64,000 bases of DNA from positions 1 through 64,000 of the forward strand of contig JAHEZL010000016.1 in NCBI GenBank assembly GCA_023251095.1, given 5' to 3'. The notes under the pieces were generated by a model, which was not told the DNA's origin, did not search any database, and worked only from the letters and a program-made list of their open reading frames with translations. Shown in pieces: positions 1 to 64,000 of the stretch. Source of the stretch: Flavobacteriales bacterium. GTDB lineage: Bacteria > Bacteroidota > Bacteroidia > Flavobacteriales_C > GCA-002722245. Each line of letters starts with the position of its first letter. Positions within the stretch are counted from its first letter, which is position 1. A program made the translations under genes and the position numbers.

Positions 1-135
1 ATAAAACTCCCGTAAATCAACTATTTCAGCACTATCAAGCAAATGAAAAAGGGAAAGAAAATCACAATCAACTGATTCTCTTTTAATTATGTTAGGACGC
101 TAGTGCGCTTCGCTAAACTTCACGGAGCATAGACT

Positions 136-891
136 TTACTCCTCCAGCATCTTTATAAATTCAACAGAAAAATTATACACATCTCCCGGCCAGCGTGCCG
201 ACAAATAATTTCTGTCTCTCACGAAAAAACCTCTTTGCAAATGCTGCAAATCATCTCTGAATATAGGGTTCGGACCTTTTACAAAATTTGCGCTATCCGA
301 CAACGCTTTTTTCACTTCATCCTCAACAGTGATTTCCGGATAAGTAAGATAATAATCCTTGAGCCATAATTTAGTCAATCGGAATGCCACCAATTCCTGC
401 GACTTCAACAATGAAGTTGTTTTGTAATCGTGAATCACAGGTTTTTGTGTGTTGGAATCTATGCTTCTGGCAGCAAGTACGACGCCGTGACATATTGCAG
501 CCACCGGTTTTTTTGCTTTAAAAAAATCAACTACAATTCCTTGTAATATTTTTGATTCCAAATATTCTTTCACTCCTTTATCATGTCCGCCCGGAAGCAA
601 AATCGCATCGTAATCACTCTCTTTAATATCATCGTATTTTACAGGATTACGAAATGAAATACTTTTTTCCATTTCACAATAGGCAGCCACAGCATCTTGC
701 CGTGCCCGGAGCAATGATTTCCAAATACCCAGATTTTCTCCTTTCAGCATCCGGACATCGGTTGCCGCTGGTTTTCCATCAGGCGTTGAAAAAGTGATGT
801 CGTATTTTTTTTCCGACAAAATTTTCCAGGGAAGAGCCACTTCACTTGGATCAAAACCATAAGACGGAACAGGAATTAATATTTTTTTCAT
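136..891 (-). CDS. DJ-1/PfpI-family protein (class I glutamine amidotransferase-like)
   Basis: 251 residues. The sequence shows a class I amidotransferase-like fold: a LLPGGHD turn near residues 98-104, a nucleophile elbow AICHG with Cys134 followed by His135, and an acidic residue near the N-terminus (Glu17 in DPSEVALP) that usually contacts the catalytic cysteine in DJ-1/PfpI and Hsp31-like proteins. Members act as chaperones, glyoxalase/deglycase-like enzymes or hydrolases of small electrophiles; which applies here cannot be told. There is no signal peptide, so it is cytoplasmic. The gene stands alone, divergent from the beta-helix gene. A strong intrinsic terminator hairpin sits only 26 bp upstream of its start codon, so its own promoter must be very short or it is expressed by read-through. 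The ATG at 891 is the only sensible start. Confidence 0.85.
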   Translation of the reverse strand: MKKILIPVPSYGFDPSEVALPWKILSEKKYDITFSTPDGKPAATDVRMLKGENLGIWKSLLRARQDAVAAYCEMEKSISFRNPVKYDDIKESDYDAILLPGGHDKGVKEYLESKILQGIVVDFFKAKKPVAAICHGVVLAARSIDSNTQKPVIHDYKTTSLLKSQELVAFRLTKLWLKDYYLTYPEITVEDEVKKALSDSANFVKGPNPIFRDDLQHLQRGFFVRDRNYLSARWPGDVYNFSVEFIKMLEE

Positions 892-916
892 ATCATTAAA
901 AGTAAATCATCTAAAA

Positions 917-951
917 TAAAAAAGTATCAGCGGGGAGCTGATACTTTTTTT
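917..951 (-). terminator. Bidirectional intrinsic terminator in a divergent gap
   Basis: A 13-bp perfect stem (918-930 with 938-950) and a 7-nt loop, with A/T runs on both sides so that it reads as a terminator in either direction. It lies between two divergent genes, so no annotated gene ends here. On the minus strand it would end a short transcript started near 1001. Confidence 0.8.
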
Positions 952-1001
952 ACACTCTACATCACGGGTAAATAAATGTAGATTACACTATTAACTACTA
1001 C
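918..1001 (-). ncRNA. Candidate small RNA A (orphan promoter to terminator unit)
   Basis: Predicted from signals only. A tandem repeat (1044-1051 and 1066-1073, period 22) lies 28 bp upstream of a -7-like box TACTTTTA (minus strand, 1008-1015). An intrinsic terminator follows at 918-951. The implied RNA is about 84 nt, has no reading frame with a start and more than two codons, and contains a second hairpin (CTACAT pairing with ATGTAG) before the terminator. It could instead be an attenuated leader of the downstream DJ-1-like gene. Confidence 0.4.
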
Positions 1002-1043
1002 TTACTGTAAAAGTAAAACAGGTCTGCGTTTTAAGAAGATATT

Positions 1044-1073
1044 ATTGTACAGAAATGAGGGTAAGATTGTTCA
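1044..1073 (-). promoter_or_regulatory. LytTR-like tandem direct repeat, copy a
   Basis: ATTGTACA (1044-1051) and ATTGTTCA (1066-1073), period 22 bp. On the minus strand they are followed after 28 bp by TACTTTTA (1008-1015), one mismatch from TAnnTTTG. The same layout occurs at four other places in the window. On the plus strand a box TAATTTAG (1076-1083) directly follows, so the beta-helix gene may also be affected. Confidence 0.5.
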
Positions 1074-1133
1074 CTTAATTTAGGGGGGCACGAAAAAGTG
1101 TTATCTTACATCAAATATTTATTTACAGATAAT

Positions 1134-2981
1134 ATGAAAACGCCTACCTGTAACAATAAGCTTAAGTATTCAGCTTTGATTTTTTTATTTTTTTTCTCGC
1201 TGAATAAAACTATGAATGCAGGAGTAAGTTATTATGTTGATGATGTGAATGGCGATGACTCCAGAACCAAGATTCAAGCTCAAAACCCTTCTACTCCATG
1301 GAAAAGTTTAACTCCTGTTAATGGCTATTTTTACATTGGAGGCGATTCTATAAAATTTAAATGTGGTGGCGTTTGGCGCGGAAGCATCAAAGGTAAAGGC
1401 GGTGGTGGTATTTCAAAAAAACACATTGTATTTACCAGCTATGGAACGGGTGCAAAACCATTGTTCCTTGGATCTTTAAACAAAAGTTCTGTTTCCGATT
1501 GGGTAGATGAAGGCAACAACATCTGGCATTGCAAAGACACTACACACTCAGATGTTGGAAATGTTATTTTCACTTTTAACAACGCTCTTGTTTTTGGACA
1601 CAAGAAATGGCAAGCCTCCGACCTTAAAGTACAAGGAGATTTTTGGTACGACAGGTGGAACAGTTACAATTTAAAAGTTTACTCAACAGTAAATCCGGCC
1701 TTAAAGTATTCCGGCATTGAATTGGCGCTTTCGCGCAAAGAATATATGGTAAGCTTCAGCGGGCAGGATTATATGGTAGTTGAAAACCTGGAATTTAAAT
1801 ATGGTGGAGGGTATTGCATCAAAGGCCATCAGTCGAGCAACTTAATATTTCAAAACTTAAAAATCACCTACATGGGTGGTGGAGACATGGATTATGCAAA
1901 TGGTTTTAAAGGCAGCAAAGGACAAGACACCAGTAGAAATATCCGCTATGGAAATGCCATTGAATTCAATGGTAATTGCAATAACATGATAGTGCGCAAC
2001 AATGAGGTTGGTGAAATGTATGATTGTGGTGTTGGTTGCGAAATGTACGTGTCAAATTCTAAAATGTATAACTTATATTTTTACAACAACATCATTTACA
2101 ATTGCGGATTGGCTTCTTTGGATTTTTGGGGTAGAGATGATAGCCATACTTCACTTTACAACAACATTCATTTTGAAAACAATACCTGTTATAATGCCGG
2201 CGCTGGTTGGGGTTATGAGGAGCGGCCCGACAAATATGGGGGTCAGGTGAATTTTTCTTTCACCAATATATCCAACAAAAATATTTTCTTTCAGAACAAT
2301 ATTTTTTACAACTCCTCCGCAGTAGGATCAAGTTATCCCATTTATTTCTCCTATGTATCTAATGTAGATGCTGCATTCCTTAAATTAAACAACAATCTTG
2401 TTTATCAGGAAGATTCAGCAAATTTTATTGCCGTATTTTACGCTGACTCGGTTAAAGATTACATCTATAACCAGGCAACTGTTGCCGGTGTAGCTAAATT
2501 TAAAACACAAACCGGAAAAGATTTAAATAGTGTATTTGCAAATCCGCTTGTGGTGAATCCTTCCGGGTTTGATTTTCATCTTTTAGCAAATTCTCCTTGC
2601 ATCAATACCGGGATAACCGATAGTATTACGAATGATTTTTCTTATAATCTACGTAGTGACGGCTATTATGATATTGGCGCTTACGAATATTCAGCCATTT
2701 CTGTTAACACAATCCATCCAAGTATTTCATTAAGTGGAATGGTGTATCCCAACCCAATTTCAGGAGCTGCTGTACTCCAAATTTCATCCGGAGAAAATAC
2801 TGCGGCAGTCATTACTATTTACGATATGTTGGGACAAAAAATATGGACTGAAAACGTGAATTTGTCAGAAGGCCAAAATCAAATTCCGTTATCAGTCAAC
2901 GAATTGTCCAATGGAATATATTTGCTGGTGATCCATTCAGCTTCTATGCAAAAGTCGCTGATGGTTGAGGTTTTCAAGTAA
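1134..2981 (+). CDS. Secreted right-handed parallel beta-helix protein with T9SS type A sorting domain
   Basis: 615 residues from the ATG at 1134. An in-frame GTG at 1098 gives a longer product but puts 12 residues in front of a good signal peptide (basic MKTPTCNNKLK, hydrophobic core, cut near MNAG), so I prefer 1134. The mature start (YYVDDVNGDD...TPWKSL) is typical of DUF1565-like parallel beta-helix proteins. Asn-rich repeats such as NNIIYNCG, NNIHFENNTC and NNIFYN mark the beta-helix rungs between about residues 210 and 430. The last 75 residues form a T9SS type A tail (VYPNP, YDMLGQKIW, LSNGIYLLVI), so the protein is exported through T9SS. Beta-helix proteins of this type are often polysaccharide lyases or epimerases; no catalytic residues could be assigned, so the substrate is unknown. 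The context (uronate and glucan genes) fits carbohydrate breakdown. Confidence 0.85.
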   Translation: MKTPTCNNKLKYSALIFLFFFSLNKTMNAGVSYYVDDVNGDDSRTKIQAQNPSTPWKSLTPVNGYFYIGGDSIKFKCGGVWRGSIKGKGGGGISKKHIVFTSYGTGAKPLFLGSLNKSSVSDWVDEGNNIWHCKDTTHSDVGNVIFTFNNALVFGHKKWQASDLKVQGDFWYDRWNSYNLKVYSTVNPALKYSGIELALSRKEYMVSFSGQDYMVVENLEFKYGGGYCIKGHQSSNLIFQNLKITYMGGGDMDYANGFKGSKGQDTSRNIRYGNAIEFNGNCNNMIVRNNEVGEMYDCGVGCEMYVSNSKMYNLYFYNNIIYNCGLASLDFWGRDDSHTSLYNNIHFENNTCYNAGAGWGYEERPDKYGGQVNFSFTNISNKNIFFQNNIFYNSSAVGSSYPIYFSYVSNVDAAFLKLNNNLVYQEDSANFIAVFYADSVKDYIYNQATVAGVAKFKTQTGKDLNSVFANPLVVNPSGFDFHLLANSPCINTGITDSITNDFSYNLRSDGYYDIGAYEYSAISVNTIHPSISLSGMVYPNPISGAAVLQISSGENTAAVITIYDMLGQKIWTENVNLSEGQNQIPLSVNELSNGIYLLVIHSASMQKSLMVEVFK

Positions 2982-3027
2982 ATAAATTATTTAGCAATGA
3001 TTTGAGAAATTGAGAAATGGTCGCTTT

Positions 3028-4143
3028 TTATTTTTTATCCAAAAAATCTGAAGTGACCTTAAAAGCAATCTGCGATCCCAAGCTTCCTGAAGCAATTGTG
3101 AAAAAATGATCAGTGAAAGGCAAGGCAACAAATTCATTGGTGATACCGGCCCGATTAATTTTATCAGCAAAATCTTTTTGTAGTTTAAACGGAATGAGAT
3201 GATCTTCCTCTCCAACAATAAGTAAAGTTGCAGGATATTGAGCACTTAATTTATTGGATACATCTACAGCAGCGTAAGCCGCTGGAAATTGCTGCGGAGA
3301 ACCTCCAATATATTCCTCGCACATAGCACGCGAAGTGATACCATAAAAACCTGAATTCTCTTTCCATAAAGCTGAAATATCCGCCGCAGGATAAACTGCA
3401 ACAACTAAACAAGGTTGATGAATGCCGTACGCCACTTGCAGGGCCAATGCTCCTCCGGCAGAAGAACCTGCAATAATTAATTTATCCATATCAAGATTGT
3501 AAACAGAGGCATGATCACCCATCCAAACTATAGCCGATGCTATATCAGCTGCCGCTTTATTCCAGGTTGGATAATTTTTATTTGCCAAACGATAATCCAC
3601 ATCAAAAACGATATAACCTCGGTCATTAAAAAATTTAGTCCACGCTGGTTCCTGATTGCGCGTACCTGAAACAAATCCCCCGCCATGTACTAATATGACA
3701 GGTTTTAATTTATTATTCCCTTTTACAAAAGATGGTTTTGAAACATCCATATACAAATCTTTTCCATCGGCCGTAGCGTATTTAACCGACTTTAAAAGAT
3801 CGGGAGAACCCATCTCCATTTGTACTTTAAGCCATGAAATATCAGTATGATACTTTCTGGCGGTTTGAGTCAACGCAATAATTGGAACACTGAAACCAAC
3901 TATATTAATAAGAGAAAGAAGCACAGCTATTTTTGCTGTTCGCACCGCACTTTTTTTGAAAGACCAATAAGACAACCAACCAAAAAAAATACTACCAAGA
4001 AATAAATGAAGTGCAAAAAAACTTTCCAGCAATGTACCTGTTTCACCAAAAAAAGGAAGAGTCGGTATCATTAATCCGGTTAAAATCAGAAATAACAATC
4101 CTGAAAAAGAAAGAGAAATATAGCGGAGCATTTTATTTTTCAT
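3028..4143 (-). CDS. Membrane-anchored alpha/beta hydrolase (carboxylesterase/BD-FAE type)
   Basis: 371 residues from the ATG at 4143. The frame can be extended to 4212, but that overlaps the upstream gene by 56 bp, and the stop of that gene at 4157 leaves a natural 13-bp gap to 4143. The first ~95 residues hold about three hydrophobic segments. The catalytic domain follows: oxyanion motif HGGG (about 153-156), nucleophile GSSAGG (Ser228), acid Asp314 in GEEDHL and His346 in FTDHFF. This is the layout of esterases of the BD-FAE/hormone-sensitive-lipase group, which remove acyl groups from small esters or decorated glycans. It is probably transcribed with the cytochrome-like lipoprotein and the small membrane protein upstream. 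The natural substrate is unknown. Confidence 0.85.
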   Translation of the reverse strand: MKNKMLRYISLSFSGLLFLILTGLMIPTLPFFGETGTLLESFFALHLFLGSIFFGWLSYWSFKKSAVRTAKIAVLLSLINIVGFSVPIIALTQTARKYHTDISWLKVQMEMGSPDLLKSVKYATADGKDLYMDVSKPSFVKGNNKLKPVILVHGGGFVSGTRNQEPAWTKFFNDRGYIVFDVDYRLANKNYPTWNKAAADIASAIVWMGDHASVYNLDMDKLIIAGSSAGGALALQVAYGIHQPCLVVAVYPAADISALWKENSGFYGITSRAMCEEYIGGSPQQFPAAYAAVDVSNKLSAQYPATLLIVGEEDHLIPFKLQKDFADKINRAGITNEFVALPFTDHFFTIASGSLGSQIAFKVTSDFLDKK

Positions 4144-4156
4144 GAATTCACGGAGA

Positions 4157-4516
4157 TTATTCCATGCAGCCATTCTGTACCCAGCATGTAATTTTCTTAA
4201 CGGTAGCATCATCTAACTTACTGCTCCCCTGAGGCATTGCCTGATAACCTGAAAGATGCTGAACGGCTCCTACAATTTTATCTTTCGCACTTTTACATAC
4301 CGAGTATGTAGTAAAATTATACCCTCCCGCAGCAGAAGAATTATGACAACCCGAAAGGGCACAATTTGCTGTCATGATTGCTTTTATATCAGCTGTATAA
4401 GTTGGTGTTATTCCACTGCAATCTATAACAACAACAGTTTCTGCTTTGCTGCAGGAGGCAAAAAAAACACTACCTGTCAACAGTAGTCCAAGAGATAATT
4501 CACAAATATTTTTCAT
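4157..4516 (-). CDS. Small lipoprotein with c-type-cytochrome-like CX4CH motif
   Basis: 119 residues. A lipoprotein signal ends FFASC with Cys22 as the lipidated residue. The mature part carries CALSGCH (residues 52-58), a CX4CH pattern rather than the usual CXXCH, and a possible axial methionine in YQAMPQG (Met93). The C-terminal VKKITCWVQNGC holds two more cysteines. Lipoproteins with ANCAxSGCH are common in Bacteroidota next to YceI-like and cytochrome genes and resemble the Planctomycete-type cytochrome c domain. Whether heme is bound through CX4CH cannot be decided from sequence. It sits in a likely operon with yceI, a 4-TM protein and the esterase, which suggests an envelope electron-transfer or stress role. 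Confidence 0.75.
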   Translation of the reverse strand: MKNICELSLGLLLTGSVFFASCSKAETVVVIDCSGITPTYTADIKAIMTANCALSGCHNSSAAGGYNFTTYSVCKSAKDKIVGAVQHLSGYQAMPQGSSKLDDATVKKITCWVQNGCME

Positions 4517-4537
4517 ATAAATTCTTATTTAATTTTT

Positions 4538-4927
4538 TTACAGTTTAAAAAATGGCGACACTACAAGAAAAGAAAGTACCGGAAAGAAATGCATGGGTAT
4601 AGCTAAACCTGGGAAAAGTTCCGGACTATCTATTTCCATGGGCAACTGGAAGGCCAACACACCTAAGATGCTTACAAAACTCAAAAGCGAATACACCACA
4701 TTCAACCATCCGAATATTTTTTCACCTCTCCATTTATATCCGATGAAATATCCTGTTGCCATTAAAGCACAAGCAAATGCACTAGCACCAATAATGCCTC
4801 CGGTGTTGAGCACGGAATCGAAATGGAGATCAAATGCCGTAATGTACACTTGTTTATAAATCACACCTGCTATAGCTGCCAACACAGCGCTTATTAATGC
4901 GTGTAGCACAATTCGTTTTGCCGTCAT
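4538..4927 (-). CDS. Small four-helix membrane protein, unknown function
   Basis: 129 residues with four predicted membrane segments (about 5-25, 40-65, 75-100 and 105-127) and short loops. I do not recognise a family. It lies 6 bp downstream of yceI and 21 bp upstream of the cytochrome-like lipoprotein, so it is most likely co-transcribed with them. Small integral membrane partners of YceI-type proteins are often cytochrome b561-like, but this protein lacks the paired histidines expected for heme b, so that role is not supported. Confidence 0.65.
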   Translation of the reverse strand: MTAKRIVLHALISAVLAAIAGVIYKQVYITAFDLHFDSVLNTGGIIGASAFACALMATGYFIGYKWRGEKIFGWLNVVYSLLSFVSILGVLAFQLPMEIDSPELFPGLAIPMHFFPVLSFLVVSPFFKL

Positions 4928-4933
4928 ATTTTA

Positions 4934-5464
4934 CTATTTAGTTACTGATGCCACAATATTGATCTCTATAATTTCAGGCACATGCATTTTTGTAATACCA
5001 TATTCTTTGGTATTAACAGTTAGTTTGCCACTAAAAATTCCTTCAACTCCTTTATTGGTGAAAGTAAAAGGCAAGCTAAGCGCTTTGGTAACTCCCCGCA
5101 TAGTCAATTTCCCAAGAGCTGTATAAGAGGTTCCTTTTTTATTTACAGATTCCGAGACGAAAGTAATTTCCGGAAATTGTTTAGCATTTAATGCGTCGGC
5201 TCCTTTGGCGTGTTTGTTTTTCATGCCATTTCCTGTGTTGATGGTATTCACATTGATGGAAGCAGAGATCTTTGCTTTTTCCGGAACAGCTTCATCAAAG
5301 AGGATAGCTGTTTTTAACCCTTTAAAAGTTCCTTCCAGATCACCCCCTTTAAAAGTGACGGAGTAAGATTGCTCGTTTAACTTCCAATCGGACGACTGAA
5401 CTACTGTAAATGCTGATAACGCTAGTACTGCGAAAGCACCTAATGCTAATTTGATTGTTTTCAT
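4934..5464 (-). CDS. YceI-family periplasmic lipid-binding-like protein
   Basis: 176 residues with a clear signal peptide (MKTIKLALGAFAVLALSAFT). The mature part matches the YceI lipocalin-like barrel: WKLNEQSYSVTFKG at the start, then ISASINVNTINTGN, the conserved FPEITFVSE, LTMRGVTKALSLPF and the closing EIIEINIVAS. YceI proteins bind isoprenoid-like lipids and are linked to stress or respiratory functions in the periplasm. The gene heads an operon with the small membrane protein, the CX4CH lipoprotein and probably the esterase. A long hairpin covers the ribosome-binding region right up to the start codon, pointing to translational control. A Crp/Fnr-type regulator is encoded next to it in the same direction. 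Confidence 0.9.
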   Translation of the reverse strand: MKTIKLALGAFAVLALSAFTVVQSSDWKLNEQSYSVTFKGGDLEGTFKGLKTAILFDEAVPEKAKISASINVNTINTGNGMKNKHAKGADALNAKQFPEITFVSESVNKKGTSYTALGKLTMRGVTKALSLPFTFTNKGVEGIFSGKLTVNTKEYGITKMHVPEIIEINIVASVTK

Positions 5465-5510
5465 TTTCTTCTTTGTTTAAGTTTATGATGCAAACTTGCA
5501 AAGAAGAAAG
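5464..5510 (-). promoter_or_regulatory. RBS-sequestering hairpin in the yceI leader
   Basis: On the minus strand CTTTCTTCTTTG (5' side) pairs over 11 bp with CAAAGAAGAAA directly before the ATG. An inner stem AAGTTT/AAACTT closes a 7-nt loop. The purine-rich ribosome-binding stretch AAGAAGAAA is entirely in the stem, so translation would be shut unless the hairpin opens. Confidence 0.55.
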
Positions 5511-5570
5511 AACCTGTGAATTGATGTATGGTAAGAAAGAAAGCCTTAGACTTAATATATGTTAATTGCG

Positions 5571-6107
5571 CTATTTCTTCGCTACCAGTTCTTTTCTCAC
5601 CCTGCTTAAGCTCTCAGGAGTAATGCCTATGTAAGAGGCAATCATTTTTAAAGGAACCCGTTGGGCGAGATTGGGATATGTTTTAATAAAAGTTTCGTAG
5701 CGCTCTTCTGCGGTAGCGCTCAACAACAAAATAATTCGTTTTCGAAATGAGTTCAATTTCCTTTGAAGTCCGCTTATATGTTTATTCGCAGCATCCACAT
5801 TCATATCCGGCGATCTTAAATCACCGGAATTCAAAACCTTGATCACCGAATCCTCTATTGCATCTATATAAAATATTGCCTCCTTTTTTTCTAATACGGC
5901 CTCCTCATCACTTACTATCCAGTTTTCGGGTGCAAACTGATAAATGTATTCCTTGCCATTACTGTTGATGATATAAGCTCTGAGACATCCCTCCTCCACA
6001 AAAAATGCACTATTTGTAAAATCACCGGCCCTCAAAAGGATTTCTCCTTTTTTCACCTGCTTTGCGGGAAAGGATTTAAAATGTTCTTTAAGGTTAATTT
6101 CTTGCAT
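5571..6107 (-). CDS. Crp/Fnr-family transcriptional regulator
   Basis: 178 residues from the ATG at 6107; the frame stays open up to 6221 but the family usually begins with a sequence like MQEINLKEHF. The N-terminal part is a cyclic-nucleotide-binding-like barrel (VKKGEILLRAGDFTNSAFFVEEGCLRAY). The C-terminal part (VPLKMIASYIGITPESLSRVRKEL) is a winged helix with the recognition helix TPESLSRVR typical of the Bacteroidota Crp subgroup. No arginine-serine phosphate cassette for cAMP is evident, as is usual in this subgroup, so the signal is unknown. It lies 106 bp upstream of yceI, and it may act on that operon. Confidence 0.85.
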   Translation of the reverse strand: MQEINLKEHFKSFPAKQVKKGEILLRAGDFTNSAFFVEEGCLRAYIINSNGKEYIYQFAPENWIVSDEEAVLEKKEAIFYIDAIEDSVIKVLNSGDLRSPDMNVDAANKHISGLQRKLNSFRKRIILLLSATAEERYETFIKTYPNLAQRVPLKMIASYIGITPESLSRVRKELVAKK

Positions 6108-6292
6108 GGATAATGAATGAGGAATTACGCGGTCAAATTTAGTAATTAATCGGATTCCTGATTGAAGATAATAGCAGGCAGTTTTTTTTATTTCATTTCT
6201 CTCTTTTTTTATTGTGAACAAACATCATATGTTCTGCTCACTGTCATTGCCTCGCTTACAGGAAGAGCTACCTTTGTATAGGTTTAATGGGA

Positions 6293-6439
6293 AAAGAAGT
6301 TCCTGATTTTCATGACAGTGTTATACTTTTGAAAGCGCCTTACCCCTATAAGCGCAAACTTAGCCTCTCAGGCTTTTAATATGGTAGTGTACCCTAAATA
6401 TCATTCGCTTACCATTCGTTTGAAAGCAGGAACTTCTTT
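6293..6439. repeat. 13-bp inverted repeat at the edges of the exuT-crp gap
   Basis: AAAGAAGTTCCTG (6293-6305) and its exact complement (6427-6439) enclose 121 bp without a gene; the right arm overlaps the last codons of exuT. The segment also holds two copies of GAAAGC. It may be a small degenerate mobile repeat; no coding content is seen. Confidence 0.35.
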
Positions 6440-7718
6440 ATTTCACCACCACCTGCTCCAACTTATTATTAAAGATGTTCACCAACAGTAAAGCCGGTAA
6501 ATATGCACAGCTCGCTGCTATAAACAATGGCATCGGACCATATTCCTGATACACCAATCCCGTGATTGCAGCTACAACCATTCCCATCAATGAGCCCATC
6601 ATAGAACCGATTCCCACTACGGAAGCCACGGCTGATTTTGGAAAAGAATCGGAAACCGTTGTAAATAAATTAGCGCTCCAACCCTGATGCGCTGCGGCTG
6701 CCAAGGCTATTAATCCTATGGCTACAGAAATATTTGAAGTCATCGACGCAAAGAAAATCGGCGTTACTGCAAGGGCACAAATCAGCATCGTTAATTTTCT
6801 GGATTTATTAACAGTCCACCCTTTTTTTATCAGATGAGAAGAAAGCCATCCGCCTAAAATACTTCCGCCATCCGACACCAGGTAAATAACTATCATTGGA
6901 ACAAACATGGTTTTTAAATCAACGTTGTGTTCTTCTTTGAAAAAAGTAGGCAGCCACGTAAGAAACAAATACCAAACAGGATCGGTGAGCATTTTTCCTA
7001 AAGCAAAAGCCCATGTTTGTTTGTAGGACAATAATTTCATCCAGCTTATTTTTTTTGCAGGCTCCACTTCCTGATCAGCACAGATGTACGCCAGTTCTTC
7101 TTTTGAAACTTTCGGATGCTCCGCAGGTTTTTTATAAGTGATGAGCCAGAAAAACAACCAGATGAATCCAAATGTTCCCGTAACTACAAAAGCACTTTGC
7201 CATCCATAAGAAATCACTAAAAAAGGCACCAGGATCGGCGCCAGTATTGCTCCGATATTCGAACCCGCGTTGAACAATCCTGTTGCGAACGAACGTTCTT
7301 TTTTAGGAAACCACTCCGCAATGGTTTTCACGCAGGCCGGATAATTGGCTGCTTCACCGAGGCCGAGAAAAAATCTTCCGATACCCAATCCCGAAACCGA
7401 TTTTGCCAAAGCGTGTCCGGCTGCAGAAACACTCCACAACACTATCGCAAAACTAAAACCTTTTCTACTTCCGAATCTATCCAGCACACTTCCCATCACC
7501 AAAAAACCCAGTGCGTATGCGCCTTTGAAAGCAGCATCCAAATAGCCAAAAAGTTCTTTATTGAGTTTTCCATTGGCATCAGCTAAACCCAAATCGTGGA
7601 TAAACCCTTCGTCGGTGGCAACCAAAGAGAGCACCTGACGATCGATGTAATTGATGGCCGTTGCAAAGAACAAGAGCGCGACAATTCTCCATCTGTATTT
7701 ACTTATTGTTGGGGTCAT
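6438..7718 (-). CDS. exuT: Hexuronate transporter, MFS (ACS family)
   Basis: 426 residues with about twelve membrane helices. The N-terminus YRWRIVALLFFATAINYIDR, the loop LDRFGSRKG between helices 2 and 3, and GRFFLGLGEAANYPACVKTIAEWFPKKER are signatures of the anion:cation symporter family that includes ExuT (galacturonate/glucuronate) and GarP. It imports hexuronate with protons across the inner membrane. It is the last gene of the uronate operon, 83 bp after uxaC, and that gap carries a palindromic repeat. Sequence alone does not separate glucuronate from galacturonate, and other organic acids cannot be excluded, but the operon context makes hexuronate the best call. Confidence 0.88.
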   Translation of the reverse strand: MTPTISKYRWRIVALLFFATAINYIDRQVLSLVATDEGFIHDLGLADANGKLNKELFGYLDAAFKGAYALGFLVMGSVLDRFGSRKGFSFAIVLWSVSAAGHALAKSVSGLGIGRFFLGLGEAANYPACVKTIAEWFPKKERSFATGLFNAGSNIGAILAPILVPFLVISYGWQSAFVVTGTFGFIWLFFWLITYKKPAEHPKVSKEELAYICADQEVEPAKKISWMKLLSYKQTWAFALGKMLTDPVWYLFLTWLPTFFKEEHNVDLKTMFVPMIVIYLVSDGGSILGGWLSSHLIKKGWTVNKSRKLTMLICALAVTPIFFASMTSNISVAIGLIALAAAAHQGWSANLFTTVSDSFPKSAVASVVGIGSMMGSLMGMVVAAITGLVYQEYGPMPLFIAASCAYLPALLLVNIFNNKLEQVVVK

Positions 7719-7762
7719 TTGAATTTTAAATATTTAATTTTCCGTTGTGCCTTCACCCACTA

Positions 7763-7848
7763 CGTCATTGCGAAATTTTTGTACTCAAAAATGAAGCAAC
7801 CTCATTTTATATAATGAGTTTGCTTCGTCGTTCCTCCTCGCAATGATG
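7763..7848. repeat. Palindromic REP-like repeat, copy 1
   Basis: Imperfect long palindrome with outer arms CGTCATTGCGA and CTCGCAATGATG and an inner GAAGCAA/TTGCTTC pairing. It belongs to the same family as 17107-17182 and 32410-32448. It overlaps the 3' end of uxaC. Confidence 0.75.
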
Positions 7849-9250
7849 TTGAGAAAGTGAAATATCCTTTTGCATTATTATAACACACATCTTTCACCAG
7901 CTTACCCAACAACTCATAATCTTCAGGCAATTCACCATTCGTCACATCTGTACCAATCATATTACAAAGTATCCTGCGGAAATATTCGTGGCGCGGATAA
8001 GAAAGAAAACTGCGACTATCGGTGACCATTCCAACAAAACGGCTCAGCAATCCGAAATTGGAAAGTACATTCAACTGTTTTTCAATTCCATCTTTCTGAT
8101 CCAAAAACCACCATGCCGCGCCGTATTGCATTTTTCCGGCAACTGCTCCGTCATTAAAATTAGCGGCCATTGAAGCCATCATTTCACTGTCTTTCGGATG
8201 AAGATTATAAAAGATGGTTTTGCTTAAAGCATTTTCAGAGTTTAAACGATCCAGAAATTTCTGCATGGATTCGGCATAATTCCAATCTCCTATAGAATCA
8301 TATCCTGTGTTGGCTCCAATTTTATGATACATTTCCGAATTGGTATTTCTAATGGCTCCCACATGAAATTGCTGCACCCAGCCTTTTTCACTATTCATCA
8401 CCGCCAGCTGAAATAACAGGGCCGATTTGTATTTTAAAATTTCAGAATCGGTAAGAGTTTCCTTTTTTGCTTTTTGAAAAATTGCTTCAATCTCCCTTTC
8501 AGAATAATTTTCGGCATAAAAAGTTTCCAGTCCGTGATCCGACAAGCGGCAACCCATTTTATGAAAAAAATCATGTCGCTGTTTCAAAGCTTTTAATAAA
8601 TCAGAATAGCATGCAATCGGGGTATTGCACACTTTTTCCAATTTATTTATCCAATCCCAAAACTGCACTTTAAGTTCAATGTTTAAAGCCATATCGGGAC
8701 GGAAAGTAGGCAATACTTTAATTTCAAAATCTTCTTCTTGTAACTGCTTATGGTATTCCAAACTATCGGTAGGATCATCGGTGGTACACAGCACTTCCAC
8801 CTTCATTTTTTTCAAAAGATTACGAACGGAATATTCTTTTTTCTGCAGCAAGGCCGATGCCCTGATGTATATATCTTCGGCATTTTCAGCATTGAGCAGC
8901 TCTGTAATTCCAAAATAATTTTTGAGTTCCAAATGCGTCCAGTGATACAAAGGATTGCGCAAAGTAACAGGAACTGTTTCGGCCCACTTTTGAAATTTCG
9001 CTAAATCAAAAGCATCACCTGTAATAAATTTTTCGGCAACACCATTGGCGCGCATGGCCCTCCATTTATAATGATCACCTTCCAGCCATGCTTCTGTAAG
9101 ATTTTTAAACCGCCTGTCTTCCGCAATGTCTTTCGGTGATAAATGACAATGATAATCCACTATCGGCATTAAAGAAGCGTAGTCATGATATAATTTTTTC
9201 GCTACTTCATTTTGAAGTAAAAAATCTTCGGATAAAAATTTAGTTTTCAT
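7802..9250 (-). CDS. uxaC: Uronate isomerase (glucuronate isomerase)
   Basis: 482 residues. It converts D-glucuronate to D-fructuronate, or galacturonate to tagaturonate. It is an amidohydrolase-fold enzyme: the metal-binding [16 protein letters not shown] is at residues 33-48 (His34, His36), and [17 protein letters not shown] and the late [22 protein letters not shown] follow in family order. It starts at an ATGA overlap with the uxuA stop. The normal protein ends near [10 protein letters not shown]; here a further ~15 residues ([15 protein letters not shown]) are read from an inserted palindromic repeat that has replaced the original stop. The core is intact, so activity is expected. Confidence 0.95.
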
Positions 9251-10455
9251 TCCCTGTTGTTTTTTGTTTTCAAAGCATTACATCTTTCAATTCCCATTTC
9301 CAAACCCCGAAGCTCTGCCAGGCCTTTCAAACGGCCGATGGCTGAATAACCCGGATTTGTTTTTTTAGATAAATCATCCAGCATCTGATGACCATGATCG
9401 GGACGCATGGGGATCTGATGTTCTTTACGTCCCAATGTTTTTCGTTTTTTCTCTTCTTCTTTTATGGCCCTCATCACTTCAAACATATCTACATCTCCTT
9501 CCAGATGATTGGCTTCATAAAAACTGCCTTCACTATCGCGTTGCGTGCTACGTAGATGAATAAAATTCATGCGCTTTCCATAGCGGCGAATCATTCCGGG
9601 TAAATCATTATCGGCTCTTACGCCATACGAACCTGTACACATTGTAAAACCATTGGCAGGTGAATCAACAACAGCCAGCAATTCCTTCAAATCACTTTCG
9701 GTACTCACTACACGCGGCAAACCTAAAATGGGATAAGGAGGATCATCGGGATGAATGGCCATTTTTACGCCGGTTTGCTGGGCAACAGGAATAATTTCAT
9801 TTAAAAAGAAAGCTAAATTTTTTCGCAATTTTTGTTCATCTACATCGGAATATTCATTCAGTATTTTTTGAAATTCTTCTACCGTGTATGATTCTTCCGA
9901 TCCCGGCAAACCTGCAATAATATTGCGTTGCAGTTCCATCTTTTTCTCCTCATTCAAAGCATCAAAATATTTTTTTGCTTTTTTGATACGCTCGCGGGAA
10001 TAATCTTTTTCGGCATTCGCCCGCTTTAAAATATATAAGTCGAAAGCAGCAAAAGCATTCACATCAAAACGCAAAGCTTTTGATCCGTCGGGGAGTTCAA
10101 AAGAAAGATCAGTTCTCGACCAATCCAGCACCGGCATGAAATTATAGCATATCGTATCAATACCGCATTGTGCCAAATTACGGATGGATTCTTTGTAATT
10201 GGAAATGTATAAAAGATAATTTCCTTTTTGTTTTTTAATGTCTTCATGCACAGGCACGCTCTCCACCACCGACCAGCGCAGGCCTGCTTCTTCAATCATT
10301 TTTTTTCGTTCTAAAATTTCGTGTACCGTCCACACCTCTCCGTTTCGCATATGATGCAAAGCTGTTACAATACCTGTAGCACCGGCCTGTGCAACATCGC
10401 TCAGTTTCACCAAATCATTTGGTCCGAACCATCTCCATGTTTGTTCCATTCCCAT
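9247..10455 (-). CDS. uxuA: Mannonate dehydratase
   Basis: 402 residues from the ATG at 10455 (a second ATG at 10449 is equally possible). The frame continues upstream to 10482, but that stretch is part of a repeat. It dehydrates D-mannonate to 2-keto-3-deoxy-gluconate. Family marks are [14 protein letters not shown] at the start, [11 protein letters not shown], the metal/substrate region [40 protein letters not shown] and [12 protein letters not shown] (His and Asp metal ligands). Length fits the family. It overlaps uxaC by 4 bp downstream. The 109 bp upstream to the SDR gene are filled by two stem-loops of a palindromic repeat, an unusual insertion inside an operon. Confidence 0.95.
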
Positions 10456-10468
10456 ATTTCTGTTTTTC

Positions 10469-10543
10469 TTGTAGAGACGCAAAATTTTGCGTCTTTTTTA
10501 TTTTCGTATTACTGGTGAGACGGAAAATCTTCCGTCTCTACAA
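10469..10543. repeat. Two-hairpin palindromic repeat inside the uronate operon
   Basis: Outer arms TTGTAGAGACG and CGTCTCTACAA enclose two stem-loops: a perfect 20-bp palindrome (10475-10494) followed by a T-run, and GAGACGGA/TCCGTCTC (10517-10538). The T-run makes the first hairpin look like a terminator on the plus strand, antisense to the operon. Confidence 0.7.
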
Positions 10544-10564
10544 AGACCATAATCATCCATTGGT

Positions 10565-11380
10565 TTACACACCACTATATGCACTAAATCCGCCATCCAC
10601 ATGAATTACTATTCCCGTAACAAAACGAGCTGCATCACTGCACAAATAAATTAATGCACCGTCGAGATCTTCAGGATTACCAAAGCGACTCATCGGCGTG
10701 TGCGAAATAATCTGATGACCTCTTGGCGTTAAACTTCCATCGGCATTGGTTAGCAAAGCTTTATTTTGTTCTCCCAGAAAAAATCCCGGAGCAATGGCGT
10801 TCACTCTTAATCCTTCTCCGTATTTGGAAGCCAGCTCAACGGCCATGTATTTGGTAAAATTATCAATGGCCGCTTTGGATGCCGCGTAACCTACTACTCT
10901 TGTGAGTGGCCGATTTGCCGCTGCCGAAGAAATATTGATGATCACTCCCGCTTTTTGCTGCACCATCAAATCGGCAAAAACCTGGGTAGGTACAACAGTT
11001 CCCATTAAATTTAAGTCGACCACTTTCCTAAAATCTTCGGTTTGTAAATCAAAAAAACTTTTATTGGGAGGAATGGTAGCGCCCGGCAAATTTCCGCCTG
11101 CAGCATTGATGAGGATATCCAATCGTCCGTATTTAATTATAAGCGTTTGTTTTGCCACCTGCAATTCGTTTTCATTTAAAACATCGGCTTGTAAAGCAAA
11201 GGCCTTTCCTCCTTCGTTTTCAATTTCTTGCACGACTTGTTGTGCCAGTTCTATTCTTCTGCCCAAAATACCCACCGTAGCTCCGGCGTGCGCCAAAGCC
11301 TTCGCCATTTGTCCGCCCAAAACCCCCGTACCTCCGGTGATCACTGCTACCTTTCCGTTTAAACTGAACAAATTTTTCAT
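10565..11380 (-). CDS. SDR-family D-mannonate oxidoreductase (fructuronate reductase)
   Basis: 271 residues, a classical short-chain dehydrogenase. It has the nucleotide-binding TGGTGVLG (15-22), the INAAGG motif (91-96), Ser151/Ser152, Tyr165 and Lys169 of YAASK, and the C-terminal DGGFSAYSGV. In Bacteroidota such an SDR replaces the long-chain UxuB and reduces D-fructuronate to D-mannonate with NAD(P)H, the step between UxaC and UxuA. That call rests on position: the operon has no other candidate for the step. It starts at an ATGA overlap with kdgA. A 2-deoxygluconate or KDG dehydrogenase activity is the main alternative. Confidence 0.85.
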   Translation of the reverse strand: MKNLFSLNGKVAVITGGTGVLGGQMAKALAHAGATVGILGRRIELAQQVVQEIENEGGKAFALQADVLNENELQVAKQTLIIKYGRLDILINAAGGNLPGATIPPNKSFFDLQTEDFRKVVDLNLMGTVVPTQVFADLMVQQKAGVIINISSAAANRPLTRVVGYAASKAAIDNFTKYMAVELASKYGEGLRVNAIAPGFFLGEQNKALLTNADGSLTPRGHQIISHTPMSRFGNPEDLDGALIYLCSDAARFVTGIVIHVDGGFSAYSGV

Positions 11381-12033
11381 TTTTGTATGGATTTAATAAT
11401 TGACAATACCACTTTCACCTGTTCTGTTAAAGCAGCATAATTTCCTTTTTCAATAATTTCTTTTGATAACAATTGCGATCCCATTCCCACGCAAACCACC
11501 CCTGATGCAAACCAGGCCCTCAAACTTCTTTCCGTTGGCTCTACTCCTCCTGTGGGCATCAAACGCAACTTAGGCATGGGGCCGCGCACAGCCGAAACAA
11601 ATTCGGGCCCTAAAACCGATCCCGGAAATAACTTCACTATATCAGCACCCCATTCCTGCGCCTGAACAATTTCTGTTAAGGTCATGCAACCCGGAATAGC
11701 ATAAATATTTTTTTCTTTACATGCACTCAGTATGCTTTCATTTAAAAAGGGAGACACAATAAAATCGGCTCCTGCTGCTACAAATTCATTCACATGAATG
11801 AGATTTAAAATGGAACCGGCTCCCAAGATCAAATCAGGAAAATTTGCTTCACTGTATATTTTGAGTTCTTTAAAAACTTGCAAAGCATTGTTGCCGCGAT
11901 TGGTAAATTCAAAAGCACGAACGCCCCCGTTATAACAAGCTTTCAGCACTTCTTTACAAACACTGATATCTGCATGATAAAACACAGGAATCATTCCTGT
12001 TTCAACTAACTTTATGTTTATATTTTTCATCAT
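11377..12033 (-). CDS. kdgA: 2-dehydro-3-deoxy-6-phosphogluconate aldolase
   Basis: 218 residues, a class I aldolase barrel that splits KDPG into pyruvate and glyceraldehyde-3-phosphate. The Schiff-base lysine is Lys134 in DIVKLFPG, the catalytic glutamate is Glu42 in FEFTNRG, and LRLMPTGGVEP binds phosphate. The FTNRG variant in place of the enterobacterial VTLRT is, as I recall, common in Bacteroidota. It follows kdgK with a gap of one base and overlaps the SDR gene by 4 bp, so the three genes are translationally coupled. The second codon is also ATG, so the start may be at 12030. Confidence 0.94.
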   Translation of the reverse strand: MMKNINIKLVETGMIPVFYHADISVCKEVLKACYNGGVRAFEFTNRGNNALQVFKELKIYSEANFPDLILGAGSILNLIHVNEFVAAGADFIVSPFLNESILSACKEKNIYAIPGCMTLTEIVQAQEWGADIVKLFPGSVLGPEFVSAVRGPMPKLRLMPTGGVEPTERSLRAWFASGVVCVGMGSQLLSKEIIEKGNYAALTEQVKVVLSIIKSIQK

Positions 12034-12034
12034 C

Positions 12035-13045
12035 TTATCTTGAAATTCTACCTCCTGTATCTCCTTCCATTAACTTTTCAACTTCCGCCACTGTAGCGAG
12101 ATTTACATCTCCCGGAATGGTATGTTTAAGGCAAGAAGCCGCCGTTGCAAAGTCAACCACCCTTTGCCCGTCGTTGTGATTTTTAATCAACCCGTAAATA
12201 ATTCCCGCCATGTATGAATCTCCCGCTCCAACACGATCAACAATGTGGGTGATTTCATATTGTTTTGAGGAATACAATTTACCTTCCTGCCATAAATATC
12301 CTTGCCATTGGTACCTACTCGCATTTGCGTTGGCTCTTCCTGTGGAAGCAATAGTTTTTAAACGCGGAAATTGTTTTTGCCATGCGCTGAAAACCTGCTC
12401 CAATGAATTTTCTTCCTTCGCCGGAATTCCCAGCATCAATTCCGAATCTCCTTTTCCTCCCAGCAATACATCGCAATATTGAATCAGTTCAGGCATTACT
12501 TCAACAGGATTTTTTCCATACTTCCACAAATTCGCACGATAATTCAAATCGGCTGAAATCGTAAGTCCCAAATCAGAAGCAGCTTTTAATGCCTCCAAAC
12601 AAACAGCTGCCAGCGATGGATTTAAAGCCGGAGAAATTCCGCTCCAGTGAAACCACGATGCATTTTGAAAAAGCGCTTTCCAGTCGATAGTTCCCGGTTG
12701 CAGCGATGCAAAAGAAGAATCCGATCGGTCGTATATCACTTTGCCAGGACGCAGAGCAGCACCTTGCTCCAAGAAATACAAGCCCAAACGACTTCCGCTT
12801 TTCAAAGAAAAAGAAGTGTCCACGCCCCAGCTATTAAAAGCAGACAAAGCTGCTGCACCCAATTCATTGTCGGGTACTGCAGTCACATAAGATGCCGGAA
12901 CACCAAAGGTGCTCAGTGATGCAGCAACATTTCCTTCGGAACCGCCATAGTTCAGCTCAAAAACATCGCTTTGCACAAAGCGCCTGTTGCCGGGCGCCGA
13001 CAACCTCAATAAAACTTCTCCGAATGTTATTACTTTTTCCTTCAT
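12035..13045 (-). CDS. kdgK: 2-keto-3-deoxygluconate kinase (PfkB family)
   Basis: 336 residues from the ATG at 13045. A GTG at 13066 would add seven residues but lies inside the operator palindrome and has no support from the family, which begins with a sequence like KEKVITFGEVLLRLSAP. PfkB marks are the N-terminal GGSEGNVAASL and the C-terminal GAGDSYMAG with catalytic Asp276. It phosphorylates KDG to KDPG. It is the first gene of the uronate operon: a -7 box TATATTTG lies at 13080-13087 (minus strand) and a 12-bp palindrome sits in the leader, so it is directly repressible by the divergent LacI-type protein. Confidence 0.94.
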   Translation of the reverse strand: MKEKVITFGEVLLRLSAPGNRRFVQSDVFELNYGGSEGNVAASLSTFGVPASYVTAVPDNELGAAALSAFNSWGVDTSFSLKSGSRLGLYFLEQGAALRPGKVIYDRSDSSFASLQPGTIDWKALFQNASWFHWSGISPALNPSLAAVCLEALKAASDLGLTISADLNYRANLWKYGKNPVEVMPELIQYCDVLLGGKGDSELMLGIPAKEENSLEQVFSAWQKQFPRLKTIASTGRANANASRYQWQGYLWQEGKLYSSKQYEITHIVDRVGAGDSYMAGIIYGLIKNHNDGQRVVDFATAASCLKHTIPGDVNLATVAEVEKLMEGDTGGRISR

Positions 13046-13056
13046 AATCAATAACT

Positions 13057-13068
13057 GTGTGCGCACAC
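13057..13068. promoter_or_regulatory. LacI-type operator of the uronate operon
   Basis: Perfect palindrome GTGTGCGCACAC with a central CG, as LacI-family repressors prefer. It lies directly downstream of the kdgK promoter (-7 box 13080-13087) and 12 bp before the kdgK start codon, where bound repressor would block transcription. Confidence 0.75.
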
Positions 13069-13079
13069 GTAAATACTAA

Positions 13080-13111
13080 CAAATATAACTATCTTTTTTT
13101 TCATATTTTTG
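13080..13111. promoter_or_regulatory. Divergent kdgK and lacI-type promoter boxes
   Basis: TATATTTG on the minus strand (13080-13087) and TATTTTTG on the plus strand (13104-13111), both matching TAnnTTTG. They would give a kdgK leader of about 28 nt and a regulator leader of about 33 nt to the AUU start. Confidence 0.6.
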
Positions 13112-13150
13112 ATATAATAAGTTTTTACACCAACTTAAAACTTTACAACT

Positions 13151-14173
13151 ATTACAACAATTAAAGAAATTGCCAAAAGAGCAGGAGTCTCTGAAGGTAC
13201 TGTAGACAGGATTATTCACCAACGCGGACAGGTTTCAAAGACCAATGTGGAAAAGGTGAATAAAATCATTAAAAAACTGGGCTATAAACCCAATGTTTTT
13301 GCACGAAATCTTGCTTTAAACAAAACCCACACTTTTGCTGTTTTGCTTCCCAAAAAAGAAGATCTCGACTACTGGAAAACAACTTTAGAAGGCATCAAAA
13401 AGGCCGAAAAAGAATTGTCTGTTTTCGGACTCAAAATAAAGTACTACTTCCACAACTACAGCGTAAAATCCTTTAATCTCCAGGCGGCAAAAATCATTAA
13501 AGACAAACCTTTGGCCGTGCTCTTCGCTCCTTTAGATACCGAATCTACCCTTGAGTTTATTGCCAAATGCAAAAAAGCACCTATCTCCTATGCTTTAATC
13601 GACTCAAACATATCCAATCAAACTCCTGTTACCTATGTTGGTCAGGATGCCTTTCGCAGTGGTCATTTAGCCGGGAAATTATGCGGATACAGCAAAAGCA
13701 AAAAAATATTGGTTGTGAAAATTGCACCTGAACTGGAAAACAACGCTGTTTTAAAACAACGAACAGAAGGCTTTTATTCCTATTACAAGGAAAATAAACT
13801 AAGCATGGATATTGAAGAATTAAATTTCAATACCCCTGAGTCTGTTCGCTTGAACAAGTATCTTTCCAATGAAAAAAACAACTCTATTCATGCGGTTTTC
13901 GTGCCCAATTCCAGAGCCCATATTGTTGCTCAGCATTTAAAGAAAAACAACCTGAAAATACGACTGATTGGATATGATTTAATTTCAAAGAACATCGAAT
14001 TCCTTAAAGCAGATTTCATTGATTTTCTCATCAATCAGAAACCTGAACAACAAGGATATATTGGCATTAACGCACTTTACAGAAAACTAATCTTAAAAGA
14101 CAACGTTAATGAAATCAACTATATGCCGATTGAAATCATTGTGAAGGAAAATGTGGAGTACAGTTTGGGTTGA
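13151..14173 (+). CDS. LacI-family regulator of hexuronate catabolism, apparent AUU start
   Basis: 340 residues. The in-frame sequence from 13151 gives the LacI helix-turn-helix TTIKEIAKRAGVSEGTVDR and the hinge region VSKTNVEKVNKIIKKLGYKPN, followed by a periplasmic-binding-like effector domain. After the in-frame stop at 13136-13138 there is no ATG, GTG or TTG before the GTG at 13247, which would cut off the DNA-binding domain. The codon at the place where the family has its methionine (two before TIK) is ATT. Either translation starts at AUU, or an ATG has mutated or been misread. It is divergent from kdgK with a palindromic operator between, so it probably represses the uronate operon and responds to a pathway intermediate. 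Confidence 0.85.
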   Translation: MTTIKEIAKRAGVSEGTVDRIIHQRGQVSKTNVEKVNKIIKKLGYKPNVFARNLALNKTHTFAVLLPKKEDLDYWKTTLEGIKKAEKELSVFGLKIKYYFHNYSVKSFNLQAAKIIKDKPLAVLFAPLDTESTLEFIAKCKKAPISYALIDSNISNQTPVTYVGQDAFRSGHLAGKLCGYSKSKKILVVKIAPELENNAVLKQRTEGFYSYYKENKLSMDIEELNFNTPESVRLNKYLSNEKNNSIHAVFVPNSRAHIVAQHLKKNNLKIRLIGYDLISKNIEFLKADFIDFLINQKPEQQGYIGINALYRKLILKDNVNEINYMPIEIIVKENVEYSLG

Positions 14174-14182
14174 ATTGAATTT

Positions 14183-14348
14183 AAATCCCTCTTGCCATCA
14201 CACAGAATCCTCGCGCGCTCTCCCTTTTTTCAAAGGGAGAAGCCCGCACTCATCCATTTTCACAAAACATTTCAGGAAATACCAGCTAACTAACTTCCTC
14301 CTTTGAAAAAGGAGGAGTGCGTTGACTGTGTGAGAGGAAGGAGGATTT
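14183..14348. repeat. Long palindromic element, degenerate copy
   Basis: Imperfect inverted repeat that begins AAATCCCTCTTG and ends GAGGATTT, with TCAAAGGGAGAAG/CTTCCTCCTTTGA as the inner arms. It is related to the perfect copy at 57359-57515. It ends 9 bp from the stop of the aldo/keto reductase gene and fills the whole gap after the LacI-type gene. Confidence 0.75.
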
Positions 14349-14357
14349 CACTCTTCG

Positions 14358-15329
14358 TCAACACGACCACGCACACGGTTTCCTATCCCACCTGTATTTC
14401 CTAAGAACGTCATACAACTCAGCATTCAACTTCTCACCATCCGAAATCCGCATGTTGCTTTCTACATTTTTTACTTTGCGCATTCCCGGAATCATCGTTG
14501 ACACCACTTCATTCATTTTAATAAATTGCAAAGCCATTTCCGTTAAGGTCATTCCGAGTGGGACAATCTTTTTCAATTCCTCTACTCTATCCACTGTTGG
14601 ATTCAAGTTCTCCGTACAGAAATAAATATTTCTCCAATCACCCTCTTCCCATGTTGAATTTTTAGTGAGCGCTCCTGTTAATGAACCTTCATCAAAAGGA
14701 ACCCGTGCAATAACGGCAATATTATTTTTTAAGCAATAAGGAAAAAGAACATCTTCAGGCGACTGATCGAAAATATTGTAAATTACCTGCACCGCGTCAA
14801 TCAACCCCGTATCTAAAGTGCTTAAGCAATTAGCGGGCTCCCAGCGGTTCACGCTCACTCCAAAGGCTTGCACCTTCCCTTCTTTTTTTAATTTTTCAAC
14901 CGTCATTTTCCATTCGTCTCTTCCAGCCCATTCGTCTTCCCACACATGAAAATGCATTAAATCTATCGTTTCAAGTTGCAGGTTTTTTAAACTTTTATCG
15001 GTGTATTCCAAAAGATGTTTTACCGGAAAAACATCATCAATAGACGATCCTTTAATGGGTGGCCACTTTTTATTCATCGGCGGAATTTTAGTGGACACAT
15101 ACAATTTTTTAGCGGCGTATCTTTTCAAAAGATCCGATAAAATCCGCTCACTTTTTCCTGCTCCGTAATCCCATGCCGTATCAAAAAAATTACAGCCCAT
15201 CTCTACCGATTTATCAAGAGCCATAGCTGTTTCCTTATCGTCTGATTGCATCCAGCCAGCAAGGCCCCACATACCATAACCCACCTCGCTCACCTTCCAG
15301 TTTTCTTTTCCGAATTTCCTGTATTGCAT
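14358..15329 (-). CDS. Aldo/keto reductase
   Basis: 323 residues, a (beta/alpha)8 NADPH-dependent oxidoreductase. The catalytic tetrad is visible: Asp50 and Tyr55 (FFDTAWDYGAGKSE), Lys81 (STKIPP) and a histidine in LMHFHVW (126-128). It reduces carbonyl groups of sugars or aldehydes; the substrate is not identifiable, but homologues of this size in Bacteroidota are often annotated as sugar dehydrogenases. It lies 9 bp downstream of the tetR gene and is almost certainly co-transcribed with it from the promoter carrying the LytTR-like repeats. Its stop is directly followed by a large palindromic repeat. Confidence 0.88.
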   Translation of the reverse strand: MQYRKFGKENWKVSEVGYGMWGLAGWMQSDDKETAMALDKSVEMGCNFFDTAWDYGAGKSERILSDLLKRYAAKKLYVSTKIPPMNKKWPPIKGSSIDDVFPVKHLLEYTDKSLKNLQLETIDLMHFHVWEDEWAGRDEWKMTVEKLKKEGKVQAFGVSVNRWEPANCLSTLDTGLIDAVQVIYNIFDQSPEDVLFPYCLKNNIAVIARVPFDEGSLTGALTKNSTWEEGDWRNIYFCTENLNPTVDRVEELKKIVPLGMTLTEMALQFIKMNEVVSTMIPGMRKVKNVESNMRISDGEKLNAELYDVLRKYRWDRKPCAWSC

Positions 15330-15338
15330 AAAAATATT

Positions 15339-15977
15339 TTAATAAGCTAAATCGGAAATTAATTGTCCGGAAGACTGCATAAGATGCTGCTTCATTTCTT
15401 GCGCACCATATTCACTTACAATTCCCGAAAGATGATATTTCACCGCTTCATTATATAACTCTGCCAATTGGAATTTTGAAAAAGGAAAAATCCTTGAATC
15501 AAAAATGACAGCTACTTTAAAAATGTATAATCGCGTAATCACTTCTATTGAAAAATCCTTTTTATACAAACCTTCTTTTATTCCTTTTTTTATGTTGGAT
15601 AAAAAAGTGTTGTACAAAAACTCATTCCTGTAATTCTCACAATACTTCCATGCTTCAGGATAATATTGTTGCAAATCAAAATACAGGGATGGATGAACAT
15701 TCAATAAATTATTGTATTCAAAATTTTTTATCTCCCACAATTCCTCAATAGCGTTTAAATTTTTAGAAAGAATGCCCTTAATAACTTTAACATCACCGGC
15801 CAATTTCCATTGCATTGATTTCGCTACCAACTCCGGTCGGTCATCCACATATTTATACAAAGTTTTTTTAGAGACTTTCAATTCCCTGGACATTAAATCC
15901 ATGGTAATGTTTTTGATTCCATACCTAAGATATACCTCTGTGGTTCTTTGATACAAGGCAAATTCACGATCTTCCAT
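15339..15977 (-). CDS. TetR/AcrR-family transcriptional regulator
   Basis: 212 residues. The N-terminal 50 residues form the TetR helix-turn-helix (YLRYGIKNITMDLMSRELKVSKKTLYKYVDD), and the rest is an all-helical ligand domain with no recognised family. It leads a two-gene operon with an aldo/keto reductase. The promoter is well defined: -7 box TAACTTTG (minus strand, 15997-16004), 19 bp before the ATG, and a 21-bp-period direct repeat 27 bp further upstream. The same arrangement controls the glucan operon, so this regulator is itself a target of that control. Confidence 0.87.
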   Translation of the reverse strand: MEDREFALYQRTTEVYLRYGIKNITMDLMSRELKVSKKTLYKYVDDRPELVAKSMQWKLAGDVKVIKGILSKNLNAIEELWEIKNFEYNNLLNVHPSLYFDLQQYYPEAWKYCENYRNEFLYNTFLSNIKKGIKEGLYKKDFSIEVITRLYIFKVAVIFDSRIFPFSKFQLAELYNEAVKYHLSGIVSEYGAQEMKQHLMQSSGQLISDLAY

Positions 15978-15996
15978 ATAACTTATTTAATAAAAT

Positions 15997-16060
15997 CAAA
16001 GTTAAGCCACGCTGCATTTTTAAATAAAAATATCGTTCAGAAATAGTACAAAATCATCCA
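15997..16060 (-). promoter_or_regulatory. tetR promoter with LytTR-like tandem repeat, copy e
   Basis: -7 box TAACTTTG (15997-16004 on the minus strand). Upstream, after 27 bp, lie ATCGTTCA (16032-16039) and ATCATCCA (16053-16060), period 21. The 21-mer at 16035-16055 is identical at 20 of 21 positions to one upstream of the glucan operon (17467-17487), reading both in the direction of transcription. Confidence 0.65.
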
Positions 16061-16066
16061 CTAAAA

Positions 16067-16684
16067 TTACTTCTCATATTGAATGTCATCTATATAGATT
16101 ACTGAACCTGCAACGGGTAAGTTTTGTGAAAATTCAAAAATGTAATTTACAGGAACATTATCGGCCAAACTACTCGGTATGTTAATACTGAATTTTTGCC
16201 AGTCGGTAGTTTTGTAATTGAAAAACTGTCCGTAAAAATCGGTACTGTTATGAAATTTCATTCCCATATGAATTTGTCCGTTCTTCAATGCCGCTTCATT
16301 ACAACTGGTCCAGAAGGTTAGTTTTTTATATCCCTTGTAACTTTTCCCAATGCCATCCTTCCACGGAGTAGAAGCGAACATTACACTGCCGCACCATGAT
16401 TCGGTACCGTCAAAAGAAATGGCAATTGATTTTTTTCCTGTATGCGGACGATCTGTAGAAAGTAAATCTATCACCATGCTCGATCCGTTTTTAGCGCCCA
16501 TATAACCACTGAAAGGAAAAAGCTGTTGCTCTAAAAACACTTCGCCGTAATGCAAGGCGCTTGTATCTTTGGTAGTTGTGGTGGTGGTTGTAGTCGTGGT
16601 GGTTACTTTTGGTTTTTCACACTGACATAAAAACAACAGTACGGAGACACTGCAAACAATTAATTTTAGGATTGGGGTTTTCAT
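16067..16684 (-). CDS. Lipoprotein with jelly-roll/carbohydrate-binding-like domain and poly-Thr linker
   Basis: 205 residues. The lipoprotein signal ends LFLCQC, and after it comes a run of twelve threonines encoded by mixed ACN codons, a flexible surface linker. The rest (YMGAKNGSSMVID, TGKKSIAISFDG, LTFWTSCNEA, DWQKFSINIPSSL, VIYIDDIQYEK) has the beta-sandwich pattern of galactose-binding-like domains. Its paralogue is the first protein of the glucan operon (17563), which shares FMGEKNGASMKI and the closing LYLDEIRF. It probably binds glycan at the cell surface. It is co-transcribed with the small protein upstream (gap 29 bp). Confidence 0.75.
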   Translation of the reverse strand: MKTPILKLIVCSVSVLLFLCQCEKPKVTTTTTTTTTTTKDTSALHYGEVFLEQQLFPFSGYMGAKNGSSMVIDLLSTDRPHTGKKSIAISFDGTESWCGSVMFASTPWKDGIGKSYKGYKKLTFWTSCNEAALKNGQIHMGMKFHNSTDFYGQFFNYKTTDWQKFSINIPSSLADNVPVNYIFEFSQNLPVAGSVIYIDDIQYEK

Positions 16685-16713
16685 AGAAAATAATTTTGGG
16701 GTTAATATTTCTG

Positions 16714-17025
16714 TTAGGGTTTGGTAAACTTTTCAGAAAAGGCATCTTTGCCTGAAAACAGTTTCAATACATAATTTCCTGCGGGCAATTGCTGCACATT
16801 TATTATTTTATCAAAAGAGCCTGTAGGGTTCTCAAAATCATTATCATAAACCACATAGCCCTCAACATCAACAATGATGATATTTACAAAAGCAGCTGTA
16901 GTTGCTTTTACTTTTAAGGTTTGTGATGCATACTCTATCTTAAAAGAATCCTTAACAAAGCTGTTCTGCGCATGTAATGCTGTTGACAACAGTCCGATAA
17001 ATATGAATAAGAAAAGTGCTTTCAT
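16714..17025 (-). CDS. Small exported protein resembling a free-standing T9SS sorting domain
   Basis: 103 residues with a signal peptide (MKALFLFIFIGLLSTALHAQ). The remaining ~80 residues (TAAFVNIIIVDVEGYVVYDN, QQLPAGNYVLKLFSGKDAFSEKF) are the pattern of a T9SS type A C-terminal domain or DUF3244-like beta-sandwich, but no cargo domain precedes it. It may be a T9SS-exported binding module or a decoy tail. The promoter shows tandem repeats at 17067-17096 and a box TAACTTAG at 17030-17037 that almost touches the ATG, so the mRNA would be nearly leaderless. It heads an operon with the poly-Thr lipoprotein. Confidence 0.7.
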   Translation of the reverse strand: MKALFLFIFIGLLSTALHAQNSFVKDSFKIEYASQTLKVKATTAAFVNIIIVDVEGYVVYDNDFENPTGSFDKIINVQQLPAGNYVLKLFSGKDAFSEKFTKP

Positions 17026-17029
17026 CTCA

Positions 17030-17096
17030 CTAAGTTAATTACAGAAGCAGGTAGAGACAGGATCGTTTTGTACAGAAAAGAGGTGAGAATTGTACC
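17030..17096 (-). promoter_or_regulatory. Promoter with LytTR-like tandem repeat, copy b
   Basis: TTTGTACA (17067-17074) and ATTGTACC (17089-17096), period 22; then 29 bp to TAACTTAG on the minus strand (17030-17037), one mismatch from TAnnTTTG. It drives the 103-residue exported protein. Confidence 0.5.
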
Positions 17097-17106
17097 GGAG
17101 AAAATA

Positions 17107-17182
17107 CACTCCGTCATTGCGAGGAACGAAGCAATCGTATCGTGGTTGATGAGATTGCTTCGTTCCTCGCAATGACGGAGTG
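17107..17182. repeat. Palindromic REP-like repeat, copy 2 (perfect 30-bp arms)
   Basis: Arms 17107-17136 and 17153-17182 are exact complements with a 16-nt loop. The core CATTGCGAGGAACGAAGC is the widespread Bacteroidota repeat. Its translation gives peptides such as RHCEERSN, which marks false ORFs. Confidence 0.9.
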
Positions 17183-17189
17183 GGCACAC

Positions 17190-17227
17190 AAAAAAATCCC
17201 ACGCTTCTCCCTCAAGAAGCATGGGAT
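17190..17227 (-). terminator. Orphan intrinsic terminator (minus strand)
   Basis: Stem ATCCCA-x-GCTTCT paired with AGAAGC-x-TGGGAT (one mismatch) and a 6-nt loop, followed on the minus strand by seven T. No gene ends here; the nearest upstream start is the promoter at 17327-17334. Confidence 0.75.
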
Positions 17228-17320
17228 AGGGGTAATCAAATTCAACCAATTATTATGAACCCTTCAGTTCAATCACCCGCACTTACATTTACTAGGTAAG
17301 GATCTTTATAATATTTTTTG
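17190..17320 (-). ncRNA. Candidate small RNA C (orphan promoter to terminator unit)
   Basis: A -7 box TATCTTTG (minus strand, 17327-17334) with tandem repeats 29 bp upstream and an intrinsic terminator at 17190-17227 imply an RNA of about 130 nt. No start codon in it opens a frame that ends before the terminator with more than a few codons. Sequence similarity to candidate RNA A is not obvious outside the promoter. Confidence 0.45.
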
Positions 17321-17326
17321 ATGACA

Positions 17327-17392
17327 CAAAGATAATTGCACAAGCTCCTTTTGTCAGAGCACAATCATTCAGAAAACGTTCAGTATTGTACG
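17327..17392 (-). promoter_or_regulatory. Promoter with LytTR-like repeats, copy c (three half-sites)
   Basis: ATCATTCA (17364-17371), AACGTTCA (17375-17382) and ATTGTACG (17385-17392); the outer two are 21 bp apart. The middle one extended by a G fits the LytTR consensus [TA][AC][CA]GTTN[AG][TG]. The -7 box TATCTTTG (17327-17334) follows after 29 bp. Confidence 0.6.
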
Positions 17393-17461
17393 GAAATTCA
17401 ATAATCAATTTCACGCATACTTATATATAACAACAAAAATTACATCCTCTGATTTAAAGCG

Positions 17462-17526
17462 TGAATGATTTTGTACTCTTTCTGAACAATTATCACAGGC
17501 CTGCGAAAAGACAAGGTTTAACTTTG
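17462..17526 (+). promoter_or_regulatory. Glucan-operon promoter with LytTR-like repeat, copy d
   Basis: TGAATGAT (17462-17469) and TGAACAAT (17483-17490), period 21, then 28 bp to the -7 box TAACTTTG (17519-17526). The first gene starts at 17563. No TTG-type -33 element is seen, as expected for an activator-dependent promoter. Confidence 0.65.
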
Positions 17527-17562
17527 ATTCAACACCAATAAAACCATTATAATTCAAAAGAT

Positions 17563-18144
17563 ATGATGCTAAAATTTAAAATAATCGCCTTGTTTACCCT
17601 GCTGACCGGTATTTTTTCCTTCACAGCGCTTCAAGAAGAAATTGAACCCTATTACATTTATTCTGATTCCTGGAAACATGGAATCCCTTCCGGTTTTATG
17701 GGAGAAAAAAATGGCGCAAGCATGAAAATCAGCGAGAGCAAAGACTCTCCATACCTAGGTGAAAAATGCGTGAAAATAACTACCGATAATTCTGAAGGAT
17801 GGAGAGGTATTCATATTCAATACACAGGTTCATGGAACGTAGCATTAAAACCCGATCAAAAACTTCCGGATCTCTCTGCTTACGATAAATTGGAGTTTTA
17901 CGCCCGTGCGGAAGAAACTGAAAACGGCAACTACATATTGCAAACCATTGGTGTTGGCGGCGGCGGCGCTCCCGAAGATCAAGTAGATGAAACCTATCTG
18001 GAAATTACTCCTAAATGGAAAAAATTCAGCATTAGCCTAAAAGGCCACGACTTCAAGAGAGTGAATACTTTATTATACATGGTACTTCCTGTTGGAACAC
18101 TCTATTTAGATGAAATCAGATTTGTGAAAAAAATTAAAAACTAA
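17563..18144 (+). CDS. Exported beta-sandwich, carbohydrate-binding-like protein
   Basis: 193 residues (start at 17563 or the next codon, also ATG). It has a signal peptide ending near FSFTALQ and no lipobox cysteine. The mature domain (GFMGEKNGASMKI, LGEKCVKITTDNSEGWRGIHIQY, YDKLEFYARAEE, KWKKFSISLKGHDF, LYLDEIRFVKK) has the galactose-binding-like fold of many carbohydrate-binding modules, with several tryptophans and tyrosines suited to glycan stacking. It is a paralogue of the poly-Thr lipoprotein encoded on the other side of the control region. It is the first gene of the glucan operon, 19 bp before the GH16 gene, so a glucan-binding accessory role is likely. Confidence 0.72.
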   Translation: MMLKFKIIALFTLLTGIFSFTALQEEIEPYYIYSDSWKHGIPSGFMGEKNGASMKISESKDSPYLGEKCVKITTDNSEGWRGIHIQYTGSWNVALKPDQKLPDLSAYDKLEFYARAEETENGNYILQTIGVGGGGAPEDQVDETYLEITPKWKKFSISLKGHDFKRVNTLLYMVLPVGTLYLDEIRFVKKIKN

Positions 18145-18163
18145 GCACCCTAAACCATAGCTT

Positions 18164-19066
18164 ATGTACTTAAAAAAATATTTTCGATTAGCTGCCGTCC
18201 CATGTCTTGCCTTACTCTCTTTGAGTAGCTGTTCAACAGCAGCTTTTGTTGAACAACCCGATTTGTATCAATCGGCATCAGATGTAATTGCAGTTGACAA
18301 CACCACCACTACCGACAATGGATATAAACCGGCAACTAAAAAAAGCGGCTGGAATTTAGTGTGGACAGATGAATTTGATCAGCCTCAAATTGATACTAAT
18401 AAATGGAGCCATGAGGTAAACGGCGATGGCGGCGGAAATAACGAACAACAATACTACACAGCCTCCAAAGCAAACTCCTATATCAACAACAATAAGTATT
18501 TGGTTTTAAAGGCAATCAAACAAAATTACAAAGGAAAATTTTACACTTCTGCGCGAATGAGGACGAAGAAAAAAGCCGATTGGACTTATGGTCGTTTTGA
18601 CATTCGTGCGAAGATCCCTGTACAACAAGGTGTGTGGCCGGCGATATGGATGCTGCCTACCGACTGGGTTTACGGGCCATGGCCGCAAAGCGGTGAAATT
18701 GATATTATGGAATCCATCGGTCACCAGCCAACAACAGTTTATGGTACTATTCACTATGGTGATGCATGGCCCAACAACAAACACATTGGTGATACAACCA
18801 TCATTCAAAAAGGAGATTTATCTACCGACTTCCATGTATTCTCTGTAGAATGGGAACCCAATGAAATCCGCTGGTATTTTGATGATGTATTGTATTCTAC
18901 AAAGAAAAACACAGATGTTACTCCTCACAAATGGCCCTTTGATCAAAACTTTCACATGATCCTCAATTTAGCAATTGGCGGTGAATGGCCGGGACCTCCT
19001 GATGACAATACCACTTTTCCAAAATACATGTTTGTGGATTACGTACGCGTTTACAAAAAAATATAA
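18164..19066 (+). CDS. GH16 endo-beta-glucanase lipoprotein (laminarinase-like)
   Basis: 300 residues. The lipoprotein signal ends SLSSC (Cys23), and a Thr/Asp-rich linker runs to about residue 60. The GH16 jelly-roll domain starts at LVWTDEFDQPQID and contains the catalytic GEIDIMES (nucleophile Glu178, Asp180, acid/base Glu183), WPAIWMLPTDW and the closing FVDYVRVYKK. The extra Met in EIDIME is the beta-bulge form typical of laminarinases (endo-1,3-beta-glucanases) rather than lichenases. It cuts beta-1,3 or mixed-linkage glucan, probably as an outer-surface anchored enzyme. It is the second gene of the operon and pairs with the GH3 at 23795, which would finish the oligosaccharides. Confidence 0.92.
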   Translation: MYLKKYFRLAAVPCLALLSLSSCSTAAFVEQPDLYQSASDVIAVDNTTTTDNGYKPATKKSGWNLVWTDEFDQPQIDTNKWSHEVNGDGGGNNEQQYYTASKANSYINNNKYLVLKAIKQNYKGKFYTSARMRTKKKADWTYGRFDIRAKIPVQQGVWPAIWMLPTDWVYGPWPQSGEIDIMESIGHQPTTVYGTIHYGDAWPNNKHIGDTTIIQKGDLSTDFHVFSVEWEPNEIRWYFDDVLYSTKKNTDVTPHKWPFDQNFHMILNLAIGGEWPGPPDDNTTFPKYMFVDYVRVYKKI

Positions 19067-19091
19067 ATACTCATTATAACCACTCGAAATA

Positions 19092-21053
19092 ATGCATATT
19101 AAACTAAATAAAAAAAGAATTCTGTCTTTACTGCTTGCATGCAGCATGAGCATTACCGCTACTTATGCGCAAACAAATTCAGATTCTACAAAGAAGTCGG
19201 CTCCTGCATGGACGCTGCAAAGAGCATCCCTTGTAAGAGACAATGCCTCTGACGGAATTACTAATGTTGTGGATAAAAATCTGTTCAAGGATTTCCTCAG
19301 CGGGCTCGTTGCCGGAGGTTATTACAGAGGTTTCTTTTACAGCAGAGACATGGATCAATTGTATGGAAATCCAAACGGAGCAAAACACATAAGAAGTGTT
19401 GGCGACGGTTATTTTGATCCTACCATGCTTTTGTATGTGGGTGGCAATCCTACTTCCAAAACAAGTTTTGGAACCGAATTAATTATTGGAAATCCTTTCA
19501 ATTTATACCAAGGGCCGGGAATGGGTACTCCGGGAAATGTGAGTCCGTTTTTTACTGCAGTTTTAAGAGGAGCCATCGACACTAAAATTGGCAACTTCTT
19601 TTTAATTGCAGGGGGGATTGAATGGCAACGCCTCACTCCTTTTACTTTTGGCTCCAACACAGGATTCAACAGATACAGCATTTATGAAAGACGTCCGTGG
19701 GATCCAACCGGAAATATAAAAAGCAGATATTCTTCTTACTATTATAACGGATCCATCACTCAGGATGCCCGTTGGGGAACCCAGGCTTTTAAAGGATTTA
19801 TGCTGACCGGTTATGTAAAAAAACTAAAAACAAATATTGATGTTTTTTACGGACGTACGGGAGCCAATGGCGGAATCAGCAGAGAAAATGAAGTTCGTCC
19901 TTCTCAGAATTTAGGCATCAGATTAAAGAAAAATCTGAAAAAAAATAATTATGTGAGCTTGAATACTTTCAATTCTTTCAATAGATCCGACAGTGTTAAC
20001 TCCAGCAATGATGTGCAATGGAACATTATAACATCAGAATTTTCCTTTAAATGGAAAGACATTAAACTCAGTGGTGAAGTAGGCGCAGGAAGATATGTGA
20101 GTCCCTCCTATCCCGAAAACTGGAGCGAAGGATTAATTTTCGATTTACAGATTCCTAAAAAATACACTTTCATTCCTTTGGATTTCCGCTATTTCGAAAT
20201 AGGAAAAAGTTTCACCAGCAATGTGGCCAGCTTTAACAACACCACCATACAACAAGTGTATACAGGATACAACAGCGCAGCAGGCAATGGCGGTGTGATT
20301 GCTCCTTTCGGTCCTTCAGCAGATAATGTTGGTGATCTCGCCAACAACAGAATGGGCGGAGCAGTGAACACCAATTTCAAATTGTGGAAATTCATGATTT
20401 CAACAGGTATGCAGATTTCTGCTGAAATGGAAATCATGCCCAATGCAAGCGTGTTAAACTGCAGTCACAGAATCAATGGTTTGCTTTGGTCGAGATTACC
20501 CGGCGTATTCCCTCTTTACGGCACTTTCGGTCCCAACAACAGAGTTGCCACTTACTACCGTGGTGCTTATGAAAAAGTGAATGTAACCGATTTAACCAGC
20601 GGATTCGTTACCAACAGAAGATATTTCAACTCTTTTGATTTCCAGGCAAAATATAAAATGACTTTATTTCAAAGAGATTTATATATCAACTATCTGGGAA
20701 CCTTCAACTCTGTTCAAAAAACATTTTCAGGTTTTACCGTGTTTGACAACAGCGCTTACATCAGAGCGCAATATCATGAAATGGATATTTACTATCAATT
20801 GCATAAAAATTTCATCATCACCCTTTATGGCGGATTGGAAACTATCCAGGGAAATCAGGATACCGATCTAGGCACGAATAATCTTCCAAGAGATCAGATG
20901 GGAAAAGCCTTTGGAGCCGGTTTCGATTTAACGCTTTCCAACCAGGCTACATTGTACTTCCGTGAGAGATGGTTCTCTTTTGAAGATGTGAATTTCGCTA
21001 CTGAGAAATTTTCTGGAAATGAAGGCACAGTGGAATTAAAAATAATGTTTTAA
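19092..21053 (+). CDS. Large outer-membrane beta-barrel protein, non-TonB
   Basis: 653 residues with a signal peptide ending ATYAQ. The rest is a series of amphipathic, aromatic-rich beta-strands (GGYYRGFFYSRD, NNYVSLNTFNSF, FDFQAKYKMTLFQRDLYINY, NFIITLYGGLETIQGN), and the protein ends GTVELKIMF, the terminal phenylalanine of outer-membrane barrels. There is no TonB box, no plug domain and no CarboxypepD_reg domain, so it is not SusC. I do not recognise a named family. It lies between the GH16 gene and a second barrel gene (gap 11 bp), in the place where a SusC/SusD pair would be expected, and may be the glucan porin. Confidence 0.7.
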   Translation: MHIKLNKKRILSLLLACSMSITATYAQTNSDSTKKSAPAWTLQRASLVRDNASDGITNVVDKNLFKDFLSGLVAGGYYRGFFYSRDMDQLYGNPNGAKHIRSVGDGYFDPTMLLYVGGNPTSKTSFGTELIIGNPFNLYQGPGMGTPGNVSPFFTAVLRGAIDTKIGNFFLIAGGIEWQRLTPFTFGSNTGFNRYSIYERRPWDPTGNIKSRYSSYYYNGSITQDARWGTQAFKGFMLTGYVKKLKTNIDVFYGRTGANGGISRENEVRPSQNLGIRLKKNLKKNNYVSLNTFNSFNRSDSVNSSNDVQWNIITSEFSFKWKDIKLSGEVGAGRYVSPSYPENWSEGLIFDLQIPKKYTFIPLDFRYFEIGKSFTSNVASFNNTTIQQVYTGYNSAAGNGGVIAPFGPSADNVGDLANNRMGGAVNTNFKLWKFMISTGMQISAEMEIMPNASVLNCSHRINGLLWSRLPGVFPLYGTFGPNNRVATYYRGAYEKVNVTDLTSGFVTNRRYFNSFDFQAKYKMTLFQRDLYINYLGTFNSVQKTFSGFTVFDNSAYIRAQYHEMDIYYQLHKNFIITLYGGLETIQGNQDTDLGTNNLPRDQMGKAFGAGFDLTLSNQATLYFRERWFSFEDVNFATEKFSGNEGTVELKIMF

Positions 21054-21064
21054 AGAAATTACAA

Positions 21065-22804
21065 ATGAAAAATTTACACCTATACTTTATGAATAAAAAA
21101 GCAATAGTACTTTGTTTCGTCCTCTTTAACATTCATTTGATGAATGCCCAGGATGATAAAATTAAATTTGGCGCATATGCCCGTGCATTGCAACAAAGCA
21201 ATACGCTCGGCAAATCCGATACGCTGAATCCCGACAATACCAGCAAAGGAAATGTATTACTGGACTTGGGACTCAACATCAATCCCGATAAAAAAACGGA
21301 AATTCAGGCCATTATCCGTTTCAACAATAATTTCAGCGGATTTTATACTGCAGGAGCTTCTGCCTCTTTGCGTCAGTTATACGTGAAAGGTATTGTAGGT
21401 AAATATTTTAATTACCAAGTGGGTGATTTGTACCTGAAATTAACTCCTTACACTTTCTTTAATAACAACGCAGAAGGATCTGTTAACGAAGCCGGTATTT
21501 TTAGCGACTTACGTAGAGATTATACCAACTACGAAAACTTAAGCAACAGAGGAAATGCCTGGTGGCAGCAAGGTGCAGCTACTAACTTTGCCATTTCATT
21601 TTCAAACTCTATTATTGATACTTTGAAAGTGGATGCTTTCTTCCTAAGAAACAGAGCGAGTTATGCGCAACTGCCTTCTTCTTTTCATGCTGGTGGAAAA
21701 ATCACGGTAACTCAGGGTCCGCGATTAAAACTGGCTTTCAATTATCTTGATCTTTATGATCTTGGTTCTAATGTTAAAATTGACAGTTTAGCAAAAAGCA
21801 ATCCTGTAGGTTCGGGAGAAATTGATTTAAAAATAATCAACGGAAAAAATGTTCAGCTCGCTTTAATTGGTGAAGGTGGTTTCTCTTCTTATGTTTTTAA
21901 AGGCGATACCGCTCAAACAAAATCAGGTTTCTTTTATGATGCCGGATTACAACTCAATTTAAAACCTCAAAATTTAATTGTTACGGCAAATTACACTTAT
22001 GTTGATCCGCTGTTTTACAGTGCAGCTGCACAAACCAAACGCGTAAATTATGGCAACACCCCTACTACCCTTGCCAACTACGGAAATGATCCTAAAAACA
22101 TCATGACCCGCGGCATTACTGTTTTTGATCTGGTAAGAGATCCTTCTGTTTACAATCAGGGAATTGTAAGAAATTTAATGGCCTACAATCCAATTTACGG
22201 CAACGCACAACCTTACGGAAAAGCCACTCCTAACCGTACAGGCATAGAGTTGAATGTACAATACAAAGATTCTTTGCAAAAAATTGTAGCCGATGTTGAC
22301 GCTGCTTTTTTATCTGATATAGTAGGAGAAGGTTCTGCTGAATTGAGAAGTTTTATTGTTTTAAAAGGTGGAATTGATTTTAATATCCATAAATTTTTCG
22401 ACTGGAAAAAAAGATTGATTTTAACCACAGGCTATAAATTTGAATCTACCAACCGTGGTGGTGACGCTCTTCAGGCGGTTAGCTTAGTGAATAATCTTGT
22501 TGACCTTGGCTTGGAAATTGAAGCCATCAAAAAATTCAGCTTCCTCGTAGGTTTTAAAATGCTGACTGCTCAGGGGAATGAATTTGTTGCAGTACGAAAT
22601 CAATACAACGATATCACCAACTACACGCCAATGGCCAATATAAACGTTGCTCAAAACATTTTTGCCTTTGGTTTGAAATACCGTTTCAGTGATAAAACTT
22701 ATCTCACTGTACAAAATCATATGTTCGATTACAAAGACAACACCACAGCAACAAACAACTATTCCATCAATCAGGTTTTAGTAATGTTCAACATGAACTT
22801 TTAA
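21065..22804 (+). CDS. Second outer-membrane beta-barrel protein, unknown family
   Basis: 579 residues; the ATG at 21089 (MNKKAIVLCFVLFNIHLMNAQ) gives a cleaner signal peptide than the first ATG at 21065. The mature part reads as a beta-barrel: FGAYARALQQS, VLLDLGLNINPDKKTEIQAIIRF, FNYQVGDLYLKLTPYTFF, LTTGYKFES, IFAFGLKYRF, and the last strand ends LVMFNMNF with a terminal Phe. N-terminal barrel strands and a 'dose of oligomer' comparison region resemble porin-like proteins of the Bacteroidota that are sometimes annotated as DUF-type OM proteins; no firm family. It is the second of two adjacent barrels and probably works with the first in glycan uptake or display. Confidence 0.65.
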   Translation: MKNLHLYFMNKKAIVLCFVLFNIHLMNAQDDKIKFGAYARALQQSNTLGKSDTLNPDNTSKGNVLLDLGLNINPDKKTEIQAIIRFNNNFSGFYTAGASASLRQLYVKGIVGKYFNYQVGDLYLKLTPYTFFNNNAEGSVNEAGIFSDLRRDYTNYENLSNRGNAWWQQGAATNFAISFSNSIIDTLKVDAFFLRNRASYAQLPSSFHAGGKITVTQGPRLKLAFNYLDLYDLGSNVKIDSLAKSNPVGSGEIDLKIINGKNVQLALIGEGGFSSYVFKGDTAQTKSGFFYDAGLQLNLKPQNLIVTANYTYVDPLFYSAAAQTKRVNYGNTPTTLANYGNDPKNIMTRGITVFDLVRDPSVYNQGIVRNLMAYNPIYGNAQPYGKATPNRTGIELNVQYKDSLQKIVADVDAAFLSDIVGEGSAELRSFIVLKGGIDFNIHKFFDWKKRLILTTGYKFESTNRGGDALQAVSLVNNLVDLGLEIEAIKKFSFLVGFKMLTAQGNEFVAVRNQYNDITNYTPMANINVAQNIFAFGLKYRFSDKTYLTVQNHMFDYKDNTTATNNYSINQVLVMFNMNF

Positions 22805-22814
22805 TAAGGAAAAT

Positions 22815-23780
22815 ATGAAGAACTTATCTTTAATATCCATCAGCATGATTTCCCTTATAATATTTGGGGTGTCCTGCTCAAAAGAAAAATTAGGTCCCGA
22901 TATTTCATCAATCAACGGTCCGGTTACTATTGTTGAACCCTTTAGCAAAAGCACAGGCACTGTTGATTTTTCAAACAATGAAGAAGTATATTTTACTGCT
23001 AAATTTGAAAAAGAAACCGATTGGACAGTTACCCTTATCGGAAATACAAGTGGCGCCACAAAAACCATTGAAGGCGTTTCAGCAGTCATTAGCAAAACAA
23101 ATTCAGGATGGTTTGGAACTGCGAATACTGCTCCTTCTTTTCAAGTGGAAACAGTAACTGCACGATTAACATTTAAGCACACTACAGATACATTTAACAC
23201 AACCCTTACTGTTACGGCAACTAAAAATCTTGATCAAAACGATGTATTGATTACTGATTTTTCTACTTTAAAAAGTGCTACACTGTGGCCAAGAGATTGG
23301 CCTCCGGTGAGCATTACTAACACATCTTATCCTAAGGCAGATGGCGGTAAATATTTTTACATGTCGGGTACTCCTTGGCAAAGCGGTTCGCCATATGTCA
23401 ACTACATGACCATTCCGGCAAAATTTTATTCTGACGATAGCACCATCACTCATTATCCTGTAAACCCTGATGCCGACAGAGTTTTTTTCAATATTATGGT
23501 GTACGGTAACGGTCCATCTGACACATGGTTACTCGTTAATTTTTCGGAAGACGGAGTACAGGCCCGACATTTAAATATCCGTCCGGATTGGACAGGCTGG
23601 AAATTGATAAGTGTTCCATACACTTCCCTTCTTCCCGATATTACTACCGCTGCAAAACCAAACAAATTAACAAGCGTTGCTTTTGTTTTATTGTCGGATG
23701 CCGCGCTTCCTTCTACTAAATCGGTTTCGGTTGCCTTTGACCATCCAACATTTACTTTAAATCAACCTTATCAACCTTAA
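22815..23780 (+). CDS. Surface lipoprotein, two-domain glycan-binding-like (SGBP analogue)
   Basis: 321 residues. The lipoprotein signal ends IFGVSCSKEK (Cys21). Residues ~30-135 form an Ig-like strand-rich domain (DFSNNEEVYFTAKFEKETDW, RLTFKHTTDTFNTTLTVTA). Residues ~140-321 form a jelly-roll domain (VLITDFSTLKSATLWPRDWP, RVFFNIMVYGNGPSDTWLLVNFSED, DWTGWKLISVPYTSL, VSVAFDHPTF) rich in tryptophan. This Ig-plus-lectin layout is that of surface glycan-binding proteins in polysaccharide utilisation loci, although no named family is recognised. It lies 10 bp after the second barrel and 14 bp before the GH3. Confidence 0.68.
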   Translation: MKNLSLISISMISLIIFGVSCSKEKLGPDISSINGPVTIVEPFSKSTGTVDFSNNEEVYFTAKFEKETDWTVTLIGNTSGATKTIEGVSAVISKTNSGWFGTANTAPSFQVETVTARLTFKHTTDTFNTTLTVTATKNLDQNDVLITDFSTLKSATLWPRDWPPVSITNTSYPKADGGKYFYMSGTPWQSGSPYVNYMTIPAKFYSDDSTITHYPVNPDADRVFFNIMVYGNGPSDTWLLVNFSEDGVQARHLNIRPDWTGWKLISVPYTSLLPDITTAAKPNKLTSVAFVLLSDAALPSTKSVSVAFDHPTFTLNQPYQP

Positions 23781-23794
23781 AATAAAAATCAGCC

Positions 23795-26041
23795 GTGACT
23801 TTGAAATTTATATCCGCATCCTTACTATGTGTTTTTTGCACAACTTTAAATGCACAGCAAAACGACACCGAAGCTAAAATTGATAAATTGATTTCGTCGA
23901 TGACCCTCGAAGAAAAAGTAGGGCAAATGACGCAACTTACTTTAGCAATGGTATGCAAAGGAGAAGCTTTTGATGACAAAAAAAACATTGAAATTGATCC
24001 GGTTAAACTGGATTCTGTTTTATTAAAATATCACGTTGGTTCAATTTTAAATACCGGCACACATACTTTACCAAGAGAAAAATGGTATGAATTGATTACT
24101 CAAATTCAAAAAGTAGCCGCTGAAAAAACAAGATTGAAAATTCCGGTTTTGTACGGAGTAGATGCCATTCATGGAGCTACCTATACTCAAGGCTCTACCC
24201 TCTTTCCACAGGAATTGGCAATGGCTGCAACATGGAATCCTTCATTGGTTGAAAAGGCCGGAGCCATCTCCGCTTACGAAGTACGAGCTTCTGCTATTCC
24301 ATGGAATTTTTCCCCGGTTTTGGATTTAGCACGACAACCTTTATGGTCGCGGTTTTTTGAAACTTTTGGTGAAGATCCTTACCTCGCAACGCAAATGGGA
24401 AATGCCATTGTTCAAGGATATCAAGGCAAAGATTTCAACCATCCCGAAAAAGTAGCAGCTTGCTTAAAACACTATGTGGGCTATAGCTTTGCTTTCAGCG
24501 GAAAAGACAGAACACCTATCCTGATGCCCGAAAGATTACTGAGAGAATATTACCTCGTGCCTTTTCAAAACGCCATTAAAAACGGCGCAATGACAGTGAT
24601 GGTAAATTCCACTGAAATTAACGGAACTCCGGTTCATGCGGATTACCACATCCTCACAGAAATTTTAAAACAGGAATTGAATTTTCAAGGTTTTGCTGTT
24701 ACCGATTGGGAAGATATCATTATGTTGCATACCGTTCATAAAATTGCACCTACTTACAAAGATGCTATTGCAATGGCCATCAATGCCGGAATTGATATGA
24801 GCATGACTCCTTTAGATGTTTCTTTTTGCAAATTGTTAACTGAACTCGTTAAGGAAGGCAAAGTACCAATAAGCAGAATTGACGATGCCGTGAGAAGAAT
24901 CCTTCGCGTGAAATATAAACTGGGATTGTTTGAACATCCTTACTATGAAATGAAATCTTACCCGAAATTCGGATCAGCTGAATTCGCAGAGCAAAACTTA
25001 CAAACTGCTTTAGAGAGCATCACACTTTTAAAAAACAAAAACGACATTTTGCCTTTAAGCAAAAACAAAAAAGTTTTGGTAACAGGTGTTGCTGCCAATT
25101 CATTAAACCCTTTGAATGGCGCATGGACCCACACCTGGCAAGGTGTTGAAACAAAATTTAATCCTACAAACAAAAAAACAATTCTTCAGGCTATGCAAGA
25201 TGAAATCGGCGGAGATAAAGTTGTGTTTGTACAAGGAACCGATTACGATAAAGATCTGAATATAGCTCTCGCTGTGAAAGAAGCACAAAATGTGGATTAT
25301 ATTATTGTGTGCTTAGGAGAAAAACCAAGCACTGAAAAACCGGGTGATATTGATGATTTAACTATGGACAAGGCCCAACTCAACTTAGTAAAAGAATTGG
25401 CCAAAACAGGAAAACCTATCATCTTGGTTTTAGCTGAAAATCGACCACGCATCATCTCTGAAATTGAACCTTTGGTAGACGCCGTTGTAATGACTTATCA
25501 TTTAGGCAATGAAGGCGGACGAGCTATCCCTGAAATAATTTTCGGCGATGTCAATCCAAGCGGAAAATTACCTTTCACCTATCCGAGATTCACAGGATCA
25601 TTCTCCACTTACGATTACAAAGCTTCTGAAACCAGAGATCAAACTTTTGGCTTCAATGAAATCAATCCTCAATATACTTTCGGTTCAGGATTGAGCTACA
25701 CCAGATTTCAGTATAGTAATTTAACGATTGATAAAAATAAAATCAGTGAATCCGACAGTATTAAAGTTTCTGTTGAAGTCACCAATACCGGAAGCAGAGA
25801 AGGAAAAGAAGTGGTGCAACTGTATGTGCGCGATGAATACGCCAGCATCACCCCATCGAACAAACGCCTGAAAGGATTTTCAAAAGTAAATCTCAAAGCA
25901 GGAGAAAGCACGGTTGTTACTTTTATCATTCACCCTAAAGATTTGGCTTTTGTAAATGCAAAAAACGAATGGCTAACTGAAGCCGGTGATTTTACCGTGA
26001 TGATTGATAAAATGAGTAAAGGGTTTTTGTTGAGTAAATAA
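23795..26041 (+). CDS. GH3 beta-glucosidase, exported
   Basis: 748 residues starting at GTG 23795; the start is supported by the signal peptide that follows (KFISASLLCVFCTTLNAQ). Domains in order: the (alpha/beta)8 barrel with GVDAIHGATYTQGSTLFPQE, KHYVGY (225-230) and nucleophile Asp304 in VTDWEDI; the alpha/beta sandwich with LLKNKNDILPL and GEKPSTEKPGD; and a C-terminal FnIII-like domain (VEVTNTGSREGKEVVQLYVRD). It releases glucose from beta-linked oligosaccharides, probably in the periplasm. It is the last gene of the glucan operon and is followed by an intrinsic terminator. A paralogue with a lipoprotein signal lies at 55046. Confidence 0.95.
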   Translation: MTLKFISASLLCVFCTTLNAQQNDTEAKIDKLISSMTLEEKVGQMTQLTLAMVCKGEAFDDKKNIEIDPVKLDSVLLKYHVGSILNTGTHTLPREKWYELITQIQKVAAEKTRLKIPVLYGVDAIHGATYTQGSTLFPQELAMAATWNPSLVEKAGAISAYEVRASAIPWNFSPVLDLARQPLWSRFFETFGEDPYLATQMGNAIVQGYQGKDFNHPEKVAACLKHYVGYSFAFSGKDRTPILMPERLLREYYLVPFQNAIKNGAMTVMVNSTEINGTPVHADYHILTEILKQELNFQGFAVTDWEDIIMLHTVHKIAPTYKDAIAMAINAGIDMSMTPLDVSFCKLLTELVKEGKVPISRIDDAVRRILRVKYKLGLFEHPYYEMKSYPKFGSAEFAEQNLQTALESITLLKNKNDILPLSKNKKVLVTGVAANSLNPLNGAWTHTWQGVETKFNPTNKKTILQAMQDEIGGDKVVFVQGTDYDKDLNIALAVKEAQNVDYIIVCLGEKPSTEKPGDIDDLTMDKAQLNLVKELAKTGKPIILVLAENRPRIISEIEPLVDAVVMTYHLGNEGGRAIPEIIFGDVNPSGKLPFTYPRFTGSFSTYDYKASETRDQTFGFNEINPQYTFGSGLSYTRFQYSNLTIDKNKISESDSIKVSVEVTNTGSREGKEVVQLYVRDEYASITPSNKRLKGFSKVNLKAGESTVVTFIIHPKDLAFVNAKNEWLTEAGDFTVMIDKMSKGFLLSK

Positions 26042-26138
26042 AGCTCCCTATTTAAAGAACTTACTTAAGTTTACAAGAGCATCAATAGATGCATACAAGG
26101 TGTTCGAACAAGCGTCGGCGGACTCCACCAAAAATGAA

Positions 26139-26175
26139 GAAAAGTGTAGGAAAGTGAAATTTTCTACACTTTTTT
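26139..26175. terminator. Intrinsic terminator of the glucan operon
   Basis: AAAAGTGTAG (26140-26149) pairs with CTACACTTTT (26164-26173), followed by T-run. The complementary A-run before it makes it usable for the convergent fic gene as well. Confidence 0.8.
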
Positions 26176-26187
26176 ATTTTCAGTTAT

Positions 26188-27288
26188 TTATCTCAATACA
26201 TAATTCGTACTTCTTCCCCCTTCTTCTCCTTTTTTCAATATTTTTTTATCCATCAAATCCTGAATATCACGTAATGCCGTATCTGCTGAGCATTTAGCAA
26301 TTTTAGCCCATTTGGAAGAAGTGAGATTTCCCTCAAACCCATCGAACAATTTATTAATCAGCAAGCGTTGCCTTTCATTGATAGCAGCGGAAGTTTGTTT
26401 GTCCCAAAATTGCGCTTTTTTTAATACTCTTTTAAATGTTTCTTCAGTAGTATCTAAAGCTCCATCCAAACAATTTAAAAACCACTGTAACCACTCAGTG
26501 ATATCCAATGTTCCTTTTTGAGTTTTTTCGAGTATCTCATAATACTTATTTCTCTCCTTCCGGATTTGTGCCGACATACTATAAAAACGATGTTGATCAC
26601 CATCTGACCTCGCGAGTTGCATATCAGCTATTGCACGTGCAATCCGTCCGTTTCCATCATCAAAAGGGTGAATTGTTACGAACCATAAATGTGCTATAGC
26701 TGCTTTTAATACAGGATCTAAAACCTGTTCAGCATTGAACCATTTTAGAAAAACTTTCATTTCCTTCTCCAGAATATCCCCTTCCGGAGCTTGATAATGA
26801 ACGCGTTCACGCCCCATTGAACCAGAAACTACTTGCATAGGACCTTTATTGCTGTCCCGCCAATCGCCAACAATTATTTTATGCATACCACTTCTCCCCG
26901 ATGGAAACAAGGCCGAATGCCAACCAAACAAACGATCTTTGGTTAAAGTTTTATCGAAATTCTGAGTGGCATCCAACATCATTTCCACAACTCCATCAAT
27001 ATTTCTGTCGGAAGCAACAAGTCCGGCAATATCCATTCCTAAACGACGTGCAATAGATGATCGCACCTGATCAGGATTTAATATTTCTCCTTCGATTTCT
27101 GTAGATTTTAAAACATCAAGAGTAAGCGTTTGCAATAGCGTTTCGTTTTTTATTGCAAAACCCAGCACTTCCATATAGCCTTTCAATCGCCCCTGCTTAT
27201 GTCTGACCTTAGTTAAGGAAGGGATTAAGACAGTATTATCCCAGTTGAATTCCGGCCAATTTTTTAATTGATGAATGTATTTTGCCAT
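26188..27288 (-). CDS. Fic/DOC family AMP-transferase with DUF4172-type N-terminus and winged-helix C-terminus
   Basis: 366 residues from the ATG at 27288 (MAKYIHQLKNWPEFNW); an upstream ATG-containing extension to 27321 runs into the operator array and is unlikely. The Fic motif HPFDDGNGRIAR is at 207-218. The inhibitory helix motif STEIEG (S-x3-E-G) is at 62-67, making it a class II Fic protein whose glutamate keeps it inactive until relieved. The C-terminal ~80 residues (LLINKLFDGFEGNLTSSKWAKIAKCSADTALRDIQDL) form a winged helix-turn-helix. It would transfer AMP to a target protein hydroxyl. The promoter carries four copies of TTCTCCGCA, which suggests autoregulation by the C-terminal domain. 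No toxin-antitoxin partner is seen. Confidence 0.93.
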   Translation of the reverse strand: MAKYIHQLKNWPEFNWDNTVLIPSLTKVRHKQGRLKGYMEVLGFAIKNETLLQTLTLDVLKSTEIEGEILNPDQVRSSIARRLGMDIAGLVASDRNIDGVVEMMLDATQNFDKTLTKDRLFGWHSALFPSGRSGMHKIIVGDWRDSNKGPMQVVSGSMGRERVHYQAPEGDILEKEMKVFLKWFNAEQVLDPVLKAAIAHLWFVTIHPFDDGNGRIARAIADMQLARSDGDQHRFYSMSAQIRKERNKYYEILEKTQKGTLDITEWLQWFLNCLDGALDTTEETFKRVLKKAQFWDKQTSAAINERQRLLINKLFDGFEGNLTSSKWAKIAKCSADTALRDIQDLMDKKILKKGEEGGRSTNYVLR

Positions 27289-27291
27289 ATT

Positions 27292-27387
27292 ATTCTCCGC
27301 ATATTTGCGGTAAATATACACGATATTCTCCGCACAAACAATTTATTCTCCGCATTTTTGCGGAGAATAAAGCGATTGTTCTCCGCA
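27292..27387. promoter_or_regulatory. Four-copy operator array upstream of fic
   Basis: Copies of [A/G]TTCTCCGCA start at 27292, 27325, 27345 and 27378. Copy 1 has a partial complement (TGCGGTAAAT), and copy 3 is part of a perfect 28-nt palindrome (12-bp arms 27343-27354 and 27359-27370, loop TTTT). They lie between the fic start codon and the upstream gene. Confidence 0.75.
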
Positions 27388-27483
27388 CAACTCTTAAACG
27401 GATTAACGACAGGAATGTATCTGCTCAAAATTCACAGTGATAACAAATGTTCCTTACATAAAATCATCAAGGAGTAAACGGGA

Positions 27484-28005
27484 CTAATTAGTAGTAACTC
27501 CCCCGCTAAGTGATTTTTTTAGCGCGTCAAACTCCTCTTTGATCTTGGCTTTATATTCCGAATTGAAAACAAATTTTCCCTGAGTAGTATCGAGAAAAAT
27601 TTCTTCTGTGGGTTTATCAAAATGAAGATCAGCGTTATTGGCAGGCAGAGGGAGCATTTCCACCACATACACCATACTCATGTCGTCCGCAATGATTCGG
27701 GGTGGAATATAGGTGCTGATCCTGATGATTTGTTTGAGATATCCCGGTTTTTCAAATTCAACAGTCACTGTTTTATTATAGAAGGAGGAGAATTTAAATT
27801 TCCCGTCTTTTTTCGTGATTCCCTCTGCTATAACAGCGGTATTGTCGATAACCGTTATTTTCACACTGTCCAAAAGTACCCCCGATGCTTTAACCGTACT
27901 CTTAAAAGTAGCCAAGGGTCGTTGCGCCATAATTGGCACAGAAAAAGTAATTAGAACAATAAAAACACAGAGAAAGATTTTGGAAGTGATTTTTGGGTTT
28001 GTCAT
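27484..28005 (-). CDS. Exported carboxypeptidase-regulatory-like domain protein
   Basis: 173 residues with a signal peptide ending IMAQ. Residues 30-110 (KSTVKASGVLLDSVKITVIDN, ITKKDGKFKFSSFYNKTVTVEFEKPGYLKQIIRIST) form a CarboxypepD_reg-like/CNA-B-like beta-sandwich. The C-terminal ~60 residues are charged and may be helical. Such domains occur alone or in front of TonB receptors in Bacteroidota; function is unknown. The gene stands alone between the fic control region and a small protein on the other strand. Confidence 0.7.
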   Translation of the reverse strand: MTNPKITSKIFLCVFIVLITFSVPIMAQRPLATFKSTVKASGVLLDSVKITVIDNTAVIAEGITKKDGKFKFSSFYNKTVTVEFEKPGYLKQIIRISTYIPPRIIADDMSMVYVVEMLPLPANNADLHFDKPTEEIFLDTTQGKFVFNSEYKAKIKEEFDALKKSLSGGVTTN

Positions 28006-28170
28006 TTGCTAAAGTTTTTTGATTCACGAATAATACCGTTTGCAAATGACTTACATAATTCCATCATGATCAAGTGAAATGCCCGCCAATTTAAGCTTGT
28101 CAGTATTTTGTCCGATACTATTTATGGAAAGATCGTGATTTATTAAGGAAAAGATTAATTTAGAATCCCA

Positions 28171-28377
28171 ATGAAAAACACCACCAAACTCAAAAACATT
28201 CTTCAACTGTACACCATATCCCTCGATATGAATGACGATGACAACATTATTTTAACTGCCATCAACAAAAGAACCAAAAGCAGAGAAACTTTTATTGACA
28301 AAGCCTATACTGTGGTGATAAGAAAAGCGTTTAGTCATATGTTGAAAGAAATGAAAATAAATGATGAGAGAGACTGA
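28171..28377 (+). CDS. Small conserved-looking cytoplasmic protein, unknown function
   Basis: 68 residues, charged, without signal or membrane segment (KLKNILQLYTISLDMNDDDNI). The regular length, codon use like its neighbours and position 57 bp before the giant secreted protein gene support a real gene, and I have a vague memory of similar Bacteroidota proteins. No function can be assigned. Confidence 0.5.
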   Translation: MKNTTKLKNILQLYTISLDMNDDDNIILTAINKRTKSRETFIDKAYTVVIRKAFSHMLKEMKINDERD

Positions 28378-28434
28378 AAACGTTTTAAGATTCAGACAAA
28401 CATTTAGTACCTTCACTCCGGATAAGAAATTTTA

Positions 28435-31400
28435 ATGCCCTCAGTTGTAAAAAATATCATTGGTATTCTGTGCTTTATTTTATTGCTCAGTCCCGTTCGG
28501 TTATCCGCTCACGCCAATAACAACAATACTTCCGCAAGATTTATTCAAAACAAAAACCAATGGCCCTCTCCCGTTTTATTTGGAGTGAAACTGAGCTACG
28601 GAATGATTTTTATTGAAAACGACGGCTTGACCTTTAATGTCAATGATCCCAACATTATTCACCAGCAACACGAATACTCACACCATTCGGCACCCGATCC
28701 GGGAAACAACCTTCCCTCCCATTCTTTTAAAATTCATTTCGACGGAAGTCAAACGCCCACTGCTGAAGGAAAATCGCCTTTTAAGGATTATGTCAATTAT
28801 TTCATAGGAAAGGATTCCTCCAAGTGGGCCGGCAACGTGCCTGTTTTCGGAGAAGTGTATTTAAACAACCTCTATCCCGGTATTGATTTGCATATCTATG
28901 AAAGCAACGGACACTTTAAATACGATTATATTGTAAATCCCGGTGCCGATGCTTCTCTCATCCGCTTTCATTACGAAGGAATACGCTCAAAAATTGAAAA
29001 TGAAAATATTGTTTTGTCTTCAGCCATCGGCGACTTTATTGAAAATGCCCCGGTCACTTATCAAATCACAGCTCAAGGCAAAAAAGCAATCGCTTCTCAT
29101 TACCAATTCAACGATAAAGGATACAGCATACAAACCGCTGCTTTTGATGCTTCGCTGCCTTTGATCATTGACCCCGAAATGGTATTCGCTTCTTTTTCGG
29201 GATCATTGGCCGACAACAGAGGATTCACTGCAACCTACGACAATTCAGGGTTTTTGTATGTTGGTGGTGTTGCTTTTGGCATAGGATACCCAACAACAAC
29301 AGGTGCTTATCAAAATAATTTTAACGATGGAGGAAATGATATCGTAGTGAGTAAATACTCTGCCGACGGAAGTAAATTTTTGTTTTCTACTTATATCGGA
29401 GGAACATTCGGTACTGAAGAACCCCACAGTATGGTGGTTGACAAAAACAATCAGCTCATGATTATGGGAAGTACCGGTTCTTACGACTTTCCAACTACCC
29501 TTTCGGCCTATGACAATACTTTCAACGGCGGGACTTCCACCACTATTTTTTCATTTTCCTATTATTCGGGAACCGATATATTCATTACAAAACTAAATGC
29601 CGCAGGATCGGCGTTGATAGGCTCAACTTATATTGGAGGCAGCGACAATGACGGATTGAACGACGAAGCATTTTCTTCCGATTTATCATACAACTACGGA
29701 GATTATTTCAGAGGAGAAATCATTACCGATAACGCAGGAAACGCCTACGTAGCAAGTACTACTAAATCAACCAACTTCCCTATTTCTTCGGGATTTCAAA
29801 CTTCCTTCGGAGGAGGAAATCACGATGGGGTTATCATGAAATTAAATAAAAATTTATCGGCGCTGGTATGGAGTTCCTATTTGGGCGGCAGCGATGATGA
29901 TGCGGCTTATTCCATGCAATTCGACAGCAACTCAGATTTATACATAGCAGGCGGCACCAACAGCACTAATTTCCCTACAACAGCAGGAGTGCTCCATAAA
30001 AATTCCCTCGGCGGAATTGATGGTTACCTCGCTCACATCTCCTCCAATGGAAAAACTTTAAAAAGCTCTACTTATCTAGGAACTTCATCTTACGACCAAT
30101 GTTATTTTGTTCAGCTCGACCATCACAACAATGTTTTTGTGTACGGACAATCGGCAGGAAATTATCCGGTTACACCTGCAAACGTTTATTCCAATGCCAA
30201 TAGCGGACAGTTCATTCACAAAATGAACAGTACACTTACCTCCACTATATTTTCAAGTGTATTTGGAGGAGGCGACAAAATACAATTATCACCTACTGCT
30301 TTTTTGGTAAGCAATTGTGAAGACATATATATCTCGGGATGGGGCGGCGCTTCAAATTCAAGCTACAGAGACAATGTATATCCATCCAGTTCGGCCTTGG
30401 TTGGAAAAACCTATAACTTACCAATAACGCCCGATGCCTACCAACACAACACCGACGGCAGTGATTTTTATGTTGCGGTTTTTAGCAAAGACATGCAGAA
30501 TTTAAAATACGCCACTTACCTCGGAGGACCTGCCACTGCTGAGCATGTAGACGGAGGGACGAGTCGTTTTGATAAAAAAGGGAATATTTATCAGGCCATC
30601 TGCGGCGGATGCGGCGGCTTATCGGATTTCCCTACCACACCCGGTGTGGTTTCTACCATAGATCAATCCAATGTTGGAGCGCAATGCAATGAAGTCGGCG
30701 TTAAACTGGCTGCCTCTAAATTATCTGCTGCCATTAGCGGAAGTGTTGATTCCACAGCCTGCTTAAACGAACCTGTTACTTTTAAAAATCAAAGCAACGG
30801 AGGAATAAGCTATTTATGGAAGTTTGGAACCGGCGACAGCAGCACTGCATTTGAACCGGTGTACAAGTTTAAAAATCTGGGCGATTATAAAATAACATTG
30901 CTGGCAACCAATCCCGAAGGCTGTCCGCCCATTGACACTGCCTTTATGACTTTACATATTCATCCTCCTTTGCAAATTGTAATGGTAGACGATACTATTT
31001 GTCCGGGAAGCAGCGTAACACTCACCGCATCAGGCGCGACTTCCTACACCTGGAAACCTGCAGCCACACTTAATAAATCCAGTGGCCCACAGGTAATAGC
31101 AACTCCCAAAGCAAATACAAAATATGTGGTAAATACCAATGGCAGTTATTGCATAGTAGACACGGCTTCCGTAAACATCTCTTTGCATTCTCTGGCGCAT
31201 CAAATCAGTCCGAATGATTCGGCTTGTGCAGGCGACGCCCATCCGCTCTTTGCAAAAACAGGCTCTTCTTTTCAGTGGACACCCGCACAATATTTCAGCA
31301 ATGCTGCAAGCGGACAAACAACGGTATCTCTTCAGCAATCGAAAACACTTTATGTTAGTTTTAAAACACCGGCTGGCTGTCAGGTAAAAGATTCTGTTTA

Positions 31401-32379
31401 TGTGAAAATCATTCCTCCTCCCGTCTTTAACATCCATCAGGATTCATTGATTTGTTATGGAAAATCTTTGGTTCTTGATCCGGGGATGAACGGAAATTAC
31501 AGTTATTCATGGACACCGGTTAGCGGACTAGATAATTCAAAAATAAAAAAGCCAAAAGCACAACCCAACAGTTCCACTTTGTATACCGTTGCGGTGACCA
31601 ACATGTGCGGAAAAGACATTTCTACCTATCAGGTAAACGTATCAAAAGTACGAACTGAAATCTGTCCCGATTCCACCATTTGTCCGGGAGACTCCCTTGC
31701 ATTATGGGCCAACGGTGGCATGCAATATTTATGGTCGCCGGCAAACACTTTAAGCAGCACTTCGGTTTACAATCCTCTTGCTTTTCCTTCCGCTGATACT
31801 GAATACAAAGTGGTGATCAGCAATGCCGACCATTGCAGTGATTCAGCCTACACCAAAGTACACATCGCTACAATACCCTACACCTCTATCGATAGTGTTT
31901 ATGTGATCGAATACGGCAATGACTTACAAATCAACAGCTCTTACAAAAACTATATGTTATGGTCGCCGGCCACCGATCTTTCCTGCACGGAATGTGCGAG
32001 TCCGTTGGTGAAACTTCCTGAAAACGACATCACTTATCAATTTGAATTATTCGATCGCAGAGGATGTTATTTCAAAGATTCTGTGAATGTATATGTCATC
32101 CGAAAAGTATATGTACCAAACGCTTTTACGCCCAATGGCGATGGAAAAAACGACATCTTTTATTTCAGCAGCGTAAGTGTAAATGAAGATTTCGAACTCA
32201 TGATTTTCAATCGCTGGGGAGAACTCATCTTCACCAGTTATGATATTGATGAAGGGTGGAATGGTCAGTACAATGGTAAAAACGCACAAATCGACACCTA
32301 CGTATGGAAGGTGCGCTACCGCAGGGATCACACCTTAACATGGAAAGAGGAAATCGGGAAAGTTAGTTTGGTGAGGTAG
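28435..32379 (+). CDS. Giant SBBP-repeat/PKD protein with gliding-motility (T9SS type B) C-terminal domain
   Basis: 1314 residues with a signal peptide ending RLSAHA. The N-terminal region (ARFIQNKNQWPSPVLFGVKL) is the DUF7948-type domain. Next come SBBP beta-propeller repeats (repeating FSTYIGG, GSTYIGGSDND, SSYLGGSDDDA, about residues 240-700). A PKD domain follows (SNGGISYLWKFGTGDSSTAFEPVYKF, about 785-850) and then several Ig-like repeats opening with ICPGSSVTLTASG, ICYGKSLVLD and ICPGDSLALWANG. The C-terminus (VYVPNAFTPNGDGKND to IGKVSLVR) is the CHU_C domain, the T9SS type B sorting signal. It is exported through T9SS, probably as an adhesin or surface layer protein. It is a single gene. 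Confidence 0.9.
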   Translation: MPSVVKNIIGILCFILLLSPVRLSAHANNNNTSARFIQNKNQWPSPVLFGVKLSYGMIFIENDGLTFNVNDPNIIHQQHEYSHHSAPDPGNNLPSHSFKIHFDGSQTPTAEGKSPFKDYVNYFIGKDSSKWAGNVPVFGEVYLNNLYPGIDLHIYESNGHFKYDYIVNPGADASLIRFHYEGIRSKIENENIVLSSAIGDFIENAPVTYQITAQGKKAIASHYQFNDKGYSIQTAAFDASLPLIIDPEMVFASFSGSLADNRGFTATYDNSGFLYVGGVAFGIGYPTTTGAYQNNFNDGGNDIVVSKYSADGSKFLFSTYIGGTFGTEEPHSMVVDKNNQLMIMGSTGSYDFPTTLSAYDNTFNGGTSTTIFSFSYYSGTDIFITKLNAAGSALIGSTYIGGSDNDGLNDEAFSSDLSYNYGDYFRGEIITDNAGNAYVASTTKSTNFPISSGFQTSFGGGNHDGVIMKLNKNLSALVWSSYLGGSDDDAAYSMQFDSNSDLYIAGGTNSTNFPTTAGVLHKNSLGGIDGYLAHISSNGKTLKSSTYLGTSSYDQCYFVQLDHHNNVFVYGQSAGNYPVTPANVYSNANSGQFIHKMNSTLTSTIFSSVFGGGDKIQLSPTAFLVSNCEDIYISGWGGASNSSYRDNVYPSSSALVGKTYNLPITPDAYQHNTDGSDFYVAVFSKDMQNLKYATYLGGPATAEHVDGGTSRFDKKGNIYQAICGGCGGLSDFPTTPGVVSTIDQSNVGAQCNEVGVKLAASKLSAAISGSVDSTACLNEPVTFKNQSNGGISYLWKFGTGDSSTAFEPVYKFKNLGDYKITLLATNPEGCPPIDTAFMTLHIHPPLQIVMVDDTICPGSSVTLTASGATSYTWKPAATLNKSSGPQVIATPKANTKYVVNTNGSYCIVDTASVNISLHSLAHQISPNDSACAGDAHPLFAKTGSSFQWTPAQYFSNAASGQTTVSLQQSKTLYVSFKTPAGCQVKDSVYVKIIPPPVFNIHQDSLICYGKSLVLDPGMNGNYSYSWTPVSGLDNSKIKKPKAQPNSSTLYTVAVTNMCGKDISTYQVNVSKVRTEICPDSTICPGDSLALWANGGMQYLWSPANTLSSTSVYNPLAFPSADTEYKVVISNADHCSDSAYTKVHIATIPYTSIDSVYVIEYGNDLQINSSYKNYMLWSPATDLSCTECASPLVKLPENDITYQFELFDRRGCYFKDSVNVYVIRKVYVPNAFTPNGDGKNDIFYFSSVSVNEDFELMIFNRWGELIFTSYDIDEGWNGQYNGKNAQIDTYVWKVRYRRDHTLTWKEEIGKVSLVR

Positions 32380-32409
32380 TTCGTTTTTCAACAATCAAAA
32401 TTATTTAGG

Positions 32410-32448
32410 GATTGCTTCATTTTTTGAGTACAAAAAATCTCGCAATGA
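32410..32448. repeat. Palindromic REP-like repeat, copy 3 (partial)
   Basis: ATTGCTTCATTTTTTGAGTAC...TCTCGCAATG. It closely matches the left half of the repeat at 7763 in reverse orientation, with the same GAGTACAAAAA spacer, so it is a half-copy. Confidence 0.7.
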
Positions 32449-32499
32449 ACTGTGTGTGTGTACTTCAGGAAACGGGCAGGTAACTTCGTGCGAAGGCCC

Positions 32500-32593
32500 G
32501 AGCCAAGAGGCGGGCGTGTGAAAGGTTTTTCGTGTGAGGGCAGCATCTCTTGGCTCTTGATTTTTTGTTACTTTTTCATCAAGGAAAAAGTAA
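32500..32593. repeat. Second palindromic family in the gap before pgpH
   Basis: GAGCCAAGAG (32500-32509) pairs with CTCTTGGCTC (32547-32556), followed by a hairpin TTACTTTTTC/GAAAAAGTAA (32568-32593). The set resembles a dispersed Bacteroidota repeat; no coding content. Confidence 0.55.
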
Positions 32594-32598
32594 GAAAA

Positions 32599-34704
32599 TC
32601 ATGAATTAGGATACTCTATCCTCACATGATAAATATTCATCAACATTTTCTTCAGCATCTTTTTAATCTGCGATATTTCTTTCAAAGTAATATCAGCGTT
32701 GATGAACTGCTGTTCTTCAATTTGTTTATTAATGACGCGCTCTACAAGCTGTTCAATTTTTTCAGAATTCACTTCTTTCAATGCTCTTGATGCAGCTTCC
32801 ACTGAATCGGCCATCATCAATACTGCCGATTCTTTGGAGAAAGGAATCGGACCCGGATAGGTATATAATTTCTCGTCAATTGTTTCATCCGGAAATTCAT
32901 TCATCGCTTTTCTGTAAAAAAACTCCGCTCTGGTAGTACCGTGATGCGTGCGAATGAAATCAATTATTTGCTCAGGCACCCTGTATTTTTTAGCGATTTC
33001 AATTCCCCTGATCACGTGCGTAATAATAATTCTTGCGCTTTCTTCCGTCGACAATTCATTGTGCGGATTAACACCCGTAGCCTGGTTTTCTATAAAATAC
33101 ATCGGTCGCTCCATTTTACCAACATCATGATACAGCGCTGCGGTTCTGATGAGCAAGGCATTTCCGCCCACTTTAAAAATGGCAGCTTCGGCAAGGTTGG
33201 CCACCTGCAGCGAATGCTGAAAAGTACCCGGAGCTTTCAAAGACAATTCTCTGAGTAAGGTATTATTGGTATCGGCCAATTCAAGTAAAGTGATATCCGA
33301 AATAAATCCGAACATCTTTTCAAAAGCATAAATCATTGGAAAGGCAAACATGGTAAAGCCTGCACTGATGGCGAACCACGTGAAATTTCTGCCGCTGATC
33401 TGATTCAGATCCCCTTCCTGCAGTAAACTCACTGCAAAGAAAATAACACTGTAAGTTAAAAATATCAATCCCGCAGTAATAAAGAGCTGCGCTCTTTTTC
33501 TATAATTTACAAATCCGAAAATGGCCACTATACCGGCGATGAACTGAGAAAATATAAAAGTAAAACTATCCGACACCATAAAACCGATGATCATCAGTAT
33601 AATGATATGGGAGAAAAAGGCAGTACGGGTATCAAAGAAAGAGCGGACTACAATTGGAACCAGACAGAAAGGAATCAGATAAACATTAAGTCTTTCGAAA
33701 TGTAAAATAACGATGGTAGCCAGCACAAATAAATTAACCAGCAGCAGTAAAAAAAAGAGATGCTTGTTGTTGTTAAAAATTTCGCGGCGGAAAAAAAACA
33801 AGTACAGAAAAAATCCACCTATTGCTATTGCTATCAATATAATTTGTGCGAGCAATACCAGCAAACGTTTATTTTTTTCCAGGGTTTGCGATTCATATTT
33901 TGCTTTATAGGAATTCAGCATGTCAAACTTCTGCTTATCCACAATATCTCCCCGTTTGATAATGCTTTGCCCTTCGGAAATGATACCCACTGCAGCTACT
34001 TCCAGTTTGGATAATTCATTGGCTAAAACCAATTCGGTTTTTTTAGTGTCGTAAATAATATTGGCCGCATCTTTTTGCAAAACCTTTTCAATGATGGGAA
34101 GGAGGGTTTCTTTTTCGGAGATATTGGTTTGCAAAGTATTTTCAGCAAATTCAAAAGCCGTTTTTAAAGTGAATACATCTTCCTTATAAAAGGCCGATGC
34201 CACCACATTGTCTTTAATCACATAAAAAGCAGTAGTGTCATTTAGTTTATCGAGTTCATCCGACAATTCAACCAATCCCTTTTTGTAAATATCCGACAGG
34301 ATTTCCTCGCCCAAAGCGAAGTAGTGTTTGTTTAATTCGGCAATATCCTCATCGTGTTGTGTTTTGTGGGCACGGTGATTTTCATCTTCTATATCAGCCG
34401 AAAGCAATTGATCAAACAAAATAATTTGCTCCTCTTTTTTATTTCTGTTGTATTTGAAATACAAAGTTTTATTGGAGACAATTTTTTCTCTTTCTGTTTT
34501 TATTTCCTCTCCGTTTTTTAAAATAGGAACATCAAAAGGAGCATATAAATTATCGTAATGCCAGGGTTTGTTTTTTTGAAATTCATATTTAAAAGAAACT
34601 TCTCTCGGCATTAAAAAAACAACAAAGGCAATGGTGCCCACAAACAACATAGCCTTGTATAAGGCGTCGTGATTGTTTCTTATGCGTTCGATAATTTTTT
34701 TCAT
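32599..34704 (-). CDS. 7TM-HD phosphohydrolase (PgpH-type c-di-AMP phosphodiesterase)
   Basis: 701 residues. Order: a membrane anchor (about 18-34), an extracytoplasmic 7TMR-HDED domain (35-280), seven membrane helices (about 280-480), and a cytoplasmic HD domain containing ALYHDVGKMERPMYF (about 525), HVIRGIEIAKKY and HHGTTRAEFFY. PgpH proteins degrade the second messenger c-di-AMP to pApA and respond to a signal sensed by the outer domain. The gene is alone on its strand between a repeat and a MATE gene. I did not see a diadenylate cyclase in the window. Confidence 0.88.
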   Translation of the reverse strand: MKKIIERIRNNHDALYKAMLFVGTIAFVVFLMPREVSFKYEFQKNKPWHYDNLYAPFDVPILKNGEEIKTEREKIVSNKTLYFKYNRNKKEEQIILFDQLLSADIEDENHRAHKTQHDEDIAELNKHYFALGEEILSDIYKKGLVELSDELDKLNDTTAFYVIKDNVVASAFYKEDVFTLKTAFEFAENTLQTNISEKETLLPIIEKVLQKDAANIIYDTKKTELVLANELSKLEVAAVGIISEGQSIIKRGDIVDKQKFDMLNSYKAKYESQTLEKNKRLLVLLAQIILIAIAIGGFFLYLFFFRREIFNNNKHLFFLLLLVNLFVLATIVILHFERLNVYLIPFCLVPIVVRSFFDTRTAFFSHIIILMIIGFMVSDSFTFIFSQFIAGIVAIFGFVNYRKRAQLFITAGLIFLTYSVIFFAVSLLQEGDLNQISGRNFTWFAISAGFTMFAFPMIYAFEKMFGFISDITLLELADTNNTLLRELSLKAPGTFQHSLQVANLAEAAIFKVGGNALLIRTAALYHDVGKMERPMYFIENQATGVNPHNELSTEESARIIITHVIRGIEIAKKYRVPEQIIDFIRTHHGTTRAEFFYRKAMNEFPDETIDEKLYTYPGPIPFSKESAVLMMADSVEAASRALKEVNSEKIEQLVERVINKQIEEQQFINADITLKEISQIKKMLKKMLMNIYHVRIEYPNS

Positions 34705-34738
34705 CTCTTTTTACTGCCCTAAATGTAAAGCATATCCG

Positions 34739-36127
34739 CTACAATTTCACCTCTTTCCACTTTCCTTTTTTGAAATAGTACCAGGAAATCAATGCTATAA
34801 ACACCTCCGCGAGCGGCACTGCAATGAAAGCACCGGTTGCTTTCATATCCAATCCTTCCGCGAAAATATAGGCCAGCGGAATCTGGAGTAACCAGAAGCA
34901 AATGAAATTAATAACAGTAGGTGTTTTGGTATCGCCGGCGCCATTGAGTGCCTGCGTCATCACCATCGCAATGCCATAAAAAATATAACCCGAACCGATG
35001 ATGCGCAAAGCTTCGGATCCATAGGCCACCACTACTTCATCCTGAGTAAAAATACGAATGATAGGATTGGCAAAAAGCAAAAACAAAAGTGTTACAAAAG
35101 CCATAAAAATGGCATTGTATTTTGCGGTAAGCATAACACTTTGCTCAGCCCGTTCAATTTGTTTGGCGCCTAAATTTTGTCCGACTAAAGTTGCTGCAGC
35201 ATTGCTGAGACCCCATGCCGGTAAAATAAAGAAAACCACATTACGGAATGCCACCTGATAGCCTGCAGAAGCTGCCGTCCCTCCTGTTTCAGCCACCAAA
35301 CGTGCCAAAACAATCCAGCTGCCGCTGGCAATAATAAATTGAAAAGTAGCAGGCCAGGCAATATTTAAAATCGATTTCACTATCACTTTATCCAATTTAA
35401 AATGGTGGGCATATACCTTTAAAATACCGCTTCCTTTAAATAAATGATAGCATTGATACAACACTCCCGTGCTTCTGCCTATTACAGTGGCTATGGCAGC
35501 ACCTTTCAATCCGAAAATTTCAATAAAAATCGGACACAAAACAATATTGATCAAACTGGCGATCCACAAACTTTTCATGGCCATTGCAGCATTTCCTGCA
35601 CCGCGAAAAATACCGTTGATTAAAAACAAAAACACTATAGCCGAACTTCCGCCCAGCATGATGCGCGTAAATACTGCTCCGTCGCGCACTACCTCTTCAC
35701 TCGCTCCCATTAAGCTGAGAATTTCACTGGCGTAAATCATTCCCGCAATACTTATCGCTAAAGAAACCACTGCGGCAACCAATAAGGATTGTACGCCCGC
35801 ACGCGCTGCAGCTTCAGGATCTTTTTCACCAATTCTCCGGGCTACCATCGCTGTTGCTCCCGTACTCAAACCAATGGCCACCGAATAAATAATCATCACC
35901 ACCGATTCTGTTAAACCTACAGTGGCAATAGCATTTTGTCCGAGTTTCCCCACAAAAAACATGTCTACAACCGCAAAAACGCTTTCCAGACTCAACTCCA
36001 AAATCATTGGAATAGCCAGTAAAAATACCGCTTTGCGAATACTACCTTGTGTATAATCCTGTTCTTCGCCGTTGAGCGACAGTTTAATTATTTTCCAGAA
36101 ACTCGCTATCCTTTCTTTAATGACCAT
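34739..36127 (-). CDS. MATE-family multidrug/toxin exporter
   Basis: 462 residues with twelve helices. Both MATE halves show their typical openings: LLAIPMILELSLESVFAVVDMFFVGKLG with GLSTGATAMVARRIGE in the first, and AWPATFQFIIASGSW with AWGLSNAAATLVGQNLGA in the second. It exports cationic drugs or metabolites using a Na+ or H+ gradient. It follows the DUF3995 gene by 4 bp. The substrate is unknown. Confidence 0.92.
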   Translation of the reverse strand: MVIKERIASFWKIIKLSLNGEEQDYTQGSIRKAVFLLAIPMILELSLESVFAVVDMFFVGKLGQNAIATVGLTESVVMIIYSVAIGLSTGATAMVARRIGEKDPEAAARAGVQSLLVAAVVSLAISIAGMIYASEILSLMGASEEVVRDGAVFTRIMLGGSSAIVFLFLINGIFRGAGNAAMAMKSLWIASLINIVLCPIFIEIFGLKGAAIATVIGRSTGVLYQCYHLFKGSGILKVYAHHFKLDKVIVKSILNIAWPATFQFIIASGSWIVLARLVAETGGTAASAGYQVAFRNVVFFILPAWGLSNAAATLVGQNLGAKQIERAEQSVMLTAKYNAIFMAFVTLLFLLFANPIIRIFTQDEVVVAYGSEALRIIGSGYIFYGIAMVMTQALNGAGDTKTPTVINFICFWLLQIPLAYIFAEGLDMKATGAFIAVPLAEVFIALISWYYFKKGKWKEVKL

Positions 36128-36131
36128 ATTT

Positions 36132-36557
36132 TCAATAAAACAATTCTATAATTACTCCCAAAATCCCTATCAATAAACAAAGTGGTGAAAAATATTTTGT
36201 ATCCAAAACCCCGAAATCGGTGTTTTTAATTTTCTTAAAGAAACCCACATATTTAAAATCACCTGTGGCTCTTAAAACAAAGATCAGAGAAATGATCCAC
36301 AATAAATAATCCGTCATCCAAAGCGGAAGAAGCATATTCAAAAGCTCAACTTTTACCAGAACAAACAAGCCGAATCCCAACAATGCCAATCCTACTATAA
36401 AACAATCAATGGCTTTTGGTTTCAATACTATTTCATTTTTTTCATTGGAAGGCACGGCAGTATCCCGTCCCCATCTTCCCCCAAATCCCCAATAAATATG
36501 AATTCCCGAAAGAAATAAAAACACGATAAATAAAAGGATTCCAACTAACGCCATCAT
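36132..36557 (-). CDS. DUF3995 membrane protein
   Basis: 141 residues with four membrane helices (about 3-22, 50-70, 80-98 and 118-140). The opening SGIHIYWGFGGRWGRD is the hallmark of DUF3995, whose function is unknown. It is probably co-transcribed with the MATE exporter (gap 4 bp). The first two codons are both ATG, so the start may be 3 bp downstream. Confidence 0.75.
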   Translation of the reverse strand: MMALVGILLFIVFLFLSGIHIYWGFGGRWGRDTAVPSNEKNEIVLKPKAIDCFIVGLALLGFGLFVLVKVELLNMLLPLWMTDYLLWIISLIFVLRATGDFKYVGFFKKIKNTDFGVLDTKYFSPLCLLIGILGVIIELFY

Positions 36558-36616
36558 AGAAATTGTTTTTGTTACCCCCCGCCGCGAATTTAAAAAGTCT
36601 TTTCAAAAAATTCCCT

Positions 36617-36624
36617 TACTTTTG
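36617..36624 (+). promoter_or_regulatory. Aminotransferase promoter -7 box
   Basis: TACTTTTG, a full match to the Bacteroidota TAnnTTTG box, 26 bp before the start codon of the aminotransferase gene. Confidence 0.6.
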
Positions 36625-36650
36625 TCGCACTAAATTAAAACCACGAAAAA

Positions 36651-37847
36651 ATGACTCACATTTCTCAAAGAGTACAAAGTCTTGTAGAATCTGCAACCAT
36701 TGCTATGACAGCAAAAAGCAGAGAACTGAAAGCACAGGGATTAGACATTATCAGCTTAAGCATCGGAGAACCCGATTTCAATACTCCTGATCACGTGAAG
36801 AACGCCGCTAAGAAGGCCATCGATGATAACTTCAGCAAATACCCACCGGTTGCAGGATACCCTGATTTGCAACAAGCCATTGCCAATAAATTCAAAAGAG
36901 AAAACAATATTGAATATGCTCCGAATCAAATCGTAGTTTCTACAGGCGCGAAACAATCTATCGCCAATGTGATCCTTTCTGTTATTGATCCGGGAGATGA
37001 AGTTATTTTACCTGCTCCTTACTGGGTGAGCTATGCCGACTTAGTGAAACTGGCAGGTGGTATTCCGGTTGAAGTTAAAGCAGGAGTTGAAAATGATTTT
37101 AAAATCACTGCTAAACAATTGTCGGATGCGATCACTAAAAAAACAAGATTAATCGTTTATTCTTCTCCATGTAATCCATCTGGATCTGTTTATTCTTCTG
37201 CTGAGCTGGAAGGATTGGCAAAAGAAGTGATCAAACACGAAGAACTATATGTACTGGCCGACGAAATTTACGAATACATTAATTTCACCAACGAACGTAC
37301 CGCAAGTATGGCTTCTTTTGATTTTGTAAAAGACCGCGTTATCACTGTAAATGGTGTGGCGAAAGGTTTTGCAATGACAGGCTGGAGAATCGGTTACATG
37401 GGTGCTCCGCTTTGGTTGGCTAAGGCTTGCGATAAATTACAGGGACAAATTACTTCAGGTGCCAACACCATCGCTCAAAAAGCGACTGTTGCTGCGGTGA
37501 ACGAAGGAATCAACCTTACCCACGAAATGAAAGCTGCTTTCTTAAGAAGAAGAGATTTAGTTTTAGGAAAACTGAAAGAAATTCCGGGATTGAAAACAAA
37601 CATTCCTCAAGGAGCTTTTTACATCTTCCCTGATGTATCTCATTACCTTGGAAAAAAATTCAAAGACAAAGTCATTAAAACAGGTGACGATTTAGCGATG
37701 TTCTTATTGGACGAAGCTTTGGTTGCTTGCGTAGGCGGTGATTCATTCGGATCTCCTGAATGTATCCGTATTTCTTACGCTACTTCCGATGACGTTTTGG
37801 TAGAAGCCATCAGCAGAATCAAAAAAGCTCTGGAAAAATTATCATAA
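36651..37847 (+). CDS. Class I/II aspartate-type aminotransferase
   Basis: 398 residues, a fold-type I PLP enzyme of the aspartate aminotransferase subgroup Ib. Marks are LSIGEPDFNTPDHVK, YPPVAGYPDLQQAI, PAPYWVSYADLVKLAGG, SSPCNPSGSVY, VLADEIYEYI, the PLP-binding Lys238 in VAKGFAMTGWRIGY and the late arginine in CIRISYA. It exchanges amino groups between aspartate (or prephenate) and 2-oxoglutarate. It is followed after 3 bp by the PfkB gene, so the two are an operon, though a shared pathway is not obvious. Confidence 0.92.
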   Translation: MTHISQRVQSLVESATIAMTAKSRELKAQGLDIISLSIGEPDFNTPDHVKNAAKKAIDDNFSKYPPVAGYPDLQQAIANKFKRENNIEYAPNQIVVSTGAKQSIANVILSVIDPGDEVILPAPYWVSYADLVKLAGGIPVEVKAGVENDFKITAKQLSDAITKKTRLIVYSSPCNPSGSVYSSAELEGLAKEVIKHEELYVLADEIYEYINFTNERTASMASFDFVKDRVITVNGVAKGFAMTGWRIGYMGAPLWLAKACDKLQGQITSGANTIAQKATVAAVNEGINLTHEMKAAFLRRRDLVLGKLKEIPGLKTNIPQGAFYIFPDVSHYLGKKFKDKVIKTGDDLAMFLLDEALVACVGGDSFGSPECIRISYATSDDVLVEAISRIKKALEKLS

Positions 37848-37850
37848 TTA

Positions 37851-38834
37851 ATGAGCAAATCCTCTATAGAAAAAGCATTCGAGTCGTTCAACAATAAAAC
37901 TTGTTTAATTGTTGGCGACTCTATGGTGGATGCTTATTTATGGGGCAATGTTTCAAGGATTTCCCCTGAAGCTCCGGTTCCCGTTGTTTCTATCAGCAAA
38001 AGAGAAAACCGACTGGGAGGTGCTGCCAACGTTGCATTGAACATCATTGCTTTAGGCGCCACTCCTATTCTATGTGGTGTTATCGGCAACGATACTAAAG
38101 GCGATACTTTCAAACAATTATTAAAAGAAAGCGCTCTTTCCGACGAAGGAATCATTACCGACAACAAAAGAAAAACCACTTCTAAAACCCGCGTGATCAG
38201 CGCTGCGCATCACATGCTGCGCGTGGATGAAGAAACAACTGAAAACATCAGTCTGGTTACCGAAGACATTCTTTTGACCCGAATTAAAAAACTAATTGAC
38301 GAGAAAAAAATTGATGTTATCATTCTTGAAGATTACAACAAAGGAGTGCTGACCGAAAAAGTAATTCTCAGCACTATCAAACTCGCGAAAGAGAAAAACA
38401 TTCCTGTAAGTGTTGACCCTAAAAAAAGTAACTTTTTTGTTTATCAGGATGCTACTTTATTTAAACCGAACTTAAAGGAGTTTATTGAAGGCACTAAAAT
38501 GGAATGGTCGGGATTCAACCTGGAAACCCTTCAAAAACAAGCCAAAAAATTTAAAGAAGAATTAAACATCAATAAGGTACTCATCACCCTCTCTGAAAAA
38601 GGAGCTTTGATTTGCGGCGAAAAGGAAATTCATGTTCCGGCCGAAGTAAGAAATATTGCGGATGTATCGGGAGCAGGCGACACTGTTATTGCTGTTGCTT
38701 CCCTCGCTTTAGCAGCAGGAATGAGCGATGAAGAAATTGTGAGAATTTCCAATCTGGCCGGCGGACTTGTTTGCGAAAAAGTAGGCGTTGTTCCTATTGA
38801 TAAACAGCAATTACTTGCAGAAGCATGCAAATAA
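37851..38834 (+). CDS. PfkB-family kinase, HldE N-terminal (heptose-7-phosphate kinase) type
   Basis: 327 residues. The sequence NKTCLIVGDSMVDAYLWGNVSRISPEAPVPVV, ENRLGGAANVALNI and the terminal ADVSGAGDTVIAV (catalytic Asp) match the kinase domain of HldE/RfaE, which makes ADP-heptose for lipopolysaccharide. The second, nucleotidyltransferase domain is missing, so this is a stand-alone kinase (HldA-like). HldE-type kinases of this length also occur as sugar kinases of other use. It follows the aminotransferase gene. Confidence 0.82.
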   Translation: MSKSSIEKAFESFNNKTCLIVGDSMVDAYLWGNVSRISPEAPVPVVSISKRENRLGGAANVALNIIALGATPILCGVIGNDTKGDTFKQLLKESALSDEGIITDNKRKTTSKTRVISAAHHMLRVDEETTENISLVTEDILLTRIKKLIDEKKIDVIILEDYNKGVLTEKVILSTIKLAKEKNIPVSVDPKKSNFFVYQDATLFKPNLKEFIEGTKMEWSGFNLETLQKQAKKFKEELNINKVLITLSEKGALICGEKEIHVPAEVRNIADVSGAGDTVIAVASLALAAGMSDEEIVRISNLAGGLVCEKVGVVPIDKQQLLAEACK

Positions 38835-38898
38835 TGAGTGAAATTTGAAATAAAAAACTAAATTTGAAAAACATTAATAATACAAACACCTTAGTTTC

Positions 38899-39279
38899 AT
38901 GGCGATTTTCAAAATAGAAGGAACACCTAAATCACCTACAGTGATTTTAGATTTCGAAAGCGGTTTGCTGGAATTAAAAGGCAGATCTATTCCTGAAGAT
39001 TCAATTGATTTCTACGCTCCTATCATTGAATCCGTGAACAAATATGTTCTCGCGCCTCAGGCCAAAACAACCGTTAATATTCAACTGGAATATTTCAACA
39101 CCAGTTCATCTAAATGTATCCTGGATCTTTTCAAGTCGCTGGAAGCTGTTGCCAAAGCCAACAAAGAAATCATCATCAACTGGCATTATGAAGAAGATGA
39201 TGAAGATATGCAGGAAGTTGGAAAAGACTACCAGTCAATTATTAAGATCCCTTTCAAAATGATTCAAATAGAGGAGTAA
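38899..39279 (+). CDS. DUF1987/SiaC-type regulatory phosphoprotein
   Basis: 126 residues. The sequence FKIEGTPKSPTVILDFESGLLELKGRSIPEDS and the central YFNTSSSKCILDLFKSLEAV match DUF1987. In Pseudomonas the SiaC member is phosphorylated on a threonine in this central segment and binds a diguanylate cyclase. No SiaA phosphatase or SiaB kinase gene lies nearby, so its partners are elsewhere. It is followed by an intrinsic terminator, so the aminotransferase-PfkB-SiaC group probably forms one unit. Confidence 0.85.
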   Translation: MAIFKIEGTPKSPTVILDFESGLLELKGRSIPEDSIDFYAPIIESVNKYVLAPQAKTTVNIQLEYFNTSSSKCILDLFKSLEAVAKANKEIIINWHYEEDDEDMQEVGKDYQSIIKIPFKMIQIEE

Positions 39280-39298
39280 TTTTCTCTCCCCGATTTTT

Positions 39299-39331
39299 AA
39301 AATGGTGTTTATAAATTAAACACCATTTTTG
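39299..39331 (+). terminator. Intrinsic terminator after the DUF1987 gene
   Basis: 13-bp stem AAAATGGTGTTTA/TAAACACCATTTT with a 5-nt loop and trailing T. Confidence 0.85.
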
Positions 39332-39402
39332 TTTACAATAGCCTTGTATTCATTTCCCGACTTTCCTATATTTACGCCACACACGAAAACTAACTTTATT
39401 TT

Positions 39403-41313
39403 ATGGCAACCAGAATCAGAACTTTTGAAGAGTATCAATCTGAATACAAAAAAAGCGTTGACAATCCCGAAGGCTTTTGGGCCGAACAAGCAGAATCATT
39501 TGTTTGGAAAAAGAAATGGGACAAGGTTTTAAACTGGAATTTTAAAGAGCCGAAAATAGAATGGTTTGTCAATGGCAAACTGAACATCACCGAAAACTGT
39601 CTCGATCGCCACTTAGCTACCCGCGCCAATCAAACGGCCATCCTTTGGGAACCCAACGAACCATCTGAACCCGCAGTAAAAATCACATATAAAGAATTAC
39701 ACCAAAAAGTTTGTCAGTTCGCCAATGTATTGAAAGCGCATGGCGTTGTAAAAGGCGACAGAGTTTGCTTATATATGCCTATGGTGCCTGAGTTGGCTAT
39801 TGCCTGTTTGGCCTGCGCGAGATTAGGCGCTGTTCACTCGGTAGTATTTGCCGGATTTTCTGCCAACGCTTTGTCGGATCGTATCAATGATGCCAAAGCA
39901 AAAGTGGTCATTACTTCTGATGGCAATGCCCGCGGAGCAAAGGCTATCGGCGTGAAATCAGTAGTGGATGAAGCATTAAAAACCTGTCCGACCGTAAAAT
40001 CTTCCATCGTTTTCAAAAGAACCAACTCTCCTGTGGAAATGGTTGGCGGCCGCGATTATTGGTGGCATGAAGAAACAGCCAAACAAAATTCAGTGTGTGA
40101 TGCTGTTGAAGTAGATTCCGAAGACATGCTCTTCATTTTATATACATCAGGCTCAACAGGTCAGCCTAAAGGTGTGGTGCATACCACTGGCGGATTCATG
40201 GTATATACCGATTATACTTTCCGCAATGCTTTTCAATATGAAGAAGGAGAAACTTACTGGTGTACTGCCGATATAGGCTGGATCACCGGACACTCTTATA
40301 TAGTATACGGTCCGTTATTGGCCGGAGCAACAACCCTAATGTTTGAAGGCGTACCTACTTATCCCGATGCAGGAAGATTTTGGGAAGTTTGCCAAAAACA
40401 CAAAGTAAACATCTTCTACACCGCTCCAACAGCTATTCGTGCGCTGATGGCCTTTGGTGATGAATTGCCAAAAAAATACGATTTGAGTTCTCTTCGTGCT
40501 TTAGGCTCGGTTGGTGAACCCATCAATCAGGAAGCATGGGAATGGTATTACAAAAACGTAGGAAATGAAAAATGCCCTATCGTTGATACTTACTGGCAAA
40601 CAGAAACCGGAGGATTCATGATCTCTCCTATGGCCGGAGTAACCAAAGAAAAAGCAACTTACGCGACTTTACCTATGCCGGGAATTCAACCGATTTTGGT
40701 GGATGCCGAAGGAAAAGAAATCACAGGAAATGACGTGGAAGGAAACTTATGCATTAAGTTCCCGTGGCCTTCTATCATCCGCACTACCTATGGTGATCAT
40801 GAAAGATGCCGCACCACTTACTTCTCTACTTATGAAGACAAATATTTCACCGGCGACGGATGTAAACGCGATGAAAACGGTTATTACAGAATTACCGGTC
40901 GTGTGGACGACGTGATCAATGTATCAGGCCACCGTATGGGGACTGCCGAAGTGGAAAACGCCATCAACGAACATCCTAAAGTAATTGAATCTGCTGTGGT
41001 AGGTTATCCTCATGATATTAAGGGACAAGGTATTTACGCTTATGTTATTTGTGAAGAAGCTATCGACAATGCCGATGCTTTCCGAAAAGAAGTTCTCGAT
41101 ATCGTAACTAAAATCATCGGTCCGATTGCAAAACCCGATAAAATTCAAATTGTACCCGGCTTGCCTAAAACACGCTCAGGAAAAATCATGAGAAGAATTT
41201 TAAGAAAGGTAGCCGAAGGCGATGTTTCAAACTTAGGAGACACCTCTACTTTATTGGATCCATCTGTGGTTGAAGGCATTGTGAAAGGTGCCCTGGTTCC
41301 TGTGAAAGCATAA
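39403..41313 (+). CDS. acs: Acetyl-CoA synthetase
   Basis: 636 residues, an ANL-superfamily ligase. The AMP-binding P-loop YTSGSTGQPKGVVHTTGG is at about 243-260. WCTADIGWITGHSY, DTYWQTETGG, the hinge GRVDDVINVSGHRMGTAEVE and the C-terminal SGKIMRRILRK (catalytic lysine, the site of acetylation) follow in family order. It activates acetate with ATP and CoA. It stands alone downstream of the terminator at 39299-39331. A second, related ligase for acetoacetate is at 57514. Confidence 0.96.
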   Translation: MATRIRTFEEYQSEYKKSVDNPEGFWAEQAESFVWKKKWDKVLNWNFKEPKIEWFVNGKLNITENCLDRHLATRANQTAILWEPNEPSEPAVKITYKELHQKVCQFANVLKAHGVVKGDRVCLYMPMVPELAIACLACARLGAVHSVVFAGFSANALSDRINDAKAKVVITSDGNARGAKAIGVKSVVDEALKTCPTVKSSIVFKRTNSPVEMVGGRDYWWHEETAKQNSVCDAVEVDSEDMLFILYTSGSTGQPKGVVHTTGGFMVYTDYTFRNAFQYEEGETYWCTADIGWITGHSYIVYGPLLAGATTLMFEGVPTYPDAGRFWEVCQKHKVNIFYTAPTAIRALMAFGDELPKKYDLSSLRALGSVGEPINQEAWEWYYKNVGNEKCPIVDTYWQTETGGFMISPMAGVTKEKATYATLPMPGIQPILVDAEGKEITGNDVEGNLCIKFPWPSIIRTTYGDHERCRTTYFSTYEDKYFTGDGCKRDENGYYRITGRVDDVINVSGHRMGTAEVENAINEHPKVIESAVVGYPHDIKGQGIYAYVICEEAIDNADAFRKEVLDIVTKIIGPIAKPDKIQIVPGLPKTRSGKIMRRILRKVAEGDVSNLGDTSTLLDPSVVEGIVKGALVPVKA

Positions 41314-41441
41314 GGATTACTCCGAAATATGTAAGAAGTAAATTTGTTTCCTGCTGAAAAACAGCAAATTAAATTTCTATTAAATTGACATGCAACCTAT
41401 TATTTAATAGTTTCGTTTCACTAACATGTAAAGAGTAAACT

Positions 41442-42974
41442 ATGGAGATTAATTTTAGTGTCGTTAGATTTATTGCATGTATTGGATTTCTGTTTTCTTT
41501 AAACAATTCATCCGCGCAAATCACCTATTCTTACGGAACCTATACCGGTGACGGAAATGCTACTCAAGACATAACCTGGGTAGGTTTTAAACCAGATGTT
41601 CTTCTTGTAAAAGCAGACAATGCCGGAGCAGGATACAATGGATGGGTAGCTTTATCCAGTATGCCTGCGGGATACGCAAAAGATTTAACCAGTACTGGTG
41701 TTTTGGTAACGGGACGAATTAACTCTTTAACTGCAGTAGCCAATGGATTCAGAGTTGGAAATAATGCACAGGCGAACAATAACACCACAAAATATTATTT
41801 CGTTGCTTTTAAGGCTGGTACTGATTGTAAAGTGGGCGTTCAAAATTCGCAATCCGACTGGGGTACACAAGGCACCACAGGTTTTGGATTTCAACCCGAA
41901 ATGGTTTGGATTTTTAATGACGGAGCACTTGGTTCCAATTGTAATGCCGTTGGTTTGCGAAATATGACTGCCAACAATAAAGAAGTAAAATGGAATAGCG
42001 GAGATTATGGCAATGGTCTTTGGATCACTTCTTATGATGCCGATGGATTCACTTCTGGCTCGTGGGCAAATGGTAACGACGGAACTTTAAATTACTATGC
42101 AGCCTTTAATTTTAGCTCAGCAACAACAGCGGTAAATGGAACTTATGTTGGGAACGCAGCAGATGACAGAGATATAAACTGCGGAACAACAGCCGCTCCT
42201 GATTTTGTCATCATTTTGAATGATGCCAACGTTGGGCAAATTCCTTTCAGAACATCATCAATGGCTACAAATAAGGCCTTTCACCCTGTTACTACAGCAT
42301 TGACAGCAAGTATTATTAAATCATCTACTGCCGGCAATTTTCGATTGGGAACAGACGTAACGTCAAACGGGAACGGTTCAAATTATTACTACGCCGCAAT
42401 GTCGTCAGGAAATACCTTGCCCATTGAATTATTAAGCTTCAACGCAAAAAAAGAAGATGGAAAAGTAGCTGTTAAATGGTCAACAGCTTCTGAAATAAAT
42501 AATGATTTTTTCACTATCGAGCGCTCTCATGATGGCGACAATTGGGAAATCTTAAAAGAAACCAAAGGGGCAGGAAATTCAAGTTCATTAATAGAATATG
42601 TAGAATATGACGAAGCGCCTTACGAAGGCGTTTCTTATTACAGATTGAAACAAACCGATTACGACGGCCAGTTCAAATATTCACAAACCGCTTCAGTAGG
42701 TAAAAACAATGATCATTCATTAACCATCACCGCTTTTCCAAATCCGGTGAACAACTATTTGTTTGTTGAGTTTGAAACTAAAATAAACAGCAACATTGAT
42801 GCTTCTCTTTACGATCAAAATGGCATTAGAGTAAAACAGGTTTTAAAAAATTACTACGACAAAGGATCTTACAAAGTATTGATATATACCGACGAGCTTC
42901 CTTCAGGATTTTACTACATCCGCTTAAATACGAATACCGAAGGTGTTGCTACAAAAGTGAGTATTGTTCACTAA
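41442..42974 (+). CDS. T9SS type A exported protein with repeated glycine-rich beta domain
   Basis: 510 residues with a signal peptide ending NNSSAQ. Residues 25-320 hold two repeats of a beta-rich motif (GTYTGDGNATQDITWVGFKPDVLLVKA; GTYVGNAADDRDINC...PDFVIILNDA), a domain usually annotated as DUF7483-like. A spacer LPIELLSFNAKKEDGKVAVKWSTASEINNDFFTIERS is the typical join before the T9SS tail. The type A sorting domain (ITAFPNPVNNYLFVEFE to LPSGFYYIRLNT) closes the protein. The role at the cell surface is unknown. It is convergent with the SMR gene (stops 2 bp apart). Confidence 0.85.
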   Translation: MEINFSVVRFIACIGFLFSLNNSSAQITYSYGTYTGDGNATQDITWVGFKPDVLLVKADNAGAGYNGWVALSSMPAGYAKDLTSTGVLVTGRINSLTAVANGFRVGNNAQANNNTTKYYFVAFKAGTDCKVGVQNSQSDWGTQGTTGFGFQPEMVWIFNDGALGSNCNAVGLRNMTANNKEVKWNSGDYGNGLWITSYDADGFTSGSWANGNDGTLNYYAAFNFSSATTAVNGTYVGNAADDRDINCGTTAAPDFVIILNDANVGQIPFRTSSMATNKAFHPVTTALTASIIKSSTAGNFRLGTDVTSNGNGSNYYYAAMSSGNTLPIELLSFNAKKEDGKVAVKWSTASEINNDFFTIERSHDGDNWEILKETKGAGNSSSLIEYVEYDEAPYEGVSYYRLKQTDYDGQFKYSQTASVGKNNDHSLTITAFPNPVNNYLFVEFETKINSNIDASLYDQNGIRVKQVLKNYYDKGSYKVLIYTDELPSGFYYIRLNTNTEGVATKVSIVH

Positions 42975-42976
42975 TC

Positions 42977-43555
42977 CTATTTGAGATAAACCACCGTTGC
43001 ACCATTTCCATATTTCTGAAAACTGGCGTCAGCGTAACGAATGTTTGAATAGCGTTTCAATAATTTTCTTACTTCTTCTTTTAAAGTACCATTCCCTACA
43101 CCGTGAATGATGATGAGTCGGTGCATACCCAAAGCAAAGGCTCTTTTTATAGCCAGTTCGGTATGCTCCATCTGAATTCTTACAATTTGCGAATTCCCTA
43201 AATGTTGGTGCTTTTTCAACAAACGCTCAATATGAATATCCACTTCCATTTCCACATCATCTCTCCTGTGCGAATGAGGTTTTGACACGTTGCGCTGATT
43301 TTCTTCCTTCATGAAATTCATGTCGGAAAAATCATCTTCATTAATTACAACGGAAGAGGTAGGTTCAACAATTTTTGCTTTCTCCTCTCTCTTCTGGTCA
43401 TCGGTTAATTTATGTACAATGTCTTTCGCTAACACCGGAATTTCAAAACCATCACTATTCAAAACGATTACCATTCCTTTATCGCTTACCGACTGAACGA
43501 CGCCTTCCATCCTTTCGTTCAAAAACAATACTCTATCTCCTTTCTTAAATCGCAT
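42977..43555 (-). CDS. SMR-domain protein with N-terminal DUF2027-like domain
   Basis: 192 residues. The N-terminal ~60 residues (KKGDRVLFLNERMEGVVQSVS) are a small beta-barrel of the DUF2027/MutS2-associated type. A charged linker follows. The C-terminal ~85 residues form the SMR domain (DIHIERLLKKHQ, MHRLIIIHGVGNGTLKEEVRKLLKRY) with the HGxGxGxL motif. SMR domains nick DNA or RNA, as in MutS2 and ribosome-rescue SmrB. This protein is a MutS2-tail-like stand-alone member and probably acts on nucleic acid. Confidence 0.82.
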   Translation of the reverse strand: MRFKKGDRVLFLNERMEGVVQSVSDKGMVIVLNSDGFEIPVLAKDIVHKLTDDQKREEKAKIVEPTSSVVINEDDFSDMNFMKEENQRNVSKPHSHRRDDVEMEVDIHIERLLKKHQHLGNSQIVRIQMEHTELAIKRAFALGMHRLIIIHGVGNGTLKEEVRKLLKRYSNIRYADASFQKYGNGATVVYLK

Positions 43556-43612
43556 TTACTTTTGTTATGGAATAAAAATAAGAATATCCTACTTTAGTCG
43601 CAAAATATAACA

Positions 43613-44173
43613 ATGAGCGACAATAACACCAATCCCTGGACAATACTGAAATCAGTTGAAATTCACGATACACCCTGGATCAAAGTACTCAAACACGATG
43701 TACTTAATCCCGCCGGGCATCCCACCACTTACAGCACCGTTCATTTTAAAAATTATGCTCTCGGCATAGTCGCTCTGGATGAAGAATATAACACCTGGAT
43801 TGTCGGCCAGTATCGTTTTCCTATAAAGCAGTACAGCTGGGAAATTCCTGAAGGCGGCGGAAATAAAAACGAAACTCCAGAAGAATCGGCGAGAAGAGAA
43901 CTTTCGGAAGAAGCAGGAATAGAAGCAAAAAAATGGACCAAGATTCAGGAATTTCACATGAGTAATTCCGTGTCGGATGAACACGCTTTTGTATTCGTAG
44001 CGCAAGATCTTACTTTCCACAATTCTCATCCCGATGACGATGAGCAACTGGTTCTTAAAAAACTTCCTTTTCAAAAATTATATGAAATGGTGCTCAACGG
44101 GGAAGTGATGGATAGCATAACAGTGATTGCTGTTTTTAAAACTCAGTATTTAATTGAGAACAACCTTATTTAG
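43613..44173 (+). CDS. NUDIX hydrolase (ADP-ribose pyrophosphatase type)
   Basis: 186 residues. The Nudix box from Gly82 to Ile103 reads GGNKNETPEESARRELSEEAGI, with the invariant G, E and REL-x-EE-x-G residues in place. It hydrolyses a nucleoside diphosphate linked to another group, most likely ADP-ribose given the ~180-residue size and the INTWIVGQYRFP region before the box. Its 3' end overlaps the convergent phosphatase gene by 8 bp. Confidence 0.88.
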   Translation: MSDNNTNPWTILKSVEIHDTPWIKVLKHDVLNPAGHPTTYSTVHFKNYALGIVALDEEYNTWIVGQYRFPIKQYSWEIPEGGGNKNETPEESARRELSEEAGIEAKKWTKIQEFHMSNSVSDEHAFVFVAQDLTFHNSHPDDDEQLVLKKLPFQKLYEMVLNGEVMDSITVIAVFKTQYLIENNLI

Positions 44174-46718
44174 CTTTCACCAACACCTTTCCTTTTCCGG
44201 TATTGACTATAACCTCTCTGGAAATCACATCGTCGAAGTGCACCAGTAATTTAAAAGTTCCAGGATAAGGAACTTTCAAGCGCTGATTATTGCAACGAAG
44301 GGAATACAAAATTTTTCCACTTTCAAAATCGATCACTGAAACAAGAGGCAGCTTCACTCCTTTCACTTTTATTTTCACTGTAGAATAAGGCGACGACGAA
44401 TAAATATTGTCTTGCGTTTTTATCTTCACCGGCCATCCCTGATATTGATTCAGCGTATCGGAAAAGCCCCAGCAATCCATGCTATAACTTTGTTTTGTTT
44501 TATTACAAGTTACAAAAGCAAAGCCCGGAGCATAATTCATCCACAAAGGCAAAGTCTCATTTTTTTCAGGATTGGAATAAGTAATCATGCTGATTTTATT
44601 TCCAAAACCATCGGTATAATGATTGCCTTGAAAATGATCTGTTGAATCGGGCAACCAAAACCTGGGATAACTATTATTCACGGCCGGAATTGTAAATGCA
44701 AAAGGTCCGTCGCCCCAGGTATCTACCCCCTGCTGTATCACACTAGGAAAATGCTGATCACCGCCTACCAGCAAAGCACCCGATTTCCGAACGAGTCGCA
44801 AAGCCTCATCTCTGCTGTATTTTGGCCAGCCATTGCTATCCATGTCTTTCGCTAAATGTGTTGCAATTTTTCCGGTATCATTGATCGTAATATTTTTTCC
44901 TGTTACAGGATCATATCCTTTTCGCACCGAATTCAAACAGGAATAAACGGATTGCGTAAATACAATTTTCATTTTTTCTTCCGACCATTCTTCCGACCAG
45001 TTTTCCAGCATGCTTTCCTGCGCATAACCCAATAATTCGGCATAAGTATTATTCAAAGAATCACTGGAAACAGAGTCACTGAAGGGAAATCCGTTATAGG
45101 AAGGAACATCCGGCAGAGCATTCATCGGTGCCGATTTGTATTTCCTGTCTTCCAGCAAAGCGATACCAATTCCTTTAAATTTAAGGGTTGTGTAATAATC
45201 GGGAACCGCTTTATTTTCCGCTCCGGAAGTTGCAGGAAGATGTCCGGTTTGCAAAGTCACTGCATATTTTAAAAACTCGGGAGTTTGAATAAACCCGCCG
45301 TTTTCCGTCAACCAATCCGTTTCGTCGCCAATAAATCCGGGAGTAATTTTAGGAGCGCTGTTTTTTGAAATGGTATCGCCTTTTTCTCCCCATAAATTTC
45401 CCTGAAAATAATCATGATCATCCATTATAATGAGAGAAGGCAATTTTTTAGTAATGTCGTTAAACTGCAAACACCACATCAGCCAGCGGTACTGATAATC
45501 CAAAGGATATAATTTTTTATCCCATTCCATAGGTACCGGTCGCGCTTCATACATTTGATCACCTAGAAAAACTACCAATTCGGGATTTTCCTTTTTATAT
45601 TTTTTAGCGAGCAATTCATAAGGCTTCCAGATTTGCCAATAATCCATTCCAGTTCGTTCAATAAATGGCATGCCGTTGCAACTCAACACGCCTATTTTCA
45701 ATTGATCTCCCGTGGCATCAGGAAAAGCAATTTTTCCTTCGTAATAATTTCCTTCAAAGACCGAATCTCTTTTCAAACGAGCTCTGTATGAAATCGGACC
45801 GTCGCTAAACCAAGAATAATCACGAAGTCGCGCCTGGCCAAGAAAAGTATCTACCGGTAACATTTGCCAAAACAGCCATTCGTTGTCCGACAATAATTCT
45901 ATTTTAACCGAATCCGTTTTGCGCAATCCCAAAGACATCAGCTGCACCGAAAAATTCAAAACTTTTTCATTGAAGGAATACAAGCAAGTAGAAATCGGTC
46001 CGAACTTTCTTTCTTTTTTCACAGAGATCCCTTCTCCTGAAATACTGAAATCATCGAAAAAATATTCGCTTAAATACAAAGAGGAATTGCTCACAAAAGT
46101 GATGTTACCATTGATAATTCCTAAGGGCACTTTAAATTGCAAAACAGTAGCATCCAGAAATAAAGAAACTTGCATTGAATCATTTTTTCTTTCACAGGCA
46201 AAGCGAAGTGCAATTCCGTTTTTTTGCATTTGAGAAAGTAAATCGGAGTTCAAGGTTTCTGAAACCACACTTCGTTTGGAAGTCAGTTCTTCAATAAACA
46301 ATTGTTTTTTTTCATTGATGCCCAGCCATACTCCATTCTCTTTCAAAAAGAAATGCTGAATGGTGGAGCGCGCCAGATAATTTAAAGCGGTGTCGCTTAA
46401 ACCCAGTATCAATCCCGATTTTCCCACGCTATCCCTCATCGAAACAGTATTTCGGCCCAAAGTAATGGTACCCGAAAAAGCTTCGTCTCCTTTTATTTCC
46501 GTGGATAATAAATGTAAGGTGGAATTGGTCTCGGGGCGGAAGCAATACAATTTATGTTCTTTGATTCCCCAACTTTGTAAACGATTGGCCCAAAAATCAT
46601 CACCTACCCACTGTCGGTTTGAAACAGTATTCCAATCACAAATAAGCGAATCCGTCGTTGCAAAAAGAGACGGAATCCCTATAAATATTGTAAAAACAAA
46701 TACTTTTAAAACACGCAT
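44166..46718 (-). CDS. PhoD-like metallophosphatase, exported
   Basis: 850 residues from the ATG at 46718 (MRVLKVFVFTIFIGIPSLFA, a signal peptide). The frame runs on to 46781, but the extra residues have no signal-peptide character. A ~300-residue N-terminal beta-rich part precedes the metallophosphatase core: VFLGDQMYEARPVP, IIMDDHDYFQGNLWGEKG, LEDRKYKS and VGGDQHFPS carry the metal-binding residues of the PhoD/alkaline phosphatase D group. It likely removes phosphate from extracellular phosphoesters. Its 3' end overlaps nudix by 8 bp. Confidence 0.82.
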   Translation of the reverse strand: MRVLKVFVFTIFIGIPSLFATTDSLICDWNTVSNRQWVGDDFWANRLQSWGIKEHKLYCFRPETNSTLHLLSTEIKGDEAFSGTITLGRNTVSMRDSVGKSGLILGLSDTALNYLARSTIQHFFLKENGVWLGINEKKQLFIEELTSKRSVVSETLNSDLLSQMQKNGIALRFACERKNDSMQVSLFLDATVLQFKVPLGIINGNITFVSNSSLYLSEYFFDDFSISGEGISVKKERKFGPISTCLYSFNEKVLNFSVQLMSLGLRKTDSVKIELLSDNEWLFWQMLPVDTFLGQARLRDYSWFSDGPISYRARLKRDSVFEGNYYEGKIAFPDATGDQLKIGVLSCNGMPFIERTGMDYWQIWKPYELLAKKYKKENPELVVFLGDQMYEARPVPMEWDKKLYPLDYQYRWLMWCLQFNDITKKLPSLIIMDDHDYFQGNLWGEKGDTISKNSAPKITPGFIGDETDWLTENGGFIQTPEFLKYAVTLQTGHLPATSGAENKAVPDYYTTLKFKGIGIALLEDRKYKSAPMNALPDVPSYNGFPFSDSVSSDSLNNTYAELLGYAQESMLENWSEEWSEEKMKIVFTQSVYSCLNSVRKGYDPVTGKNITINDTGKIATHLAKDMDSNGWPKYSRDEALRLVRKSGALLVGGDQHFPSVIQQGVDTWGDGPFAFTIPAVNNSYPRFWLPDSTDHFQGNHYTDGFGNKISMITYSNPEKNETLPLWMNYAPGFAFVTCNKTKQSYSMDCWGFSDTLNQYQGWPVKIKTQDNIYSSSPYSTVKIKVKGVKLPLVSVIDFESGKILYSLRCNNQRLKVPYPGTFKLLVHFDDVISREVIVNTGKGKVLVKAK

Positions 46719-46781
46719 TAAATCTGTATTTTCGGAGCAAAACAAGGTTAATGATTTTTTAACAACAATTAAAATTCTCAC

Positions 46782-46813
46782 TTGTTTTTAATTATTCATT
46801 TTTTTTATTTTTG
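46782..46813 (+). promoter_or_regulatory. Bat operon promoter
   Basis: TTG (46782-46784) and TATTTTTG (46806-46813) are 21 bp apart, the Bacteroidota -33/-7 layout. The moxR start codon is 27 bp downstream of the -7 box. Confidence 0.65.
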
Positions 46814-46839
46814 GAACGAGTCCAAAAAATCAACACATT

Positions 46840-47847
46840 ATGGAAACAACACAAAGCGAAAGCATCGATATCAGCGCCTTAAACGAAAGAATTCATCAGG
46901 AAAGCGCCTTCGTTGAGGTCATTAAAATGGAAATGAACAAGGTGATCGTGGGCCAGAAACACATGGTCGACAGTTTGATGATAGGCCTACTCTCCAACGG
47001 ACACATTCTTTTGGAAGGTATGCCGGGATTAGCAAAAACACTGGCCATCAACACCCTCGCCACTATCATCTCCGCCGATTTTAAAAGAATACAATTCACT
47101 CCCGATTTATTGCCTGCGGATTTAGTGGGCACCATGATTTACAATCAGAAAAAAGAAGAATTTACGGTGAAGAGAGGTCCGGTTTTCGCCAACCTCGTCC
47201 TCGCCGATGAGATCAACCGTTCTCCGGCCAAAGTGCAAAGTGCCTTGCTGGAAGCAATGCAAGAACGACAAGTAACCATCGGTTCCGAAACGTTCAAACT
47301 CCCCGATCCTTTTTTGGTTTTGGCTACTCAAAATCCTATTGAACAGGAAGGAACCTATCCTTTGCCGGAAGCGCAAATCGACCGCTTCATGCTCAAAGTG
47401 ATTTTAAAATATCCTGCGAAAGCAGAAGAACAAAAAATCATCCGTCAGAACTTACTCAAGGATTTTCCGCAGGCCATGACTAAATTAAATTGCGCACAAA
47501 TTATTTCTGCGCGCAATGTGGTGAAGGATGTTTACATGGACGAAAAAATTGAGAAATATATAGTTGATATTGTTTTTGCATCCAGAGAACCGGCTGCTTA
47601 CGGATTGAAACAATTCCAAAGCATGATTGATTTTGGAGGTTCGCCGCGTGCGAGCATCAACCTTGCGAAAGCCGCCAAAGCACACGCCTTCCTGCAACGC
47701 AGAGGCTATGTGATCCCTGAAGATGTACGCGGCGTTTGCTTTGATGTAATGCGCCACCGTATCGGTTTAACTTACGAAGCGGAAGCTGAAAACATCACTG
47801 CCGATCACATCATCACCGAAATTTTAAACAAGGTAGAAGTTCCATAA
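46840..47847 (+). CDS. moxR: MoxR-family AAA+ ATPase of the Bat operon
   Basis: 335 residues. Walker A GMPGLAKT (60-67) and Walker B LVLADEINRSPAK (119-131) are intact, and the C-terminal AAA lid (FASREPAAYGLKQFQSMIDFGGSPRASINLAKAAKAHA) is complete. MoxR chaperones remodel or activate VWA-domain partners, here encoded by BatA and BatB. It is the first gene of an eight-gene operon (14 bp to DUF58) with its own promoter. Confidence 0.95.
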   Translation: METTQSESIDISALNERIHQESAFVEVIKMEMNKVIVGQKHMVDSLMIGLLSNGHILLEGMPGLAKTLAINTLATIISADFKRIQFTPDLLPADLVGTMIYNQKKEEFTVKRGPVFANLVLADEINRSPAKVQSALLEAMQERQVTIGSETFKLPDPFLVLATQNPIEQEGTYPLPEAQIDRFMLKVILKYPAKAEEQKIIRQNLLKDFPQAMTKLNCAQIISARNVVKDVYMDEKIEKYIVDIVFASREPAAYGLKQFQSMIDFGGSPRASINLAKAAKAHAFLQRRGYVIPEDVRGVCFDVMRHRIGLTYEAEAENITADHIITEILNKVEVP

Positions 47848-47861
47848 CATTTCGAAATCCT

Positions 47862-48731
47862 ATGGATAGCAAGGAACTATTACAGAAAGTCCGACAAATT
47901 GAAATTAAAACGCGAGGACTCTCCGCCCAGCTTTTTTCGGGAGAGTACCATTCTGCGTTTAAGGGCAAGGGCATGACGTTTAGTGAAGTGCGCGATTACT
48001 CACATGGCGACGACATTCGCAATATCGACTGGAACGTTACCGCACGATTCAATGAACCTTTCGTTAAAGTTTTTGAAGAAGAAAGAGAACTCTGCGTAAT
48101 GCTTTTAATTGATGTGAGCGCTTCCGGAATTTTCGGTTCAAACACCCAACTTAAAAAACATTTCATTGCTGAAATTGCTGCAGTACTGGCTTTTTCAAGT
48201 TCACTCAACAACGATAAAATTGGTGTAATTCTTTTTTCTGATAAAGTAGAAAAATTCATTCCGCCTAAAAAAGGGAAGAAGCATGTGTTGCGCATCATTC
48301 GCGACTTGCTGGAATTCACTCCCGAAAATAAAGCCACCAACATTTCGGTGGGATTACGCTATTTAGCCAATGTCATCAAGAAAAAAAGCACTGTGTTTTT
48401 GATCTCCGATTTCATCGACAATAATTTTTCTGATGCCATAAAAATCGCCAACAAAAAACACGATGTAATTGGCTTACGTATTTTTGATCCAAAGGAAAAA
48501 GAATTGCCTTCGGTAGGTTTGGTGAAGCTTTCCGACAATGAGTCGGGAAAAGAAATGTGGATCAATACTTCCAGTTCAAAAACAAAAGAAGCACATAAAA
48601 AATGGTGGCTCAAACAGGAAGCCGAACTGAATTCCATTTTCATAAAAAGTGGAATCGACTTCGTGAGTTTAAATATCGATCATCCTTATATTCGGCCTTT
48701 AATGGGCTTATTTAAAAAACGCGGTGCCTGA
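47862..48731 (+). CDS. DUF58 domain protein of the Bat operon
   Basis: 289 residues. The DUF58 signature (GKGMTFSEVRDYSHGDDIRNIDWNVTARFNEPFVKVFEEERE) is followed by a VWA-like half (LLIDVSASG with a DxSxS motif). It always sits behind MoxR and is thought to be a cytoplasmic or membrane-facing partner of the ATPase. Its stop TGA overlaps the next ATG by one base, so the genes are translationally coupled. Confidence 0.92.
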   Translation: MDSKELLQKVRQIEIKTRGLSAQLFSGEYHSAFKGKGMTFSEVRDYSHGDDIRNIDWNVTARFNEPFVKVFEEERELCVMLLIDVSASGIFGSNTQLKKHFIAEIAAVLAFSSSLNNDKIGVILFSDKVEKFIPPKKGKKHVLRIIRDLLEFTPENKATNISVGLRYLANVIKKKSTVFLISDFIDNNFSDAIKIANKKHDVIGLRIFDPKEKELPSVGLVKLSDNESGKEMWINTSSSKTKEAHKKWWLKQEAELNSIFIKSGIDFVSLNIDHPYIRPLMGLFKKRGA

Positions 48732-49627
48732 TGAGAAAAATAATTTTCATACTAGCACTACTCTTTTCGGCCAATATTCACGCCGCCGACAGCACCTTTA
48801 CTTTTGTACCGAAAGGAAAAACTTTTTTAATCGGCGATCAGTTTGAAATTAAAGCAACGCTCTTTCTTCCGATGAAAAGCACTGCCGTATGGCCTGTTTT
48901 CAATGACACCATTACTTCCAAACTGGAAATTATTTCTACTTCTAAAAAAGATACTTTAATAAAAAACAATGTCCGAACTGTTTCACAAAAAATTGTGGTG
49001 ACCTGTTTCGATACAGGATACATTGCGATTCCTTCCATTGAAATTAAAGATGTGCAAGGAAAAATCATTGCAAAAAGTCAGGCACAATGGATAGAAATCA
49101 AAGCCTTGCCTCTAAAAGGAGATGAAATAAAACCCATCAAAGAACCTTTGGATACCCCTTTCATCTGGGCCGAAATTAAAGAAGAACTGATTTACGGAAG
49201 CATTGCACTTTTGCTTTTAATCGCACTGGGAATTTTCCTTTGGTGGTACTTCAAAAAACGAAAAAAACCTGAAGTGAAAATTGTTGTTCCTCAAATTAGT
49301 GCGAAAGATGCCGCTCTGCAAAAACTGCAGGAACTGGAAAACAAAAAATTATGGCAGCAGGGACAAAACAAAAATTACCAATCGGAACTCAGCACCATTC
49401 TTCGTGAATTTCTTGAAAACAAATTCGCTGTGATTGCGCTTGAACTTACCACTCATGAAATTATGCAACAGCTGAGCAGAACGCCTATTTCCCTGAACGA
49501 AAGAGAAAAACTACAACGCATTTTACAAATTGCCGACATGACCAAATTTGCAAAAGCAGAACCTACAGCCATTGAAAATGAACTGTGTTTGAGTTTGAGC
49601 AAAGAATTTATTCAAACCTGCGGATAA
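48731..49627 (+). CDS. Bat-operon membrane protein, BatD-like N-terminal domain
   Basis: 298 residues. A signal peptide (FILALLFSANIHA) precedes a beta-rich domain of about 110 residues (GKTFLIGDQFEIKATLFLPMKS). A membrane helix is at about 154-172 (LIYGSIALLLLIALGIFLWW) and a helical cytoplasmic tail of about 125 residues follows. This position between DUF58 and BatA is filled in other Bacteroidota by a protein of similar layout. The molecular function is unknown. It overlaps batA by one base. Confidence 0.75.
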   Translation: MRKIIFILALLFSANIHAADSTFTFVPKGKTFLIGDQFEIKATLFLPMKSTAVWPVFNDTITSKLEIISTSKKDTLIKNNVRTVSQKIVVTCFDTGYIAIPSIEIKDVQGKIIAKSQAQWIEIKALPLKGDEIKPIKEPLDTPFIWAEIKEELIYGSIALLLLIALGIFLWWYFKKRKKPEVKIVVPQISAKDAALQKLQELENKKLWQQGQNKNYQSELSTILREFLENKFAVIALELTTHEIMQQLSRTPISLNEREKLQRILQIADMTKFAKAEPTAIENELCLSLSKEFIQTCG

Positions 49628-50676
49628 TGAATTTCGATCATACATATCACCTCTTCACCGAAACATTTGAAAAAATGTTTGATTGGGATATTTATGCCGA
49701 ACCACGCGCTTTCTGGCTGCTTTTACTAATCCCTGTTTTGAGTATCTGGTATATTATTAAGCAAAAATATTTTCAGTCGACACTGCATTTTTCTTCTTTA
49801 AGTCCCTTTGAAAAATTACCCGCTTCTCCCCTCACCTATTTAAAACATTTGCCTTTTGTTTTGCAAATGCTGGCGATAGGATTTGTTGTTTTCGCGCTGG
49901 CCCGTCCGCAAGCCAGCCTCAGTTGGGAAGAAGAAAAAAATGAAGGAATTGACATTGTGATCTCTCTGGATATTTCAACCAGTATGCTGGCGCGCGATTT
50001 AAAACCCGATCGACTGGAAGCATCTAAATCTATCGCCAAAGAATTTATTGCAGGAAGAAAAAATGACCGACTGGGCTTAGTGATCTACGGATCTGAAAGT
50101 TTTACGCAATGTCCGCTCACCATTGACCACACCCGACTCATTCAGCTTTTTGACGATATTCATTGCGGCATGATTGAAGGGGGAACTGCCATTGGAATGG
50201 GATTGGCCACATCTGTCAACCGACTCAAAGAAAGCAAAGCGCTCAGCAGAGTAATTATTTTACTCACCGACGGAGAAAACAATGCCGGAGAAATTGATCC
50301 AAAAACAGCCGCTGAACTGGCGCACACCTTCGGCATCAAAGTATACACCATTGGCGTTGGCACAAAAGGAACTGCTCTTTCTCCGGTTGCACAAGACATG
50401 ATGGGCAATTTAATCTACCGAGAAGTACCCGTAAACATTGATGAAGAAACACTTACCAACATTGCGCAAATCACAGGCGGAAAATATTTCCGCGCAACGA
50501 GCAACAAAAAATTAAAAGAGATTTATGCAGAAATCGACCGACTGGAAAAAACGGAAATCGCTTCTTTGAAATACTACAAAAAAAATGAATTGTTTATGCC
50601 TTTCGCGGCATGCGGACTCTTTTTGCTTTTAATCGCTGCTCCTTTAAACTGGTTTTTATTCAGGAAACTGCCATGA
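49627..50676 (+). CDS. batA: BatA: VWA-domain membrane protein
   Basis: 349 residues from the ATG at 49627 (MNFDHTYHLF); earlier in-frame starts lie inside the previous gene. Two N-terminal helices (about 29-46 and 77-96) flank a short segment, then the von Willebrand A domain with MIDAS motif DISTSM (DxSxS) in IVISLDISTSMLARDL and LTDGENNAGEIDP, and a last helix at the C-terminus (FAACGLFLLLIAAPLNW). The MIDAS faces the periplasm by topology. BatA and BatB are linked in Bacteroides to aerotolerance. It overlaps batB by 4 bp. Confidence 0.93.
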   Translation: MNFDHTYHLFTETFEKMFDWDIYAEPRAFWLLLLIPVLSIWYIIKQKYFQSTLHFSSLSPFEKLPASPLTYLKHLPFVLQMLAIGFVVFALARPQASLSWEEEKNEGIDIVISLDISTSMLARDLKPDRLEASKSIAKEFIAGRKNDRLGLVIYGSESFTQCPLTIDHTRLIQLFDDIHCGMIEGGTAIGMGLATSVNRLKESKALSRVIILLTDGENNAGEIDPKTAAELAHTFGIKVYTIGVGTKGTALSPVAQDMMGNLIYREVPVNIDEETLTNIAQITGGKYFRATSNKKLKEIYAEIDRLEKTEIASLKYYKKNELFMPFAACGLFLLLIAAPLNWFLFRKLP

Positions 50677-51725
50677 TGAACGGAACTTACATATTATCTG
50701 CAGTCATTGATATTGGCCGCGTCCAGTACCCTTTCTTTCTATACACACTGTGGCTGGTGCCTCTTTTTATTATTTTATTTATTGTTTACAAAATCAGAAA
50801 AAATAAAGCTCTTGAAAAACTGGTTTCAAAAAAATTACAAAACCTTATTGTTCCCGATCAGGCGAAATACAAACCGGGAATTAAATTTTTCTGTTTCATG
50901 ATCGGCATCACTCTCCTCATTATCGCTTGCGCCAATTTACAAACAGGAGGGAAAAAAGTAGAATCCACCACTTCGGGCATCGACATTATGTTGTGTTTAG
51001 ATGTATCGAACAGTATGAATGCGCAGGATATTCAGCCCAACCGACTCGATCGCGCGAAACTATACATCTCTTCTTTAATTGAACAACTGGGTTCCGATCG
51101 CGTGGGCATTATTGTTTTTGCCGGAGATGCTTTTGTTCAATTGCCGCTTACAACAGATCATGCCGCAGCCAAAATGTTTTTAAATACCATCAACACCGAT
51201 TTGATGCCTGTGCAGGGTACTGCCATCGGGCGCGCGATTGAACTGTCCATGGAATCTTTCCCGAAAGAAAGCAAGCGCAACCAATCCATTGTGGTGATTA
51301 CCGATGGTGAAAACCACGAAGATAATGCCGAAGAAGCAGCGAAAACCGCAAAAGATAAAAACATAAAAATTTATACCGTCGGAATGGGCTCTGATAAAGG
51401 TGCGCCGATTCCGATTCTTCAAAACGGACAAATCACCGGATACAGAAAAGATGCCGAGGGAAAAACAGTGACCACGCGCCTGAACGAACAAATGCTTTTT
51501 GATCTCGCAGCAATCGGCGGCGGAAAATATTTCAACGCTTACAGCACCTCCGAAGATTTATGTAAAGAATTGAACGGCATTAAAAAAAGTGAATCGCGAT
51601 CGGTTGAATACACCGATTACGACGATCATTTCCAGGAATTTTTATTGCTTGGATTAATCTTTATTGTAATTGCACTTTCCCTGCCCGATAAAAAATGGAA
51701 GTGGTTGCGTCAGTTAAATTTTTAG
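50673..51725 (+). CDS. batB: BatB: VWA-domain membrane protein
   Basis: 350 residues from the ATG at 50673, in an ATGA overlap with the batA stop; the next ATG (50676) is equally near. The longer frame from 50610 lies wholly within batA and is not used. It is a paralogue of BatA: two N-terminal helices, MIDAS motif DVSNSM in DIMLCLDVSNSMNAQD, and VITDGENHEDNAEEAA, ending in a membrane helix. It works with BatA and the MoxR ATPase. Confidence 0.92.
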   Translation: MMNGTYILSAVIDIGRVQYPFFLYTLWLVPLFIILFIVYKIRKNKALEKLVSKKLQNLIVPDQAKYKPGIKFFCFMIGITLLIIACANLQTGGKKVESTTSGIDIMLCLDVSNSMNAQDIQPNRLDRAKLYISSLIEQLGSDRVGIIVFAGDAFVQLPLTTDHAAAKMFLNTINTDLMPVQGTAIGRAIELSMESFPKESKRNQSIVVITDGENHEDNAEEAAKTAKDKNIKIYTVGMGSDKGAPIPILQNGQITGYRKDAEGKTVTTRLNEQMLFDLAAIGGGKYFNAYSTSEDLCKELNGIKKSESRSVEYTDYDDHFQEFLLLGLIFIVIALSLPDKKWKWLRQLNF

Positions 51726-51729
51726 TGAA

Positions 51730-52467
51730 ATGAAGTATTTGATTACCATAATTTTATTTTGCTGCTCACTGGTGATGGTGGGACAAAAAGAACGTTCCTT
51801 CATTCGGGAGGGCATCGCTCTTTACAAAGAAGGAAAATATGCCGAGGCCAATAAAAAATACGATGAGGCGCTTAAAATAAATCCTACTTCCGTTGAAGCC
51901 AAATTCAACAAAGCCGACGCCTTATATCAATTGAAAAAATATGAAGACGCGCAAAAATTATATCAGCAGGTTGCCGATCTTTCTGCCGACAAAAACATTA
52001 AAGCCAAAGCCTACCACAACATGGGCAACACTTTTTTGAAAACCGAAAAATACCAGGAAAGCGTTGATGCTTATAAAAAATCGCTGCGACTGAATCCGAA
52101 CGACAAAGACACTAAATACAATTTATCTTATGCGAAGAATAAACTGAAACAGCAAAACGATAAAAACAAAAACGATCAGAATAAAAACGATAAAAACAAA
52201 GACGACAAAAATCAAAACAAGGACAATAAACCGGGCGACGACAAAAAGAAAAACGAAGAACAAAACAAAAAAGAAAACGAAGGGAAAGATGGTGATCCAA
52301 AGAAACAAGAAGATCAAAAAAAGACACAGCCTCAAAAAGCAAAAATATCAAAAGAGCAAGCCGATCAGATTTTAAAATCTCTGGAAGGCGAAGAAAAAAA
52401 ATTACAGCAAAGATTACTTTTGCAAAAAACAAAAGTGAAAAAACATAAAGTTGATAAAGACTGGTAA
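51730..52467 (+). CDS. batC: BatC: TPR protein with Lys/Asn/Asp-rich tail
   Basis: 245 residues. A signal peptide precedes three TPR units (about 25-125; IALYKEGKYAEANKKYDEALKINP, YHNMGNTFLKTEKYQESVDAYKKSLRLNP). Residues ~140-210 are an unusual low-complexity stretch built of K, N, D, Q and E (NDKNKNDQNKNDKNKDDK, GDDKKKNEEQ). A short helix KISKEQADQILKSLEGEEKKLQ closes the protein. TPRs bind partner proteins; BatC is required for the stability of the Bat complex in Bacteroides. It lies between batB (4 bp) and batD (1 bp). Confidence 0.9.
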   Translation: MKYLITIILFCCSLVMVGQKERSFIREGIALYKEGKYAEANKKYDEALKINPTSVEAKFNKADALYQLKKYEDAQKLYQQVADLSADKNIKAKAYHNMGNTFLKTEKYQESVDAYKKSLRLNPNDKDTKYNLSYAKNKLKQQNDKNKNDQNKNDKNKDDKNQNKDNKPGDDKKKNEEQNKKENEGKDGDPKKQEDQKKTQPQKAKISKEQADQILKSLEGEEKKLQQRLLLQKTKVKKHKVDKDW

Positions 52468-52468
52468 C

Positions 52469-54184
52469 ATGCGCTACACCATACTCATAGCATTTTTATT
52501 ATTCGGAGGGATTTCCTTTGGTCAGCAAATCACCATTAAGGCCGAAAGCAACAACAGCACTCCTGAAGTGGGAGATAATTTTCAAATCAACTACATTATT
52601 GAATCGCCAACAAATCTGGGAAACTCTAAACTCATCCCAAAATCGGTGAGCGGATTAAAATACCTCAACGATGGAAAAAGCACAGGTAGTTCGGTAAGCA
52701 TTATCAATGGAAAATACACTGCCAGCTACACTTTAAATTACGCTGTAGCTTACCTTGCCGAAAAAGCAGGCGAATACATTATTCCTCCTCTGGAAATAGC
52801 TGTGGACGGAAAAACCTATCGCTCCAATTCGGTTAAAATTGTGGTGAGCGCAGTGGATCAAAATAAAATAGTGCGCTCCGAACAATACTACCTCGACATT
52901 GCCTTAAACAAAAAAAGCGTTTATGTAGGAGAACCGCTTACTTACACTTTGAAATACTATTCGCAGTTCAACATCAACAATCTGCGAATCAACGCTGATC
53001 CTGAATTCAAAGGTTTTTACAAAAAGGATCTTACGATTAACAATCAGTCCTCTGTAAAAAATATCAATGGAAAACAGCATGTGGTGGGCACCTACAAACA
53101 AGCCCTATTAATTCCGCTGGAGGCCGGAAATCATGTTATTCCTAAATTAACCGGGACTATTAGTTTGATTTCTCAGGGCTATGGATTTTTTCAGCAAACG
53201 GAAGAGAAAAAAATATATTCCAATTCGGTTACCATCAACGTAAAACCCTTTCCCGAAAACGGCAAACCTGCTTCCTTTAGCGGTGCGGTGGGATCTTTTT
53301 CCATCTCGGGGAAAGTGGATAAAAACCACGTAAAAACCAACGATGCCATTTCTTACAAAGTGACGATTAAAGGAAGTGGGAATTTAAAAATGACCGAATT
53401 GCCAAAAATTGCCTTCCCCGAAGATTTTGAAGTATACGATCCTAAAATCACAGAAAACATTACTGCCGATGCTTCGGGAATGTCGGGACAAAAAACTTAT
53501 GAATACATTCTTATTCCAAAACACGCCGGACAAAGCACCATCCCTTCCCTTGAATTTTCTTTTTTCAATCCTGCAAACCAGTCCTATCAAAAAATAAAAA
53601 CGGAGGAAACCATTATCACCGTTGATCAGGGTGATGGCTCAACAACCGCTGTGGTGAGCAAGGAAGATCTGAAGTTTGCAAAAAAAGACATTCATTATTT
53701 TTCTGTTGATACCAACAATCTCGAGCAAGGCGAAAAAGAACCTTTCCTTTTCTCCCCTTTGTTCTGGATACTTTTAATTCTTCCTCAGGCAGCAACTTTA
53801 ACCTTTATCATTATTAAGAGAGAAAAGAAATACAGCTCTTCTGAAATCATTTCTTCAAAAAATAAAAACGCCGCCAAGCTCGCAGCAAAAAGATTGAAAG
53901 AAGCCGAAAAACTTTTGCAAAGCACCGATAGCAAAGCTTTTTACGGCGAGGTGTTAAAAGCCATGAACAGTTATTTCTCCGATAAATTCAATATTCCGCA
54001 AGTCAACCTGAATAAGGAAATCATCATTGAAGAATTGCAGAAAAAAGGCGTTTCTGAAAACGACATCAAAGCCACCATGAGCATTGTTGAAAAATGTGAA
54101 ATGGCCCGATATGCGCCTGTAAATGACGCCATCAGCGATGTTTACTCAAAGGCTTTAGAACAAATCACAAAAATTGAATCATGA
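52469..54184 (+). CDS. batD: BatD: oxygen-tolerance membrane protein
   Basis: 571 residues from the ATG at 52469; a TTG at 52451 in frame lies within batC and is not needed. A signal peptide (ILIAFLLFGGISFGQ) is followed by repeated Ig-like beta domains (NNSTPEVGDNFQINYIIESP, LNKKSVYVGEPLTYTLKYYSQF, KNHVKTNDAISYKVTIKGSGNLK, AGQSTIPSLEFSFFNP). A membrane helix (PLFWILLILPQAATLTFIII, about 438-460) and a cytoplasmic helical tail follow. BatD (PF13584-like) is the large periplasmic member of the aerotolerance complex. It overlaps batE by 4 bp (ATGA). Confidence 0.92.
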   Translation: MRYTILIAFLLFGGISFGQQITIKAESNNSTPEVGDNFQINYIIESPTNLGNSKLIPKSVSGLKYLNDGKSTGSSVSIINGKYTASYTLNYAVAYLAEKAGEYIIPPLEIAVDGKTYRSNSVKIVVSAVDQNKIVRSEQYYLDIALNKKSVYVGEPLTYTLKYYSQFNINNLRINADPEFKGFYKKDLTINNQSSVKNINGKQHVVGTYKQALLIPLEAGNHVIPKLTGTISLISQGYGFFQQTEEKKIYSNSVTINVKPFPENGKPASFSGAVGSFSISGKVDKNHVKTNDAISYKVTIKGSGNLKMTELPKIAFPEDFEVYDPKITENITADASGMSGQKTYEYILIPKHAGQSTIPSLEFSFFNPANQSYQKIKTEETIITVDQGDGSTTAVVSKEDLKFAKKDIHYFSVDTNNLEQGEKEPFLFSPLFWILLILPQAATLTFIIIKREKKYSSSEIISSKNKNAAKLAAKRLKEAEKLLQSTDSKAFYGEVLKAMNSYFSDKFNIPQVNLNKEIIIEELQKKGVSENDIKATMSIVEKCEMARYAPVNDAISDVYSKALEQITKIES

Positions 54185-54888
54185 AGAAATTACTTTTCAT
54201 ATTACTAACTTTCATCTCCTTAGGGTCAATTGCAAATCAACCGGTTAGACCTTTAGTTCCGATGGATTCATCTGATTCCCTTTTGCAAAAAGGGTATTAC
54301 TCTCCCGAATTATATGCTGCAACCGGTAACAGCTATTACAAACAAAATAAAATTGGTTTGGCGATTTTATATTATGAACGCGCTTTAAAATTGAGTCCGG
54401 ACAATCAAGACATAAAAGACAATCTGGAACTGGCCAATGCTAAAAAAACCGATAAAGACCTTACAGGCTCCCCTTCATTAAAAAGTTCTTTAAATCAATT
54501 GAACGCTTTTATCTCTTATGATCAACTCAGTTGGACAGCTATAGTTCTCATGATTTTAGCATCGACTTTAATTATTGCCACCCGCTTCCGCTCTCCCGAA
54601 AAAAGAAAAAAGATGATGTTGTCGGGATTGTTGCTGAACACTTTTGGTGTTGTTTTGATTTTGTTTGCCGGCTACCAAAAACAAAATATTGAAGAGACGA
54701 AGGAGGCCATCATTATCTCTTCATCAGCACAAATTCATAACGAGCCCTCCTCCACTTCGGGGGTGGTAGTCACCCTTCACGAAGGCTCAAAAGTGGTCGT
54801 TTCAAAAAGCGAAGGAGAATGGATGAGGGTAATAATTAATGAAGAATATTCCGGCTGGATTGTAAAATCGTCCGCACAGGAAATTTAA
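54181..54888 (+). CDS. batE: BatE: TPR protein with membrane helix and SH3-like tail
   Basis: 235 residues. A signal peptide ends near SIANQ, and a TPR-like pair (TGNSYYKQNKIGLAILYYERALKLSPDN) is at about 50-85. Two membrane helices follow (LSWTAIVLMILASTLIIATR, MLSGLLLNTFGVVLILFAGY), then an SH3b-like domain at the C-terminus (AQIHNEPSSTSGVVVTLHEGSKV, EWMRVIINEEYSGWIVKS). It is the last gene of the Bat operon. Confidence 0.88.
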   Translation: MKKLLFILLTFISLGSIANQPVRPLVPMDSSDSLLQKGYYSPELYAATGNSYYKQNKIGLAILYYERALKLSPDNQDIKDNLELANAKKTDKDLTGSPSLKSSLNQLNAFISYDQLSWTAIVLMILASTLIIATRFRSPEKRKKMMLSGLLLNTFGVVLILFAGYQKQNIEETKEAIIISSSAQIHNEPSSTSGVVVTLHEGSKVVVSKSEGEWMRVIINEEYSGWIVKSSAQEI

Positions 54889-55045
54889 ATCGTCCCGAAG
54901 CCAAAAAAACGAAATTTTTATTGCACTGATAAAAATTGTCATCGCTTTGAAAATCAACATTATAAACACTGACAAAACACGTAGTTTACGCTGAGACAAA
55001 CTTTGATCAGAAAGTATTTATATTTTAGCTCAAAATATTTAAAAT

Positions 55046-57295
55046 ATGAATGTACGTGTATTACTTCAATCGACCCTTAGCCTCTTAACTCTGGCAATGG
55101 TTTCTTGTGCCCCTCACGAGGAAGCGGCAGCAACTACAACAGATCCCGGTTACCCGGAAGAAGTTAAAAAGCTTTTGAGCGAAATGTCGGTGGAAGAGAA
55201 AGCCGGACAATTAACAATTTTGAATTTGACTGTTTTGGTAAAAACAGATTCAATCACAGGTGCTATCACGTTAGATACCGCCAAATTATCTGATATCCTT
55301 GTAAAACATAAAGTGGGTAATATATTAAATACCCACTCCAACGCCTTAACTGATTCTGTTTGGAGAGGCATCATCACTCAGCTTCAGGCTTATGCCGCTA
55401 AAACACCGCACAAAATTCCAATCCTTTATGGAATTGATGGTATCCACGGAGCTACCTATACTTCCAACTCAGTATTGTTCCCTCACAGCTTGGCTTTGGC
55501 CGCTTCAAGAAATCCGGAGCTGGCTAAAATCGGTGCGAAGGCAACTGCTGCCGATGTTCGTGCTTCAGGTATCCGCTGGAACTACGCTCCTGTATTAGAG
55601 GTAGCGCGTCAGCCATTGTGGGCTCGTTTCGGTGAAACTTACGGTGAAGATCCATATTTGATTTCTCAAATGGGTGTTGCTGCTATTAAGGGATATGAAG
55701 AAGACGGTTTGGATAAAGTAACAGGTGTTGCTTCTTGTATGAAACACTATTTAGGTTACTCTGCGCCAGTATCTGGAAAAGACAGAAGTCCGGCCCTTAT
55801 CCCTGAAATCACTTTAAGAGAATATTACTTACCCCCTTTCCAGGCTGCTGTTAATGCAGGATCAGCTTCTATCATGATTAACTCAGCTGATATCAATGGA
55901 GTTCCTGTTCATGGAAGTCATTATTTACTGACAGATGTTTTGCGTGGAGAACTAGGATTTAAAGGCTTGGTAGTTTCCGACTGGCAAGACGTAATGCGTT
56001 TGTACGATCGTCACCACGTTGCTAAAGATTATAGAGAAGCTACAAAAATGGGGATTAACGCCGGTGTTGACATGAGCATGGTTCCTTATGATACTAAATT
56101 TACTGATCACGTTATCGACTTGGTAAACGCAAAAGAAATCTCCATGGAAAGATTGGATGAAGCTTGCGGACGAGTATTGATGTTGAAATACAAACTGGGA
56201 ATCTTGAAAGATGGTGGTTTGCCTGAAAAAGCGGCGATCGCTAATTTCAATCCTGAGAAAAACAAAACCAATGCTATTGAAGCAGCTCGTGAAGTAATGA
56301 CCTTATTGAAAAATCAGGACAATATCCTTCCATTGAAAAAAGGAACAAAAGTATTGTTGGCCGGTCCGGGAGCTGAAAAAGTTTCTATGCTCAACGGATG
56401 CTGGTCATTCTCATGGCAAGGTAAAGAAAACAGCATCTACCCTTCTTACTACACTACAGTGGCAACTGAATTGAAAGCCATTGCCGGTGAAGGAAATGTA
56501 ACGGTAGAGAAATCAAATAAAATTGCAAAAACAAATGCCGATGTAATCGTTCTTTGTATCGGAGAAGATGCTTATGCTGAAACTCCAGGTTCTATCAGAG
56601 AATTGGATCTTGAGGTATCACAACAGGAATTGGTGAAATCAGCTTACGCTACAGGAAAACCGGTGATTTTGGTTTTAATCGAAGGTCGTCCGAGATTGAT
56701 CCGCAACCTCGAACCACAAGCAAAAGGAGTACTGATGGCTTACTGGCCCGGCTTTGGCGGATCAAAAGCAATTGCTGAAACTTTGTTCGGTTTGAACAAT
56801 CCATCCGGCAAATTACCTTTCACTTATCCTAAATACAGTGGTTACCAGATTTCTTACGATTACAAATTTGCCGATGTTAATGAAGAATTGGAAATCGGAG
56901 GATTTACCAATACCGGTTATGATGTTCAATGGCCATTCGGATTTGGTTTGAGCTACACCACTTTCTCTTATTCTGCTTTGCAATGTGACACTGTGTTGAA
57001 AGGCGCAAACAAACTGAATGTATCTATTACTGTTACCAACACCGGTAAAGTAGACGGTACTGAAATTGTAGAGCTTTACACGCATGATCATTATGCAAGC
57101 ATTGCTCCTTGCCTGAGAAGACTCCGCGATTTCACCCGCGTAACTTTGAAAGCAGGAGAAAGCAAAAAAGTATCTTTTGCAATTGACGCTGAAGACTTAT
57201 CTTTCATCAACGCTGAATACAAACGCGTAACGGAAGATGGTAAGTTTGATGTGATGATTGGTGATCAGAAAAAAGAGTTTACTTACAGTAACTAG
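55046..57295 (+). CDS. GH3 beta-glucosidase lipoprotein
   Basis: 749 residues. The lipoprotein signal ends LAMVSC (Cys21), so it is membrane-anchored, unlike its paralogue at 23795. Domains are as in GH3: GIDGIHGATYTSNSVLFPHS, KHYLGY (233-238), nucleophile Asp312 in VVSDWQDVM, sandwich domain DNILPLKKGTKVLLAGPGAEK, and FnIII-like tail TNTGKVDGTEIVELYTHDHYAS. It releases glucose from beta-glucosides, probably at the outer membrane or in the periplasm. It stands alone and ends at a strong terminator; no LytTR-like repeat was found upstream. Confidence 0.95.
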   Translation: MNVRVLLQSTLSLLTLAMVSCAPHEEAAATTTDPGYPEEVKKLLSEMSVEEKAGQLTILNLTVLVKTDSITGAITLDTAKLSDILVKHKVGNILNTHSNALTDSVWRGIITQLQAYAAKTPHKIPILYGIDGIHGATYTSNSVLFPHSLALAASRNPELAKIGAKATAADVRASGIRWNYAPVLEVARQPLWARFGETYGEDPYLISQMGVAAIKGYEEDGLDKVTGVASCMKHYLGYSAPVSGKDRSPALIPEITLREYYLPPFQAAVNAGSASIMINSADINGVPVHGSHYLLTDVLRGELGFKGLVVSDWQDVMRLYDRHHVAKDYREATKMGINAGVDMSMVPYDTKFTDHVIDLVNAKEISMERLDEACGRVLMLKYKLGILKDGGLPEKAAIANFNPEKNKTNAIEAAREVMTLLKNQDNILPLKKGTKVLLAGPGAEKVSMLNGCWSFSWQGKENSIYPSYYTTVATELKAIAGEGNVTVEKSNKIAKTNADVIVLCIGEDAYAETPGSIRELDLEVSQQELVKSAYATGKPVILVLIEGRPRLIRNLEPQAKGVLMAYWPGFGGSKAIAETLFGLNNPSGKLPFTYPKYSGYQISYDYKFADVNEELEIGGFTNTGYDVQWPFGFGLSYTTFSYSALQCDTVLKGANKLNVSITVTNTGKVDGTEIVELYTHDHYASIAPCLRRLRDFTRVTLKAGESKKVSFAIDAEDLSFINAEYKRVTEDGKFDVMIGDQKKEFTYSN

Positions 57296-57316
57296 TAAGT
57301 AATACATACTGAATAG

Positions 57317-57349
57317 AAAAAGCACCGGTTGAGAGACCGGTGCTTTTTT
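57317..57349 (+). terminator. Intrinsic terminator of the GH3 lipoprotein gene
   Basis: 13-bp stem (57317-57329 with 57336-57348) with a 6-nt loop and a T-run. Confidence 0.92.
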
Positions 57350-57358
57350 GTTTTAATG

Positions 57359-57515
57359 AAATCCCTCTGCCTGCGCACAGAATTCCTTCGCACCTCCCTT
57401 TTTCAAAGGGAGAAGCCCATTCCCTGAAAACCATTATTTAAGTATGGATGAGAGCGCACTTCTCCCTTTGAAAAAGGGAGGTGCGAAGGAATTCTGTGCG
57501 CAGGCAGAGGGATTT
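57359..57515. repeat. Perfect 57-bp inverted repeat element
   Basis: Arms 57359-57415 and 57459-57515 are exact reverse complements over 57 bp around a 43-nt loop. The outer ends are AAATCCCTCTGCC. It starts 10 bp after a terminator and ends within the stop codon of the convergent acetoacetyl-CoA synthetase gene. It is the intact member of the family seen at 14183-14348. Confidence 0.92.
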
Positions 57516-59424
57516 ATTTCTTCCCTCTCACAAACCCCAAAAAAAACTTCAAACTCTCGGGATTTTTCATTGCATCCTTTGTTGCTGCTTTTTCAATTGG
57601 TGTCCCCATCAGTATTTTCTTCATGGGAGTTTCCATTTTTTTACCACTGATGGTATATGGAATTTCAGCAACCTGAAATATTTCATCAGGCACATGACGC
57701 GGAGAATATTGCTTGCGCAACTCCGCTTTTATTTTTGCTTTCAAAGCGTCATCCAAAATAAAACCTTCGCGAAGCACCACAAACAAAGGCATGTAATGCT
57801 CTCCTCCTTCTTCATCGGTGCAAATAACCATGCTGTCTTTTATTTCGGCAACACTTTCCACTGCGCTATAAACTTCACTGGTACCAATGCGCACACCACC
57901 GCGGTTGAGTGTTGCGTCGGAGCGACCGAAAATAATGACTGAATTCCGGGAAGTGATTTTTATCCAATCACCATGTCGCCATTTCCCCGGATACATTTCA
58001 AAATAACTGGAATGGTATTTTTCATTTCCTTTATCGTTCCAAAAATAAACAGGCATGGAAGGCAGCGCTTCTTCAATCACCATTTCGCCAAGTTCATCAT
58101 AAACGGGTTTTCCCTGTTCATTGTAAGCTTCCACTTTACAACCCAGCAAACGACATTGTATTTCACCTGCATAAACAGGTTCATAAGGATTTCCGCCCAC
58201 AAAGCCACTGCAAATATCGGTTCCTCCGCTAAGCGAAATCAACCACAAATCTTTTTTTATGTTTTTGTAAATCCAGTCGAAAGCCTCCGGAGGCAAAGGA
58301 GACCCGGTACTTCCCAAGGATTGAATATGATTCAGTTTTCCTTCATAGTTCACACCTTCTTTCATGCAGGAAATGTAAAAACTTGCTCCTGCTCCGAAAT
58401 GCGTGATTTTTGTTTTTTCTGCCAGATCCCACAACACATTAATATTGGGATAAGCAGGCGCACCATCGTAAATCACCACTGTGGTTCCGTGCAACAAAGC
58501 CGCGTTGGCATAATTCCACATCATCCATCCTGTGGTGGAATACCAGAAAAAACGATCTCCTTTTTTGCAGTTTTGATGCAAACCCATTGCTTTCAAATGC
58601 TCTATCAGCATTCCTCCCACACTGTGTGTAATTGCCTTGGGTTTACCGGTAGTTCCCGAGGAATATAAAATCCAGATGGGATCACTGAAATCAACTCTCG
58701 TGAATTCGAGAGTTGCGCTTTTGTTGTTCATTATATTGGTCCACTCGGCACTGCCAACAATCAGTAATTTTTTTAATCCTTTTAAATGATCCGCCAATTC
58801 AGCAACGGTTTCATTTTTTGAAAACTGCTTGCCATTGTATGAATAGCTGTCGCAGGCTATTAATATTTTTGGTTCAATCTGACTCAACCTGTCGATAACA
58901 CTCGCTGTTCCAAAATCGGGAGAACAGCTCGACCACACCGCGCCCAATGAATTAGCGGCTAAAAATGCAATCAGTGCTTCAGGATTATTGGGTAAATACG
59001 CAGCGATGCGATCGCCTTTGCCGATTCCTTCCGCCTTAAAATACGCCGCCAGAGCAGCCACTTTTTCTTCCAGTTCCTGCCACGAAATTTCTGTTGCAGT
59101 TTGCGTTTCCGACTGGAATATGATGGCTGGATATTCACTCGCTTTATTTCTGAAAACATGTTCGGCGTAATTTACTTTCGTTCCTTCAAACCATTTGGCT
59201 CCTATCATTTCAGGTGTTTGCAACAATACTTTTTGATAAGATCCATCGTGTAATACCTCATAATATTGCCAGATGGATTCCCAGAATTGAGAAATATTAT
59301 TCACCGACCAATCCCACAATTCCGCGTAATTATTCAAGTCCAGATTTTTCTCACGCTTCAGATACTGCGCGTAAGCAAACATATTGGAAGATTCGGTGAA
59401 TTGTTTTGATGGTTGCCACAACAT
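57514..59424 (-). CDS. Acetoacetyl-CoA synthetase
   Basis: 636 residues of the ANL superfamily. The start MLWQPSKQF is characteristic for acetoacetate-CoA ligases, and WEFWESIWQYY-like residues of the N-terminal domain, the P-loop ILYSSGTTGKPKAITHSVGG, GWMMWNYANAALLHGTT, LSGGTDICSGFVGGNP, GRSDATLNRGGVRIGTSEVYSAVE and the closing SGKKMETPMKKIL follow in order. It activates acetoacetate with ATP and CoA for lipid or ketone use. Its stop codon TAA is 2 bp from a perfect 57-bp inverted repeat. It stands alone. Confidence 0.94.
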   Translation of the reverse strand: MLWQPSKQFTESSNMFAYAQYLKREKNLDLNNYAELWDWSVNNISQFWESIWQYYEVLHDGSYQKVLLQTPEMIGAKWFEGTKVNYAEHVFRNKASEYPAIIFQSETQTATEISWQELEEKVAALAAYFKAEGIGKGDRIAAYLPNNPEALIAFLAANSLGAVWSSCSPDFGTASVIDRLSQIEPKILIACDSYSYNGKQFSKNETVAELADHLKGLKKLLIVGSAEWTNIMNNKSATLEFTRVDFSDPIWILYSSGTTGKPKAITHSVGGMLIEHLKAMGLHQNCKKGDRFFWYSTTGWMMWNYANAALLHGTTVVIYDGAPAYPNINVLWDLAEKTKITHFGAGASFYISCMKEGVNYEGKLNHIQSLGSTGSPLPPEAFDWIYKNIKKDLWLISLSGGTDICSGFVGGNPYEPVYAGEIQCRLLGCKVEAYNEQGKPVYDELGEMVIEEALPSMPVYFWNDKGNEKYHSSYFEMYPGKWRHGDWIKITSRNSVIIFGRSDATLNRGGVRIGTSEVYSAVESVAEIKDSMVICTDEEGGEHYMPLFVVLREGFILDDALKAKIKAELRKQYSPRHVPDEIFQVAEIPYTISGKKMETPMKKILMGTPIEKAATKDAMKNPESLKFFLGFVRGKK

Positions 59425-59545
59425 AAAAATGAAAATAGATAAATTTCTGAAATATTCAATCCAAAAAATACATCAAGCGATAATGAATATTCCATTTGAC
59501 CTTTAAAATAAATTATATACAAATGAAATAAATTAACTTTACTTC

Positions 59546-60601
59546 ATGCTCATACAGGAAATGTATATGAAAAGATGCATTCAACTTGCATTAAAAGGCT
59601 TGGGTGCTGTTGCTCCAAATCCAATGGTAGGTTGTGTGATAGTGCATGAAGGAAAAATCATCGGCGAAGGTTATCACGAAGTTTATGGCAGCGCTCACGC
59701 AGAAGTAAATGCTATCAACTCAGTTGAAAATAAAGAATTCCTGAAAAATTGTGTTTTATATGTGAGCTTAGAACCCTGCAACCACTATGGGAAAACCCCA
59801 CCCTGCAGCGACTTAATCCTAAAACACCAAATCCCTGAAGTAGTCATCGGCTGCACCGATTCTTTTGAAAAAGTGGCAGGCAAAGGAATAGAAAAATTAA
59901 AAAACGCAGGGATCAAAGTCACAACAGATGTTTTAGAAAGCGAATGCCGCAATCTTAACAAACGCTTTTTCACCTTCCATGAAAAAAAACGTCCTTACAT
60001 TATTTTAAAATGGGCACAAACACAGGACGGGTTCATCAGCCGATTGGAAGAAGATATTCAAAACAACAATTGGATCACTGGGGAAGAAAGCAAAATACTG
60101 TCGCATCAATTAAGAGTTTCCGAACAGGCAATTTTAGTGGGCACCAATACTGCGCGCATCGACAATCCTGAATTAACGGCGCGACTCGTTCCGGGTAAAA
60201 ATCCGCTGAGAATAGTTTTGGATAAAAATTTAAGCTTAGCGGCCACACTAAATATTTTCGATCAATCTACCCCTACCCTTATTATCAACACTGTTAAAAA
60301 TGAAGTCCTTCCCAATCTGGAATACATAAAAACAGAAGGCAAAGATGTGGCTCAGGAAACCATAGAAATCTTATATAAAAAAGAAATCTCTTCGCTGATC
60401 ATAGAAGGAGGAGCGCATACTTTAAATAGTTTTATTGCTGTAAATCTGTGGGACGAAGCTTTTATTTTTACGGGAAACAAAAAGTTTGAAAAAGGAATTA
60501 AAGCCCCTGTGATAAAAGGTAAAAAAGAAAAATTACCTAACCCCGGAAATGATTTGCTTAGCTTTATAAAAAATACAAATGATCAGCAACTCAAACCCTG
60601 A
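59546..60601 (+). CDS. ribD: Riboflavin biosynthesis protein RibD (deaminase/reductase)
   Basis: 351 residues. The deaminase domain carries the zinc site HAEVNAI (His51, Glu53) with SLEPCNHYGKTPPCSDLI (Cys78, Cys87). The reductase domain (PYIILKWAQTQDGFISR, GTNTARIDNPELTARL, IIEGGAHTLNSFI) follows. The protein catalyses two consecutive steps in riboflavin synthesis. The ATG at 59546 is used; a later methionine (MYMKRCIQLA) would also fit. It is followed by a small lipoprotein gene after 17 bp. Confidence 0.95.
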   Translation: MLIQEMYMKRCIQLALKGLGAVAPNPMVGCVIVHEGKIIGEGYHEVYGSAHAEVNAINSVENKEFLKNCVLYVSLEPCNHYGKTPPCSDLILKHQIPEVVIGCTDSFEKVAGKGIEKLKNAGIKVTTDVLESECRNLNKRFFTFHEKKRPYIILKWAQTQDGFISRLEEDIQNNNWITGEESKILSHQLRVSEQAILVGTNTARIDNPELTARLVPGKNPLRIVLDKNLSLAATLNIFDQSTPTLIINTVKNEVLPNLEYIKTEGKDVAQETIEILYKKEISSLIIEGGAHTLNSFIAVNLWDEAFIFTGNKKFEKGIKAPVIKGKKEKLPNPGNDLLSFIKNTNDQQLKP

Positions 60602-60618
60602 ACCAACGTCTTATTGAT

Positions 60619-60993
60619 ATGCGCAAAATACTTTTTATCATCGCTGCTTTCATCACTTTATATTCCTGTGTGCCTGATCCTGTTTGTTCGGGAATAATTG
60701 TGCATCAGGTGAAAATTGTTGACTCACTGGGGAAACCTGTGCTTTTAGACACTTTTTACACTGTTTGTCTGGATAAACCCGATACCTTGCGAATCCCCAG
60801 ATACCTCAAAGACAGCTTACAACTTTATCCGCTTCTTGACGATACCTACTCTTCTGTTTTTAACAAACAATCCACTGCCAATTTCAAATTCATCGGAATC
60901 AAAGGAAGTGACACCATATCATCGCCCTATGTATTCAAATACGATGGTTGCCACTCCTCTCTCCTGAGCGGTAGTTCTAAAATAGTTCACTAA
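60619..60993 (+). CDS. Small lipoprotein of unknown function
   Basis: 124 residues. The lipoprotein signal ends ITLYSC (Cys17). The mature part (PVCSGIIVHQVKIVDSLGKPVLLDTFYTVCLDKPDTLRIP) is a predicted beta-sandwich with four cysteines in total after the lipid anchor. I do not recognise a family. It is 17 bp downstream of ribD, so it is probably in the same operon, but no functional link is evident. Confidence 0.65.
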   Translation: MRKILFIIAAFITLYSCVPDPVCSGIIVHQVKIVDSLGKPVLLDTFYTVCLDKPDTLRIPRYLKDSLQLYPLLDDTYSSVFNKQSTANFKFIGIKGSDTISSPYVFKYDGCHSSLLSGSSKIVH

Positions 60994-61056
60994 GGAAACA
61001 TTTTTTGATAAATCACAGTTTAATTACAAAAACTAACATGTAATTAATTCTGATTT

Positions 61057-62841
61057 ATGAAGAAAATCTCTACTTTGATTTTAAGTTCCTCTTTATTATT
61101 AAGTAATGTTTACGCCGGCGTAAGTGTTGGAGGACCGGTAATTTTAGGATCAGTAAACCAGGTACACAATACAGTACACAACAATCCCGATCAGCTGGTG
61201 ATCAACAATCAAACGCAATACGCAACAATCGTCAATTATTATTCCGATAATAAAATCGTTGGAACTCTGGTAGGATATCCTGATTCTCATTTTACCCTGA
61301 TGACGGAAAATGGAAAAATGGAAGGATTCATCATTGTAGATAAAGAAAATGATATCGCTTTTAAATACAGAACCAACGAAAAAAATGAAGTTACCGTAGA
61401 GCAGGTTTCCGTTAACACTATATTATGTGTGAGTTACAAATATGCCGGTACTCAAAACAACGCACAAACCCTTAATCAAACGCAAATGGGCGCAGTGCCT
61501 GAGCAAGGTCCTGTTCCCAGCTACCAAAGCTTGGCGGGATCAGCCAATGTTTTATATCTTGATTTCGACGGATTTGATTTACCTGCTGCTTCTCAATGGA
61601 ATGGCGGTGTTGCACTTACTGCCGCTGCTGCCGGCTATTCCGACGCACAGATTTTTGAAACATGGAGTGTTACCGCTGAGGACTATGCTCCTTTCAATAT
61701 CAATGTAACTACCGACGTAAATGTTTTCAATGCTGCAGCCACAGGACACCGAATGAGAATGGTTTTAACCACTACTTCTAGCTGGAGCGGTGGCGGCGGA
61801 ATTGCCTATGTTGACGTGTTTACCGATGCTACTGAAAAATACCAACCGGGATGGGTATTCGTTGATAAAATGGGAGGATCTGCATCCAATGCCGGAGAAG
61901 CTACTTCACATGAAGCCGGACACACTTTGTCATTACAACATCACGGAACATTAAATGCGGGCGTGGATACAGTAGAATACTATTCGGGACACGGCAACTG
62001 GGGACCTATCATGGGCGCAGCTTACGGCATGAGCATGTCGCAATTCAGCAAAGGAGAATACACCAACGCCAACAGCTATTATATTGATTATCAAAACAAC
62101 GATGCCCGAGTAGATTTTGTTCAGGATGACCTGGCCGAAGTGGCTCAAAGAGTGGCTTACAAATCCGATGACCACAGCAACAGTATTGCCAACAGTCCTA
62201 CTGAAATTTCCTTTACACTGAATGGAAGTGATGGACTTGTAGACTCCACAGGAAATAATGGATTAATAGGAACTACAGCCGATTTAGATGCCTTTCATTT
62301 TTACACCGGAGGCGGCGTTGTTACCTTGAATTTTAAACCTTCCGCAGCTGTTAAATCCAATCTGGATATTCAAGTAAAATTATACAACAGCAGCAGCACG
62401 CTGGTAAATACTTTCAGCACTGCTCACGGAGCAACTACCATCACAGGAGTTAGCATCAACCAACAACTTGCAGCAGATGATTATTACCTTACCATTGATG
62501 GCGTAGGATCAGGAAGTGCCGTTATCGGCTGGAGCGACTACAACTCTATGGGACCTTATTATATCAAAGGAACTATTCCCAACGCTGTAAATACAACAGA
62601 GACAAAAACACTGGCCGGAAAAAATGATGTGAAAATCTTCCCTAATCCAATGAACAGCGATGGAATATTACGTTTCTCCACTACTGTAGATCTTGTTAAG
62701 GTTTATGATGTAACAGGAAAAATATTGAATTACACCAACAACAGTAACTACATCAACCTGGGCAATCAACTGCCCGAAGGTGTTTACTTTGTTGAATTAA
62801 CAGCCAACAACCAAACTGTTGTAAGCAAAGTTATCCGCTAA
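61057..62841 (+). CDS. T9SS-exported zinc metalloprotease
   Basis: 594 residues with a signal peptide ending NVYA. An N-terminal propeptide-like part (residues 20-150) precedes the catalytic domain, which carries HEAGHTLSLQH (His285, Glu286, His289, His295), the HExxHxxxxxH zinc site of metzincins. YYSGHGNWGPIMGAAYG with the Met-turn residue follows, and then a pre-peptidase-C-like domain (about 365-500; DLDAFHFYTGGGVVTLNF) and a type A T9SS sorting domain (IFPNPMNSDGILRF to LPEGVYFVELT). It would be a secreted protease. It is followed by an intrinsic terminator. Confidence 0.9.
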   Translation: MKKISTLILSSSLLLSNVYAGVSVGGPVILGSVNQVHNTVHNNPDQLVINNQTQYATIVNYYSDNKIVGTLVGYPDSHFTLMTENGKMEGFIIVDKENDIAFKYRTNEKNEVTVEQVSVNTILCVSYKYAGTQNNAQTLNQTQMGAVPEQGPVPSYQSLAGSANVLYLDFDGFDLPAASQWNGGVALTAAAAGYSDAQIFETWSVTAEDYAPFNINVTTDVNVFNAAATGHRMRMVLTTTSSWSGGGGIAYVDVFTDATEKYQPGWVFVDKMGGSASNAGEATSHEAGHTLSLQHHGTLNAGVDTVEYYSGHGNWGPIMGAAYGMSMSQFSKGEYTNANSYYIDYQNNDARVDFVQDDLAEVAQRVAYKSDDHSNSIANSPTEISFTLNGSDGLVDSTGNNGLIGTTADLDAFHFYTGGGVVTLNFKPSAAVKSNLDIQVKLYNSSSTLVNTFSTAHGATTITGVSINQQLAADDYYLTIDGVGSGSAVIGWSDYNSMGPYYIKGTIPNAVNTTETKTLAGKNDVKIFPNPMNSDGILRFSTTVDLVKVYDVTGKILNYTNNSNYINLGNQLPEGVYFVELTANNQTVVSKVIR

Positions 62842-62864
62842 AAATAGTACACAATATACCCCTG

Positions 62865-62897
62865 AAACCACCTCTATTAACAGAGGTGGTTTTTTTC
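62865..62897 (+). terminator. Intrinsic terminator of the metalloprotease gene
   Basis: AAACCACCTCT pairs with AGAGGTGGTTT (loop ATTAAC), followed by a T-run. Confidence 0.9.
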
Positions 62898-62920
62898 GTT
62901 CATAAAAAAGAGCAAAGTCT

Positions 62921-62952
62921 TTGGTTCTTTTCAAAAGAACGAAGTATTTTTG
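62921..62952 (+). promoter_or_regulatory. glyA promoter with internal palindrome
   Basis: TTGG at 62921 and TATTTTTG (62945-62952) match the -33/-7 boxes. Between them lies GTTCTTTTCAAAAGAAC (62924-62940), a 17-nt perfect palindrome with a central C, where a regulator could bind. Confidence 0.5.
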
Positions 62953-62982
62953 CACCTCACTTCAAGAGAAAAACTTATATAC

Positions 62983-64000
62983 ATGAAAAAAGATACAGCC
63001 ATTTTTAATCTTATTGCTCAGGAAAAACAACGTCAGTTGAGCGGTATAGAGCTTATTGCTTCCGAAAACTTCGTGAGCGAACAAGTGATGAACGCTATGG
63101 GTAGCGTTTTGACAAACAAATATGCAGAAGGACTTCCGGGCAAAAGATATTATGGCGGATGCGAAGTGGTGGATGAAATTGAGCAACTGGCCATCGATCG
63201 TTTGAAAAAATTATTTGGTGCCGAATGGGCCAATGTTCAGCCGCACTCAGGAGCACAAGCCAATGCTGCGGTAATGCTGGCGGTAATCAATCCGGGTGAT
63301 GCTATCCTTGGATTTGATTTATCTCACGGTGGTCACTTAACCCACGGTTCTCCGGCCAACTTCTCAGGAAAATTATACAAAGCCAATTTCTATGGCGTTG
63401 AAAAAGAAACCGGTCGCGTGAACTACGATATCATGGCGGCAAAAGCAAAAGAAGTTAAACCTAAGCTGATCATCGCCGGAGCTTCTGCTTACTCAAGAGA
63501 CTGGGATTACGCTGCAATGAGAGCCATCGCTGATGAATGCGGCGCTTTGTTGATGGCCGATATTTCTCATCCTGCAGGCTTGATCTGTAAAGGTTTACTG
63601 AACAATCCAATGGAACACTGTCACATCGTTACAACCACTACTCACAAAACTTTACGTGGACCAAGAGGTGGTGTGATCATGCTGGGTAAAGATTTTGAAA
63701 ATCCAATGGGACAAAAAACTTTGAAAGGTGAATTGAAAAAAATGTCACAATGTTTAGACGGCGCTGTTTTCCCGGGAACTCAAGGCGGACCGTTAGAGCA
63801 CGTTATCGCTGCTAAAGCCATCGCTTTCGGCGAAGCTTTAACTGATGAATACGGTGAATATATCCAACAAGTGAAAAAGAATGCTGCTGTAATGGCTGCT
63901 GAATTGGTGAAAAGAGGCTACCAGATTATTTCAGGCGGTACCGATAACCACTCTATGCTGATCGACATGCGTTCAAAGAATATTTCAGGTAAAGATGCTG
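62983..64000 (+). CDS. glyA: Serine hydroxymethyltransferase, 5' part
   Basis: 339 residues are visible; the gene continues past the window edge (family length about 420-430). The start is the ATG at 62983, 30 bp after a TATTTTTG box. Visible marks are [62 protein letters not shown], and [14 protein letters not shown] with the PLP-binding Lys222. It interconverts serine and glycine with transfer of a one-carbon unit to tetrahydrofolate. No frameshift is seen up to the window end. Confidence 0.96.

Follow-up and report, generated by a model that had tools for sequence, protein, structure and literature searches.

The direct repeats described here have counterparts in other bacterial regulatory systems. 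In Bacteroides, the motifs predicted for HTCS regulators take the form of direct repeats, 21 bp on average (Ravcheev et al. 2013, PMC3878776), and in the 1,3GUL system of that genus an HTCS serves beta-1,3-glucan loci that contain GH16 and GH3 genes (PMC7157763). AgrA-like regulators of the LytTR type also bind paired direct repeats (PMC4227749).

The present regulon resembles the Bacteroides HTCS regulons in its AraC-type hybrid proteins and direct repeats of about 21 bp, in the use of one motif for paralogous HTCSs of one locus, and in the inclusion of some distant operons; as far as the motif goes, this likeness is one of repeat layout. It departs from them in that its outer-membrane proteins have no Pfam match and form no evident SusC/SusD pair, and in that its predicted targets lie in three places and comprise, besides T9SS/CHU_C proteins and L-type lectins, a tetR-like gene and two short transcripts that end in terminators. 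With 1,3GUL it shares the combination of HTCS, GH16 and GH3 for beta-1,3-glucan, but here GH81, GH128, GH30 and lectin genes occur in dispersed clusters and no HTCS lies beside the GH16/GH3 operon. The similarity with LytTR/AgrA systems extends to paired direct repeats upstream of promoters and to a period of 21-22 bp; however, the half-sites fit poorly, and it is HTCS genes rather than a LytTR gene that are linked to the sites.

Our contention is that the repeats are probably operators of an AraC-type HTCS regulon for beta-1,3-glucan, read by one or both of two paralogous proteins, HTCS1 and HTCS2. This would supply a candidate regulator, a binding site and a promoter geometry for beta-1,3-glucan use in a genus of Bacteroidota beyond the gut species already studied.

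Direct repeats and promoter geometry

A sequence-only reading of the window (the whole stretch of 64,000 nucleotides that was analysed) had reported five tandem repeats with a 21-22 bp period, and all five are present. They share the pattern WTYRTWCAGAAA-N9/10-WTYRTNC with a half-site period of 21 or 22, and in every one of them GAAA, a feature absent from that reading, directly follows the first half-site. The leftward transcript RNA2 is preceded by a predicted site at 1044..1074 on the forward strand (half-sites 1044/1066; ATTGTACAGAAA-N10-ATTGTTCAC, period 22), with a -7 box, TACTTTTA, at about 1008-1015 (-). The site of the tetR-like gene occupies 16032..16061 (+; 16032/16053; ATCGTTCAGAAA-N9-ATCATCCAC, period 21) and its box, TAACTTTG, about 15997-16004 (-), while the gene starting at 17025 is preceded by a site at 17067..17097 (+; 17067/17089; TTTGTACAGAAA-N10-ATTGTACCG, period 22) with its box, TAACTTAG, at about 17030-17037 (-). 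The RNA1 site spans 17364..17393 (+; 17364/17385; ATCATTCAGAAA-N9-ATTGTACGG, period 21), contains an extra half-site, AACGTTCAG, at 17375, and has its box, TATCTTTG, at about 17327-17334 (-). Finally, the glucan operon has a site on the reverse strand at 17461..17490 (ATTGTTCAGAAA-N9-ATCATTCAC, period 21) and a box at 17519..17526 (+), again TAACTTTG, 28 bp away. The stretches 16035-16055 and 17467-17487 are identical at 20 of 21 positions, as had been claimed, and the fixed orientation is also borne out: each of the five sites reads opposite to its putative transcript and away from the gene it precedes.

The proposed spacing from a box TAnnTTTG, or a one-mismatch form of it, holds throughout, the distances being 28, 27, 29, 29 and 28 bp, with the box coming after the site in the direction of transcription. 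Under a composition-shuffle null, a box matching at least five of six positions at 27-29 bp has a probability of about 0.028 per site, and its presence at all five window sites one of about 2e-8. Across 16 sites collected from three places in the genome, all with a period of 21 or 22, the box stands at this distance in 14 (nominal p about 2e-20); six of the 16 were picked up by relaxing the pattern that the first eight had yielded, two more by a PWM scan only, and the box played no part in finding any of them.

The strict pattern has eight matches in the 3.59 Mb genome, five of which are in the window, against none for a reversed control. A looser pattern has 23 matches, also against none reversed: five in the window, eight on contig C27 (124.8-160.9 kb), four on contig C43 (82.9-109.9 kb) and six scattered, although these searches may have missed less well matching sites in other parts of the genome. 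The C43 sites and some of those on C27 depart from the strict pattern, with CACAAA or CATAAA. Half-site pairs in the window plus C27 show a peak in period at 21 and 22 that is not seen in other loci of the same genome, and the spacers vary from site to site, which argues that the repeats are not simply copied DNA. In a search of 395 genomes of the class, a strict form of the motif gave nothing but isolated single matches outside this genome, and the exact motif was not found in congeners. A weaker site with correct box spacing was noted at position 16893 (-) of another locus (L020), upstream of a small gene (16966-17490, +) that by eye reads like an isopentenyl-diphosphate isomerase and whose membership of the regulon is uncertain.

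Candidate regulators and rival explanations

Both candidate regulators are encoded on C27, HTCS1 at 128.8-132.9 kb (1345 aa) and HTCS2 at 148.5-152.5 kb (1328 aa), and both therefore fall inside the C27 site cluster. HTCS1 carries Reg_prop, Y_Y_Y, HisKA, HATPase_c, Response_reg and AraC-type HTH_18 domains in a single chain; HTCS2 is 73% identical to it over 1348 columns and 81% identical in the DNA-binding domain. Both retain SHIP, a portion of the S/CHIP-DK motif that has been connected with DNA binding dependent on phosphorylation (PMC11253607). One C27 site lies between HTCS1 and a divergent GH16 gene and another between HTCS2 and GH81. On this contig the sites precede genes for L-type lectins, T9SS proteins, GH16-CBM6 and GH81, the last followed by GH128-CBM6. 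On C43 a GH81 gene and the genes of two large T9SS proteins of GSDH type stand behind sites, with GH30, GH16 and a lectin nearby. Beta-glucan content is common to the places where the sites cluster, and judged by their families the C27 and C43 enzymes, like the GH16 and GH3 of the window, are probably directed at beta-1,3-glucan. Since C3 and C43, the other two site-bearing contigs, carry no HTCS gene, the link there is one of motif and function only. The earlier suggestion that the regulator is encoded outside the window is supported.

In congeners, the candidate regulators and the exact motif are both missing. Among 60 relatives, congeners included, HTCS1 and HTCS2 have no counterpart above 42% identity in the DNA-binding domain. 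Another HTCS of the genome, HTCS3 on contig C1, has orthologues of 79-93% in congeners, so the absence of HTCS1 and HTCS2 there is specific. Around more distantly related HTCSs (80 named loci and further relatives, with DNA-binding domains at most about 52% identical) the motif is not enriched over other periods, and the pairing is consequently without cross-species footprint support. A generic scan for repeat plus box around HTCS3 and HTCS4 was uninformative, its threshold having also missed known sites.

The regulon itself is real, and the question is what reads it. The sequence-only reading was correct in seeing one regulon of 21-22 bp repeats at a fixed -7 distance that spans the glucan locus together with the tetR-like gene and two short terminated RNAs, but its attribution to a LytTR response regulator is not supported. 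Nine LytTR domains are present in the genome, and one of these proteins might bind the repeats and activate all units; three of them (L010, L013 and L016) have no close congener orthologues, so that their distribution does not speak against them, and the period would suit half-sites of 9 bp separated by 12-13 bp. Yet that period is met by LytTR and HTCS motifs alike and so does not discriminate between them. None of the nine is encoded on C3, C27 or C43, and the 12-20 kb neighbourhood of every LytTR gene in this genome contains no convincing site, a 20.2-bit match on L025 falling within a reading frame some 6 kb away. Six of the nine have orthologues of 78-95% in congeners without the exact motif. 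The LytTR consensus is [TA][AC][CA]GTTN[AG][TG]. Against this consensus the half-sites match at a mean of 6.2 of nine positions; all 32 have T at position 2, never A or C, and only 9 of the 32 contain GTT. Individual half-sites such as ATCGTTCAG do reach eight of nine. The half-site that had been offered as fitting the LytTR consensus, AACGTTCAG, is the exception. With two HTCS genes instead lying among the sites, we have dropped the LytTR label and regard a LytTR regulator as quite improbable.

It is also unlikely that the sites belong to a different regulator, such as the third HTCS of C27 (C27:16719) or a stand-alone AraC protein. The genome has ten HTH_18 domains, four of them in proteins of HTCS length, and HTCSs as a class typically have direct repeats of roughly 21 bp; however, over 100 kb separate C27:16719 from the C27 sites, no motif match was found beside it, and HTCS3 is conserved in the congeners that lack the motif. 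The remaining suggestion, that the repeats reflect chance or an inherited promoter repeat with no regulator, would draw on the AT-rich character of intergenic DNA and on the fact that, for half of the 16 sites, the patterns or PWM that recovered them had been fitted to the first eight. It is very hard to credit in the face of the counts against reversed-pattern controls (8 vs 0 and 23 vs 0), the period peak, the box spacing at 14 of 16 sites and the differing spacers. HTCS1 and/or HTCS2 are accordingly the most likely regulators of this regulon, the protein-DNA pairing being one that we infer.

In proposing a mechanism, we envisage that HTCS1 and/or HTCS2 would sense glucan fragments in the periplasm through their Reg_prop/Y_Y_Y regions, as members of this family do, and would then phosphorylate their own receiver. 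A dimer of AraC domains could bind two WTYRTWCRG half-sites 21-22 bp apart, such that the promoter-proximal half-site, extended by GAAA, would sit on the upstream side of the Bacteroidota -7 box at a distance of 27-29 bp, and at this spacing the bound HTCS may help RNA polymerase to start. On C27 and C43 the targets switched on would be the GH16, GH81, GH128 and lectin genes; in the window they would be the GH16/GH3 operon, the tetR-like gene, the T9SS-tail gene and the two short terminated RNAs. Activation rather than repression, and glucan as the signal, are likewise inferred.

The glucan operon and other putative targets in the window

The glucan operon (17563..26041, +) begins with a gene for an exported protein of 193 aa and includes GH16 (at 18164) and GH3 (at 23795). 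By inspection, the products of 19092 and 21065 are putative outer-membrane beta-barrels and that of 22815 a likely lipoprotein; there is no evident SusC/SusD pair, and the outer-membrane proteins match no Pfam family. Directly 3' of the operon, on the opposite strand, there is a gene for a DUF4172-Fic domain protein (26188-27321, -). The gene at 15339..15977 (-) keeps its earlier label of TetR-like, although it has no Pfam match and its NCBIfam similarity to TetR-type regulators is weak. A third putative target, 16714..17025 (-), encodes a secreted protein of 103 aa with a T9SS sorting tail (Por_Secre_tail); the position of the -7 box of its site implies that its mRNA would be leaderless, which counts against the proposal.

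A paralogous glucan operon is present on contig C2 of the same genome (56-82% identity per gene), and orthologous operons occur in two congeners, G003 and G004. The best pair scores upstream of the C2 paralogue and the congener operons are 8.4, 0.9, 3.9 and 14.5, compared with 23.4 in the window and a shuffled maximum of 12.8; the copy scoring 14.5, on contig 75 of G004, is weak. The sequence-only reading had named conservation upstream of orthologous genes as a point on which its proposal might fail, and there is indeed no strong site at the congener operons, but genomes without the regulator would be expected to lack its sites. The two operon copies in one genome, with sites on one only, offer a natural pair for the study of HTCS target capture. 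A different upstream block, TTATCAGTACTTTAGCGTAG, is conserved between the C2 copy (L203) and the orthologue on C48 of G003 (L204), and is possibly the site of another regulator.

Two predicted short terminated transcripts

RNA1 (17190..17321, -) would start at about 17321 and end at an intrinsic terminator at 17227-17196, and RNA2 (918..1003, -) would start at about 1003 and end at one at 950-918; both transcripts are predicted from the combination of site, -7 box and intrinsic terminator, the last located by a terminator scan. RNA1 folds more stably than its shuffles (z-score -3.6), while the value for RNA2 (z -0.5) was obtained from a stretch with the terminator cut off and is little informative. 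RNA2 lies upstream of a DJ-1/ThiJ-like gene (136-891, -) and may be either an RNA in its own right or that gene's terminated leader. An Rfam search of the window returned no match, which places both RNAs outside the described families. RNA1 was not found in ten relatives. Its 3' part and terminator do have a second copy in the same genome, at 51769-51823 of contig C15 (L224:1480-1560), with 90% identity over 58 bases; the upstream region of this copy is different and has no evident site, and the two may constitute a small paralogous RNA family.

Small RNAs adjoining polysaccharide loci are known from Bacteroides, DonS being an example (PMC7366714). Those of the DonS type are antisense to susC, whereas RNA1 and RNA2 are not. 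A duplex search of both RNAs against 276 gene starts gave best z-scores of -3.4 and -4.0, which are not significant; the top-scoring partner of RNA2 is a CHU_C gene of the C43 cluster, and this is a lead only. A bolder reading, less likely than not, is that an HTCS that senses glucan acts directly on two small non-coding RNAs, inducing them alongside its enzymes and a tetR-like gene, and that the window operon is a duplicated copy newly captured by this regulator while the C2 copy is under other control. If so, glucan sensing would have a built-in post-transcriptional arm, and RNA1 and RNA2 can be tested as regulator-driven small RNAs. Between the site at 17067 and the RNA1 terminator lies a near-perfect palindrome of REP-type appearance (17105-17187; CACTCCGTCATTGCGAGGAACGAAGCAATC...GATTGCTTCGTTCCTCGCAATGACGGAGTG), and CGTCATTGCGA is seen also in another locus (L219), where it ends the stretch examined.
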